Source: Apostichopus japonicus (Eukaryota; Echinodermata; Holothuroidea; Aspidochirotida; Stichopodidae). Taken from it: a stretch of 64,000 bases of DNA. Below the pieces are notes generated by a model. That model was not told the DNA's origin. It saw only the letters and a list, made by a program, of their open reading frames with translations, and ran no database searches. Positions within the stretch are counted from its first letter, which is position 1. The number at the start of each line of letters is the position of its first letter. The translations under genes and the position numbers were made by a program. Of this stretch, positions 1 through 64,000 are shown one piece after another. The stretch lies in the NCBI RefSeq assembly GCF_037975245.1, contig NC_092577.1:25417398-25481397 (forward strand), written 5' to 3'.

Positions 1-430
1 GGTAGCCACATTGCACTTGTTCGTAACTTTTGCACAATAGACCAGAATGACTGTTGTGCATGAGCGATTTGCACGTAGGGAGGATTTCTTCCAGTATCCA
101 TTGCCATCAAGCCATATTGGAGTTTACAAAGTGTCACACTTGTGCAGTATACTTGAACATACACTTGTAAGAGACATACTGAAAAAGTATGTCATGCTTC
201 CTCATCGAAATGCATATATAGCTATTCCTCTTCTTCATTGTTGAACATTAGATGACGGTTCTCTACTGTGAATGCTGTGCACCTACTGCAGGATGTTTGA
301 ATAAAAACTAATTAGCACAGTACTGTAAAGGGCAGGAATTGTAACTTCATATACACTCTGAAAGTTTCCATTGGATTTGTAATGGACCTTTACCATACTA
401 TGGTTTTTTGTTGATCCCTTCTAGTACAGT

Positions 431-3394
431 ATGACGTCATATGCAATTGTAATCTTTACTGGACAAGGTGAAGTGGCATTAGTACCAGAAGTATGGTGTA
501 TTGGGACAGACCTCTGCTATTGGCCACCATATAAGACGATGCTTAGATTCGAAAAGGCAGTTCACTCTTGTCAGCCACCTTCCGAACAGTGGAGCAAGCA
601 TAAGATCCGGATTTTGTCAACTACCGGTGAGTAAACCTTAACGACAATACTATATGAACTTCATTTAAGCAAGTTGTCAAGCATGTTAAAGTAACCAACT
701 CATCGTATCATCTGGGTGCTAAGTTGCTAACTATCCTCATAAGAGTGTACACGCCGCCCCCCCCCCCTAAAAAAATGATGATAATAATAAATTGTAAGTA
801 GTTTGATCTAGTATCTTAAAAGTGTGGCTCTTTTGATTATCATGTTACAGATTCCTACGAGAAGGCATGCAGGCTGGTTAGAAAAGCAGAAGACACCTCA
901 GATATACAAACAGATGCCAATGATAACCCAGCAAACCCACCATGCAGAAAGCGGAAAAGAAGGTATTGCAATTTTTTATTCCAATCCAAAGGGAAATGTA
1001 ATACATGCATTCATACCAGTGTGCATGTGTATATATGTGTGATGCTTTGGTTGTGACATGATAGCTCAACCGTGCCTGATCAGGTCAAGATCATAAAAAG
1101 GCAGGCTAGTTACCTTTTTGCAATTTACAGCCAATTAAGTAGCTTGGGGCTCCTTACAGTGTGTACAGAACATTTTGATATGTTTGCCCGCTTCGTGTGT
1201 AGTGCTGTTTCTTTCTGGTGGTATTGTCGTCAGATGTCATTTGTGCCAAATGTTACATAGTTCACTTTGTAATGATAAATGAAGCTCAAAGAATATATTG
1301 TTAAGATATGATTTTACAGAATAAAAATCATAATTTATCAAACTAAACTATGAATATATTTTTAAACTCTGAATCACTCAAAATATAGGTTTAGAAGCAG
1401 CTTGAAAGGACTGGAAATTATCATGCACAGTATAGTGCGCAAAATGTTCCTCACTCAATATGCACCTACTATTAGTGGCACTTTGTTAGATAATGTCAAG
1501 TTACCTTTAAGAAAAGCATTGGCCTATTGGAACAGCATATATGTAATGTACATGTATACATTTTCGGAATTTATATTTTTCAGGAGCCGGTACATTTCAG
1601 ACTCGGATGAATCTGACGACACTGTCCCAAATGAATTTGCTGAACCATCTTCACCACCACCTTGCCCAAGTCCATCGTTGCTTTCTTTACCATTACTACC
1701 TATAGTTCCACCCGCCTTGCCTCCTACCTCAGACACCAGATCTGTTTCACTGCCATTACCAAGCCACACACCATCTGGGACGACTATCTCCAGTCCAGAT
1801 AATGACCGGGTACCATCAACTGTAGCTGGTATGTGTGATGATTATTGGTTCCTTGCTTTAGCAAAAGGAACCTATGTAGTCAAGTTGGCGTGTGTGTGTA
1901 TGTGTGCGTCTGTGATTCCTGACCTTAGGTATGCTCTAACTCAATATGGGAAAGGTGCATGAAAGCCATACTTTTTCCTATAGATCCGCCATAGTAAGAA
2001 GGTGTGCCCTGTTGTTTTTGGTGCTCGCAAGGTTCACCTAAGGTCAGGTATCATGAGTTATGGTCAAGAAACCAAAAACGTGAACAATACACTAAGTCCC
2101 AGTGCCAAACATGGTTGATGCTTTTGGACAAGTTGTGAACCGGGTATGGGAATATTTTCAAACTTAACGGTCATGTGAACCAAGGTTACCAAAGTTCAAT
2201 TAATGGTAAAAAACTAGTATTTTTTATTTTTACAATTTCTACACCATTTTAAGATCTCAAAGATACCTTCCGATCAAATATGTCACAGTGTTTAATTTTA
2301 TTAAACCCAAAAAATAATTGCTTTTTCAATACTTAAAATAGGTTATGCATGATTTGCATTCAATCCATAGGTTCAACCCTGCCTCCAGCCATCTCATATT
2401 CTGTGGCAAGAAGATGGCCAGTAAACAGCACACCATCTAGGACAACTATCTCCAGACCATCAAACTCCTCTAACATCAATGCAGTACAATCCACCTCTAA
2501 TTTATCTCCAGTTGGGCATATGTCTACATCAGGCACCAATGTATCTGGTAGGTGTGATTACTGTATATAGCTCAAGGAAACAAATTTTTCAAACACTCAT
2601 GAAGCTCAACAGTGCAATTGTTTGCTGTTGGACTGGTGCTATTAATGTTTTCATACCAAATAAAGGCCTAGAAAACAGATCCTCCAAATGTGCATAAAGA
2701 GGCAAAAAATTATGTCTGGGTGGTACTGCACTTCTCATTCCTATATGTTCAAAGTGCAAGGCTAGGCAATCTGTTCTTCCGAAAAAGTACATGTACAGGT
2801 TAAAAAAAATCGACTTCATGCAGTGAAGTCTGAATTCTGCTGTACTGCTGGTAGTACCATAATGTTTTCATACAAAATATAGGTTAATCAACGGTCAGCG
2901 TGGGTTTATCTTTAGGCAATGCCCAATTCAGGGGTAAGTGGATCGCTTGCATAAACCCCCGATCGTTCGTTTTCCTATAGATAAACCCACTTTGACCGTT
3001 GATTAACCCCTAATTATACAATGTTAATGACAAAACAAGCTCTGTATATGTGTAAGGCAGTATATATCCCTCCCTGATCAACCCTCTTAATCAAACTGAC
3101 ACAAAATAAATATTAATAATATAACAAAATGCTTACGCAAATCAATAAATATAAGTGCCACATATATATTTCCCCAAATATTTGGTTGATATGTAGACTA
3201 TATTATATGGTATTTTATGTACTTCAAATAAAAATTATGCTCTCCAAATAAAACTTCACTGGAGTATTTTTTGTTGGCTTGATTAAACTCAAAGCAATAG
3301 GCAGGGAGGCATGTATATTATATATGTAGAGTGAAATAGATTGTTTAGTATGGTTTAGGTATATTCTTCGAAGAAAATTTTAAGTTAGTCCGTT

Positions 3395-3439
<45 letters not shown>

Positions 3440-6000
3440 TGTTTACACGGGTCCAAAAACCGGGAACCGGGTACCCGAGAGCCGTTACCCGTCGGGTACC
3501 CGGGAAAAAAAATTTTACCCTCGTGTATCACGATTTTCTAGAAATTACATATTAAATGCTATAATAAATGAATTATATTCTCTACTGACAATGTTTTCAT
3601 GTTCAAAAACGTATGTTTAAGGTAAGGTATAAAACCTTCCTCAATAATTTCTATTTCCTTTTTTTCTGTCATAAACTTGTTAATTACTTAATATAATTAA
3701 TATAATTAGTAGTAATGTTGTTAACATCGCACTGCCGCCGCTGCTTATGCTTGCTCTCCACGTCTATTGGATCAGACCATAACATATCCATTTAGGCTTT
3801 AGCTCAGTTGTTACTACTACTATCTATTATGCAGGCCCAGGGTTCGCATTAGCCGCGAGATTACGCGATTCGCGCAATTTGATCGCATTTGGAATACACG
3901 ATTAGTAAAAAGCCATTTGCGATTATTATATTTTAGTCTACAATCCATAAACATGTCGTAAAATTCCTTGTCAGCCTTTCCTTCTATGAAATAAACGAAT
4001 GAATAAATAATAATTTCTTCCACATGGTAGCCTAACACCACACTAAGTCAATGCATGAGAAATCTAGCTAAGCCTAACCATCTGTTTATTCGTTGAAATT
4101 GTGACGCAGTTATAAGATATCCATGGAACACATTCATTATGGCTGCATAACAACACACTAAGTCAATGGGGTAATCTAGCATAGCCATTTGTTTATTAGC
4201 TGAAATTGTGACGCAGTTATAAGATATCCATGGAATACTTCGTTATTGCTGTTATCTTCAACCACATGGTAGCCTAACACCACACTAAATCAATGGGAAA
4301 GGTCACCCGGGGGTCAACCAAATGACATTTTTGATTGGTGAGACCTGAATATAGCATAAAAACTGTAAAATTCAAACATTTTTTTGTTCACCCATTTTCT
4401 CCCCCCAAAAATACTACTTTCTTAACATTAATTGACTTTTGGTGACCTCGGATCACATGACCGTAAGGTTTGAAAATATTCCCCTATACCCTTTGCAACT
4501 TGTCCCAATATATCAATTGTGTCGCACAATGGCACTGGGAGTTACTACAGTTTTAATATTTAGGGTTTTTGGACCATAACTGACCTTTGGTGACTATTGT
4601 GGGCACCAAAAACAATAGGGCACACCTTCTCCATATGGCAGATCTATAGTCATAGTTTGGCCTCAATCCAACTTTCCCTTATTGAGATACCCAAGCAAGT
4701 GTCACAGACGCACCCACACACACACAGACACACACGCCAAGTTGATCGCATAGGTTCCTTTTGCTAAAGCAAGGAACCAAAAATGTTACTTTGCTTCATA
4801 TTTGGAACAAAGGTGTATATTGGTAGCATGTATCATCATTTACTCATTATTTGTGAGTGGGATGTTGCCAGATAGAAATAGGGTCTATCTTCCCAATCTT
4901 TGCCAATCCTTCTGCCAAAACAACTGATGGCTGATGCTAAAGAAGTTGTTTTGTGGAGCATGAAGTAATAAAGTAAGGTGTAACCAAAGTCATTTTGAAC
5001 TTTGTTTCATTTTCTACATACAATGTGTATGTAAGCCTAAGGTCTAGTCCTCTGTCTAGGAACTTGTCGGTCTTGGTCTTGAATTTCCAGTCCTGGTTTC
5101 GGTCTTGGTCTCGCTACCCTCTGACATCGGTCTCGGGCTTGTCTCTGATCTGCTGGTCTTAACTACAGCAATGAAAGATATATGTGCTAGGAATGATTTC
5201 ATTCAGATCTGAACCATTGCTTGTTTTGGCATAGAAGTACCCTTTCAGAAAAATACTTTATGGTAAAGTACCTTGATCTACATGTATATAGTCAATTATA
5301 ATTTATCTCTTATTTCAGCTTTGCATACTGTCAACTGTAGGTGGGCGGAACCTAAGAGAAGTCATCAAGAGGATGCTGCATGAACTCATGTCTAATGATG
5401 TCGCCATCAACTTCAATTGGACTGGACAGGGGGAAAAATGGATTTTAAAGAACTGGCACTGCGACCCATTCTAGAAAGTAAGTTAGTAATTTCCGATACC
5501 ATCATTGTTGAAAATCAGATGCTGTCATTTGCCTGGCTACATGGTAATATTTGAGATCAACAACCCCCCCCCCCCTCCCCACACGTTAACTGACATAACC
5601 ATTACACAATATAACTGCCCCAGAAACATGTTTAATTAGAACACACAATGATTGTTGTGTTTATACCTAATAACCATTTTGGTGGGGTCTCAGTAACACA
5701 TACTGTGATCTGTATATATTTGCATAGGTGATATTACATGTTTTTGGCATGGTTATTACATGTTTTTGCATGAATGGTGCAGTGGGGCTTGTCATATTTG
5801 TATGTTTTAAACATGGTTAGCATATAAAGATATAGTACTACGTATTATTCTCATGTACAGAGGCTGTTCGGCGAAATAATTCAACTTTGACCTGCACAGG
5901 ATGTGAAATTAAGAGGGAGATCTGCCACTACTTAAAAGGAGCTCCAGATCGTGATGGAGGCCGACAGGCAAGGAGGAACCTAAATCATGCTGAGCAGTAG
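431..6000 (+). CDS. Spliced DUF4806-domain-like protein, six exons, one frameshift
   Basis: Exons, by splice sites and phase: 431-626, 851-962, 1584-1828, 2371-2547, 5341-5477, 5861-6000. All introns are GT-AG. The phases join without gaps up to exon 5 (1, 2, 1, 1). The first exon carries a CYWPPYK motif and a WSKHKIRIL stretch, and exon 2 an EKACRLVRKAEDTSD stretch followed by the basic cluster CRKRKRR. From memory this is the N-terminal signature of invertebrate DUF4806 proteins. Exons 3-4 are Ser/Pro-rich linker. Exons 5-6 look like the C-terminal DUF4806 domain (REVIKRMLHELMSN, then a KGAPDRDGG end). In exon 5 the run of A at about 5434-5438 is one base short, which breaks the frame before the expected FKELALRPIL; this is a pseudogene mutation or a sequence error. 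A coiled-coil exon may be missing in the 2.8-kb fourth intron. The biochemical function of the family is not known to me. The start ATG follows a CAG acceptor, so an upstream 5' UTR exon is likely. Confidence 0.72.
1849..2240 (+). repeat. Interspersed repeat family R, copy 1 (intron 3)
   Basis: Begins with a small hairpin (GGTTCCTTGC...AAAAGGAACC), then a GT-rich stretch, then sequence shared with 4285-4795 (reverse) and 44537-47440. Shared parts include a GTTGATATTTTGGGACAAG-like segment and the AACTTAACGGTCATGTGA and AAAAAACTAGTATTTTT words. It starts only about 20 bp after the exon 3 donor. No coding capacity is visible. Confidence 0.7.
2881..3012. mobile_element. Short fold-back / MITE-like element
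   Basis: The left end reads GGTTAATCAACGGTCA and continues through GTGGGTTTATC. The right end is its reverse complement with few changes (GATAAACCCAC...TTGACCGTTGATTAACC). Arms are about 30 bp around a 70-bp centre. It is non-coding, in intron 4 of the DUF4806 gene. No clear duplication of the target was found. Confidence 0.6.
3397..3436. repeat. (AT)n microsatellite
   Basis: About 20 uninterrupted AT units in intron 4 of the DUF4806 gene, followed directly by a GGGTACCCGG-rich stretch. Confidence 0.95.
3437..3520. repeat. GGGTACCCGG-rich palindromic stretch
   Basis: Overlapping short palindromes (GGGTACCC twice, with ACGGGT/ACCCGT words) directly after the AT microsatellite. A related TACCCGTAC/CATGAG repeat is at 12600-12735. 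It could be the end of a DNA element, but no opposite end was found. Confidence 0.45.
4285..4795 (-). repeat. Interspersed repeat family R, copy 2, reverse orientation
   Basis: Reverse-complement copy of R: CTAGTATTTTT/TTAATTGACCTTTGG-type words, then the CACACACA stretch, then the terminal hairpin GGTTCCTTTTGCTAAAGCAAGGAACC near 4751. It sits in intron 4, opposite to copy 1. Confidence 0.7.
5341..6000 (+). CDS. DUF4806-domain exons 5 and 6 of the + strand gene
   Basis: Exon 5 (5341-5477) uses the acceptor TGTAG at 5336-5340, which keeps phase 1 from exon 4; a second AG at 5318 would change the phase. The donor is GTAAGT at 5478. Exon 6 (5861-6000) begins after TACAG, completes a Lys codon and ends at TAG 5998-6000. 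The domain end KAVRR...EIKREICHYLKGAPDRDGG aligns by eye with a minus-strand exon at 12426-12538 (EALRK...EIGEVLRNAPNMPGG). Both exons start in the same phase at the same residue, so they are homologous. A candidate AATAAA lies near 6273, inside a repeat. Confidence 0.68.
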
Positions 6001-6186
6001 GGAAATTGTGAGTAAAAATTGTAGGAAAAAGTAGGGTTAACACAAGATAAATTGGATGTCGGGTGGTGAAATGCCTATAGTCAATTATATCACTTTCTTT
6101 AACTTTATATGTACATCAATTGAGGCAATCATATTTGGTTTTGTTTATGATGGCCAGGTAACCTACAGGTTAGCATGTTTGCAACA

Positions 6187-6555
6187 GTGCTGGATTCGAG
6201 TCCCCTCCTTCCGAGTCCGAGTCACTGGTGACTGAGTCCGAGTTATGTTATGTGAAAAACATAAATTACGAATGAATAAAAATCACATGCGAAGTACCAT
6301 CGTTTTTACCCTATTTTATTGAAGTGTGGTTGTAAGGGAAAAAAAATACAATACATGCTCATTGCATTTAAGTGTTTCCATCATTATTGAAGATAGACTG
6401 GCTCGATGCAGCCTCATAATTATTCCTCCGTGACTCGAGCCGGTCTCGTGCGATTATCGAGCCGAGTCCGAGACGGAGTCCGAGTCATTGCTTCTCGAAA
6501 TCCGAGTCGCGAGTCTGACAAAGCGTGACTCAAGACCGGTCGAATCGTCCAGCAC
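6187..6555. mobile_element. MITE-like element rich in GAGTCCGAGTC
   Basis: The ends are inverted (GTGCTGGATTCGA at left, TCGAATCGTCCAGCAC at right). Both halves are packed with GAGTCCGAGTC words on opposite strands. It is non-coding and lies just after the DUF4806 stop codon. Target duplication is not evident. Confidence 0.55.
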
Positions 6556-7499
6556 ATATTTAATTACTGTAAATATATTGAATAACTGGTAGATGCTCCA
6601 TGATTATTACTTGGACCTCATTGTTTTTGTTGTCCATGTGGGCGGAGCTTGTAATCATATAATATTCTTAAAATGTCAACATTTTGTTAAAATTTATGTC
6701 TGATGACCTTCATACTTGGTAGGTTGGTATTGCCACATGAAAATGAAATTTCATTTATATTCATGTATGTCTGATCAGCTTCAGTTTGGGTTTAGTTGTC
6801 TGGCAATAAGTACAATACAGGTATATTAAAATAAAAAATTCTGACTTTAATTATTTCATAAATTCTCATCAGCATCGGAACCACTAAACCTTTGGGTTTT
6901 CTGGTTCTTGAAATGTATCATCAATAAAAACAGATTCTTCGAGGACAAAATATTTTTAAAAAATATTACTGGTATGAAAAGCATGAAAAAAAAAGCATTT
7001 TCAAGCACACAGAAGAATTGCACCTGTTTCCAGATGCTTCAAAAGTTCTCAACAATGTGCATTGGGACTTTGTCACCATTGAGTGTAGTTTTCCTCTTCC
7101 TTTATCAGAAAATATGTTAATTGGACTATTCTTCTAAGGCAATATGTAATTGTAGTTTAACATGAAAAGACGTGGTGGTCGAGTATTTCTGAACATGCTG
7201 TATGCCACTGATCAGACCATGTGATAATTATTCACTTTTAACTGTTCACTTTGACTGATTGAATTGTTCACCTCGAAATGGTAGTTTTACTGATGCTTGT
7301 AATAAATTTCATGAAAATATTTTCCTTTTTTTTATCTTTTTATTACCTGATTAATAGTATAATTATGATTTCATCAATGATAACCCCATAACTTAAAGCC
7401 CCAAACTCAGTGTTGCTGTGACAATTTAGTGCATGGTCGCATGAGCGAACCAGCAGTAGAAAATCAGCAAGCTAGCTACCCCAAGGACACAATATAGTG
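6556..7499. other. Stretch with no recognised gene
   Basis: AT-rich sequence downstream of the DUF4806 gene. Short open frames (for example 6908-7120) show no motif. Nothing further can be supported here. Confidence 0.6.
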
Positions 7500-7750
7500 G
7501 CTGGCCGCCATCGGACTACCTCCGAAGGACCATCAACAAATGGCCACCGGCGGACCGCTGGGTAGCCTTCAATGGACCATCAGCGGATGGCCGCCGGCGG
7601 ACCGCCAGTGGGCCGCCTAAGGACCATCAGCTGAAGGCCGCCAGCGGACCGTCGGCGAGCCACCGGACATTTCGCCGGGGGTCCGCCGACGGCTAGCCGA
7701 TGTGGCCGGCGGCGGACCGCTGAAGGACCGACCAAAATTTGCTGACTGGG
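7500..7750. repeat. GC-rich minisatellite, 47-bp unit
   Basis: GGACCATCA recurs at 7527, 7574 and 7621, exactly 47 bp apart, within units rich in GGCCGCCGGCGGACCGC; degenerate copies lie on both sides. It abuts the point where retrotransposon F loses homology to its relatives. Confidence 0.8.
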
Positions 7751-7752
7751 GA

Positions 7753-7868
7753 CTTCCATTGAAATACAATATTGGAAAATGCGACTGCGCTTGCGATGAT
7801 CCCTCATGCCATTTGACATTCAAGGTGGCAACTGAAAATGTATGGGCCATGAGAGGGCAATGGGGCAA
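7753..7868 (-). pseudogene. ORF2 start of element F, frameshifted and cut
   Basis: The minus strand encodes MAHTFSVATLNV, identical to the ORF2 start in A/B. It then shifts frame, continues as NGMRDHRKRSRIFQYCISME in another frame, and ends abruptly. Only the first ~40 residues of the endonuclease domain are present, so no function is possible. Confidence 0.85.
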
Positions 7869-7870
7869 AA

Positions 7871-9049
7871 CTACGCCGACGTCGATTCTGTAAGCTTCAA
7901 GCGCGCTCTAGTAGACGACATATCGTCGTCGGAGTCGTCACTTGAGGCCGACCTTTTCAGTGAGGGTTCCCCCATCTCGTCGTACCAGCTCTTCCCAGTG
8001 GCACGTTTCGGCTCGACGATCACCGAGCCTCCGGAGTCGCTGTCAGACATAGCCTCCGGAGACCGGACGACCGAGTCGTCGTCAGACAGAGTCTCCGGAT
8101 CTGGCGATACCGGCGGCGGACTGGGGACGGAACTGGACGGGTTGATGGGGGAAGCTGGTGGAGACCCCGTGTCCGCTTCGCTGTGTGGTGGAGACGGTGC
8201 GGGCACGGGGTTGATGGGGGAAGCTGGTGGAGACTTTCTCGGTGCGGGCACGGGGTTGGGGTCTGCAACTACGGGGGAGGGTGAAGGAGGTGCGGAGAGT
8301 GAATCCTCACCCGTTTCCCCCTCCGTGCGTGGAGCTTCCTCCGGGGCAGTAGGTGCGCCAGAACTTGGCGCCTTTGCTTGACCCCCACTCTTTGTCATAA
8401 AGACATAAGAGGAGGGACAAGCGCGAAAGACATGTCCCTCCTTCCCACAGAGTGAGCACACGACTTCGCTTGGGCAAGCAGAGGTATCATGCCCAAGACG
8501 AAGGTTGCGCCCACACTTTTTATTTGGGCAGCCCTTGGCTTCGTGCCCGGTCTCCCCACACCTGAAGCAGGTACGGGGCTGGCCGGGGTAACGCACGTGA
8601 GCTTTATGCCCGGCAATAAAAAGGAAGGAGGGAATGTCCTGCTTGAGGTCGATCCGAACCTGTCGGTGCCCGTTCAACACCCCAGGGGCCTGTGCGTAGG
8701 AGCACATTTTAATAGCCTTCACAGCCCCGAACCGACCTAAAACAGTTACGACAAGTTCTTGGCGCACCTCTAATCCTACGTGGATGACAGTTACCCATAC
8801 AGAACGTTCGTATGGAGTAACTGTCAAACCTTCAACCCCACTCAGCAACGTGACACCCTTCTGCCGGGTCACGTCACTGGTAAAACGTAGATCATACGTA
8901 TTACGACCCTGGAGAGCTTGTAAAGCATCAACCTCTCCAGGCACAACAACACCCTTACTCTTTAAAATACTAAAAACTTGCACCGGTGGAACCGCTTGTT
9001 CACCGGTGAAGGTCAACTTAACAATTTTCGAATCACGGCGCGATGCCAT
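7871..9049 (-). CDS. Tx1-like ORF1 protein with CCHC zinc knuckles (element F)
   Basis: Intact 392-residue ORF starting MASRRDSKIV, as in copies A and B. It would be an RNA-binding ORF1 protein of a non-LTR retrotransposon. The N-terminal ~150 residues are shared with A/B. A block of three CCHC-type knuckles follows (CFRCGETGHEAKGC; CGRN...GHDTSAC; CSLCGKEGHVFRAC). In the second knuckle the second Cys is Asn, whereas A and B keep CGRC, so that finger is probably broken. The Pro/Ser-rich C-terminal region is longer than in A, by duplicated SPPASPINP-type units. The acidic tail SDDSDDDMSS is conserved. It is an ageing copy whose frame has stayed open. Confidence 0.9.
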   Translation of the reverse strand: MASRRDSKIVKLTFTGEQAVPPVQVFSILKSKGVVVPGEVDALQALQGRNTYDLRFTSDVTRQKGVTLLSGVEGLTVTPYERSVWVTVIHVGLEVRQELVVTVLGRFGAVKAIKMCSYAQAPGVLNGHRQVRIDLKQDIPSFLFIAGHKAHVRYPGQPRTCFRCGETGHEAKGCPNKKCGRNLRLGHDTSACPSEVVCSLCGKEGHVFRACPSSYVFMTKSGGQAKAPSSGAPTAPEEAPRTEGETGEDSLSAPPSPSPVVADPNPVPAPRKSPPASPINPVPAPSPPHSEADTGSPPASPINPSSSVPSPPPVSPDPETLSDDDSVVRSPEAMSDSDSGGSVIVEPKRATGKSWYDEMGEPSLKRSASSDDSDDDMSSTRARLKLTESTSA

Positions 9050-9091
9050 GATACCGAAGGTGGCTACCCAGCAAACACAATAACGTTTTAA

Positions 9092-9372
9092 AAATATCAG
9101 GAAAACGTTTGGTCAAACGGTATGAAAATGTTTTGGAATAACGTTATAATAACGTTAAATGTTGAGTCTTAGAAATAGCGGGAAAACGTTTTAAAATGTT
9201 TTGTTCCAATATCATCACAACGTTTTTATAACGTTTTCATGATGTTTAGATGAAATATTTTAAAACGTTTTCCCGCTATTTCTAAGACTCAATATTTTAC
9301 GTTATTATAACGTCTTTTAAAGACATTTTCATAACATTTGACTAAAACATTTTCCTGATATTGTCATATAAC
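9092..9372. repeat. Fold-back within the left end of the TIR element
   Basis: The arm at about 9092-9205 (AATATCAGGAAAACGTTT... to GAGTCTTAGAAATAGCGGG...) recurs in reverse complement at about 9258-9372, with the centre near 9230. The GAGTCTTAGAAATAGCGGG block is perfect in both arms. AACGTT-rich sequence continues to about 9530. Confidence 0.7.
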
Positions 9373-9860
9373 GTTTACCTAACATTTGATCAAAACGTTT
9401 ACTTGATATTTTAATATAACGTTAATAAAATATCAGACGAAACGTTTGGAAAATATTATGTTAACCTTTATAGCAAATGTTATGATAACATTATTTCCAA
9501 ATGTCATCAAAATGTCTTGGAAATGATCGGATGACAGCGACAATACGTTATTAGATATCCCCATAACCCCGCCCCCCCCCCTTTAGCTCACATCTGGGTC
9601 GTATGTGTCTCACCTCTTCCCCTGGCCATGCGCAGCTCGGAACTGACAGTAGGTACCCGAAAATTCTGGCAGCGGGATGCTAGGTCACTGTGGCGTGACA
9701 ACCGGCGCTCTTGCGAACACAAAGGGGCGGTACTTGAGCTTGAGCTACTTGGTAGCTTGAGCTACTGGAACTACTTGGTGATTGTCGCTGAACTCCCACC
9801 CCGATTAGCGAGATAATAAGTCAAATATAGGAGACATTATTTGTGTTCAATGTAAACATG

Positions 9861-9866
9861 TTTATT
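9861..9866 (-). promoter_or_regulatory. AATAAA polyadenylation signal of minus-strand DUF4806-like gene
   Basis: AATAAA on the minus strand, 82 bases after the stop codon at 9948-9950. This is a normal distance, and it supports the exon at 9948-10049 as the last exon of a gene. Confidence 0.55.
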
Positions 9867-9947
9867 TCTGACAACAAATACTAGAACACTAGAATATTAC
9901 TAGAAGAGCAAATACAAAAACAGACAACAAAATCTGAGAACACAATA

Positions 9948-10049
9948 CTAGGACGATGAGGGTTCAATCGCTGGAGTTGCTGGTCCCTCTTCTGATTCAA
10001 CCTCAGATTCATACACCTGTGTGTTCCTCTTTTGTGCCACTTGTGATTT
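9948..10049 (-). CDS. Last coding exon of a DUF4806-like gene (captured fragment)
   Basis: The minus strand reads from an acceptor (CTTATAG at 10050-10056) through KSQVAQKRNTQ, an acidic ESEVESEEG stretch and a Ser-rich end to TAG. It starts in phase 0, matching the phase-0 donor of the exon at 12426-12538. The last ~30 residues have no recognised domain. It lies inside the TIR element with no N-terminal exons found upstream, so it may be a transduplicated gene end. Confidence 0.5.
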   Translation of the reverse strand, partial: KSQVAQKRNTQVYESEVESEEGPATPAIEPSSS

Positions 10050-10190
10050 CTATAAGATATGGAGAACAATGGTAATATATTTTTATTAAAAATCTTATAC
10101 ATGCATGCAGTTACTGATGGTTCCATCTACACAAGGATGTGCTTAACACATACATCATCCTGTTTATTTAACATGAACAATTCCAGTTAC

Positions 10191-10245
10191 CTTTCTCATG
10201 TAGTTGCTGCCTCCTGGCATATTAATTAGGGCATTTCTGAGAACT
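10191..10245 (-). pseudogene. Degenerate duplicate of the 12426-12538 exon end
   Basis: The sequence matches the 3' end of the exon at 12426 (TTGCTGCCTCCTGGCATATT on the + strand, with the GTAAC donor side), but it has lost the rest of the exon and carries small changes. This marks an internal duplication in the cargo. Confidence 0.6.
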
Positions 10246-10249
10246 TATA

Positions 10250-10545
10250 CACATAAACTGGTGATTTTTTTTAGCCTAACACACTGTAGCATAGGCGAAT
10301 TTAAGGCCTAAAACTATATTTTTGTAAATCTTCAAACGATGCCAATTTCTGTTCGGATCGTTTTATACACAAACTGGTTAATTTTATAGCCTGACACCCT
10401 GTAGCATAGGCGAATTTAAAGCCTATACTTATATTTGAAATCTTCAAACGATGTCTTTTTTTATTCTCATCATTTAATACACATAAACTGGTGAATTTTA
10501 TAGCCTAACACACCATAGCATAGGCTATTTTAAAACATATATATA
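10250..10545. repeat. Tandem repeat, ~119-bp unit, about 2.5 copies
   Basis: CACATAAACTGGT...TAGCCTAACACAC...TAGCATAGGCGAATTTAA recurs from 10251, 10369 and 10490. Each unit ends in a TCTTCAAACGATG segment. Non-coding. Confidence 0.75.
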
Positions 10546-10555
10546 TACATATACT

Positions 10556-12032
10556 CAGGGTTCGCAGGTTTCTTCCGGGGGTGGAAAAAACCGCGGAATA
10601 AACCGCGGTTTTTTCCACCCGGAAGAAATAGGTTTCTTCCAGTTTCTTCCGGACAAAACGGAAGAAACTCATTTTTTGGGGAAAAACTGTTGATAAAGTT
10701 TCATAACAACCTGCAATGATTTCTATTTATGTAATAAATGGACAAGAAGCACTATAGTGTTATCTATGTAGTCTATATCTAGGTTTGGAGCACATGACCT
10801 GCTTCCAGCATATACTGTACACAATATAGTACTAGGCTACTTGCATCGGTCAATTCAGGGAACAACTATGGGCAAACAATATTTTGCAGACCAGAATGGT
10901 CCTGATCATAACCCAGTTCTTAGTTAAAACTAGTTTCTGAGTGGCGGGGCAAGTGTTCCCTGGAAACTAGTGTAGGCCTACTACAATGCACCCTCATTAC
11001 TACAATTACATTGACCACTGTGGCTATATTTTGTGGAGATTGAACTCAAGACATGAGGGTTACAGATTCGACTGGAAGTTGTAGTGTGAAATGAGGGCTG
11101 GCTCGTGGCCAGCTGTGGTTAAAGGGTGTGTAGACTTGCGCAAAAAGAAACGTATAATGCCGGTAATCTGACCTACTTTCGAATGAGGTGTAACAGAAGT
11201 GTTAGACACCACCATCGATCACAGAAAATACACACACAGCTTGCTACCATCGGTAATTATACACTAGTATAGTCAGTACATACAGCTGCGATCAATACCC
11301 ACAGCACAGTCTATATAAACAATGCAGCGATGGACATCTCAGGTCCAGCTAAAGATAACAAGGTATCACGTTTCATTACTGTAGTGACACGAACAAAACA
11401 TCACTTGCAAGCAACGGAAAGTTAACTTTTCAGATGGCCGCACACGGTTTGAGGCGAGTCTTCAATGTCTTTTATTGTGGATGTTTGTTCTTTTTGCTGT
11501 TGGGATGACAAGTCCTCCTGTTAACTACTAGTTGTAATTTAGGGAGTTAGAGAAATTAAGCTGTTGCCTAAATCTAACAGATATTGTTCGACTATTTTCT
11601 TGGTGTTCATTGTATTAAATCCTCCGTGCATGAGCCAATCCAGGTTAATCATTCATACAGTATGGCCAGTTATGCAATTCTGGTTGATAGGGGATCGCGA
11701 GATGATAAGTAGTCCTTCAATATTGTGATTTATAAGCAAACATCTTTTGGTGTAGAAAAACAACCAAAAATTATAATCAAAACAAAAATATCATATTTTG
11801 ATGGTTTCAATGGTATGCATTTCAGTCAGATGATGGTGAACTATTTGTCTCTTTATCATGTATGTGGGTTGTGCTGCCTATATGCCAATTTTCACAGTTT
11901 CTTCCAGTTTCTTCCGGTTTCTTCCAGTTTCTTCCGGAAGAAACTGGAAGAAACCTGGAAGAAACAGGTTTCTTCCAGTTTCTTCCACGTCCCCGGAAGA
12001 AATAGGTTTCTTCCGGAAGAAACCGAACCCTG
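10556..12032. mobile_element. Non-autonomous hAT-type element with 8-bp duplication
   Basis: The ends are CAGGGTTCG...GGTTTCTTCC and ...GGAAGAAACCGAACCCTG. They are flanked by perfect 8-bp CATATACT at 10548-10555 and 12033-12040. CAGGG TIRs plus an 8-bp duplication are diagnostic of hAT elements. Both subterminal regions are built of TTTCTTCCRG minisatellite units and form hairpins. The ~1.2-kb interior shows no transposase. It lies in the intron between the two DUF4806-like exons. Confidence 0.85.
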
Positions 12033-12425
12033 CATATACTATCCCCCAAAAGGGCACCTTGATTCCACGACAATATGGCGTATCGCTTTGCGATGATGCC
12101 TTTGACAGCATGTTCTGTCACATAAATTTAGCACACCCACATCTAACATTTTGCCTCAGGGTGCTATCTCCCCAAGTCCAAATCTGAGGGGGTGGGGAAT
12201 GGTGGTTACTCCAGATTTGGCCGGTAAAAAAACGGTATTTGATGATAATTTTTCAGAACATTTTGCAGATATCACTCTTCTGCTCTGCCATGCAGAACCA
12301 AGTGCATTAAGTTTGTGCCGAGTCATTTGTTTTTCACAATATTGTTCCACTCACATCTACACAAACACTAAGTGCTTTAGAGACATGATCTTGTTTATTT
12401 CATTAATATAAACAATTCCAATTAC

Positions 12426-12538
12426 CTTTCTCATGTAGTTGCTGCCTCCTGGCATATTTGGGGCATTTCTTAGAACTTCACCGATTTCAAACAAGAAATC
12501 GCTCCTCTTCCCATTTTTGATGCATTTCCTTAGTGCTT
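12426..12538 (-). CDS. DUF4806-like domain exon, minus strand
   Basis: Acceptor TGTACAG (right side) and donor GTAATT (left side) bound a 113-nt exon. The translation holds ALRKCIKNGKR, FEIGEVLRNAP and MPGGSNYMRK. It enters in phase 1 and leaves in phase 0. Entry phase and residue position equal those of exon 6 of the + strand DUF4806 gene (KAVRR...EIKREICHYLKGAPDRDGG). This is the end of the domain. The preceding domain half could not be found between 12540 and 16300. Confidence 0.6.
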
Positions 12539-12599
12539 CTGTACAAATGAAAGGAAACAAGTATTAAACATCTGTTTGAAAAAAAATTGGCTAACATAT

Positions 12600-12735
12600 T
12601 TTATACATACCCGTACCCATACTCATGAGTCGGTACTGGTACCCATACTCACAGTTTCATTTTCCTTGGACCTGTACTTACAGTATAGGCCATTACCCAT
12701 ACCCGTACTCATGAGCCTGTACCCATGAGTCCAGC
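12600..12735. repeat. TACCCGTAC/ACTCATGAG short repeat cluster
   Basis: Words such as CATACCCGTACCCATACTCATGAG are repeated and partly inverted over ~130 bp. It resembles the GGGTACCCGG stretch near 3450. Non-coding. Confidence 0.5.
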
Positions 12736-12739
12736 ACTT

Positions 12740-15700
12740 GTAGTGCTGTTTAATATGTATGCAATGTAAATTTTATGACACATAAATATACTCAGTGACA
12801 GATCGATATATTTTTGTTTGTACATGTAAACATGGGGACACTATGGTATATACACAGTTGGATGACTTTTTCAGGTTAATTTCAAAACTTGCCAGTGGGA
12901 GAATATCGGGCAACCTGGAACCAGGGTTGTTGATTTTTTTTTTTTTAAATCAGATTTTTTAAATTTTGCAATAATCAAAAGTTCAATTTCCTCTCAAATG
13001 TTACCTAAATCTTCCAAAAACACCTACACCCACCCATATTACATACGAGCAGTCAGCCCAATGCTTTAATTTGATTTCCAGACAATCAACGGAAGTCATG
13101 CTGTCTTGTATATATTATTTCACAATTAGGCCCTATATCCCCCACTAAGGGGCCAATGATACCAATTTCCCTTTGTTGAACACAGACACTTGTTTGTACC
13201 CAATGAGCTACTTCACAACCATAGTTTATGCAATCTACTGTCTATACACAGGAAGTTAATTTATTCATGATACTCCACCCCAGTAAGGTTTGATTGGGGG
13301 ATTATAGGGAATTGTATTCTATTTGGTAGTTGACACTTCACTCTGAATATGGAGTACCACAGAAGAAGTGTGCATGGGCTCATACTGGGCTATATATCTT
13401 TAAGTGCACCCAATTCAGTATTATCCAAGCTCACATACTTCATTGAGTCTCTATCAAACAGGTCAACTAGAGGGGATTCTTGCAGGCAATTTCTAGAATT
13501 GTTCAATTTGTTTTAGTACGATGGGACACATGCCATACCAGTGTGACAGGATTTTTCTCACTGAAAATACCTCCCACCCCCGGGGGGAATAAAACAGGTT
13601 TAATACAAGTTCATTTGTTTGATAAAAGTTTCAATAAAGTTCCACTAAAGCAAGAGACTCTGCTCTTTCCTTTCTACAATCAAGACTATTTGCTTTGGTA
13701 TTTAATTATACGAGTTTCATTATTGCAGTTTAATCAGTGCCATGGGCTATATATTACATATATATGGGACAGATATTACTGAGATTTACTGAAGTTTCTT
13801 TGATACTTGATTGAGACTCTACTTTAATACGAATTGTTTGATTTCAGAGATTAAGCTGACCACAATTCAACTTTTCCTGCCAAAAATTAGAAAATTGATA
13901 TCTTCCTTGGCTGGATATATGCTACTGAATACAAATGGTGAAAGTTGCATCTGATATACTCTTTTACAATGGATTACAAGAGGATGGGACAGGATGTTAC
14001 TCTGTCTACATAAACAGTGGTTAAGCTGCTGTGAAGCTGACCACACATCCTGCTGAAGATTACATAATAATAGGTGCACAAACAGGTGTAGGGTTTTGGT
14101 TGTAGAAAGTTACACTAGAGGTTACAGTGTGGATGATCTCCTGGAACTAATAAGTTGGAGGTTTCTGAGAGGTGTGATGTAAGAACTTCCTGTCTGTGCT
14201 ACTAGCTAAGATATTGTAAATATGTTCCTAGGGTAAGGAGAAGGTGAGATAACAGTAAAATGCTCTCTGTTACAATTGTTACAGGAAACTCAGTTAGATG
14301 ATGCTCCTGTTTGGAAACAATTATATCGATGTCAAAGCAGATAGAGAAAATTTGTACCTTTGAACCAAGAAAATTATGTTCTAACTCATTCAATTTATCT
14401 GCAAATGTTCTGGTTAAAAATAAAAGGGCTGGGACCATTTAATAAAAAAACAAAGACATTAGCTTCTTCTATACTGTATTATTCAATAGGAAATTAGTGT
14501 TACATATCACTGGAACATTTTAAGCTACGCCTGACATGGACCAATTTCTTGACAAATCTTGTACCGATACTCAAAAAAAGTTATAAACAAACTCAAACAA
14601 GTCATCTACAACATGAATGTTCTGATTGCAAAGAAAGGGTCCGAACCATTTTCAGAAAGGTAAAAAATATAAAACTGACAAAGAAATATGCACATTATTA
14701 AATCGAGCCCTAACTTTTGGCGGCCATTTAAGTCGGCTGTCTGAACTTAGCAACAATGGACGTTGTTGGCTCGATGTAATATTGCGTGCACCTGTTTCCA
14801 ACAACATGTACAGTACCCTAACCTATAACAGTAAAACCAACTTTTTTGTTTATTTTCTGTACTAATAATCAAATCAAACAGTTAAAAAAGGATTAAAAAT
14901 AGTGTGAAATATATCTAAACCCTAACCTGTAATATAATCACCCACATTTTCTTTGCAAGGTTTAACCAAAAACAGGTAGCCTATGCCTGGCCTACACATT
15001 ATTAAATAACAAGCCCCAATCTCTTTGGTTTTCCTGTACAAAAAGTAGCCCTAGCCTATATACATTTTCCTAAAATGTTGAAACTTTCACAATTAATGTC
15101 TGCTAAGCTGATCTATAAAAGGGTGAACTTTGTTTCATACAGGTACTTTTTAAGCTTGAAAATTCCCTCTGATCCTCTTACGTGTCGAACTTCGCAGGGT
15201 CCATCATACAAAATACGTGATAACGTGCATATCGTGGTAGGGTAGGCTAGGCCTATAACGTTAGTGGTACACCTTACGTTAATGCTATAAGCCTATACTA
15301 TAGTACGGTAGGCTGATTTTGCATTATTTATGAAAAATACAATGAACTTACCTAATTACTTCTTGTTTTCGATAGACTTACTCCTAACTCCTGATGAAAA
15401 GTATCAAAGAATCTGGATAATTCACAGACTTGAATGAGTAATTCTTACTGCAGTAACTAGAGCAGTACGGGCTTGAAGTTGAACTTTGAAGTTGAAGGCA
15501 AAGTTGGCAAAGTTGATGGCAAATGAGCAAATCAGCGTAACCAGCGGCACATGCCAAAAAACGCTAGATTTGCAAAAGTAAAATCCCAGAAAACGCTAGA
15601 TATAGATATTAATGCACATATGTAATGTAGCCTACTACCTCCATCACAAGTTGCACTTACTTATATGATAGACATTGTTATGAATATGATTATTTTAAAC

Positions 15701-16300
15701 AAACTTCAAGTCATAATGGCTCAGAATCATAACAAAACAACTGAAGAATCAACAAAAATACAACACATTCAGACGATTCTCGTCTCAATCCGCGGTAAGG
15801 CTGTGTACGTAGTGTATACATAAACTCACACAATGGCCCACAGTTCCGCTCCTCACGTTTACTACATGCAAGCGTACGCATCAGCTGTACGTACGTTCTG
15901 CATTATTCATTTTAAATATATCGACCGCGATAACATTGTGTAAAAGTAACATATAAATAGCGGTTCAAGTGTGTTGCAAAGCGGGAATTTCACCTCGAAT
16001 GTTTCGGATACGGTCATTTTTTTGGGAACCATCAATTTTGATACGAAAAAACGTACGCTAGGACACCAGAAAAGTCAAAAACACGCTAAAGCTAGTGTAA
16101 AACGCTAAAGCTGGTAACACTGGTGGTAATGGTTTTAAATTTAGCGCGTATACGTCGTACGTACGAGATTTTTTTTTAACCAATCAAATTCCTGGAATTC
16201 ATGCATGTGACACTAAGTTTGAAACTAAGTTTGAATCTTTTTATTTCTATTACGGGATTATGAAAGAACATGCTCCATTAATATTAACCCTTGGGAACCT
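12740..16300. other. Cargo region of the TIR element without recognised gene
   Basis: AT-rich sequence. Open frames here (13480-13782, 14202-14438, 14626-14865) show no domain or consistent splice structure. No RNA gene was recognised. Confidence 0.5.
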
Positions 16301-16317
16301 AACCGAAACCTATAATT

Positions 16318-16580
16318 ATAACTTATTTTAAACGTATCTGTGATTAACCACGGTAGTCTAATTATTATAAACGTATCTATGATTAAACACGACTGCAAAC
16401 CGTGGCCGCTTCAAGTGATGCTCAGTGGAGCGTGACCTGACGGTCTGACGTCACTCCCTAATGCGGATAAGGGTTATTATAAACGTATCTGTGATTAATC
16501 ACTATCACGTGATCTACCACAGATACGTTTATAATAATTAGACTACCGTGATTTATCACGATAGTCTAATTATAAACATT
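16318..16580. repeat. Fold-back element with AACGTATCTGTG arms
   Basis: The left arm at 16349-16380 (CACGGTAGTCTAATTATTAT plus AAACGTATCT) is inverted at 16518-16550. Further short copies of ATAAACGTATCT lie inside. A GC-richer core (about 16390-16470) carries GTGACCTGACGG and TGACGTCA. Confidence 0.6.
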
Positions 16581-16599
16581 ATGATATAACGTTTTAAGA

Positions 16600-17940
16600 A
16601 AACATTATTGAAACATTTTAAAGATATTTTGTAATGCAAAACGTTATAAAAATGTTTTTAAAACGTTTTTAATATAAAAGTTTGTGAACCTATTTGAATC
16701 AATTTGAGGATGCAGGCAATGTTTGTTTTTAGTTTTTTTTTAATTTTTTTATTGCGTATGTACCAACAACGCATAATTTTATCTGATTTCATTAGGAAAC
16801 TAGATATTTGAACAACATTTTGATATAATGTTGTAGGTAAAACATTTTTAAAACATTTTAAAAACATTTTCTTACAAATGTTATTGTATAACGCATTGAA
16901 AACATCATGATATCACGTTTTAAGAAAATATTATTGAAACATTTAAAGATATTTTGTGATGCAAAACGTTATAAAAATGTTTTTAAAACGTTTTTAATAT
17001 AAAAGTTTGTGAACCTATTTGAATCAATTTGAGGATGCAGGCAATGTTTGTTTTTAGTCTTTTTTTATAATTTGATTGCGTATATACCAACAATGCAAAC
17101 TTTTATCTGACTTCATTAGAAAATATTTATATGATATTTGAACAACATTTTGATATAATGCTGAAGGTAAAACATTTTTTAAACATTTTAAAAACATTTT
17201 CTTACAAATGTTATTGTATAACGCATTGAAAACATTATGATATAACGTTTTAAGAAAATATTATTGAAACATTTTAAAGATATTTTGTGATGCAAAACGT
17301 TATAAAAATGTTTTTAAAACGTTTTTAATATAAAAGTTTGTGAGCCTATTTGAATCAATTTGAGGGTGCAGGCAATGTTTGTTTTTAGTCTTTTTTATTT
17401 AATTTTATTGCGTATGTACCAACAATGCAAACTTTTATCTGACTTCATTAGAAAATATTTATATGATATTTGAAAAACATTTTGATATACTGTTGTAGGT
17501 AAAACATTTTTAAAACATTTTAAAACATTTTCCTCAATGTTATTGTATAACAAATTAAAAACATTATGATATAACGTTTTAAGAAAATATTATTATAACA
17601 TTAGGAAGATATTTTATATAGCAAGACGTTTTAAAAATGTTTTTAAAATATTATTATTAACATGCAAGTTTATTAGCATATTTGAATCACATTTGATGAA
17701 GTGCCATTGTTTTCGTAGTTTTAATGCATCATATACCCACAATGCATATTTCCATTTAATTAACGGTAGAATATATTTTTATGATATTTTAACAACATTG
17801 TGAAATAATATTGAAAACAAAACATTTTTTAAACATTTTTAAAACATTTTTATGTTATAAAATAACATCATAATAACGTTATATAAATATAATATAGAAA
17901 TGTTTTGTTACAACGTTTCTACGACCTTTTAAAAATGTTA
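16600..17940. repeat. Tandem array, ~328-bp unit, about four copies
   Basis: TTTGTGAACCTATTTGAATC marks units at 16681 and 17006; near-identical forms follow at 17337 and about 17669 (spacing 325, 331, ~332). Each unit carries the AAAACATTTTTAAAACATTTT and ATGATATAACGTTTTAAG segments. The last unit is the most diverged. The array forms the right end of the TIR element. Confidence 0.85.
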
Positions 17941-18508
17941 TGATAATGTTATGTGTTTGCTGGGTAGGCCACAGAGGAGTAACAAAAACAAACTATAAAG
18001 ACAGGTTTAAACTTAAAACGATATACGATAACTATATACGACAAACGCACACACCCGCCTGGCGGGAAGTATAGCACAGTACAGTAAGGTAAGGTAAGAA
18101 AGTAGCTGTATCAGATGGAGAGCGAGAGCGAAACACGTCTGTACTCCACGAAAGCCAATTTATATGTTTATGTTTTTATGCATTTATGTTTCATTGCCTT
18201 GTACAGCATACATTGACTGTATTTGGTATCTAAGTATCAACCATGTCTCATTTGTAGCTACTGCAATCAGTTCCTTTTTATGACTGACATATATAAATCA
18301 CCTTCACATCTCTTCACAAATAATTCATCCTATAACAATAACTGCTGCAATCCCTGGCAAGGTTTCTCCTGAAGTGTTAACAATTTGACATGTTTCATAA
18401 CTTCAAAGTTAATTCAACTTGAACTTCAAACTAAATTCACATCTTAGCTATTTTTAATGTCAATCACTTTCACTGAGCATTTTCCTCATTAAACAGCAGT
18501 TGTTAACT

Positions 18509-18568
18509 ATTGTTGAAAAATTAAACTAGTACAACTATGTAGTTGTACTGGTTTAATTTGTCAACAAT
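18509..18568. repeat. 29-bp-arm hairpin
   Basis: ATTGTTGAAAAATTAAAC... pairs with ...GTTTAATTTGTCAACAAT with two mismatches around a 2-nt centre. The loop is too short for a typical microRNA precursor. It may be a small inverted-repeat element. Confidence 0.65.
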
Positions 18569-18712
18569 TTCGAACCATGATATATCCTCATAGAGCTTTG
18601 CCTAATTTGCTTCTTCAACAAAACTAACAACTTACCAGAGCAAACACTTGCACTTTTACTTGCTTCTTAGCTGTCACTATCACTGTCAGACTGAACCTCT
18701 TGGATCCATTTC

Positions 18713-19203
18713 TTAACAGTTTGCCTTGGTACCTGTTGGAATCAGTTTTGTAGAATACATTAGACGAAAATGATAAACAGCCTTACGTAAACCAACATCA
18801 AGACCAATAACAAAATAATGGACTATTTTCCGCCTGAGCTGGTCATTGACTGTCAACATTTTGCAGAAGAGATTGCGATCTTCTTCAACAATTACAGTTT
18901 TGCCTTTTGATGCAGGAACTGTAACTACCTTCCTAATGTCACTGAACGTTTTCAATTGCTGTTGTTTGATTGGGGCAAAGAAGTCTGTCGTATCCGTTGT
19001 CAACCTCTCTTGAAGAAACTTTGCAGCGCATCTTCAGGTCACTCTGAATATCAACTGCTGGCAAATACCCAAAGGCTAACTGGACTAGTTGGTCGTTATC
19101 ACTAGAAAATGGATCGATTAACCCCTGTAACGTATTGGTGACCTTCACTACATCATTTTCATCACGCTGCAAACGTCCTGCATTTTTCTGATGCCATGTA
19201 CCT
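18713..19203 (-). pseudogene. Gene-family D remnant, C-terminal part
   Basis: The minus strand reads GTWHQKNAGRLQRDENDV, then, across small frameshifts, KQQQLKTFSDIRK and KTVIVEEDRNLFCKML. The order and wording match, from memory, a multi-copy uncharacterised protein family of cnidarians and echinoderms; no function is known to me. It is separated from its middle part by C' (19213-19687), and the nine bases GTATTGTTC are duplicated on both sides. Frameshifts mark it as dead or as a broken repeat. Confidence 0.5.
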
Positions 19204-19212
19204 GTATTGTTC

Positions 19213-19687
19213 TTTTTACGTGTAAAGAAAAACGGACACGGACCAAAGGTGAACAAAACCAAAAACAATTCCAGTCTGTTTAACAACCACCATAAACCCA
19301 ACTGAAAACCCACAAACAGAAATCTCTCACTCACCCATAAATGTATACAATGTAGCGTTCAACGTGACATGAAATGGACACGGACCCAAAGGCCAACAGA
19401 ACCAAAACAATAAAGCTACACAAACCAGCCCCAAAAAGCCAACACCAAACCACAAACAGAACCCCCCAACCCATATTATGTAACGATCGACCACACAACC
19501 CCCCCCCAACACACACCTGAAAAATAACCCACTACAAAACTTCATCCGGAGTACGCCGTCCCGATGGTAGACAACAGGCCTGCGCATTACCTGCGAAGTT
19601 TTCCCAATATGGGTCTTTTCAGGCCCCTGGCAGTGTTCTCCTTTTCTTACGAGGGAGCAGAGTTCTTAGCTCCTCGTCATTGATCGA
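19213..19687 (-). mobile_element. C': 5'-truncated ORF1-only Tx1-like retroposon
   Basis: The minus strand carries the end of ORF1 (DEELRTLLPRKKR), then the same 3' UTR as C, ending CGTAAAAAG. Flanking duplications are GTATTGTTC at 19204-19212 and 19688-19696. The 3' UTR holds two related ~130-bp halves, each beginning GGACACGGAC on the + strand. It shares the ORF1-to-3'UTR junction with C, without any ORF2. Confidence 0.8.
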
Positions 19688-19696
19688 GTATTGTTC

Positions 19697-19874
19697 ATAC
19701 CTGCCAAGTCACCACATGCAGTAAGGTTCTTTGCTCTCTCTGGTGCAGTTAATGACCATCTCTGTACTGCTCCCTGCTTTAGGCTAAACCCAACAATCCC
19801 TTCATGTGTTTTTAGTGTCCCGGTTGTATGTCTGTTTTATAGCCATATCACAAGCTACTTGCCCAAAGGGGTTT
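19697..19874 (-). pseudogene. Gene-family D remnant, middle part
   Basis: The minus strand encodes ACDMAIKQTYNRDTKN, then after a one-base shift EGIVGFSLKQGAVQRWSLTA and ERAKNLTACGDLAGMNNT. It runs straight into the 18713-19203 part once C' is removed. The N-terminal side is 31603-32119, beyond element C. Confidence 0.5.
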
Positions 19875-20222
19875 GTTGTGGATGCTTTTTACGCTCAAAG
19901 AAACGGACACGGACCAAAGGTCAACAAAACCAAAAACAATCCCAGTCTGTTTAATAAACACCAAAAACCCAACTGAAAACCCACAAACAGAAATCTCTCA
20001 CTAACCCACGTGAAAAGGACACGGACACATAGGCTAACAGAACCAAAACAATAAAGCTCCACAAACCAGCCCCAAAAAGCCAACACCAAACCACAAACAG
20101 AAAACCCCCAACCCATATTATGTAAGGACCACACAAACCCCCCCACCCGACACATAAGAACTAACTAACTGCAAAATTCATCCGGGGTACGCCGTCCCGA
20201 TAGCAGACGACAGGCTTGCGCA

Positions 20223-21215
20223 TTACCTGCGAAATTTTCCCAATACGGGTCTTTTCAAGCCCCTAACAGTATTTTCCCTTTTCTTACGAGGGAGCAGAGT
20301 TCTTAACTCCTCGTCAACCTTGATCGAGTGGACCTCCCTGTCAGGAACAGGAGGTCCACTAGCGACCATCGTGTCCGGTATAGCGGAAGCGGCTGCGGGT
20401 AGGGTGGAAGGGCCACTCGAGTCAATGAGATCAGTGGCCTGTTTTGTCTCATCAAACCAATCGGAGGACTCCTTAGCCAAAACTAATAAGTCCTCCATTG
20501 GCGAGTCAGAATCTGGGCCACTTAATGTCTCTTGGGCCGGTTGACTCGGGGCCCGACTAGTATCACCGATAGCGGGCGTAGCTACCGGTGAAACAGTACA
20601 AGCGGCATCCTGCGCCGCGTGCCACTCCGCTAGTACCATCTCCGCCGTTTTGTCCTGCTCTGCCTCAGTGGGCAGGCTGGCAGTCTCGGCAAGTTCGATC
20701 AGGGGAGAGGGTCGGACACGAAAGGGGGAACAAAGCCTCCATCGGGGCGCTAGTGTCGGACACTGGGGCGATGACAGAGGCATCATGTGGTACGGTGTCA
20801 GAGGCCGGGACAGGGACCGCTTCAACCACGCCCGTAGCCACTCTCGCGGCGTATGAGCGGTCTGGGCATAAACGAGCGAGATGGCCCGTTTTCCCACACG
20901 AGTTGCAAACGATATCCCCTTTACACTCGGCCAGGGTATGCCCAACCTGTAAACAGCGGCTACACCGCTTGTTCGGGCACAACCTGGCCTCATGCCCTTC
21001 CAGCCCACACCTCCAACAAGTGCGAGGCTGGCCCGGGTATGCAATGTGGGCCCTGTGCCCATTAGCCCACAAGGTAGAGGGGATATCGGACTTGAGTTCA
21101 ACTCTAACTCGTCTAGTCCCGGTCTTGACACCCATACATTCAAGGAATTCCGGCTCCTCGTAGCCGGTCACTTTCCCAAAACGCCCCAGTGTCCGCACAA
21201 CAACCTGTTCAGACA
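20223..21215 (-). pseudogene. ORF1 of C, middle and C-terminal part, frameshifted
   Basis: The minus strand has VVRTLGRFGKV, then three CCHC knuckles (CWRCGLEGHEARLC, CSRCLQVGHTLAEC, CNSCGKTGHLARLC). A frame change near 20700 leads into an acidic/Pro region and the basic end LPRKKRENTVRGLKR, with stop TAA at 20223. The stop overlaps an ATG (TAATG), but the frame after it soon closes. The protein is related to ORF1 of A/B but distinct in sequence, so it is a separate subfamily. Confidence 0.82.
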
Positions 21216-21474
21216 GTTGGCAGTTGGCTTTTGGCTGCAGTTGGCTTTTGGCAGTTGGCTGCAGTTGGCTTTCGTGGAGTGCGGACGTGTTTTCGCTCTC
21301 GCTCTTCATCTGTTACAGCTGTTATTGTACTGTGCTGTGCTATACTTCCCGCCAGGCGGGTGTGATAGCTTGTGTTCGTGTGTTTTCCCCAGTTCGTATA
21401 TCGTTTGTTGTTTCACTATCCTGTCTTTTGTTTGTTTTGTGTTACTCCCCTGTGGCCTAGCCACCTTCGGTATC

Positions 21475-22567
21475 ATGGCATCGCGCCGTGATTCTCGGAT
21501 AGTTAAGTTGTCGTTCACCGGTGAACAAGCTGTTCCACCGGTGCAAGTTTTTAGTATTTTGAAGAGCAAGGGGTGTTGTTGTGCCTGGAGAGGTTGATGC
21601 TTTGCAAGCTCTCCAGGGTCGTAATACGTACGATTTACGTTTTACCAGTGACGTGGCCCGTCAGAAAGGTGTCACGTTGCTGCGTAACGTCGAGGGGATG
21701 ACAGTTACTCCATACGAGCGATCCGTATGGGTAACTATCATCCACGTAGGACTAGAGGTGCGGCAGGAACTTGTCGTAACGGTTTTGGGTCGGTTCGGGG
21801 CTGTCAAGGCTGCCAAAATGTGCTCCTATGCACAAGCCCCTGGGGTGTTGAACGGGCACCGACAGGTTCGGATCGACCTGAAACAGGACATTCCCTCCTT
21901 CCTGTTTATAGCAGGGCATAAAGCCCACGTGCAGTATCCCGGTCAGCCCCGTACCTGCTTCAGGTGTGGGGAGACCGGGCACGAAGCCAAGGGCTGCCCA
22001 AACAAGAAATGTGGGCGCTGCCTTCGTCTTGGGCATGATAGCACCGCTTGCCCAAACGAGGTTGTGTGCTCACTATGTGGGAAGGAGGGACATGTCTTTC
22101 GAGCTTGTCCCTCCCCTTATGTCTCTAGGACTAAGAGTGGGGGTAAGTCAAGTTCCGACGCACCTACTACTTCACGAGAGGAGGGGGAATCTGGTGGGAT
22201 TTTACCCTCCCCTGCACCTGGTTCACCCTCCCCCGTCGTTGCAGACCCAAACCCCGTGCCCGCACCGAGAAAGTCTCCACCAGCTTCCCCCATCAACTCG
22301 TCCAGTTCCGTCCCCAGTCCGCCGCCGGTATCGCCAGATCCGGAGGCTTTGTCTGACGGAGAATCGGTGGTCATCGATTCTCCGGAGGTTCTGTCTGACA
22401 GCGACTCCGGTGAATCGGTGATCAGCGAGCCGAAACGTGCCACTGGGACGAGCTGGTACGACGAAATGGGGGAACCCTCTCTTAAAAGGTCGGCTTCAAG
22501 TGACGACTCGGACGACGATATGTCGTCTAGGGCGCGCTTAAAGCTTACGGAATCGTCGTCTTCGTAG
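21475..22567 (+). pseudogene. ORF1 of A, zinc-knuckle protein, one-base insertion
   Basis: Starts MASRRDSRIV. An extra G in the run at about 21570 (GGGGTGTTG, where B has GGGTGTTG) breaks the frame after ~32 residues. The remainder is open to 22567, with three CCHC knuckles, a Pro/Ser linker and the SDDSDDDMSS acidic tail. Its C-terminal region is shorter than in B by one repeated LSDGDSGDSVV-type unit. Confidence 0.88.
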
Positions 22568-22587
22568 TTTTGCCCCACTGCCCTCTC

Positions 22588-25536
22588 ATGGCCCATACAC
22601 TTTCAGTTGCCACTTTGAACGTGAATGGCATGAGGGATCATCGCAAGCGCAGTCGCATTTTCCAATATTGTAAATCAATGGAGGTCGACTGCGTTTGCCT
22701 GCAAGAAACACATATTTTGGAAGAAGATGTCCCTCTATGGGCTTATGAGTGGGGTGGTGAGCTGCATGCTTCGTTTGGTTCGTCTTCATCCTGTGGCACT
22801 GTCATCCTTCTGTCAGCTCGTCAGGCGGGTTGTGCCACTAGGGTGGAGACGGATCACGAGGGCCGATTGGTTTGCATTCTATTCAAGTATCCACAGGGTA
22901 ACATCGCCATTTGCAATGTGTATGCTCCCAATCGGCCTTCTGCTAGACGAGATTTTTTTAACACGCTGCCTTCCTTTGTTCCTGGTAGTGCGCCGCGTGT
23001 CATGGTCGGAGACTTTAACTGTGTCCCAGACTCGGGTCTTGACAGACTCGGAACTTCTGTGTCTGCAAGTCCCGACGCTGGGATCACAGAATTGGACAGA
23101 TTCACTTCGGCACACCTTTTAGCCGATGTCTGGAGGCATATGCACCCGTGTAGTACAGTGTATACGTGGGTGAGGCCTAACGGAGAAGATGCCTCCAGGA
23201 TAGATCGAGTGTATGCGCCCGTAAGTTTTACATTTTCGGGTTGCGAGACGCTCAGCTGTCCGCTCTCTGACCATGACACTGTAGTAGCACGTTTTGTTTT
23301 GCCTTCCATTTTCCCCATCGGGCGGGGCCTATGGAAGCTTCACTGTCGGATTCTTGGCGAGGCAGAGTTCCGCCAGGGTTTCGAGACCAGGTACAAAGGA
23401 TGGCAAACATTGAAGCCGGCCTTTGCTTCTACATGCCAATGGTGGGATGAGGTCAAGTTGCGCATCAAACGCTACGCAATTCAGTATTGCGTGACCCGCG
23501 CACGGCGTCGAAGAGAAAAATTCTCGAAGCTGTGCGCGGAGGTGAAGTTTGGCGACCCTTTGGCTGCCATCGCTTTGCAGACTTATCTCGATGAAAAGTA
23601 CCACGGTGCCCGCGTCAGGGCCCGTGTCGAAGCGGTGGAAGCCGAGGAGCGCCCTTCACTGAGGTTTTACCAGTCCGTTAGCTCATCGGCAGGTGACAGA
23701 CGCGTCCCGTCTGTACGCGCTACTGATGGGACCGTGGTTAGTGACCCTCACGGCATTGTCCGCGTATATAAAGAGTATTATTCGAGTTTGTTTACGCGTG
23801 GCAATGTCGACTTGTCGGCACAGGCTGATTTATTGAGGGGAATCTCAAAAACCGTTCCCCACGATGTCAATGATATTTTGGGGGGCGAAATAACCACTGT
23901 TGAGCTTTGGAAGGCGCTTTCGAAGATGAAGAATGGCAAGTCCCCGGGTTCGGACGGGCTTCCGAGGGAATTCTACCGAACCTTCTGGGCAATAATAGGA
24001 CCCGACATCAGAGCCGTCTTCGAGGACGCCTTCCAAAACGGACTGTTAAACCAAAGTCAACGTCTGGGCATGATTACTTTGCTGCCCAAGTCTGGGGACC
24101 CCTTGGATCCCCGTAACAAGCGTCCGATCACCTTGTTAAATGTGGACTACAACTTGCTGGCTAAGGCTTTGTGCAACCGCCTTGCACTGGCTATGCCGCA
24201 TCTTGTGGGTGATCTCCAGACTTGTGCAGTGAAGGGTCATTGCATCCAGCAGAACTTGTGGTTGATGCGCGACTTGACCGACTTTGTTATTGAGCGTGAT
24301 CTGCCATGTGCATTGGTGTCTCTGGACCAGCAGAAGGCCTTTGACATGGTGGATCGCGGTTTTTTGATGAATGTATTGGAGACGTTTCAGTTGCACCCGG
24401 TTTTTCGTAAATGGATTTCTGTTTTGTATCAGGAAAGTTTCAGTTCTGTTATCGTAAATGGGTTTTGTTCGGAGGTTTTTAGCGTAGAGAGGGGGGTGCG
24501 CCAGGGGTGCCCTCTGTCTCCATTACTTTATGTTTTGTTTAGCGAGTCCCTCTCTCGTCTTTTGGAAAGGGACTCCAGACTTGTTCCATTCGTTGTGCCA
24601 GGGGGTGCCAAAGTGAAATGCGCTCAATATGCAGATGACGTGACATGTGTTGTTTCGAGTCTGGGCTCCTTTCGCGCACTCTCGCAGGATTTATCTGTTT
24701 TTGAGAGAGCTACCGGGGCGAAGTTGAATCCAGAAAAGACAAAGGGCCTTCGTCTTGGTAGCTGGAGATACAGAGACTTACCATTCGGTGCGTCGTGGTC
24801 GGATCAGAATATCCAAATTAATGGTATATGGTTCGGCTACGATGCACCTTGTGATGTCACCTGGAGCGAGAGGGCTGAGGTATTTGAGAGCAGACTCGAA
24901 ACCTTTGGCACCCGCTGGCTTTCGATCTTGGTGAAAGTCACCGTTATTAATCGTTTCGTTTCGCCCATCTTGTGGTACCCGGGCGCGGTGTACCCAATTC
25001 CGCGTCGCGTCCTGGTGCGGTTGGAGAAGGCGATTTTTTCATTCATATGGTCTGGTGGTACAGAGCTTGTCAAGAGGGCGATATTGTACCAAAAACTGGA
25101 GAAGGGGGGACTAGGGGTGGTTCATCTGGGAAGTAAGTTAATTGTTTGTTATTTAAGCAATTGTTTGTAGCGGTAACTGACCCAGGGTTGCCTTGTTCAT
25201 ATTTTGTACGTTTTTGGGGCGGGTTGCACTTGCGTCGATGGGTTCCGGCGCTGTTTAGCAACAGAGAACCGCATAGTAGCACACCAAGCAGAGTGGTGCG
25301 TGTCATTTGCTCCGCTCTTATTGAGTTACCCCCTGTTGACCTGTCACGGCCGGCCCTCGTTCTCAGTTCCTTGCGGGATAGGGCCTTGAATGCAATTTTT
25401 GTACAGGGACGTCATCCTGTCGAAGTATGGCGTTCGGTGCATTCAAGACTGAATGGTTGCAGGCTCCGTGATCTTGCATGGAGAATTGCACACGGTGCCT
25501 TGGTGACCAATCTGAAAAGGTATCACTGGCCATTGG
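22588..25536 (+). pseudogene. ORF2 of A (endonuclease-reverse transcriptase), 5' part
   Basis: ATG at 22588 (MAHTLSVATLNVNGM), 21 bases after the ORF1 stop. The APE-type endonuclease carries LQETH, GDFNC and LSDHD, followed by the RT domain with GVRQGCPLSP and YADD. A base missing near 25140 shifts the frame just after the RT core. The frame then runs on from about 25146 until B interrupts it at YHWP. Confidence 0.88.
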
Positions 25537-25755
25537 AGTTGGCAGTTGGCATTCGTGGAGTGCGGACGTGTTTTCGCTCTCGCTCTTCATCTGTTACAGC
25601 TGTTTTTGTACTGTGCTGTGCTATACTTCCCGCCAGGCGGGTGTGATAGCTTGTGTTCGTGTGTTTTCCTCAGTTCGTATATCGTTTGTTGTTTCACTAT
25701 CCGGTCTTTTGTTTGTTTTGTGTTACTCCCCTGTGGCCTAGCCACCTTCGGTATC

Positions 25756-26898
25756 ATGGCATCGCGCCGTGATTCTCGGATAGTTAAGTTGTCGTTCACC
25801 GGTGAACAAGCTGTTCCACCGGTGCAAGTTTTTAGTATTTTGAAGAGCAAGGGTGTTGTTGTGCCTGGAGAGGTTGATGCTTTGCAAGCTCTCCAGGGTC
25901 GTAATACGTACGATTTACGTTTTACCAGTGACGTGGCCCGTCAGAAAGGGGTCACGTTGCTGAGTAACGTCGAGGGGATGACAGTTACTCCATACGAGCG
26001 ATCCGTATGGGTAACTATCATCCACGTAGGACTAGAGGTGCGGCAGGAACTTGTCGTAACGGTTTTGGGTCGGTTCGGGGCTGTCAAGGCTGCCAAAATG
26101 TGCTCCTATGCACAAGCCCCTGGGGTGTTGAACGGGCACCGACAGGTTCGGATCGACCTGAAACAGGACATTCCCTCCTTCCTGTTTATAGCAGGGCATA
26201 AAGCCCACGTGCGGTATCCCGGTCAGCCCCGTACCTGCTTCAGGTGTGGGGAGACCGGGCACGAAGCCAAGGGTTGCCCAAACAAGAAATGTGGGCGCTG
26301 CCTTCGTCTTGGACATGATAGCACCGCTTGCCCAAACGAGGTTGTGTGTTCACTATGTGGGAAGGAGGGACATGTCTTTCGAGCTTGTCCCTCCTCTTAT
26401 GTCTCTAGGACTAAGAGTGGGGGTAAGTCAAGTTCTGACGCACCTACTACTTCACGAGAGGAGGGGGAATCTGGTGGGATTTTACCCTCCCCTGCACCTG
26501 GTTCACCCTCCCCCGTCGTTGCAGACCCCAACCCCGTGCCCGCACCGAGAAAGTCTCCACCAGCTTCCCCCATCAACTCGTCCAGTTCCGTCCCCAGTCC
26601 GCCGCCGGTATCGCCAGATCCGGAGGCTTTGTCTGACGGAGAATCGGTGGTCATCGATTCTCCGGAGGTTCTGTCCGACGGCGACTCCGGGGACTCGGTG
26701 GTCATCGGGTCTCCGGAGGCTCTGTCTGACAGCGACTCCGGGGGCTCGGTGATCGTCGAGCCAAAACGTGCCACTGGGACGAGCTGGTACGACGAGATGG
26801 GGGAACCCTCTCTAAAAAGGTCGGCCTCAAGTGACGACTCGGACGACGATATGTCGTCTAGAGCGCGCTTGAAGCTTACAGAATCGTCGTCGGCGTAG
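25756..26898 (+). CDS. Tx1-like ORF1 protein, zinc-knuckle RNA-binding (element B)
   Basis: 380 residues from MASRRDSRIV. The ATG at 25756 is preferred over an in-frame upstream ATG (25546) because F, A and C all start here. The ORF1 protein would bind element RNA and form the RNP. Residues 1-150 are the conserved N-terminal domain. Residues ~161-212 hold three CCHC knuckles (CFRCGETGHEAKGC, CGRCLRLGHDSTAC, CSLCGKEGHVFRAC). A Ser/Pro linker with PSPPPVSPDP and three LSDxxSxxSVV-type repeats follows, then the acidic tail. It ends 20 bases before ORF2, which is in another frame, so ORF2 translation probably depends on reinitiation or a similar mechanism. Confidence 0.92.
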   Translation: MASRRDSRIVKLSFTGEQAVPPVQVFSILKSKGVVVPGEVDALQALQGRNTYDLRFTSDVARQKGVTLLSNVEGMTVTPYERSVWVTIIHVGLEVRQELVVTVLGRFGAVKAAKMCSYAQAPGVLNGHRQVRIDLKQDIPSFLFIAGHKAHVRYPGQPRTCFRCGETGHEAKGCPNKKCGRCLRLGHDSTACPNEVVCSLCGKEGHVFRACPSSYVSRTKSGGKSSSDAPTTSREEGESGGILPSPAPGSPSPVVADPNPVPAPRKSPPASPINSSSSVPSPPPVSPDPEALSDGESVVIDSPEVLSDGDSGDSVVIGSPEALSDSDSGGSVIVEPKRATGTSWYDEMGEPSLKRSASSDDSDDDMSSRARLKLTESSSA

Positions 26899-26918
26899 TT
26901 TTGCCCCATTGCCCTCTC

Positions 26919-29900
26919 ATGGCCCATACATTTTCAGTTGCCACTTTGAACGTGAATGGCATGAGGGATCATCGCAAGCGCAGCCGCATTTTCCAATATT
27001 GTATTTCAATGGAGGTCGACTGCGTTTGCCTGCAAGAAACACATATTTTGGAAGAAGATGTCCCTCTATGGGCTTATGAGTGGGGTGGTGGGCTGCATGC
27101 TTCGTTTGGTTCGTCTTCATCCTGTGGCACTGTCATCCTTCTGTCACCTCGTCAGGCGGGTTGTGCCACTAGGGTGGAGACGGATCACGAGGGCCGATTG
27201 GTTTGCATTCTTTTCAAGTATCCACAGGGTAACATCTCCCTCTGCAATGTGTATGCTCCCAATCGGCCTTCTGCTAGACGAGATTTTTTTAACACGCTGC
27301 CTTCCTTTGTTCCTGGTAGTGCACCATGTGTCATGGTCGGAGACTTTAACTGTGTCCCAGACTCGGGTCTTGACAGACTCGGGGCTTCTGTGTCTGCTAG
27401 TCCTGACGCTGGGATCACAGAATTGGAAAGATTCACTTCGGCACACCTTTTAGCCGATGTCTGGAGGCATATGCACCCGTGTAGTACGGTGTATACGTGG
27501 GTGAGGCCTAACGGAGAAGATGCCTCCAGGATAGATCGAGTGTATGCGCCCGTAAGTTTTACATTTTCGGGTTGCGAGACGCTCAGCTGTCCGCTCTCTG
27601 ACCATGACACTGTGGTAGCACGTTTTGTTTTGCCTCCCATTTTCCCCATCGGGCGGGGCCTATGGAAGCTGAACTGTCGGATTCTTGGCGAGGCAGAGTT
27701 CCGCCAGGGTTTCGAGACCAGGTACAAAGGATGGCAAACATTGAAGCCGGCCTTTGCTTCTACATCCCAATGGTGGGATGATGTCAAGTTGCGCATCAAA
27801 CGCTACGCAATTCAGTATTGCGTGACCCGCGCACGGCGTCGAAGAGAAAAATTCTCGAAGCTGTGCGCGGAGGTGAAGTTTGGCGACCCTTCGGCTGTCA
27901 TCGCTTTGCAGACTTATCTCGATGAAAAGTACCACGGTGCCCGCGTCAGGGCCCGTGTCGAAGCGGTGGAAGCCGAGGAGCGCCCTTCACTGAGGTTTTA
28001 CCAGTCCGTTAGCTCATCGGCAGGTGACAGACGCGTCCCGTCTGTGCGCGCTACTGATGGGACCGTGGTTAGTGACCCTCACGGCATTGTCCGCGTATAT
28101 AAAGAGTATTATTCGAGTTTGTTTACGCGTGGCAATGTCGACTTGTCGGCACAGGCTGATTTATTGAGGGGAATCTCAAAAACCGTTCCCCACGATGTCA
28201 ATGATATTTTGGGGGGCGGAATAACCACTGTTGAGCTTTGGAAGGCGCTTTCGAAGATGAAGAATGGCAAGTCCCCGGGTTCGGACGGGCTTCCGAGGGA
28301 GTTCTACCGAACCTTCTGGGCAATAATAGGACCCGACATCAGAGCCGTCTTCGAGGACGCCTTCCAAAACGGACTGTTAAACCAAAGTCAACGTATGGGC
28401 ATGATTACTTTGCTGCCCAAGTCTGGGGACTCCTTGGATCCCCGTAACAAGCGTCCGATCACCTTGTTAAATGTGGACTACAAGTTGCTGGCTAAGGCTT
28501 TGTGCAACCGCCTTGCACTGGCTATGCCGCATCTTGTGGGTGATCTCCAGACTTGTGCAGTGAAGGGTCATTGCATCCAGCAGAACTTGTGGTTGATGCG
28601 CGACTTGACCGACTTTGTTATTGAGCGTGATCTGCCATGTGCATTGGTGTCTCTGGACCAGCAGAAGGCCTTTGACATGGTGGATCGCGGTTTTTTAATG
28701 AACGTATTGGAGACGTTTCAGTTGCACCCAAATTTTCGTAAATGGATTTCTGTTTTGTATGAAGAAACTTTCAGTTCTGTTATCGTAAATGGGTTTTGTT
28801 CGGAGGTTTTTAACGTAGAGAGGGGGGTGCGCCAGGGGTGCCCTCTGTCTCCATTACTTTATGTTTTGTTTAGCGAGTCCCTCTCTCGTCTTTTGGAAAG
28901 GGACTCCAGACTTGTTCCATTCGTTGTGCCAGGGGGTGCCAAAGTGAAATGCGCTCAATATGCAGATGACGTGACATGTGTTGTTTCGAGTCTGGGCTCC
29001 TTTCGCGCACTCTCGCAGGATTTATCTATTTTTGAGAGAGCTACCGGGGCGAAGTTGAATCCAGAAAAGACAAAGGGCCTTCGTCTTGGTAGCTGGAGAT
29101 ACAGAGACTTACCATTCGGTGCGTCGTGGTCGGATCAGAATATCAAAATTAATGGTATATGGTTCGGCTACGATGCACCTGGTGATGTCACCTGGAGCGA
29201 GAGGGCTGAGGTTTTTGAGAGCAGGCTCGAAACCTTTGGCACCCGCTGGCTTTCGATCCTAGGGAAAGTCACCGTAGTTAATCGTTTTGTTTCGCCCATC
29301 TTGTGGTACCCGGGCGCGGTGTATCCAATTCCGCGTCGCGTCCTGGTGCGGTTGGAGAGAGCGATGTTTTCATTTATTTGGTCGGGTGGTACAGAGCTTG
29401 TCAAAAGGGCGGTAATGTACCAAAAACTGGAGAAGGGTGGGTTAGGGGTGGTTCATCTGGGAAGTAAGTTAACTTGCTTGTTATTTAAGCAGTTGTTTGT
29501 AGCGGTAACTGACCCAGGGTTGCCTTGTTCATATTTTGTACGTTTTTGGGGCGGTTTGCACCTGCGTCGATGGGTCCCGGCGCTGTTTAGCAACAGAGAA
29601 CCGCATAGTAGTACTCCAAACAGGGCGGTGCGTGTCATTTGCTCCGCTCTGATTGAGTTGCCCCCTGTTGACCTGTCACAGCCGGCCCTCGTTCACAGTT
29701 CGTTGCGGGATAGGGCCTTGAATGCAATTTTTGTACAGGGACGTCATCCTGTCGAAGTATGGCGTTCGGTGCATTCAAGGCTGAATGGTTGCAGGCTCCG
29801 TGACCTTGCATGGAGAATTGCACACGGTGCCTTGGTGACCAATCTGAAAAGGTATCACTGGCGATTGGGTGATGGACTGTGCCCGAGGACCGGCTGTGAC

Positions 29901-30311
29901 AGCTTAGAGAGTACTGCCCATGTTTTTTGGCATTGCCCCTTTGTTTTGAACTTGTGGGAGTGGTTTCAGTCCTGGACCGACCGTTTAACGGGAGACCGTT
30001 CCTGGTCGGTAGGACAGGGTTTTGTTTTGTATGGATTAGATCCTCCAGTTTGTTCTGTTGCTGTGTTGCAGCGTATTATTTATGTTTGTTCTGTTGTAAA
30101 AAAACTTATTTGGAGGAATAGATGTGATGTTGTTTTTAGGGGGAAATTTGCCAGTTGGCAGGCAGTCCTGGAGGCGGTGAAGTCTGACATTCGCCTTCAG
30201 GTTGAAGGCGATTTTCACCGTCTATCTAGGGCTGCCTTTTTTGGACGGTGGTGTGCTGGGGAAGGGTGTTTTGTTTCGCTGCGTGCTGGTCGTCCTTTTG
30301 TAGTTTTTTAA
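26919..30311 (+). CDS. Tx1-like ORF2: APE endonuclease and reverse transcriptase (element B)
   Basis: 1130 residues from MAHTFSVATLNVNGM. The first ATG is at 26919; the open frame extends upstream only by TTG. This is the target-primed reverse transcription enzyme. APE-type endonuclease: NVNGM at ~11-15, QETH 39-42, GDFN 141-144, RIDRVY 204-209, SDHD 227-230. RT: KSPGSDGLPREFY, NKRPITLLN, DQQKAFD, GVRQGCPLSP and catalytic YADD at 681-684. C-terminal CCHC-type motif from about residue 988 (CPRTGC...HVFWHC). No key residue is missing by eye. The wording fits the Tx1 branch of the L1 group. Target specificity is unknown; the three insertion sites in this window share no obvious motif. Confidence 0.92.
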   Translation: MAHTFSVATLNVNGMRDHRKRSRIFQYCISMEVDCVCLQETHILEEDVPLWAYEWGGGLHASFGSSSSCGTVILLSPRQAGCATRVETDHEGRLVCILFKYPQGNISLCNVYAPNRPSARRDFFNTLPSFVPGSAPCVMVGDFNCVPDSGLDRLGASVSASPDAGITELERFTSAHLLADVWRHMHPCSTVYTWVRPNGEDASRIDRVYAPVSFTFSGCETLSCPLSDHDTVVARFVLPPIFPIGRGLWKLNCRILGEAEFRQGFETRYKGWQTLKPAFASTSQWWDDVKLRIKRYAIQYCVTRARRRREKFSKLCAEVKFGDPSAVIALQTYLDEKYHGARVRARVEAVEAEERPSLRFYQSVSSSAGDRRVPSVRATDGTVVSDPHGIVRVYKEYYSSLFTRGNVDLSAQADLLRGISKTVPHDVNDILGGGITTVELWKALSKMKNGKSPGSDGLPREFYRTFWAIIGPDIRAVFEDAFQNGLLNQSQRMGMITLLPKSGDSLDPRNKRPITLLNVDYKLLAKALCNRLALAMPHLVGDLQTCAVKGHCIQQNLWLMRDLTDFVIERDLPCALVSLDQQKAFDMVDRGFLMNVLETFQLHPNFRKWISVLYEETFSSVIVNGFCSEVFNVERGVRQGCPLSPLLYVLFSESLSRLLERDSRLVPFVVPGGAKVKCAQYADDVTCVVSSLGSFRALSQDLSIFERATGAKLNPEKTKGLRLGSWRYRDLPFGASWSDQNIKINGIWFGYDAPGDVTWSERAEVFESRLETFGTRWLSILGKVTVVNRFVSPILWYPGAVYPIPRRVLVRLERAMFSFIWSGGTELVKRAVMYQKLEKGGLGVVHLGSKLTCLLFKQLFVAVTDPGLPCSYFVRFWGGLHLRRWVPALFSNREPHSSTPNRAVRVICSALIELPPVDLSQPALVHSSLRDRALNAIFVQGRHPVEVWRSVHSRLNGCRLRDLAWRIAHGALVTNLKRYHWRLGDGLCPRTGCDSLESTAHVFWHCPFVLNLWEWFQSWTDRLTGDRSWSVGQGFVLYGLDPPVCSVAVLQRIIYVCSVVKKLIWRNRCDVVFRGKFASWQAVLEAVKSDIRLQVEGDFHRLSRAAFFGRWCAGEGCFVSLRAGRPFVVF

Positions 30312-30485
30312 TATTTCAGTGGGGGGTTGGGCGTTTTGTCTCTGCAGGTCGGTGAGCGTATGTACTTTTTTTTGGCTCGCTTGACCTGAGGTTCGTTTGT
30401 AAGAATGGGATGGTTTGGTAGTGCCGTTTGGCCGTGACGTTTTGTATCCCGTATGACGGGTCACGTAAAAAGCACTGGCCATTGG

Positions 30486-30928
30486 GTGATGGACTGTGCC
30501 CGAGGACCGGCTGTGACAGCTTAGAGAGTACTGCCCATGTTTTTTGGCATTGCCCCTTTCTTTTGAACTTGTGGGAGTGGTTTCAGTCCTGGACCGACCG
30601 TTTAACGGGAGACCGTTCCTGGTCGGTAGGACAGGGTTTTGTTTTATATGGATTAGATCCTCCAGTTTGTTCCGTTGCTGTGTCGCAGCGTATTATTTAT
30701 GTTTGTTCTGTTGTAAAAAAACTTATTTGGAGGAATAGATGTGATGTTGTTTTTAGGGGCAAATTTGCCAGTTGGCAGGCAGTCCTGGAGGCGGTGAAGT
30801 CTGACATTCGCCTTCAGGTCGAAGGCGATTTTCGCCGTTTATCTAGGGCTGCCTTTTTTGGACGGTGGTGTGCTGGGGAAGGGCGTTTTGTTTCGCTGCG
30901 TGCTGGTCGTCCTTTTGTAGTTTTTTAA
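30486..30928 (+). pseudogene. ORF2 of A, 3' part with C-terminal CCHC motif
   Basis: Continues A beyond B with GDGLCPRTGCD...HVFWHC (C-terminal Cys/His motif of L1-like ORF2) and ends at the same point as B ORF2 (GRPFVVF). The 3' UTR and the CCCGT-ATG-ACGGG mini-hairpin before the tail follow. Confidence 0.88.
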
Positions 30929-31103
30929 TATTTCAGTGGGGGGTTGGGCGTTTTGTCTCTGCAGGTCGGTGAGCATATGTACTTTTTTTTGGCTCGCTTG
31001 ACCTGAGGTTCGTTTGTAAGAATGGGATGGTTTGGTAGTGCCGTTTGGCCGTGACGTTTTGTATCCCGTATGACGGGTCACGTAAAAAGCACCTGTTCAG
31101 ACA

Positions 31104-31391
31104 TGTCCAGAGGGAGATGGAGGACTGTCACCCACACCGAACTGTCATACGGTGTGACCTTCAGTCCCTCAACTCCCTCCAACACATGGACGCCTCGGAC
31201 GCGGGTAGCCTCCGAGGTAAACCGTACATCAAAACAATTCATACCCCGGAGAGGTTTACGCTGAAGCGCGTCAACCTCTCCAGGGACCTTTAAACCAACA
31301 GAACGCAAAACTGAAAAAAACTTGTACGGGGACGACCTTAGCCTCCCCCGAAAAACTCAACAATACGATTTTGCTGTCACGGCGAGCCGCC
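31104..31391 (-). pseudogene. ORF1 of C, N-terminal part
   Basis: Starts MAARRDSKIVLLSFSGEAK at 31391 on the minus strand. A 7-T run near 31310 shifts the frame. It then continues as VGLKVPGEVDAL and VHVLEGVEGLKVTPY up to SEQV, where A is inserted; the same SEQV residues restart at 21215. Matches A/B ORF1 in order and length. Confidence 0.82.
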
Positions 31392-31602
31392 ATGACAGCT
31401 AGGGGTGTGGCAAAGCCACGCACCTATACACAAACCAAAACGAAACAAACCCAAAACACACAAACTACACTAAAACAAACTGTAAACTAATGACGGGCCA
31501 ACGTAAAACACCAATAAAGGTGTGGTCAACGAAAGGTGGAGAGCAGCCGAAAACACGTCCGCACTCCACGAGAACTCAACTCGTGGATTACTGGTTGTGG
31601 AT

Positions 31603-32119
31603 TACTGGACAGAAAATTCACCCTGGTGTAACTGTTCATTAATTCATGGATGTGTCTGTGAAAGTGAGACCATCTCCAACCAGTACAGCAACGACTGTAG
31701 TTTTTTGATGTCATACGCAAACATTAAAGGTAACATTGAGCGTAATGAAGAGAGATGTAGCTTGAAGCCTCCTGTTCTTGTTGCTCGAATGAAGTTCAGA
31801 AATGTTTGCACCATGCTGATTAACGATGACCAAAATATGAGTAAGATTTATTGCTTGAACAAAAGTCATCATAAAATGGCTTCACTTGCAGGAATTCCTC
31901 AGTTTCCAAAAGGTCTTCAATGTTCGTTGGGTTGCATCTGACATTTTGAATTTGTTGCAGAAGACTTAAGAGGTTATCTCTTTCACAAGCCTGGGTGGAT
32001 TCAACAGAATCTTTAAACGATTGCCAGCGTAATCGATGTAATGCCTCATATACTATTTTGCAAACTCGCAATGATCGGCTATAGTGCTTGCCAGATATTA
32101 CCCCAGACATTGAGTCAGA
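31603..32119 (-). pseudogene. Gene-family D remnant, N-terminal part
   Basis: The minus strand reads MSGVISGKHYSRSLRV, then KIVYEALHRLRWQSF, with frameshifts on to HELMNSYTRVNFLSSNPQ, where C is inserted. From memory GKHYxR...VHKLxYEALxRLRW is typical of the same uncharacterised family as the 18713-19874 pieces. Upstream it is linked to the palindrome at 32120-32314. Confidence 0.5.
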
Positions 32120-32314
32120 ATTGGGAGCTTTTCACACGGCTTGTGTTATGCTGGGCAACATTGGAAAGAGGTTTGGTGAAGCTGGATTAAAAGATGCACT
32201 CATTGAGTCAGAATTGTTGCATCAGGGTCAATGAGTGCATCTTTTAATCCAGCTTCACCAAACCTCTTTCCAATGTTGCCCAGCATAACACAAGCCGTGT
32301 GAAAAGCTCCCAAT
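32120..32314. repeat. Perfect 87-bp-arm palindrome in gene-family D
   Basis: Arms 32120-32206 and 32228-32314 are exact reverse complements, with a 21-nt spacer. The coding content (LGAFHTACVMLGNIGKRFGE) belongs to family D and appears on both strands. A 15-nt direct repeat ATTGAGTCAGAATTG lies at 32109-32123 and 32202-32216. Confidence 0.92.
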
Positions 32315-32345
32315 CGAAGTACTATTCTGTTGAATAAGTTTCATA

Positions 32346-32366
32346 AGTTGCTTTCGTGGAGTGCGT
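32346..32366 (+). mobile_element. Possible 20-bp remnant of a Tx1-like 5' end
   Basis: AGTTGCTTTCGTGGAGTGCG matches the 5' terminus of A (AGTTGGCTTTCGTGGAGTGCG) with one base missing, then diverges. Either a relic left by deletion or an overlap by chance. Confidence 0.35.
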
Positions 32367-32369
32367 TCC

Positions 32370-34480
32370 TGCAAAACTGTCTAAAATTGTGCCTTTTTTC
32401 ACTCATAAAGATAAAAGTTTATGGACATTTTCGGCAGGGAATATGTTTCAAAGGAATTTATGTTGCAATATCAAGGAGTTTCATGTGACCTACTGTGACC
32501 TACTGACCTACATAAGGCGGGAACGCAGAGAACATTTTTATTTGTTTCATTAATTTCTCAAACCATATTGCAGTAATATTACTAATATTATTAGGCTTAC
32601 AGGCTACCTACCGTCTAGGCCTGACGCTAGTGTAAGAACTACACTAACATCGCTATCCACTCACTGATTATTGGTGTAGAAAAGTTATAATACTTCGAAA
32701 AAAAAAAGAATACTGAATATAAATTAGAAGTTAGGCTGCCTAATAATAATATAACGTTAGGCCTTAGGCTAAGTGATTAACACTAAGAAGAATCACACAA
32801 GTAGTCCATGGGCCAAGACCGATACCGGTACCATCTGAGCGGTCAAAGTAAGGTTGTTTTATTCGAGGAGGGGGGAGTCTGGGGGACAGATTTTGATATG
32901 ATAATATTTCCGGACTGGTAGCTCATGTCGAGAAATCCAAGATGGCCGCCATTTTTATCCGTTTCATACATTTGAGGCTAACGGCCCAAAGAAGTGCTCA
33001 ATGTTAACAAATGTGATATCAAATGATAGAAAACAAAACTTCCTTTAAGGTCATATATACTTTTCATCCAAAAAAATAACTGTGTTGCGATTATTAGACA
33101 AATATAACCAATTTCTAAATTTTTGCTTGAAAATTAAATTACGAAGAATCATCCCAACACACTTGTGTCAACAAGGCTACGTCTATCTGTTTCATATTTG
33201 CTCAAAATTTGCCTACATAGGTAATCTATCGACAGCCTTAATTACAACTTTCTAGCATATACAGTTCTGATGTAATGACTCTTCTACTTTCGATAACCGG
33301 TATCCACCAAAGTGCAAATTCTTCGAATCGCAGTTCCTCTACACTGATGTTACCTTTGAGCTCCCGTAGTTACTGAAAACGACCACACGCGAAAATAGAA
33401 CTTACTACGATCGAATCTGATTGCTGTGAAGTTGCAATTGGGCGAAAGTTATATCGTTCTCAAAGGTCAGATGAATCCATTTTGGTAAGTCATTTAAACT
33501 CGCTGGTAGTATCGTTAACACAGAAGCAACTAGGCAACATAAATGCAACATAATCGAGTTGGCTTATGTAGTTTGAGTCTCATTATCAAATTCGTAGCCG
33601 TATTTGGGGCCGATAATTGATATAGGCCTACATTAAAACAACACCGCAAACGATTAGCCTAGTCACACCCTTCATTGTGTGGGTACGGTAGTTACCAGTA
33701 CGTTACTTTCAACACCAACGAGACGAAGTTTTCTTTCCCCAATTCGAAAACTAATTTCCATGCAAGTATTTCACAGAATCATCTGAACAGTCTGTCACTT
33801 CATTGAAAAGTGATCACTGAAGAGTTTTGAACTCCTCTTGTGCCGGTATATTTCCATTCATCAATGTGGCCGCTACTATCATTACCCGGTTGTTTTCCCG
33901 GGAATGTCAAAAATATGTGGAATTTCCGGAAGTTCATTTGAACGTGGAATTAGGCTGGGGATTTCCATCAATGAATAATGCTACCGTAGCCTCTAAACGC
34001 CATTGAATTTTAAGTTTTCAGGATGTCATGCCTTGCAGCAACATTAACGAAGGTCTGCAACCATTAATTTGGCTAGGACTAATGACGTGGATGGAAAATA
34101 ATGCCTGGAGTAAGCTTTTCTGTTTTTGGAATTGTATGAAATCAATTAAGATGATAAAGAAATTCCACATGAATAGATAATCCTTATCTGCTCTCTTTTT
34201 AGGTATTTGCTGCCAGTCGGTAATTAAGAACACCAGTGGTCCACTGTCGACAAATACAATACATCAAGCCACTCGAGGTGAGTTTACATCTTAATTTGTA
34301 AAAGGAACTAGAGGTGTAAAACAAATTTAAGAAAATGTGTGAGTTCGAAATAATCATTTTGAACAGACTATGCTCCTAGCAGGGGCGTAAATACGGGGGC
34401 GTGTATGTGGGGGGGGGGGGTAACCCCCAGTGTAAATTTTGAGTCTGTCTCTGAGCGACGAAAAACGAAATAAGTTCTAA
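32370..34480. other. Stretch with no recognised gene
   Basis: AT-rich, with short open frames only and no domain motif. At 34380-34435 there is a GGGGCGTAAATACGGGGGCGTG repeat fragment with a G-run, similar to other GGGGCGxxx repeat pieces in the window. Confidence 0.5.
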
Positions 34481-37229
34481 ATTTTCGGGTTGCGATACGC
34501 TCAACTGTCCGCTCTCTGACCATGACACTGTAGTAGCACGTTTTGTTTTGCCTTCCATTTTCCCGATCGGGCGGGGCCTATGGAAGCTTAACTGTCGGAT
34601 TCTTGGCGAGGCAGAGTTCCGCCAGGGTTTCGAGACCAGGTACAAAGGATGGCAAACATTGCTTCTACATCCCAGTGGTGGGATGATGTCAAGTTGCGCA
34701 TCAAACGCTACGCAATTCAGTATTGCGTGACCCGCGCACGGCGTCGAAGAGACAAATTCTCGAAGCTGTGCGCGGAGGTGAAGTTTGGCGACCCTTCGCT
34801 TTGCAGACTTATCTCGATGAAAAGTACCACGGTGCCCGCGTCAGGGCCCGTGTCGAAGCGGTGGAAGCCGAGGAGCGCCCTTCAGAGGTTTTACCAGTCC
34901 GTTAGCTCATCGGCGGGTGACAGACGCGTCCCGTCTGTGCGCGCTACTGATGGGACCGTGGTCACACCCTCACGGCATTGTCCGCGTATATAAAGAGTAT
35001 TATTCGAGTTTGTTTACGCGTGACATGTCGACTTGTCGGCACAGGCTGATTTATTGAGGGGAATCTCAAAATCCGTTCCCCAAGATGTCAATGATATTTT
35101 GGGGGCGGAATAACCACTGTTGAGCCTTGGAAGGCGCTTTCGAAGATGAAGAATGGCAAGTCCCCGTGTTCGGACGGGATTCTGAGGGAATTCTACCGAA
35201 CCTTCTGGGCAATAATAGGACCCGACTAAACGGACTGATAAACCAAAGTCAACGTCTGGGCATGATTACTTTGCCTCCAAAGTCAGGGGACCCCTTGGAT
35301 CCCCATAACAAGCGTTCGATCACCTTGTTAAATGTGGACTACAAGTTGCTGGCTAAGGCTTTGTGCAAACGCCTTGCACTGGCTATGCCGCATCTTGTTG
35401 GTGATCTCCAGACTTGTGCAGTGAAGGGTCATTGCATCCAGCAGAACTTGTTGTTGATGCGCAACTTGACCGACTTTGTTATTGAGCGTGATCTGCCATG
35501 TGCATTGGTGGCCCATGTGCTCTGGACCAGCAGAAGGCCTTTGACATGGTGGATCGCGGTTTTTTGATGAATGTATTGGAGACGTTTCAGTTGCACCCAA
35601 ATTTTCGTAAATGGATTTCTGTTTTGTATCAAGAAAGTTTCAGTTCTGTTATCGTAAATGGGTTTTGTTCGGAGGTTTTTAACGTAGAGAGGTGGGTGCG
35701 CCAAGGGTGCCCTCTGTCTCCATTACTTAATGTTTTGTTTAGCGACTCCAAACTTGTTCCATTCGTTGTGCCAGGGGGTGCCAAAGTGAAATGTGCTCAA
35801 TATGCAGATGACGTGACATGTGTTGTTTCGAGTCTGGGCTCCTTTCGCGCACTCTCGCAGGATCTATCTATTTTTGAGAGAGCTACCGGGGTGAAGTTGA
35901 ATCCAGAAAAGACAAATTGCCTTCGTCTTGGTAGCTGGAGATACAGAGACTTACCATTCGGTGCGTCGTGGTCGGATCAGAATATCAAAATTAATGGTAT
36001 ATGGTTCGGCTATGATGCACCTTGTGATGTCACCTGGAACGAGAGGGCTGAGGTATTTCAGAGCAGACTCTAAACCTTTGGCACACGCTGGCTTTGGTTC
36101 TTGGGGCGCGGTGTACCCAATTCCGCGTTGCGTCCTGGTGCGGTTGGAGAGGGCGATTTTTTCATTCATATGGTCTGGTGGTACAGAGCTTGTCAAGAGG
36201 GCGGTATTGTACGAAAAACTGAAGGGGGGGGGGGGATAGGGGTGGTTTATCTGGGAAGTAAGTTAACTTGTTTGTTATTTAAGCAATTGTTTGTAGCGGT
36301 AACTGATCCAGGGTTGCCTTGTTCATATTTTGTACGTTTTTGGGGCGGGTTGCACTTGCGTCGATGGGTTCCGGTGCTGTTTAGCAACAGAGAACCGCAT
36401 AGTAGCACACCAAGCAGGGTGGTGCGTGTCATTTGCTCCGCTCTTATTGAGTTGCCCCCTGTTGACCTGTCACGGCCGGCCCTCGTTGTCAGTTCCTTGC
36501 GTGATAGGGCCTTGAATGCAATTTTTTGTACAGGGCGTCATCCTGTCGAAGTATGGCGTTCGGTGCATTCAAGGCTGAATGGTTGCAGGCTCCGTGATCT
36601 TGCATGGAAAATTGCACAATGACCAATCTGAAAAGGTATCACTGGCGATTGGGTGATGGACTGTGCCCGAGGACCGGCTGTGACAACTTCGAGTGTTCTG
36701 CCCATGTTTTTTGGCATTGTCCCTTTCTTTTGAACTTGTGGGAGTGGTTTCAGTCCTGGACCGACCGTTTAACTGGAGACCGTTCCTGGTCGGTAGGACA
36801 GGGCTTTGTTTTATATGGATTAGATCCTCCAGTTTGTTCTGTTGCTGTGTTGCAGCGTATTATTTATGTTTGTTCTGTTGTAAAAAAAACACTTATTTGG
36901 AGGAATAGATGTGATGTTGTTTTTAGGGGGAAATTTGCCAGTCTGACATTCGCCTTCAGGTTGAAGGCGATTTTCGCCGTTTATCTGGGGCTGCCTTGTT
37001 TGGACGGTGGTGTGCTGGGGAAGGCTGTTCTGTTTCGCTGCGTGCTGGTCGTCCTTTTGTGGTTTTTGAATGTTTCAGTGGGTTGTTGGGCGTTTTGTCT
37101 CTACAGGTCGGTGGGCGTATGTACTTTTTTGGCTTGCTTGACCCGAGTTTCGTTTGTAAGAATGGGATGGTTTGGTAGTGCCGTGTGGCCGTGACGTTTT
37201 GTATCCCGTATGACGGGTCACGTAAAAGC
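34481..37229 (+). mobile_element. E: decayed, 5'-truncated Tx1-like retrotransposon
   Basis: Begins at ATTTTCGGGTTGCGA within the endonuclease and runs through RT (KSPCSDG, YADDVTCVV near 35800) to the C-terminal GDGLCPRTGCD region and the family 3' end CGTAAAAGC. It is closely related to A/B but has many small deletions and frameshifts, giving ORF pieces at 34649-34993, 35127-35567, 35498-36073, 36101-36622 and 36604-37194. No convincing target duplication was found. Confidence 0.88.
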
Positions 37230-37236
37230 ACTGTTG

Positions 37237-37530
37237 TTCAAGCGACGTATCAAAACCAGACTTAATCAAGTACGACCAAACTTAGCAAGTGAAGTTACAG
37301 CAAACTGGTTTGCCGCAAAGGTGTAACAGAAAAGCATAGAGTCGAGAGTACTATGAACAAGACCCAGTTTGGGCTAAGAACTTTGCCTCAGGTCCTACTT
37401 GGTTAAAAGGAGTCATAACCGATATTCTTAACCCATCAATGTGTGTAATTGAACTACATGATTGCCGAAAAATCAGAAGACATGATCAAATCCGTCTTCG
37501 TATGGTACCCACAACTGATCCTCAAAGCAT
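37237..37530 (+). pseudogene. Ty3/Gypsy integrase C-terminal fragment
   Basis: Pieces such as FKRRIKTRLNQVRPNLASEV, then in another frame WAKNFASGPTWLKGVI and RRHDQIRLR, follow the order of the region after the Gypsy integrase core (the stretch that reads W..G.V in the family). Frames are broken. The element's gag, protease and RT are absent because E joins directly on the left. Confidence 0.6.
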
Positions 37531-37810
37531 TTATCCTAGTTCAGAAAAAGAGCTAGTTGTAATGCCTAATGATGCAGCACCCCAAATAGCTGATAATGAT
37601 TTCGGCATGCCATTGCGCTTATTCTACAAACTAGTAATCAGCAATGTCAGCCTGATAAACCAATCAGAGTATCAACTAGATCTGAAACACCATCTGTGAA
37701 GGATTATATTGTTTACAAGTGAAGACAAGTTTGTGTTTTAGCAAAATGGATATATGTTATTGGAAATTGTAGTATACAAGACAAAATCACAACAACAAGT
37801 GAGAAACTAA

Positions 37811-37979
37811 AGGGGAGGAATTGTTTTGTATTATAGTTATTTATTATATGTTTGAAAAAGACTGTAGATTGGCAATACAGAGCAAGTGATCCCGCGATGT
37901 TAATAAACATGAATTGGAACTTTTAACTAACTTGTTACAGTCATTTATACTTGTTTTGTCCGGAGTAGGACACGACACA
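37811..37979 (+). mobile_element. Polypurine tract and 3' LTR of the Ty3/Gypsy remnant
   Basis: AGGGGAGGAA at 37811-37820 is a polypurine tract, followed by TG at 37822 and ending ...GACACA at 37979. An AATAAA at 37902-37907 fits the LTR polyadenylation signal. The LTR is short (~158 bp). The second LTR is not in the window. Confidence 0.5.
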
Positions 37980-38549
37980 TATAATCCACTATTTGCTCTT
38001 CTGTATACCACATGGCACCTACAGAGCACCGTACTTTGTTCAGCATTCCCAACATTTTTGTTTTGAAGATTGTCACCAGTCACACATCATGTTCGACCTC
38101 ATTGCATGTCCTGTGGATCGTTCATTGCTTTTGTAAGTGATTCTACGTCACGGCCCACAATATCCGAAAGCCCCACTTTTCAAGGTTTTAAGCCCATTAT
38201 TTGTTCAGAATTTGAAATTTCACATTTCTCGTGAATAAAATCACTTCAAAACAATTGATAATGTTGCACAAAATTCAATCTATGGAAAACCAATATAGAA
38301 AAACCCCCTTAAACCCTTAACCGATGAAGAATGTTGGTCAGGAAGTTTTAGAAAATTCAGACACAGTTGATTTAGTGGTGTACAAATATTAAAACCTCTA
38401 TTCACGGTTATTCTAAAACTTCGTTGAAGGAAATGAAAAATACCAGATATTTCCGATATCAGATATTTAGAAACCGAACACTACACACATAGGCGTAGGA
38501 GGCGGGGGTTGGTTCCGTAGTACAATTGTACAATTGTTTAAGGCGTCCA

Positions 38550-38880
38550 TACACACACACGCGTTATGACAGACCATATATAGTATATATATAGATACAT
38601 TAGTGAGAGAGGAAAAATGGAACGTCAAAAATGGAGTTGTCCGTGTAAGGGGTTGGGTAAGGGCGCACGTCCCCTCCGTAATCCTCGATCTGTCACTGGC
38701 TACCCTGTGTATATAAATAGGGATCAGCGCTGTAATTATGACTGTTCTCTTTCTCTTCCCGAGGTCTTGGCGTTTATCTTCTACTCTCTCTTTCTTCTCT
38801 CTTCTCTTTTTTTGTCTCTCCTATTTTCCTTACCCTGACATGTTAATAAAACATTGTATCCTAATTCACAAGTCAGTAAT
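38550..38880 (+). promoter_or_regulatory. Possible LTR-like unit with TATA box and AATAAA
   Basis: TATATAAATAG at 38710-38720, a pyrimidine-rich transcribed-like stretch and AATAAA at about 38845 are spaced as in a compact LTR. No matching second copy or duplication was found, so this is weak. Confidence 0.3.
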
Positions 38881-39089
38881 ACGAGCCATAGCTTCGGCTT
38901 TTGTCCACAAACTTTCAGTTCTGTTACCAAATTTGTTACCCTTATTATGGACAGCAAGAAAAGACAAAACTTTGAATTCATCGGGGGTGTTGAAGAAATT
39001 GGGAGGGTGGCTGATCATTGTAGTATTCGGCTGCTAAATGATTAGAACAACACAGATGGCTTCAAGAAATAAAGGAGGAAATTCAAAAA

Positions 39090-39340
39090 GAGAGTGGGCT
39101 CGAGTCTAAAGTCAGTGACAAAAATATTCCATTTGGTCCACTATCCCAGCTTGTAATCCAGGAAGGCTACAACTATCCTCTGTTGTCTGAATTATTTAAA
39201 GTAATGGTGGTGTGCTTTTTACGTCACGGCCAAACGGCACTACCGAATCATCCCATTCTGATAAACGAAACGAAAGGTCAAGCGAGCCCCAAAAAATAAA
39301 ATAATGGTGGTTCTGCCAGTGAGATTCGGAGCCGTCAAGC
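39090..39340 (+). pseudogene. hAT-transposase-like C-terminal remnant
   Basis: VIQEGYNYPLLSELFKVMVV precedes, and LPVRFGAVKQ follows, a small insertion at 39212-39301. The layout resembles the hAT dimerisation region (LxxLxxLAxxLLxLPxSSAxxER). Too short and too diverged for certainty. Confidence 0.35.
39212..39301 (-). mobile_element. G: 90-bp 3' tail of a Tx1-like element
   Basis: Minus-strand copy of the A/B 3' UTR (GTGCCGTTTGGCCGTGACG) ending CGTAAAAAGC. It is flanked by TAATGGTGGT at 39202-39211 and 39302-39311, an extreme 5' truncation. It lacks the CCCGTatgACGGG mini-hairpin present in A and B. Confidence 0.82.
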
Positions 39341-39784
39341 AAGGGCGTCCGCAGAAATGTTTACAAGGGAGATCAGTAGGTCATGTAGGTGTGACACACT
39401 ACTTGATACTATTTAAGCGGAGCGCCACCATCGGTTGGCGCGGAGCGTACGACGTGTTTTTTGGCGAAAAAAATACCCCTAGATCGTCAAAAAAGACACT
39501 TCCCGTTGAAGTTGCATTTACACATCAGTTATTTTGGGAAATTGCAAAGTCGGGAGTGGTCACATTCCATGTAGGTCAGTGCACGACCTAGTCTAGACGT
39601 CACTAATACACAACACGATCACTTGTTATCGATGAAGTGGTGGCTTGCCGGATTTTGTCAAGGTCTTGGTCCTTCGGGCGAAGGTCATTAAGTTTCGTAA
39701 CTCATCGGGAAGCGATTACAGGGTGGGGCGTAGGGTTGTGGGCGCGCGTTTTCATGCAGATGGGGAAACAAGAAGTGGTGTGTG

Positions 39785-39920
39785 TTCTTTTCTCTCTTCT
39801 TTTTCTTTTCCCTTTCTTCCTCCTCTTTTTCTTTTCTTTTCTTTTTTTCTCTCCTTTTTTTCTTATCCAGGGGCGCGCCCCCAACGCCCCCCTGGATACG
39901 CGCCTGCGAAATATGATACT
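39785..39920. repeat. CT-rich tract and GGGGCGCGCCCC repeat fragment
   Basis: A ~80-bp CT-rich tract followed by CCAGGGGCGCGCCCCCAACG and CCCCCCTGGATACGCGCCTG, a palindromic GC-rich end common in marine invertebrate repeats. Non-coding. Confidence 0.5.
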
Positions 39921-41020
39921 TGTTTAAGCTGACATCCTTCATATATCGCTTTTACAAGGTTTTTACTATTTGGCCCCTGGTGACTGAAAATGATCTTTTA
40001 CCTACCCACAAAACAAAAGCGTTCTTCTACCCAATGTGTTACTCATATACACCAATATTAGATTGGTCAAAGCTTCCCTTTTGATATATCGTATTTACAA
40101 GCAGGCGTTAACCCCCCCCCCCCCCAACACACACACACACACACTCTCCGCCCGCATGAATGCATAGGTTACGATTGTCATCGAAACCAAACTGAAATCT
40201 CCTGTTGCACACCCCCACTTTTACTGGAATTATAGCCTCAAACCCGCCTACATCGGCTGTCCATCAATCGTCGAAACTTCCGAGGAAGGGGATTGTCCGG
40301 GGGGCAATTGTCAGGGTTGGGAATCGTCCAGGAGGAAATCGTCCAGGGGGAGTTGTCCGGGAACCGTTACAAATAATAAATAGTGTGTAATAAAGCCAAT
40401 TCTATGAGGCTCATGAATATTCAGTAGTTAAGTATAGCAATGGCGAAGTGACGTCCTTTAGCAACATGTCATGTTCTGGGCATTTATATGTTGAATGACA
40501 TGGCGGAGCCATCTAAGCATCATCTTAATATAGACAGTTGAAAATACAGTTAATAAGTAGTATGAACGAAACCATTTTCCAACGCTCACAAATAACGTGC
40601 ACGTGTTAACAACAGTACGATAACAAGGCCTAACTTACGCCGAGTGATCGATAACACATGCATATAATAATCTTACCGATTACTCCTAAAAATAATGTGA
40701 TTTACGTTTACCCTACAGTGCCACTTAATGTTTGTAACTAACCATTAATAATATTCTCAAGGCTAGCTTCAATCAAGGAATGATGAATTACTGAAATTCC
40801 ATTGAAAGGTGGGATCGCTCGTAATTTCCTCGTAAATTCTGTCCTTCACACCACCCGATTCCAAAATAATATCAATACTACCCTCTACCGGTTCGTAGCT
40901 GTTGTCTCGTAATTTCTTAGCAATCCCGTATTTACGGCTAGTAAGCAATAAACGGGTTTGGTTTACCTGAAGCGGTGGCCTTGGCGAAATTGCTGCATAG
41001 TTTCTTGTCTGTGGCAGTGT
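39920..41020. other. Stretch with no recognised gene
   Basis: Holds a C-run followed by (CA)n at 40110-40142 and repeats of GTCCGGGxGGxxxTTGTC near 40280-40360. No coding signal. Confidence 0.5.
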
Positions 41021-41025
41021 CAGTA

Positions 41026-41240
41026 CAGGGAGTTGTTATGGAACAACTCCCTGGTCAGAATAGTATCATGTAGCTGTAGTAGCCTATGGGGTAAATTATT
41101 ACGCCGCGTTTTCGTGTGTGTTGTGTGATAATAAAAAAAAACTGTGGTTTGTTTTACGTTCATAACTTTTCACAACTAGTGGGCTGTACAGTATAGGTGT
41201 AATAGATTGACCAGGGAGCTGCTACTCCAGCAGTTCCCTG
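41026..41240. repeat. Pair of inverted 12-bp hairpins
   Basis: CAGGGAGTTGTT-ATGG-AACAACTCCCTG at 41026-41053 is perfect. A related CAGGGAGCTGCT-ACTCC-AGCAGTTCCCTG is at 41212-41240. Both have GGTCA/TGACC facing inward, so together they look like the two ends of a ~215-bp element. A half site (CAGGGAGTTGTT) recurs at 41543-41554. Confidence 0.6.
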
Positions 41241-41559
41241 CTTTTACTCTTTTAGGCCTATGGTGAGCAGTCGAAGTCCGAACTGTTTGGATGTTTCGTA
41301 GTTGATTTACTGATTTGGAAAGCTCTGCTTGCTTTATGCTGTATCGAACATCAGAGGTTTAGCCTATAGAAGTACAGTAACCTAATGCTATTTTACTGTA
41401 AGAAACCATTGTATTTCAAACCTTTACCGATGCGCCAGACTTGTACTAACCTGAGTAAACTATTTGAAATGTTGTAACCGAAGTCGCGAGTCGACATTCT
41501 TTCACAGCTCAAGAAACTAATAGTGAACTTTATGTCTGATACCAGGGAGTTGTTAAAAA

Positions 41560-44530
41560 GACAAACGCGAATTAGTAAAAAAATTGACAGAAGTGATTAG
41601 AACATTGGGTATCAAACGTATGGTCAAGTCCGTCATGTGTGAACAATTGGTATTTTCAGCCAATTTAGGTATTAATTGTACATAGACACAGTCACAACTT
41701 ACATTGTATTTTATATTTAAATTTTAGTTATATCAGGAGGGAAAGTCCAAGCATTTTATGTCATAAACCATATATAGATAAATATATATTTTTGGACTCC
41801 TGGCAACGGGCCCTATAGGCGATCACAGAGCACTTGTCCTAGCTGCACCCCATCCTCCTAACCGGTGCACGTAAACCCCTTTGACCCGAATTAAAAATAA
41901 CGAAACTTGAACGGAAAAAGGAAGGAAAATACGTTGCCATGAGGGGCGGCTCCACCCTCTTTAGAAAAGATTGGCAAAAGGGGAATAAGTACATGAACAA
42001 TAAATTAATAGTTAATTCCATTGAAAAGTGACTCGCTGAACATCGGCCGTCAGTTTATTACTTTTCCAGCGTACTGTACTCCAGAATTGACTATCCTGCT
42101 TCTTGTTCCGAACGGCCCAACGAAATGCCAAAAAGTCAGCAACGGTGTTGGGTTACCCAGCCCCCACCATGGGCACCTCATCACGACTGACTCGTATTAC
42201 AACTCGAAACTTAACTGAAATTGGATTGAATTTGAAGGAAAAAAATACTAGCTGTCTGCATGGATCATACTTATCTATAGTTTTGTGTGACCATATATGC
42301 GTACGGGCTCTAGTCAACCAGGAGGGACACTGGTGGGGGGGGGAGCCTTTTTATCTTGCCACAGAAAATTAAACATTTGCCCGGAAGTTCGTAGCACGAT
42401 TAATTCATTTCAAACTTGGACGGCAATGTAGGAGGACAAAGAGAACCACATAGGCCTATGCCTGACTATACAGAGAAAAGAAAACCAAGAGCAGAAAATG
42501 GAGATCACTGGAATGCTGTCAAATACACAAGAAGAATATACAGTCTAAATACTGGAATTAAATAATGCACCACATAATTACAGCTTTATCACATCAAGAA
42601 ATGAAAGGGGAAGGATATAATGTTTCAAGGATGCTGGAAAATAAGACACAACAGAAGATGATTATGGTTTCTCATCTATTAGGCTTCTTCTCTTTACTGC
42701 TACTAGGATAGAGACCACAGGGACTCACACAACTCTTTAGGTTGTGATGACCTCTGACCCTTACTATGCCTAACTGTTATCTTGCCAGGAAATAAATACA
42801 CCAGTGCATGAGAGGAGGTGAGAGACAGGACTCATTGATCGTGTCTAAAGGGTATTTAATATACATGTGATTCAAGAAGATAGAATGTAAAATGTAGCAT
42901 CGTTTGAACACTTCAAAGGGGACCCCTCCTCACCCCCATACCCTCCCCCACGTTCAAATCATCCCCTCCTGGCAACGGAAATGAACACTAGTATAAATAA
43001 AGATATTTATACATGTTGTGCGTGTAGGCCTATATACAATAATACAAAGCTGGCCATTCTCTGATTATTACTCCTTGATTGAATTTCCCCAACCTTGCCC
43101 ACCCTGACTTAGGAGGTGGCCAAGCTCCTGGTTCACTGTCATAGCTACTATAGAACAAAATGGACGAAAGCAATTTATCTCAATCTGGTGATGCAGATGT
43201 ATCGCTAGCTGCTAATCCAACGTTTGTGAATGTTGCACAACCTGTCAACAAAAGTCTGGGAAAGGTGCTTGCCCCTGCCATATGTATGATCTCTTTTGTT
43301 CAGGATCATGTAAATGTGGCAATGTGTATTCATATAGTCTGAGGTTTCTCTCCCATGCTGCTCCATATCTAATCCTACTGGTGACATTGGCAGAAGGCTT
43401 CTTGAGAGGTGTTGAAGTAAATGGATCAGAATTATCTGTAGAGATTACATAAAACAGTAGTTACTAGATTGCAAGTATCCTGCTATAGCTTCTATGGCTG
43501 TGACTAAAAATATACTTTTCTTTAGAACTTATCACACTTATGCAGCACTGGAAACTGATATTTCAATTTAAATGGTGTCATTGAGTTTAGAGGACATTGA
43601 AGTAGAAGATATTGAACTTACAAGTATAAGTATGTTAGTGAAACCAAGACCACCCACCCTCAAGAAGCAGTTCCAGTCACAGGTCAATACCATGAAAATG
43701 GAGACTCCAGTAGGGAAACACTTTCAGCTCCCCAATCATACCATTAAAGACATGTCCCAACAGGTAACTGAATTCGTAGACAAACCATCTCAGACATAGT
43801 ACACCACAGCAGAGATAGAGAGAGTGGACGGAATGCCCTAGCACCATTCAACTGAGTGGGCTCAATATATAGGAAGGACATGACTAACTTTATCCTGCTC
43901 CATCTCTGTATTCTGCTATAGTTTATTCGCCCTCTCTCCTTACTTAATCCTCGCTTTGTACTCCACAGTTTATCTAAATACTCTCTGCTTCCACTGATTC
44001 CTTTTGTTCAATACACCATTAACTTCTTTCTTTGTGTTCACCATGTCCTCTCTGTTCCAGGCTCTGTTGTGTCTCTTGAATTTCCTGTTACTAGTCAGTT
44101 TGCCTCTAAAGAAGATCCTGATAATATCAGGCCCACTTACTTTTATAAATTCTCATGCACATGTATGCTCTTTAGTGGATGAGCAATATGCTACCATTTT
44201 TTTCTTTTCTTTTCTTTTGGAATTTAATGATCACATCAGATCAGATATAAGATTGGCACTGCTCTTCCAGTCTGTAATTCATACAAGGATAAACATATAA
44301 ATTGACCTTCTCCTTTCTGAGTGTCAACTGATCTTTCTGTGGTGACAGCTGCTGAGAATGCCTCTGTTTGACTTTCGGATTCTTTCCGGAAAAGATGCAT
44401 TTGAAACCTGTTCAATGAAACACAAACATTTTCCGTAAATCATACAACTGAAATAGTAATTTTACTGTACACCCCAAGCTTAATTGTATGCGTAATGAAT
44501 CTGGTAATGACCAAATCATTACAAACATAC
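41560..44530. other. Stretch with no recognised gene
   Basis: Open frames at 43160-43342 and 43572-43799 could be exons (a possible donor GGTGCTT follows the first) but have no family resemblance I can name. Otherwise AT-rich non-coding sequence. Confidence 0.4.
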
Positions 44531-44536
44531 ATGTTT

Positions 44537-47440
44537 TTGGTTCCTTGCTGAAAGCAAAGGAACCTATGTATTCAGGTTGGCGTGCGTGTGTGTGTGTGTG
44601 TGTATGTGTGTGTGTGTGTGTGTGTGACGCTTAAGCTTGTATGCACGATAACTCAACAAGGGATTGACTGATCATGATCAAACTTGGTGGGTGGGTGGCC
44701 CATAGTGAGTAGATGAACCCTATTGTTTTTGGTGCCCACAAAGGTCACCAAAGGTCAGTTATGGTCCAAAAACCCAAAATACTAAAACTGCAATAACTCC
44801 CAGTGCCAATGTGCGACAAGGTTGATATTTTGGGACAAGTTGTGAACTGGTTAGGGCAATATTTTGAAACTTAACGGTCATGTGATCTGAGGTCACCAAA
44901 GGTCAATTAATGTTAAAAAACTAGTATTTTTGCGATAACTTGAGAACGAATTGTCCGTTAGGGTTGGGAGTTGCTTCAGTGTAATCCAATTGTCGACCCA
45001 CATCTGGGTGACCCTTGACCTCAATTTGACCTTTGGTGACCTTTTCATGTTTTGGGGATTTTTACAGTTTCGATGCTATTTTCAGATGTCAAAGGTACCT
45101 TCCGATCATAAATATGGATAGGTTGACCCCCGTGTGACCTTTGTGTGCGAACTTATATGGGGTCAAAGTTTTCGGTCAGAGTTAGGATGGCTGTACAGAC
45201 TTATCGTGTTGATTTTTGGAATCAGCAGATCAAACTACATTTGAAACCAAGGTCAAAAGGTCAAAGGTCACATTAGAAAAAATGTGCTTAGTTTGGGAGA
45301 AAACGGGCGAAAAAGAAAATGTTTGGTTTTGATGCTAGATTTGGATATCAAAGGTACCTTCCGATCAAAAATGTCAATGGGTTGACACCCGGGTGACCTT
45401 TGTGTGTAAAGTTATACAAGGTCAAAGTTAATTTTCAGACATTTAATGCAATAACTCCCAGTTCCAAGGTGTAACAAGGTTGATATTTTGGGACAAGTTG
45501 CAAATGGTATAGAGGAATATTTTCAAACTGAACGGTCATGTGATCCGAGGTCATCAAAGGTCAATTAATGTTAAAAAACTAGTATTTTCGGTGAGAAAAT
45601 GGGCAAAGAAAAACATGTTTGAATTCTTACAGTTTTGATGCTATATTCACGTCTCACCAATCAAAAATGTCAATAGGTTTACCCCAGGTGACCTTTGTGT
45701 GTGAAGTTTTATGAGGTCAAAGTAAAATTTCAGACATTTATTGCAATAATTCCCAGTTCCAAGGTGTGACACGGTTGATATTTTGGGACAAGTTGCAAAT
45801 GGTATAGGGGAATATTTTCAAACTTAACGGTCATGTGATCCGAGGTCACCAAAGGTCAATTAATGATAAAAAACTAGTATTTTTGCGATAACTTGAGAAC
45901 GAATTGTACGTTAGGGTTGGGAGTTGCTTCAATTTAATCCAATTGTTGACCCACATCTGGGTGACCCTTGACCTCAATTTGACCTCTGGTGACCTTTTCC
46001 TGTTTTGGGGATTTTTACAGTTTCGATGCTATTTTCAGATGTCAAAGGTACCTTCTGATCATAAATGTCAATGGGTTGACCCCCGTGTGACCTTCGTGTG
46101 CGGAGTTATACGAGGTCAAAGTTAATATTCAGACATTGAATGCAATAACTCTCAGTTCCAAGGTGTGACATGGTTGATATTTTGGGACAAGTTGCAAATG
46201 GTATAGGGGAATATTTTCAAACTTAACGGTCATGTGATCCGAGGTCACCAAAGGTCAATTAATGATAAAAAACTAGTATTTTTGCGATAACTTGAGAACG
46301 AATTGTCCGTTAGGGTTGGGAGTTGCTTCAATGTAATCCAATTGTCGACCCACATCTGGGTGACCCTTGACCTCAATTTGACCTCTGGTGACCTTTTCAT
46401 GTTTTGGGGATTTTTACAGTTTCGATGCTATTTTCAGATGTCAAAGGTACCTTCTGATCATAAATGTCAATGGGTTGACCCCCGTGTGACCTTTGTGTGC
46501 GGAGTTATACGAGGTCAAAGTTAATTTTCAGACATTGAATGCAATAACTCTCAGTTCCAAGGTGTGACATGGTTGATATTTTGGGACAAGTTGCAAATGG
46601 TATAGGGGCATATTTTCAAACTTAACGGTCATGTGATCCGAGGTCACCAAAGGTCAATTAATGATAAAAAACTAGTATTTTTGTGATAACTTGAGAACGA
46701 ACTGTCCGTTAAGGTTGGGAGTTGCTTCAATGTAATCCACTTGTCAACCCGCATCTGGGTGACCCTTGACCTCAATTTGACCTCTGGTGACCGTTTCGTG
46801 TTTTGGGGATTTTTACAGTTTCGATGCTATTTTCAGATGTCAAAGGTGCCTTCTGATCATAAATGTCAATAGGTTGACCCCAATGTGACCTTCGTGTGCG
46901 AAGTTATACGAGTTCAAAGTTAAATAATATTAATGAGGTCACAGGTCAAACGTGAAAAACTCCCAAGTTGCAATAACTTAGCTACTATTTATTGGAATTT
47001 CGTCAAACTTGGTATGATGATATTGGTAGATAGTCTCCACACACTGATGTGTGTTGCAATTGATATCATGCATATTTTTAAGGGGGGGGGGGGGCTAGCA
47101 TTATTTCGTTATGAAAAGTTTGTATGCACAATAACTCTACGAGGGAATGACCAATCATTACCATACTTGGTGAGTGGGTGGCCCATAGTAAGTAGATTAT
47201 CCCTGTTGATGTTGGTGCTCATTTCATGAATATTAATGAGATCATGGGGTCAAACGTGAAATACTCCAAATTGCAATTACTTGGCTACTATTACTAGTCG
47301 GAATTTCGTCAAACTTGGTATGATGATAATGGTAGATAGTCTTCACACACTGATGTGTGTTGCAATTGATATCAGGGCTTAGCATTACTTTGGCAACAAA
47401 AGTTTGTGAGCATAAATTACTGTTGTTGTATTAGGGCTTT
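44537..47440 (+). repeat. Interspersed repeat family R, long copy with 399-bp tandem units
   Basis: Starts with the hairpin GGTTCCTTGCTGAAAGCAAAGGAACC, then (GT)n, then GATCATGATCAAACTTGGTG. Units marked by CCGTTAGGGTTGGGAGTTGC lie at about 44956, 45909, 46308 and 46707; the last two spacings are exactly 399 bp. Matching open frames 45904-46125 and 46303-46524 are products of the repeat, not genes. The tail (46930-47400) has two copies of a TTCGTCAAACTTGGTATGATG segment. Confidence 0.85.
44580..44628. repeat. (GT)n microsatellite inside repeat R
   Basis: Nearly pure GT run between the terminal hairpin and the body of R. CA/GT runs occupy the same place in the other two copies. Confidence 0.9.
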
Positions 47441-49700
47441 GTTAGAAATTTCCCTATGAATGGAACTAATGAACAGCAGCAAGGAACCATGAAATGTTTT
47501 CATTCTGTTTTTATCATACCTACCTAAGAAAAAATATGAAAGAGAAAAGTAACAAACAAACACTTAGGCAGATTTCAATAATAACATATTGTTAACCCAC
47601 AATGATTTAAACCCAGATAAGGATGAGATATTCTTTCATACTCTTCTTCAACATATCCATAAACCGTGGTACCTTTGAACAAAATTGTGAGGATACTTTT
47701 GTGTTGCCCAACTGCTTGCCCAACAACTTGAGCTCACATATCAATGTACAATTTACTATGTAAACTTCCTGTCTTAGTGAACTGATTGGTTTCATATTGC
47801 TAAAAGATGTCCAGTCTTTTGATCAAAGTTTGATGTACACTCATTATTTACCTACTGTTTAAACTTCCTGTTTATGTCAGCAGTTGGTTTCACGAGTGAG
47901 AATTGAGATGCTAGCTTACTCCATGACATAAGCCTACCATTGTGAAAAATTCCTGTTTACATGAATAGCTTGATTTCAGACTACCATTAATGCTAGATTA
48001 CTCTCCACAAGAGATAGTTACGGCCACCAAATTTAATAGATATTCTTATTTTTTAACACTAAACATCAGATCATTCACAAGAAGCTGAACAAAAACAAGC
48101 ATAGTACTGACTATACATAAAAAATATCATAACTTACTGTAGCACAGCATCATAAAGTATGAGCATCAGGCCTACACAAAGAAAACTGGTACTTTCTTAC
48201 CTCCAGGCATGGCTATATAAAGGGTTTATATAGGTATAGCTATATGTACTAATATGGTCCCTCAATTTGTGAGGCTAATTTACCTAATTCCTTGCATAGC
48301 AGTTGGGTTCCTTCAAAAATCCCAAACACAGAAATGTATACATGATTGCTGGAATATTGGACAGACAGTCAGTAGATAACAGTATAACACCCTGTTGCCC
48401 AAATGAACCATTAAAACTTGATTGCATATATGCTGGCTGTGGCTGACCTTAGAAAAACCTAAGGTCTAGTTGCATACGCAGCGGTGTGAAAACATGTGAA
48501 TCAGTTAGGAGTGATTCTAAAGTATTTATGTAGATGCATTATTTTTATAGAAAAATTTGCAGGTCCATGTGGTTGTACTTGTACAGCACAGTAGGCCTTC
48601 CTCACTGGTGCATATTACAAAATTAGGGAATACAGTTACTATGAACACTAACTTGAGATACCTATTACTAATACTATAGGCCTTAGTCCTATGTTATATG
48701 CCTAGTTAATTATGACTTGGTATAGGTGAGGCTTCATACTTAATACTTTTCTTTCAAATGCTCATTCACAAGAATTATTCTTCAAACAAGGACAGCAGAT
48801 AACAATTTAGAACCTGGAGGGGGTGGGGATGAGCAGATCACCTACATGTAGGCCTAGTGGTTAGAAAATATATTTCCATCAATTTGTTGAGGCAAAAACA
48901 ATTCACTTTTTGGTGATGAGAAGGCCCAGCTTTCCATGGCATAAATATATATGAGGAGTGAAACTAAAGACCCCAGTCCCTGCCAGTCTTCTTTAGGAAG
49001 GACATTTTAATTTTTAACCATATAACAGTACAAAGTGGCTATTCTTACGACCAGGAGTACTATTTTTAGGACGAGGAGTAACAATATTTTCCGTTTAGGG
49101 TTATGTTGCTTTATTTACTTTACTGCGCTTGAATTCGCCTTTGTCGTAAGAATAGTTTATAAATAATTGTTACGACTAGTCATAAGAATAGCCACGTCTT
49201 ATACAGTATCTTCATGACAAGCATTCACAAACAGTGATGATGATGACTTTGTAATACAACTTACTGCTATTTTGTGCTAGGATAAGTATGATAAGGTTAG
49301 CATACGCTAGGTCCATTGGAAAAATAATGAATGACAGGCCTAGTTACAAAGCCTAGGCTCATCAAATCATGTATGTTACAAATACAATAGCATAGACACT
49401 GCGAAGTTCGAACACCTAAGCCTTAAAATACCCCCGAAACTATATTCATTTTATTGACAAATATGTACGTATATACTTGGGCACGGGTCATTTTGGAGAG
49501 GAAATAACTGTAGCTTCCTAGTTTCTAGTTATTTTGGCTTTTGCTTGTAGGTAATCATGGTGAAATCGTGTATTTCTTAGGGAACTTCGCTGTATTCTGT
49601 ACTTCGCAATACTGACAGTTACCTAGGACAATACCCTGTACTACTACTATGCACTAGTATTACCCTATACAGTTTTAGCCTAGCTTAGCAAATCATTACC
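47440..49700. other. Stretch with no recognised gene
   Basis: AT-rich, with short frames only. A GTACAAAGTGGCTATTCTTACGA-type segment and ATAAGAATAGCCACG near 49030-49195 form a loose inverted pair. No coding signal. Confidence 0.4.
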
Positions 49701-49713
49701 TTTTTGTGTGATC

Positions 49714-49905
49714 CTAGAGCAAATGTTCTGCGAAATCTGCGTTGCTAACAGAGGTCAAATCATGGACATGTTTGTAGAGTTCTTTCTCCATTTGCCAGTT
49801 TACATAGGAACGTAGAAGATAGATCTTCGTGGCATCTCTTCGTCGCTGTTGTTCCTTTGCACTGCTGTTTTTGTAAGGTCCATGCAAAAAAAGGCCTTCC
49901 TCCAC
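49714..49905 (-). CDS. Possible first coding exon, basic helical protein
   Basis: The minus strand encodes MEEGLFLHGPYKNSSAKEQQ, RRRDATKIYL and ends AEHLL. The order 'basic cluster, KIYL, W, ...AxxLL' recalls N-terminal exons of several multi-copy invertebrate genes, but I cannot name the family. A GTAATG donor lies just beyond the stop, and CpG-richer sequence lies upstream. An open frame in another phase overlaps from 50063. Uncertain. Confidence 0.3.
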   Translation of the reverse strand: MEEGLFLHGPYKNSSAKEQQRRRDATKIYLLRSYVNWQMEKELYKHVHDLTSVSNADFAEHLL

Positions 49906-50389
49906 TTCAACCTACGCTCGTTCCAGGATAAGGCAGTTTTCTTTCGCCCGATTCTCCTTGCCCTCATCCCTTTTCCATGATTCTCACTATATTCTAGTCT
50001 AATCGAATGTATTTGTACGAAAATCGTACAGTTTTCTTTACTCAAAAGACACACAAACAACAAACTATCGCGTACGGAAATCCTTTGCGGTTAACAGTAC
50101 AGTAATCTGAAATGCTGTGTTATAACATTATGTGTGCATGGGTACGGGCTTGTTACAGTACGCATACGCTTGCCTGTGCTATTCACTGATCTAAATTTGC
50201 CACCGAGGTCACGTGAGTTTTCGGGGTCCCAGTAAACCTCGCTGAAACCTCGATAATGACAGCGCCCTTAAAAAAAAGTCTACGGGCGATATCGCCTTTA
50301 AAAGGTTGAACAAAGGCTTATACGGCTTCTCTGGTGCTGAGAGTTTAAGTCATGGCAATTGAGGGCGTAATTAAAGAATATAAAAATAA

Positions 50390-50932
50390 CATAAAGATAA
50401 TAGGTTAATGATATTATCAATTAAGGTGGCCGAAGTATCACTAATGCGTGTGGGCTTGCTAATTGTTGATGTGAATCCGTATGCGTAAAGTGTTTAAGAA
50501 ACTAGCAGATTTATGTTTGGTGGTTAGGTCGATATTATAGTCTCCCATGACATAGGATTCAAATTTGGTATGCGTTATGCCGTTAAGAATACAATGTAAA
50601 TGAACATTAAAATCATCTATCCAACCCTTTGGTGGTCTATAGATTACGCCAATTATATATTTCTCTTTATACTAGGTGTTGTAATCTCAACAAATATAGA
50701 TTCAATCCGTCGACAGGTCCGGTCTATGTTTGAAACTCGAGGTATTATTAACAAATAAACATACCCCGCCTCCTCTTCGGTCGCTGCAATGTTGTTCTAT
50801 TAACGTGAAATTATTAATGTTTATTAGGGGTGAGATACTGTCATTTAGCCAAGTTACAGAACATTCGATAATTGAGAAATCACCTGTGAGTAGAGAGAGA
50901 AAATTGGTAATACCATTGAAATTTTGATTCAA
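50390..50932 (-). pseudogene. H: APE endonuclease fragment of a CR1-group element
   Basis: The minus strand contains FLSLLTGDFSIIECSVTWLN, GGGVCLFV, and then in other frames IYRPPKGW, VMGDYNIDL and TSATLIDNIIT, in the canonical endonuclease order. RT is missing. The L2-like element abuts it on the right. Frameshifted and dead. Confidence 0.7.
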
Positions 50933-53742
50933 ACTAATAATAATAATAACTGTCTTTTGTATAGCGCAGGTATCCAGAGCACAAGGCAATGTTCAAATGC
51001 GCTCCCAAATAAAGGGTCTGTCATATTTCTCCAAAAGGATAGTTTAACTATTTTTTGAGATCCGTCTTACTGGATGGATAAATAGGTGCCTCTTGTTTGG
51101 CTATGAGATTGTTCCACAGTCGTGGGGCCATCACGGAGAAAGCTCGCCCGCCAAAGTTAGTTGAATGAAATGATGGCTCCGCAAGCAAATATTTATTTTG
51201 GGACCTCAGCGATCTTGGTGGAATGTAACGATGGACTAATTCTGCTAAGTACAATGGAGCTTCCTCGTTGAGTGCCATAAAGGTGAGATACCAAATTTTC
51301 AAATCTATTCTTGCACGTACATGTAACCAGTGAAGTTCACGAAGTACAGGTGTTATATGGGCTCGCTTGGGAGTTTTCGCAACAAGGCGAGCAGCATTGT
51401 TTTGAAGCATTTGTAATTTATTCATCAACTGATTGGTGATCCCGTACAGAAGGCTATTGCCATAATCCAGGCGAGATACTACAAGTGCCTGCGTGATCGA
51501 TCGTGTCGCACTTTTGCTGAGCTGCCTTCGGGCTAAGGCAATATTTCTGAGATTAAAATAGCCCGACTTGACGACAGAGTACACAAACGGCTTCATAGAC
51601 AGCTGAGGATCAAACAAGACACCGAGGTTAGTACAGTGGCTCCGGAGGTTTTAACATCAACGCCAGCTACTGTGATTGAATCAATGTTGACTACTTTGGG
51701 GCGTACCAAAAAACATTATTTCAGTTTTCGATGGATTTCCTTTCAAGAACCGTATATAATTGAGTGTCATCAGCAAAACCTATGGTGGTGTATTGAGGGA
51801 GAATCAATCAGTTCGCCAAGAGGAAGCACATAGGTTAAGAACAGCGAAGGCCCGACTACAGACCATTGGGGAACGCCATACTTCAGAACGCAGGAGGAAG
51901 ATATCGTCCCATGTATATTTACACTTTGTGATCTATTGGTAAGGTACGAGCGAAACCAGTTCAGTGCAGTACCATTGATGCCTAATCTGGCCCTCATTCT
52001 GCATAGGAGGACGTCGTGGTCCACGGTATCGAATGCTGCACTCAGATCTAGTAATACAAGAATGACGATACCACCACCATCAAGCATACACCGAATATCA
52101 TTTTGAACACGCAAGAGTGCAGTCTCAGTGCTGTGGTGCGGTTTGTAGGCAGACTGGAAAGTGTCGTGTAGACTATGAGAGTATATATGCTCATTTAGTC
52201 GTGAGGTGTTAGGTTACTTACAGGTCTATAGTTCTGGAATATTTCTGGGTCTGCTGATGGTTTTTTCAAGTTCGGAGTCACCAGAGCCGTTTTCATCGAC
52301 TCCGGCACTACACCAGATGCGAGTGATTTGTTCATTATCGTTGTCATCACTGGCAGTATATTATCTAATACCGGTACATCTTTCGGCATCCAAGTTGGTA
52401 GTGGGTCTAAAGCACATCACTTACAAGGTACAAAACTTACAAGGTACTCTTCATCATTAGATGGTCGTAGACTCTGCAGTGAGCAGTGACTTGATAGCGT
52501 ACCCAGCTGGGTGCGAAGTAGATGAAAGGATTCAGCTCCACGTTGCTGTGACTGAGGTAGGAATGGCCCTTATATTCTCCACTTTTTCAGTGAAAAAGGA
52601 CATGAACTTGTTGGCAAGATCCTTAGCCTCCGAGTAAGTTGCTAATTTAGCATCTGCCTTAGAACTAAGGATCTGATTATAAATGTGCTGTAGAACCTTT
52701 GGATTAGCACGAGCTTCCTCTACTTTGGCATTGTAATAAGATACCTTCGATCGAGATAGAAGGTTATTATATGACTGGCATGCCAGGAAAATGTCTCTGT
52801 GGACGGTCAGCTTCGTCTGACGCCACTTTCGTTCGGCCTTTCGCTTTTCACACTTAGCAGCATAAAGATCATCAGTAAACCATGGATGGGATGCACGCAC
52901 AGTAACACCTTTCTCCGTCATCGGGGCATGCCTATCAAGAACCTTGGTAAGAATAGAATGGTAGAGATCAGTGGCATCCCTCAGATCAATACTGCGGATG
53001 TCCGGCAATGACGGCAACAAGATTAACAGACCGTAACTTCCTCGCCATTTACAGTAACACGTTTAGGTGGAGGTTTCGGGTACGCCATCCTGCAAATGAC
53101 CAGATTATGATCAGAGATCATATGACTAACCTCCACTTTCTGAATCAGATTAATATCGGAGTGTGTTATCACGGCTTCTAAAATATGTCCAGCACGGTGA
53201 GTCGGAGTAGTGACGTGTTGGGTACGATTTAACATATCGATAAGATCGTGGAAACGCCTAGTGTCAGGGTCACCATGATTGTCAAGGTGAAAGTTGACAT
53301 CCCCTATATTAGAAACCTCCTCTCCAAGAAAATGTGAGATGTCCTCAAAGAACTGAGTGACAGTGAGCTTATTTTTGCGAGAAGGTGGAGGGCGGTATAA
53401 CACAATAACTTTCAGCAACCGTGATCCCATGTTGACACACATCCATGATATTCTCAAAACTTGGGTAATTCACGCTTGTTATGGGAGATGTGATAGTTAT
53501 TGTTACTTTGTGAAGTATTGCGACACCCCCATACCCTTTATTATTAACTCTTGGGATATTAACGAGCTTGTATCCAGGGAAAGGGAGTGCTTTTATGAAG
53601 ACTTCATCAGCCGGTGTCGATGTCAACCAAGTTTCGGTTAAGCACAATATATCGATATCGTGTTCAGTAACAACATCCCGAATTAAGTAAGTTTTATTCC
53701 TTACTGACCGGCCAAGTAAAAGAGCATTGTCTCGGAAAAAAG
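50933..53742 (-). mobile_element. L2-like non-LTR retrotransposon with 8-bp duplication
   Basis: The minus strand has endonuclease (MCLTETWLTS, YRPPPSRKN, ISDHNLVIC), RT with NYRPVS, LLDLSAAFDTVDHD, FADDTQLYT, and the L2-type end SRLDYGNSLLYG...APRLWNNL. It ends in a GCGCTATACAAAA segment plus a (TTA)n tail. TGATTCAA is present at 50925-50932 and 53743-53750. The RT core has GVPQW where GVPQG is expected, plus several frameshifts, so it is inactive. Coding pieces: 53369-53647, 53023-53457, 52532-53020, 52195-52389, 51770-52114, 51048-51617. Confidence 0.85.
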
Positions 53743-53755
53743 TGATTCAATGATT

Positions 53756-55600
53756 TCAATTTAGTTTAGTTTAGTAGAAAAAGGATCAGGAGGGACACTT
53801 AAGTCCCCATCAAGGACCCTATAAAGAGAGGGGAAAAACTGAAGACAGAAACACTCAGACCCGATTACAATGCTTAAAGTGCTTGTCCAAAGCATTCTTA
53901 AACCCATTGACACAACTTGCAAGTACAACTTTCTCAGGCAAATTATTCCAATCATTCACAACCCTATTAGAGAAAAAGTTATGCCGAATATTAATCCTAC
54001 TATGCGACTTTTGAAGTTTAAGACAATGACCTCTAGTACAACTACTGTTTGCAAACACGAAAAAGTCGGTAAAGGATAAATTGTCGAAACCATCTTGAAA
54101 TCTTGAAAACCTGGATCAAGTCCCCAAGTAACCTCCTAAGCTCCAGTGTGGTGAGATTCAACAGTTGTAAGCGCCTATAATAAGGAACCCTCTTTAAGGA
54201 ACTAATCATCCTAGTAGCCCTCCTCTGGACCTTTTCAAGTACTTCCTTATTCTTAGCAAAATAAGGGTTCCAAGCCTGCACAGCATACTCCAGATGAGGC
54301 CTAACCAACTGCTTATAAAGCCTAACTACGATGTCCTCTTTCAGAAAACTGAAGTTCCTCTTGATCATACCTAAAACCCTATTACCTCTTTTAGCAGCTT
54401 CAAGACAATGTTTGGAAGGTTGCAGAGACGAGTCAATGTAGATACCTAGGTCTCTTTCAACAGAGACCTCCTGTAACTCCACACCATTCAGATTGTATGT
54501 AAACTTTTGGTTACTACTACCAATGTGCGTTACCTTACATTTATCAATATTAAAAAGCATTTGCCACCCCTGAGACCAGGAACAAATCTTATCTAAATCC
54601 CCTTGAAATTTCTCAGAATCGCTTTTGGAAGAGACCTCAGAATACAATTTGGTGTCATCAGCAAACTTCTTAGCAGTACACAAAATATCTCTGTCGATGT
54701 CATTTATATAGGCAACAAACAACAGGGGACCTAATACAGACCCTTGTGGAACCCCACTAGTAACGTTCTGCCAAGAAGAAGCACAGCCATTAATTACCAC
54801 CCTCTGTTCCCTATTACCAAGCCAATTCCCGATCCAAGACCGTAAAAGACGCTGGTGGGGAACTTTATCAAAGGCCTTCTGGAAATCCAGGAACACAACA
54901 TCTACAGACCTCTGCCTATTTAGTGAGCTTGTTACATCTTCCATAAACTGAAGGATATTAGTGAGACATGCTGAGACTCTCTGATCAAAGACTGACTGCT
55001 GAAGTGACAGACCAAAGACTTTTTAACAATAGACTCCATGACCTTACAAACTACACTAGTGAGACTAACGGGCCTATAATTACAGGGCTTAGTCTTATCA
55101 CCCTTCTTGAAAATTGGGGTAATATTAGCACATCTCCAGTCCCTAGGAACATAACCTTCATCCATAAATTTACTAAAAATCAACGAGAGTGGAACGCAGA
55201 AATAGTGTGCAAAAGTCTTCAACAAATACGGATGGATTGCATCCGGTCCAGAAGCTTTAGAAACATTTAGACAAAGCAGCTCCTTTAAGACAACGTCATC
55301 CGAAAATAAGACCGTATCCAGTTTAGGCCTATCACTGCCCCCTGAAAATCTGGAATACTACTTGTATCGACACAAAATAGTCGTTAAAAAGATCTGCAAG
55401 ATCCTGACTATCAGTAACTATCTTATCAGCCTGTGGTGCCCTAAGGGAGACAATTGCATCTTTAACTTTCTGCTTTGACCTGACATAAGAAAAGAAGGCC
55501 TCTTTTTTTCGACCACTACGTTTGCCTCGCCTGGTTGATTTTCTTCTATAGATCCCTAACGACCGCAGACCCATCACTAGATATTCCGGGATCCCTGCAT
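53756..55600 (-). mobile_element. CR1-like non-LTR retrotransposon, 5'-truncated
   Basis: Minus strand: N-terminal RT piece (FFSYVRSKQKVKD, ADLFNDYFVS), then IFKKGDKTKPCNYRPVSLTS, then RT palm VFLDFQKAFDKVPH, GVPQGSVLGPLLF, FADDTKLYS, and the CR1-type end FFSNRVVNDWNNLP. It ends with three CTAAA units near 53756, a typical CR1 microsatellite tail. The endonuclease is absent. Frameshifts at ~55370, ~54950 and ~54050. Main open pieces 54042-54944 and 54932-55225. Confidence 0.85.
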
Positions 55601-56170
55601 AGTGTCTGAGTGATCACAGCTCCACGCTTGAGTAACTCCGATTCTCGGCTGCCATCATCACAGTAGACTCGCTACATAGGTGTAGGCGTAGCGTATAACG
55701 CATGTATACATATACGCACACAATGAGGGCAAGTATTCTCAATGCACGTAAGACGACAGAAAACCTTTCCATTTTCCCCAATTTTTCCACATAAACAAGA
55801 GATCAAATACATATGCGATCTTGGACACAGTAAGACGAATATCTCAAAAACCAATCCTCGAAATGAATAATCACAGGCATTAAAAATAGTGAGAGAAAAA
55901 AAGTACGACTAATGTGATGAAAAATAGATACATCATCATGACTAGGAAGATTATTAAAAGTCGTAATGCATACATGAGATATTGTGTTCTATTGAATTAA
56001 CTGCTTTGAATTTATCAGTATGTTGAAGATCGTTCGAGGTACTTTGTCTCCGGTCAGCTTTCGCAGTAGTTTCAGTTGAGGTAGCCATTGGTCTCACATT
56101 GGTCTCACATTTACTTCACCCTCATGGACTGCTCTGCATCACATGATGACATTTGCCTTTTGGGGGGTTG
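55600..56170 (-). other. Unassigned spacer between retrotransposon pieces
   Basis: Minus-strand frames include MATSTETTAKADRRQSTS, but no domain is visible. It may be the 5' side of the CR1 element or the ORF1-ORF2 junction of the element at 56179-57131. Confidence 0.35.
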
Positions 56171-56178
56171 TGGATTTT

Positions 56179-57131
56179 CTATTGTCTTGTTGATTTGATT
56201 AGTGAATAAAACATCTGCTTTTTTTGCCTGCTTCCTGATATTCTTTGTGCCGGTGTGGCTGCCTTTTGTTCCTTTTGCGAAGTTTTACCAGTTTTAGGTT
56301 CATGATGTTTGTCTTTGTTTGCTCGGCTGTGTTCCATTGAAGATGTCTTTTGTTGGATGTTTAAGGGCGGGTCATGCTGTTTTGATCTGTATAATCGCAG
56401 ATCTGTCTGCGGTTGTTTTGGGATTGACTCGTTCTTTGGTCTCGTCGCCATTGTATTCGTCGTCTACTTCTTTCCGGACAATTGAAGCTCTTATGCCCGA
56501 GTCCCTGACAGTGAAAGCATACCACAGAAGGGCAATTTGCTTCTCTATGACCCTGGGTTTGACAAATTCGGCAAACGTACTTTGGGCAGATATTCTTGAT
56601 ATGATCTGTTCCCAGACACTGATTACATACCGTCGATTGACTGTTGTGTTTTAGGCGTATGTGTTTGCCGTTTATAGTAACGGTGTAGGGTAGGCTCTAA
56701 ACGTCAGCGGGTAGCTCCAATCTTACGTAGCGTATCCCATTTGCAATTTTCGGGTGTTCAGGGTATGAATTGCGATGCCAGTTACTTTGATGGGTACAGC
56801 CGAATTCAGTTAGTTTCTCCGATAGTTCATCATCAGTTATGTATTGCGGTACCCCGAATAGGCTTACCGTTAAAAAAGATCTTGATATGCCAAGTACGTC
56901 GCACGTCTCGTCATTAATAACGACTCCCGTTTCCAATAGAATGTTAGCATCGCTCCTATGATGAAAAGTAATATTCCAATAACCACATGATTTACAACAA
57001 GTAATAACCTTGTCCTTTCCAAGATCTTCAGTAATAGTACTCACGACATCTTTCAATTCAAAGTTGTTATCAAGAATACGCACACTACGCTCCTTTAAAT
57101 TAAATATCGTTTCTGGTTTCGCTGAACCCAT
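56179..57131 (-). pseudogene. Zinc-knuckle ORF1 of a non-LTR retrotransposon
   Basis: Starts MGSAKPETIFNLKERSVRIL at 57131. It contains an RRM-like half (SVRILDNNF, LTVSLFGVPQYITDDELSEK). An in-frame TAG at 56697 follows, after which the same frame runs on through three CCHC knuckles (CNQCLGTDHIKNIC, CRICQTQGHREANC, CFHCQGLGHKSFNC). A Lys-rich tail continues in another frame (56179-56451). It is not close to the A/B/C family. Which ORF2 belongs to it is not clear; H or a deleted one is possible. Confidence 0.75.
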
Positions 57132-57436
57132 GTCAGGGATTGGTGTAGCGAACGTACGCCATAAGGCGTCGTTGCTTTGATGAAAATAACTTCAAAATAG
57201 TAGGAAAGTGTTATCGATGCTGGTCAGAAAGTTCATGAGATTAAATTTCAAGTTTACTTTTGAAATGTCTGCAATAACAGCAAATACGTCCAGAGAAAAA
57301 AACTTACAATAGTCGGAGTTAACATAAAAGCACGTCTCGTTTCTAGTGCTCCTATCTAGCGCTCTTATATTAGCATTTAATAGTTGAATTCATTGTTAGG
57401 AACTAGCCATTCATATTTCTCTTGTGTCACAAAAAT

Positions 57437-57626
57437 ACTTTTTAAGAAAAAGTCACCCAGGAAAGAACCTGGGCACGAAAACCAAACTACCAAACGACTG
57501 ATCCGCTCTCAGCCCCAGTCCCCTTGCATCGGGACTGTGACTGTGTGATCATCGTCAGGTGTGCATCACCATTCCCGAAGGGAACAGATACTACACATGA
57601 TCTTAGCCAAAAGGCCGAGAAGCGAT
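57437..57626 (-). mobile_element. Retroposon with U2 snRNA-derived head (SINE-like)
   Basis: The minus strand starts ATCGCTTCTCGGCC and follows U2 snRNA for ~44 nt, including the branch-site recognition word GTAGTA, to ...ATCTGTTC. It then switches to unrelated sequence: GGTGATGCACACCTGACGAT, a CAGTCCC/GGGGACTG stem and a terminal GCCCAGG/CCTGGGT hairpin, ending in a T/A-rich tail. It is flanked by TCACAAAAAT at 57427-57436 and 57626-57635. The canonical U2 Sm site and 3' stem-loops are absent. The duplication shows insertion via RNA. It is comparable to snRNA-headed SINEs (SINEU) of crocodilians, but here the body is unknown. Confidence 0.8.
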
Positions 57627-57976
57627 CACAAAAATGTTGACAGATCAATCCTCAGGCTCAGGCCTATATGATTTAAAAATGCTACTAAACAGTAGAGGAA
57701 AAGCTAGGCCTAGGCATTTTAGCAACACATTTGCTTCAAACTTTGCATATCAATAACCAAATGTGTTTGAATGTCATAAGACTTAAGACTCTCGAGTTAA
57801 CTGCTATCTTTGCCAAGTGATAACCAGTGACAGAGACCTGCCCTGGGTCCAAGTGGAATCCGAAATGAACGCAATTAGTTACTGCAGTTAAAGTAAATCG
57901 CATGCAAATGGGATGATTGCCCAACGTTAGTCTAATGACTATTGTAAATAGCCTAGGCCGAAGTTAGGGAAGTCAG

Positions 57977-58076
57977 TCAACTCGGTACAAAGCCAACTCG
58001 GTACATAACAACTCGGTACAAAACCGAGTTGGTAGGTAAAAGCTGTACCGAGTTGGTCACGACCAACTCGGTACAC
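57977..58076. repeat. Cluster of CAACTCGGTAC motifs in both orientations
   Basis: AACTCGGTAC occurs at least four times on the + strand and as GTACCGAGTT or ACCGAGTT twice in reverse, within 100 bp. It can fold into several alternative hairpins. Confidence 0.75.
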
Positions 58077-58789
58077 TTTTTTGTAATCGTTTTATATGAC
58101 CAGAGTTTGTATTTCTTATGGGTCTTAAATTGTTATAAAAAACTGTTGGAATTTCTTAAAAAATAATTCTTTTAAATTGTTCAAAAATACTACGTTGGAA
58201 TTTCTATGAGTTTAAAACGGGCTTCTGATAATTCATATGTAAAATATAGGATGGGAAAATAATTTTCAGTTTACAGTGAAAAAGACTTTATATTGCAGGA
58301 TTTTGGAATATTCGGATTTTTAACGTGATGACTTTCATGATTTAACGGTATGTGAAAGGAACATACAGTAGGGTCAAGGCTAAGTATTTTTTTCTATATA
58401 TTAGTATAATTTTTATGCCTAATTTGCAAAAGAGTTGTGACAATCTAGATAAGACTATAAGATATAAAAATTAATAACACAAAACTAAGAAGTTAATTCA
58501 GAATTTTCTCAAAATCGGTCCCGAACGTAAAATTTGTCGGTCCTAAATTTGGAGAACAAAAACCCTTCAAATGTTCTTAATTGATTCAAAAATTGTCCGA
58601 ATTTTATCCAAACTTTACCATATTTACTACACATGTAAATCATTATTGCAGTGCTGTCGGAAGAATAGGAGAGAGTGGGTGGGTGGGCTTCTTTGATATT
58701 GTTAGATATTATGGGATCATCTGCTCTGCCCTCTTCTCGTTTAAATGCCTCAGCCACATCCATGCTCCCTAGTTGCAGACCTGGGGATA

Positions 58790-60720
58790 AAAATTAAAAT
58801 TCATGAACACTGACTGGCAAAAACGGTAGGGCCATGACATTCCTCACAAGCTGATAGATATCATCTTTCTGGGTATACGCCGTCTGAAGGCCAACCTCCT
58901 GGATTTTTCTCCATACAGCTTGTTTACAGTGGACTCCCGGAAATGCTGCTCGAAGCGCCGTCCATACGGCGGCCTCAAAGTCGACCAGGAGCAAAGTCGA
59001 GAAAAGGAACCTGTAAAGCGAGAATAATGATGAAACTGCGTTTATTGTTGCTATACATTATGCCAGATATAAGTTCTGTGAAAAAGGACAGAAGAAAACG
59101 AATGGTGAAGAAACTCATCAAGCAGGGATGCCAATTTTTCTTAACAACATCTGTTTTGTTGACATTTTTTATAATTAAAATGCATGGTGTTTTTATTCAT
59201 TTATTCACGTACAGATCATTTTTAATTAAAAAAAGGGGTTCTTTCGCTGTAATTATAACTGAAATTTCATTGATCTTTCTAAGATCTAAAATAAGATTTC
59301 AACAATTTTATTTAAATGAATGTTTTCTTTTGTTTCAACTAAAATCAAATATTTTGATTTAAATCACTACTTCCAAAAATCATTAAATATTAATAAGACT
59401 GATTGTAAACGGTGAACCCTGTGATTAAGTATATCATTTTTCGTCACAGAGATATTGAGTAACCCTAACCCCCTTCCCCCACCCCTCCCCGCCTGACAAG
59501 AAGGAGCTCAGCAGGCCTTTGCTTCTCTCTAAAGTGGTTGTCGATTCTTGCAAGGTTTGTTGGGTTGGGTTGAGACGGGGCAGGTCCTGCTCCTTCCAGT
59601 CGATCAGCCAGTACAGTTTCCACAATGCCGCCTGCTGGATTAAACAGCTGCCTCTCTGACATCGTCATTAAATCAGAGATGACGCTGGATACGATGTGCT
59701 CGCCTGGTCTCCCCGGATGACAATGTGAAATGACCCCATGTGAGAAATTTGGACCATGTTGGTACACCAATGCGTTACAATACGACTTCGCTGAGTAAAC
59801 CTGAAATTGAATTTAATACATGTATAGCCGAACTTATAAAACAAAATACATGGACATAATCATTTGCAAATTTCGTGAAAACCGCTGCGAAGTCGAAAAA
59901 CGTCATGGAAATTTCAAGCGCGTATCCAGCAGTCCAGGGCTTAAGTTTGGGAAAGGGGCCAAAATAAAATCAAAATAAAATAGCAAGGCCGTAGCAAGGA
60001 GTAACATGGCCTCGTGGTTCAGAATTATTTAACAGGGCCCCCCCGCATTGTATATAAAAGTTTCTTGTACGAACGAATATTTTCTCTTTGTTACTTTTTA
60101 GGACTATTTTGCAGCAAATTTATACTGAATTACATTTCGAAGTTCTGATGAGCATATTTTTTAATATTTTAGGGGAGAATTCTCGCAGAGTTGTTGGCCA
60201 GATGAGGAGTGAAGATAATTTTTTTTATTTATTTATTACTAATATTTTTTGGGGCGTGGGGGGCGGCGTTGTCGAAAAAAATATGTAACAATCTGACATG
60301 ATATAATTACTGTTTTAAATTGTTATACAAATCCCGAATTTTCACTCACAATTTTGGGAATTTCTATGAAACTTTTGCCATGGGTGATTGCCCCCCCCCC
60401 CCACTCTTTTCAACTCTTCCTACTCGCGCCACTGTAAAGCACCCCAATAAATCACTAACCGCCAAGTAATCATGCCATCTCTTCGTTCTCTCAATGCGGT
60501 ATCAGAGTAGCCAGTAAATTTCACCAATTTCCGCTGCCGCCACTGTGTAGCAATGAACTCTCGATGATTATGAACTGAACGTCATCGTTGGTCCGAGAAA
60601 CATCATCTCGAATTACGGACTCTTCCACCTGGAGGACGTGTTCATAGCTAATTTCGAAATCGAGCGTATGCGCTAAGACTTGAGCGTCTCCATTCTATGG
60701 CGAAAAAATGAAAACAATAA
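58790..60720 (-). pseudogene. FLYWCH/MULE-type transposase-like gene, exons
   Basis: Minus-strand pieces in order: 60460-60700 with KLVKFTGYSDTALRERRDG (FLYWCH start, donor GTTAGT); 59500-59802 after a TTTCAG acceptor, with VYSAKSYCNALVYQHGP and SHCHPG (FLYWCH end: C...HxH) and a linker; 58794-58994 with LLVDFEAAVWTALRAAFPGV and ALPFLPV (MULE transposase core pattern). The exon A to B phase does not join perfectly and no catalytic set is complete. The family is multi-copy in invertebrates and derives from Mutator-like transposases. Probably a relic. Confidence 0.5.
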
Positions 60721-60729
60721 TAACATTAA

Positions 60730-63700
60730 AACAATGCCTTCAGTAAAAACTAACAATAAACTAATGGAGAAAGAAATTGTAAAACTGATTCCTAATTTTG
60801 AAAATTGAATTGAATTATAGTTGTTAAAAATTTGATCACCTTTCAGGGAATAAAATGACTCTATATCAATTGTTTTTCAAAATAATTCTTTAGGCCCTAC
60901 AAGAATTGAAATTCAATGAAAAACAAATCTTCTCCACAGTTTCAAACCTTTCAAATTAAAGGCACACTCTCAGCTAGGAAATTGCTAAAACAAAAAATCT
61001 TGTCTCAACGTATTCCCCGATTAAAAAATAAAAACAATGCTGCCCTCTTCTCACAGCGGCAACATATTCATTTCTTTAATATGGCATTCTCATCCTTAGC
61101 TATAAACAGCATACGCAAATGGGTACAGTTACCACGAAGGGATCAGGTTTCCGAGATTCTAATCTGCCTCTCAGTGTTGCGTAACCTATAGGCACACTGT
61201 GTAATTGTACTGTGTGCTATTCGAGTTACGCAATTTTTCGATTTGCTCAGGGAACAGTGCATATTGTACTGCTGGGAAAACGCTATACCAGCTCGTAGGA
61301 GCAGGTAGTTGTTATGGAAAGAGTGATATGGTCCGTATGATCTCGTGCTGCCGATTTTTGTTGGAGAAATTGCTGGAGAAATAAAATGCGAATAGTTTCG
61401 TCGTGTAATTCTCTATAAACATGTGACTAAAACCAACAGGGGAAGAGGATAGGTAGGAGATAAACAGTGGAGGGACAGAGAGGATTAAGGGAAAGGGTAG
61501 GGAATAAACTGGAGAAGGACAATGACAGAAAATTGTGGAGAAAAATGGTGGAAAAAGCTATGAGAAAAGGAGTAATGGGGGAGGGGAGAAGGAGGGGGAA
61601 TGAAGAAAAGTCAGTCATGTCCTTCCTGAATGTTGAACCCATGAGGTTGTAGGTGCGAAGGCGTAGCATCCACAACCTCTCTCTGCTGATTCGCATTAGC
61701 TCAGGACGGCTACCTAAGGATTCAATCCCCTGGGCCTATAGAGACATGTCATAAATGGTATGGTTGCATAGCTCCCAACTCTTGAGAAGGCAAATGCTGG
61801 TCCATGCCACGAATTGCCGTCCTGGGGGAGGGGTATATGGGGGGTGTCTCCCTCCCCTTTTGATTTTTTTTAATCCTGCTGATGCCTACATGTAAAATGG
61901 TGGCACCTAGAAAGGCTTTTGTCACCGACAATTTTCTGAGAAATATGCATTTTTTTTGGTGTGTAACATCAATAAATTGAATAGTAGGTGATATTTCATT
62001 CTTCCCCGTGGCATGAAAATGATGTTCGCTGCTCGCCCCAATGAAATGAAATATAGCCTAATTTGAGGTACAAATGATGATGTAAAGGAGGTTTTATACT
62101 CTATTATGCTAAATGCTAAAGAAATGATGGTTGCTAAGTCCAAATTTGATGCAATTTTTTTATGTATACTTGTCAAGTACAATGCAGGTTTTGGGATGCT
62201 TGCGCGGGTCAGGGTGTTGGGTGTTAGAATGCGGGTTCAACCCGCGAATTGTTGGTCAGTTGGGAGCTCTGTGGTTGGGAGGGTTAAAGTGTTCTCCAAA
62301 AAAAACCAAAAAGACGAATGACCTTTGGCACAGGGGTAAACTAGACTCCTCCAGCTGCCTTTACTACAAACATATGGTGGCTTCCACGCCAACTCTCGAC
62401 CAGAGTATGCTGTATTGGCCCCAAATAAACCAGATATTCAAATATGGTTACCTTTGGTAAAAGTTTTGAAACTGGTTTGAATACCACCTTCCAGGAAATT
62501 TACCTCACTGGGACATTCAGGCATCTTATGCTTTCAATTAGAATGCCTTAGAACAATTTGGAAAGTAAAGACCTCTAGGAACATATTCAATATTCTAGCA
62601 ATTATAGCATGCTAAATTGGGGACAATACTACATAGCGCACCTTGAAAATATCCTGTAACCTACTCTGGATAAACACTATCTAATATGGAAGAAATGCTT
62701 TGGTTATAGTATGAATATGGTCACTTGAACATTAAGAAATGCAAGTGAGATAGTGGTAAGTTTTCCCTGCTCATGGTTATTGTAGTTGAACTCAAAGTAA
62801 GAACTGTACAGATGCAATCAATGTGTTAAAAATAAAAACATTTTACAATAAGCAATACAAACAATAGAGAAGGGCAGTGTTCCAAATACAGAATGCAAGA
62901 ACATATACCCAAATAAGGCTAGGAGATGCCATGCGTCCATTGTGGAACTTTCCATGATAAGTATAGCAGCTTTACATGCAAAAGAAACTTTGCCAAAACT
63001 TCAAAAGACCCTATAATGTCCCCTGCATTTCAAACATCTCCATCTGCCACTGGGCCCGACTGGGGTTATCATGAGAGCACTGGATGAACTGTTTTATCAC
63101 TACTAGCTGCAAGTTACGAGTACCTCTTCAACACTCTATGACATCACAATATATGTTATGTTAAATTGATCTCACACAATACAAAATAAAGACAAATTAT
63201 TCTGTCCCAAGAATAAATAACCCAAGATCAATGTCACATTAGAACTACTGGTATGACTGAACAAGCTACAGTAATTAAAAAGATCAGATATTGCTATCAT
63301 GGAAAGCCAAATAGTGTACAATCAAGTATGTAGTGAAACCAATATTCAATCATTTACTTATTTAATATGACACAGTTGTAACTTTGATGACATCAATTAT
63401 GTAGTTTACCTACACTATGAATGAACATGCAAATCAATGCTTAAATACTACAGAAAGGAGGATACATAACGCACTGAATGCAACAATCAATGTTTGACAC
63501 CATGGAGAACATAAATTCTTATGATACATTGCACTAGCTTAGTAACTTCATTTTACTGAGACACCATGTTTGTTGTTGTCTGTTATGGTACAGGTTGTTC
63601 AATTGTCTTGAAGCCTTGTGTCCTTGATGTATGGTATTGAAATAAGCTGAGAAACTGCTTTGACATCAGCTAATTCCAAATTGTCCGTATCCATGTTAAC

Positions 63701-64000
63701 AAAGTTCACTATGTAAATCCATAGCTTTCATTGGAGAACAAGAAATGTGACAATCATCTTACGTAAAGTAGAGAAGCACACATTTATTAATGATACAATC
63801 CAACACAAATACTTCCAGTTCCAACCCTTATATTTGCTTGCAAAACATCCATCATGCCATAACGCTATGCTGTGCTGTACTGTTCCTCTAAAGGATTTTC
63901 TGTACATCTGTAATATGAAATGAAAATGAAAAAAAGACATTTATGGCATTGTGTGAGGAAAGAAGTGTCACAAAGACATACCTGTTCAAATGATTTTGCA
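60730..64000. other. Stretch with no recognised gene
   Basis: AT-rich, with short frames only (60916-61191 is the longest with coding-like composition, no family recognised). A G/A-rich stretch is at 61440-61610. No RNA gene or transposon ends seen. Confidence 0.45.

What the first reader, a model, noticed from the sequence alone, without database searches (positions are those of the whole stretch)
57437..57626. U2 snRNA-headed retroposon with unknown body
About 44 nt of U2 5' end, with the branch-site word GTAGTA, joins an unrelated ~130-nt structured body, flanked by a 10-bp duplication. The exact U2 transcription start at the 5' border suggests either template switching from U2 during reverse transcription, as in U6/LINE chimeras, or a true SINE family with a Pol II snRNA-type head.
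Basis: partly seen in the sequence, partly recalled or inferred. Interest (0 to 1): 0.8.

Follow-up and report, generated by a model that had tools for sequence, protein, structure and literature searches.

The report
U2-headed SINE living in U2 genes
A short jumping element in what is very probably a sea cucumber genome sits inside U2 splicing-RNA genes, seems to borrow their promoter, and has scattered copies that carry the front end of U2, which explains the odd chimera in this window.

Summary
Window 57437-57626 (minus strand) is a 190-nt insertion that begins exactly at U2 nt 1, carries about 50 nt of U2, continues into a non-U2 body and is flanked by a 10-bp duplication. It is not a one-off chimera: the host genome (very probably Apostichopus japonicus) holds 87 exact copies of the junction and 1,879 body words at up to 3 mismatches. 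The key finding lies outside the window. In the host's tandem U2 array, 27 U2 genes are interrupted at one nucleotide (37/38, the published Keno/Utopia site or one base from it). Six interruptions end in this SINE, 21 in four LINE families (APE-type in the two whose proteins were scanned). The U2 head is therefore best explained as the 5' part of a host U2 gene: a U2-resident SINE would be transcribed from the U2 promoter, and its reverse transcripts land elsewhere at weakly U2-like sites. Dispersed copies identical to a U2-resident copy exist. SINEs with U1/U2 heads are known (SINEU, crocodilians, recalled); a SINE resident in U2 genes beside its probable LINE partners appears to be a new variant. 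Transcription and partnership are inferred.

The parts
57437..57626 (-). Full-length SINE copy, 190 nt, from U2 nt 1 to ...CTTAAAAAGT
   Evidence: 87 exact junction matches and 300 exact body words in the genome; one other place is 100% identical over 190 nt (C14:18055785)
57577..57626 (-). U2-derived head, U2 nt 1-50 (48 of 50 identical to host U2; TT to CC at nt 46-47)
   Evidence: Rfam U2; blastn against host U2 genes, 96% over 50 nt
57589..57590 (-). Copy of the U2 insertion site (nt 37/38) inside the head; in other copies this site is hit by further SINE insertions
   Evidence: Site; SINE-in-SINE-head cases L020 and L091
57437..57576 (-). Non-U2 body, strongly folded, origin unknown
   Evidence: No other Rfam family in the element at E up to 1; fold z -4.0 for the whole element
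57437..57476 (-). 3' end: two predicted hairpins (GCCCAGG/CCTGGGT and ACTTTTT/AAAAAGT), no poly(A) tail; abuts U2 nt 38 in U2-resident copies
   Evidence: Fold; six U2 genes with AAAAAGT|ATCTGTTCTTTTCAGC
57427..57436 (.). Target-site duplication, left copy (TCACAAAAAT)
57626..57635 (.). Target-site duplication, right copy (TCACAAAAAT; first base shared with element nt 1)

Best explanation
The window element is a dispersed, promoter-less copy of a SINE whose source copies live inside U2 snRNA genes. Shown: SINE copies interrupt U2 genes of the host array at nt 37/38; the three full-length ones leave the U2 promoter and U2 head in front of the SINE body, and the rest of the U2 gene follows the SINE. 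Many dispersed copies start exactly at U2 +1 without the U2 promoter, and some are identical to a U2-resident copy. Inferred: the U2 promoter (RNA polymerase II, snRNA type) transcribes U2(1-50)-SINE-U2(38-end). A LINE protein that uses the same U2 site nicks the U2 gene and primes reverse transcription at the SINE 3' end; pairing of the nicked strand with the U2 sequence behind the SINE in the RNA could set the exact 3' junction. Back in a U2 gene, the U2 head of the cDNA can merge with the matching U2 sequence and so regain a promoter. Elsewhere a short ATCT-like match suffices, and the copy is a dead end with a U2 head and an ordinary target duplication.
For: 27 U2 genes interrupted at the same nucleotide, all in the C16 array, 6 ending in the SINE and 21 in four LINE families. 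Two SINE-bearing U2 units are identical to an intact neighbour over 300 nt upstream plus nt 1-37 (337 of 337) and 400 of 400 nt downstream. Truncated SINEs at the site carry a 16-nt duplication of U2 nt 38-53 (L090, L093). LINE A leaves U2 nt 1-50 before it in the 4 copies whose 5' end was read (L089, L160-L162), the same point where U2 ends in the SINE. Starts: 27 of 78 at U2 nt 1, 62 of 78 within nt 1-6; the 27 have no U2 promoter upstream (at most 14 of 30 bases alike). A U2-resident copy is identical to a dispersed copy over 190 nt and to two more over 187 and 184 nt. Dispersed 3' flanks favour U2's ATCT: A 78, T 50, C 40, T 44 of 78, the last three far above control. T4 and T5 runs at nt 15-18, 146-149 and 176-180 speak against Pol III.
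Against: No RNA data. Copies in a tandem array may spread by recombination, so the 27 interruptions are not 27 independent events and direction (U2 to genome) is not proven. G42, T44 and C45 of the target are not favoured at dispersed sites, and the 5' side of those sites does not look like U2. The SINE tail has no significant match to LINEs A or C. LINE A's 3' end is found only in the U2 array (7 of 7) while the SINE is genome-wide, and intact relatives at 37-47% lie outside the array, so another LINE may do the dispersing. The 5' junctions of LINE B and C inside U2 lack duplications and lose nt 26-37 or 31-37, so the insertion outcome at U2 varies. Twelve of the 27 copies with U2 unchanged to nt 50 lie in foldback arms.
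Confidence: 0.72

Rival explanations
1. An independent SINE gained a U2 head by RNA template switching (as I recall was proposed for crocodilian SINEU-1) and is mobilised genome-wide by a LINE without U2 preference; the copies in U2 genes are secondary, because the head resembles U2.
For: SINEU precedent (class seen cited; details recalled). The SINE is dispersed while LINE A is confined to U2. Other intact APE-LINE relatives exist outside U2.
Against: The SINE sits at the exact LINE insertion nucleotide in U2, including truncated copies without a head (L090, L093), which cannot have been placed by head homology. The U2 part ends where LINE A's own U2 flank ends.
Confidence: 0.17
2. A Pol III SINE with an internal promoter in the body; the U2 head is a passenger.
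For: Heads of most SINEs serve as Pol III promoters (PMC7245038, passage).
Against: Starts cluster at U2 +1, not at a fixed distance from a box; no tRNA, 5S or 7SL match in Rfam at E up to 1; T4 and T5 runs inside the element. A and B boxes were judged by eye only.
Confidence: 0.05
3. The SINE-bearing U2 genes arose by one insertion and spread by recombination only; the SINE is no longer mobile through U2.
For: Neighbouring units are identical over long flanks.
Against: U2-resident SINEs differ in start, duplication and sequence (L067, L090-L093), and dispersed copies identical to one exist.
Confidence: 0.06

Closest known systems
SINEU (Kojima 2015, Genome Biol Evol 7:1702, SINEs with U1/U2-derived heads in crocodilians; paper not held; title and class name seen cited in PMC5753468 and PMC7245038; content recalled)
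   Same: U2 5' end as SINE head, non-U2 body, target duplications, many copies; linked to a Tx1-clade LINE (recalled).
   Different: SINEU prefers a Mariner transposon as target (recalled); here copies sit in U2 genes themselves at the LINE target nucleotide, in an echinoderm.
Keno and Utopia, U2-gene-targeting LINEs (PMC4640811, parts 1-3 of 5 read)
   Same: Same insertion point in U2 (published downstream U2 sequence starts at nt 39; here nt 38 or 39, a shared A leaving one base open).
   Different: Those are autonomous LINEs; Utopia has a restriction-like endonuclease, while the two LINEs scanned here have APE, as stated for Keno. The SINE is short and non-coding.
R2-site short internally deleted elements (SIDEs) in 28S genes (recalled, no call)
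   Same: A short passenger in a multicopy RNA gene that uses the site of a specific LINE and is co-transcribed with the host gene.
   Different: R2-type 5' ends are freed from 28S RNA by a ribozyme (recalled); here the host RNA head is kept and travels with the element.

Membership tests
SINE (general) | Short, non-coding, many dispersed copies with common ends | tested here: met
   190 nt; 87 exact junctions, 300 exact and 1,879 near body words; common 3' end in the copies parsed
SINE (general) | Variable target-site duplications | tested here: met
   47 of 78 with 7 bp or more, control about 0.5%
SINE (general) | 3' end shared with a partner LINE | tested here: inconclusive
   No significant match to LINEs A and C; only AAAAGT(A) shared with families A, B and D
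SINEU (snRNA-headed SINE) | Head derived from U1 or U2 snRNA | tested here: met
   U2 nt 1-50; 36 of 42 body-selected copies reach the head
SINEU (snRNA-headed SINE) | Sequence kinship with crocodilian SINEU bodies | not tested
   SINEU sequences not at hand; paper not held
U2-gene-targeting element (Keno/Utopia site) | 3' junction at U2 nt 38/39 | tested here: met
   6 SINE 3' ends followed by ATCTGTTCTTTTCAGC, within one base of the published site
U2-gene-targeting element (Keno/Utopia site) | Strict confinement to U2 genes | tested here: not met
   Hundreds of SINE copies lie elsewhere; LINE A is confined (7 of 7)
Keno / Tx1 clade (for the LINEs in the U2 array) | APE endonuclease plus RT, inserted in U2 | tested here: met
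   Families A and C; junctions. Proteins of B and D were not scanned with Pfam; B- and D-type ORF2 align to A at 51% and 47%
Keno / Tx1 clade (for the LINEs in the U2 array) | Grouping with Keno in an RT tree | not tested
   No Keno sequence at hand; best solved relative of A's ORF2 is LINE-1 ORF2p

The most novel reading that the evidence does not exclude
A two-phase SINE life cycle: the element is bred only inside U2 snRNA genes, whose Pol II promoter makes its RNA. Its U2 head acts as a homology arm that lets a new copy in a U2 gene fuse to a promoter, while LINEs at the same nucleotide supply the enzyme. Copies outside snRNA genes are sterile offspring. SnRNA heads on SINEs would then be a by-product of target choice and could arise whenever a SINE occupies a Keno/Utopia site.
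Probability: 0.45. Interest if true: 0.78.

Novelty: new variant of a known kind. Interest (0 to 1): 0.62.

Why it matters
It offers a concrete origin for the puzzling class of SINEs with snRNA heads: such a SINE may arise because it occupies a snRNA gene used by a site-specific LINE. It would be a SINE driven by a Pol II snRNA promoter, testable in one animal whose genome holds source genes, candidate enzymes and progeny together. It also shows that 27 of the 87 U2 sites found with exact words (27 interrupted, 60 intact) are broken by retroelements, so the array carries a heavy load.

Tried and rejected
Single template-switch chimera: rejected by copy number. SINE tail copied from the LINEs at the U2 site: no significant blastn match to LINEs A and C. 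Body as another known RNA: nothing in Rfam at E up to 1 within the element except U2. Utopia as partner: the two LINEs scanned with Pfam carry APE, not RLE. First parse of head starts had an index error that put every start at nt 34 and gave no duplications; corrected; one search's starts and duplications are not used. The first body-sample parse was ungapped and called 28 of 42 truncated; gapped alignment shows 36 of 42 with the head. The downstream comparison was off by one base (130 of 400) and was corrected (400 of 400). Two independent insertions at one U4 site: undecided, since a 19-nt deletion could turn one form into the other.

What was dropped: 84 of the 87 exact-junction places were parsed (three U4-array copies were not fetched); six rows with repeated 3' flanks were collapsed, leaving 78. 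The 42 body matches come from 40 loci taken in list order (C1 to C6) from the 100 listed of 300 places, leaving out places already fetched and two others that I skipped, so exact-junction copies are under-represented there. Exact-word searches favour young copies throughout. Interrupted and intact U2 genes were counted with exact words, so both are lower bounds.

Papers: PMC4640811, parts 1-3 of 5 of the text; PMC5753468, PMC7245038 and PMC10344927, passages only; PMC4494074 not held. Searches for a SINE inside U2 genes or with a U2 head: open-licence PMC papers only; no listed title or abstract start reports one, but the listings were cut and most subscription papers are not held.

Full report
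Observation. The window carries, on its minus strand at 57437-57626, a 190-nt element that starts with the first base of U2 snRNA, follows U2 to about nt 50 and then runs into a body with no other Rfam match at E up to 1. A 10-bp duplication flanks it. Host U2 genes match it at 96% over nt 1-50 only.

Host. The genome has 671,581,487 bases in 35 contigs. Its mitochondrial contig reads COX1, ND4L, COX2 in the echinoderm code, an order typical of echinoderms (recalled). The published Apostichopus japonicus assembly is 671.60 Mb with 23 chromosomes of 18.21-46.02 Mb and 34 scaffolds (PMC10344927, passages), which fits. I treat the species as very probable, not proven. That paper gives SINEs as 0.02% of the genome.

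It is a SINE family. The 26-nt head/body junction occurs 87 times exactly. A variant junction with U2 unchanged to nt 50 occurs 27 times, but 12 of these are six inverted pairs 2-3.4 kb apart; the four pairs fetched lie in long inverted arms of foldback-like elements. A 29-nt body word occurs 300 times exactly and 1,879 times at up to three mismatches, with no match of the reversed control. In a sample taken by body alone, 36 of 42 matches align into the U2 head (U2 nt 33 or earlier) and six start later; I saw no other head, though the six flanks were not searched for one. Junction types there: 20 with a longer loop (CCCTTTCGAGGGG-like), 14 short, 8 unassigned. In the exact-junction set, of 78 copies with distinct flanks 27 start at U2 nt 1 and 62 within nt 1-6; 47 have duplications of 7 bp or more, 31 do not; re-paired controls reach 7 bp in about 0.5%.

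It lives in U2 genes. Genuine U2 genes form a 645-bp tandem array on C16 (about 31.00-31.17 Mb) plus four genes on C15. A search for U2 from nt 38 onward not preceded by U2 gave 27 places, all in the C16 array, beside 60 exact intact copies (56 there, 4 on C15). The 27 inserts end in the SINE tail (6) or in LINE families A (7), C (7), B (4) and D (3). This is the insertion site of Keno and Utopia, whose downstream U2 sequence starts at nt 39 (PMC4640811, parts 1-3 of 5); the difference of one base is a shared A. In the three full-length cases (two in L067, one in L092) the U2 promoter runs without a break into the SINE's U2 head. The two L067 units are identical to an intact neighbour over 337 of 337 nt before the site and 400 of 400 nt after it. 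Two truncated SINEs at the site (L090, L093) have a 16-nt duplication, nt 38-53; L090's lies between a LINE B and its U2 remnant. In L091 a SINE has inserted at the same nucleotide of an older SINE's head.

Where the head comes from. Insertion at nt 37/38 with a 13-nt duplication leaves U2 nt 1-50 before the insert. This is what stands before LINE A in the four copies whose 5' end I read (L089, L160-L162), and it is where U2 stops in the SINE. LINE B (two read, L158, L159) and LINE C (two read, L088, L163) instead lose U2 nt 26-37 and 31-37. I infer that the founder SINE inserted as LINE A does, was transcribed from the U2 promoter, and that later copies kept U2 nt 1-50. The 27 copies starting at nt 1 have no U2 promoter upstream (at most 14 of 30 bases alike, mean 9.4). 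One U2-resident SINE is identical to a dispersed copy over 190 nt and to two others over 187 and 184 nt. This fits U2 residents as sources but does not prove the direction.

Site choice of dispersed copies. The 3' flank starts with A in 78 of 78 copies; 38 of 42 clean duplications include this A, so it is mostly target DNA. Then T (50 of 78), C (40), T (44) and, after an unselected base, T (40) match U2's ATCTGT, each above nearby controls (P from 7e-11 to 5e-5); U2's G42, T44 and C45 are not favoured, and the 5' side shows no U2 likeness. Annealing of the nicked strand to U2 sequence behind the SINE in the RNA, or endonuclease preference, would both give this.

Partners. LINE families A and C encode a zinc-knuckle ORF1 and an ORF2 with APE endonuclease and reverse transcriptase; the closest solved relative of A's ORF2 is LINE-1 ORF2p. 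Of 40 scored ORF2 matches (4,570 candidates), 11 lie in the U2 array (six at 100%, three at 51%, two at 47%), none with an internal stop; the other 29 lie elsewhere at 37-48%, so other LINEs could disperse the SINE. The 3' end of family A is found seven times, all in the U2 array. The SINE shares only the last few bases with families A, B and D. The partnership is inferred from the shared site.

What is known. SINEs with snRNA heads (SINEU) are an accepted class, seen cited in two held papers; the original paper is not held. U2-targeting LINEs are known. Eight searches of open-licence papers listed no SINE inside U2 genes, which is weak evidence of absence. I call it a new variant of a known kind.

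Limits. No expression data; junctions in a tandem array are not independent; exact-word searches favour young copies and give lower bounds; errors in an assembled repeat array cannot be excluded without reads.

Noticed in passing
L077-L079 (C18:9.489-9.508 Mb): The SINE also interrupts U4 snRNA genes in a tandem array (8 of the 87 exact-junction places), at one nucleotide (GGTTT|ATCCGAG) that resembles the U2 site; one or two insertion events spread with the array.
   Followed up: partly
L152-L155 (C3, C7, C2, C19): Palindromic foldback-like elements with arms of 340-1,720 bp at 99.6-100% identity carry one SINE copy in each arm; six such inverted pairs were seen by word search.
   Followed up: partly
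window 21242-31100: Tandem pair of APE-type LINE copies (96% identical over 4.3 kb); the second copy's ORF2 (window 26907-30302) is 38% identical to LINE A's; 3' end ...GTAAAAAGCA beside CCTGTTCAG, perhaps another site-preferring LINE; many of its relatives lie on C17.
   Followed up: partly
C17:12.0-25.5 Mb: C17 holds 20 of the 87 exact-junction copies although it is 5.5% of the genome (binomial P 5e-8), and many LINE relatives.
   Followed up: no
L087 (C2:21947400-21949200): Head-to-tail cluster of nine SINE pieces within 1.3 kb, possibly from repeated insertion at the U2-like site in the head.
   Followed up: no
C29:14745-31219: COX1-like fragments split over several kb, probably mitochondrial DNA moved to or misassembled in a small contig.
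   Followed up: no
window 57988-58076: Clustered direct and inverted copies of CCAACTCGGTAC forming a strong palindrome; only sub-threshold Rfam hits.
   Followed up: no
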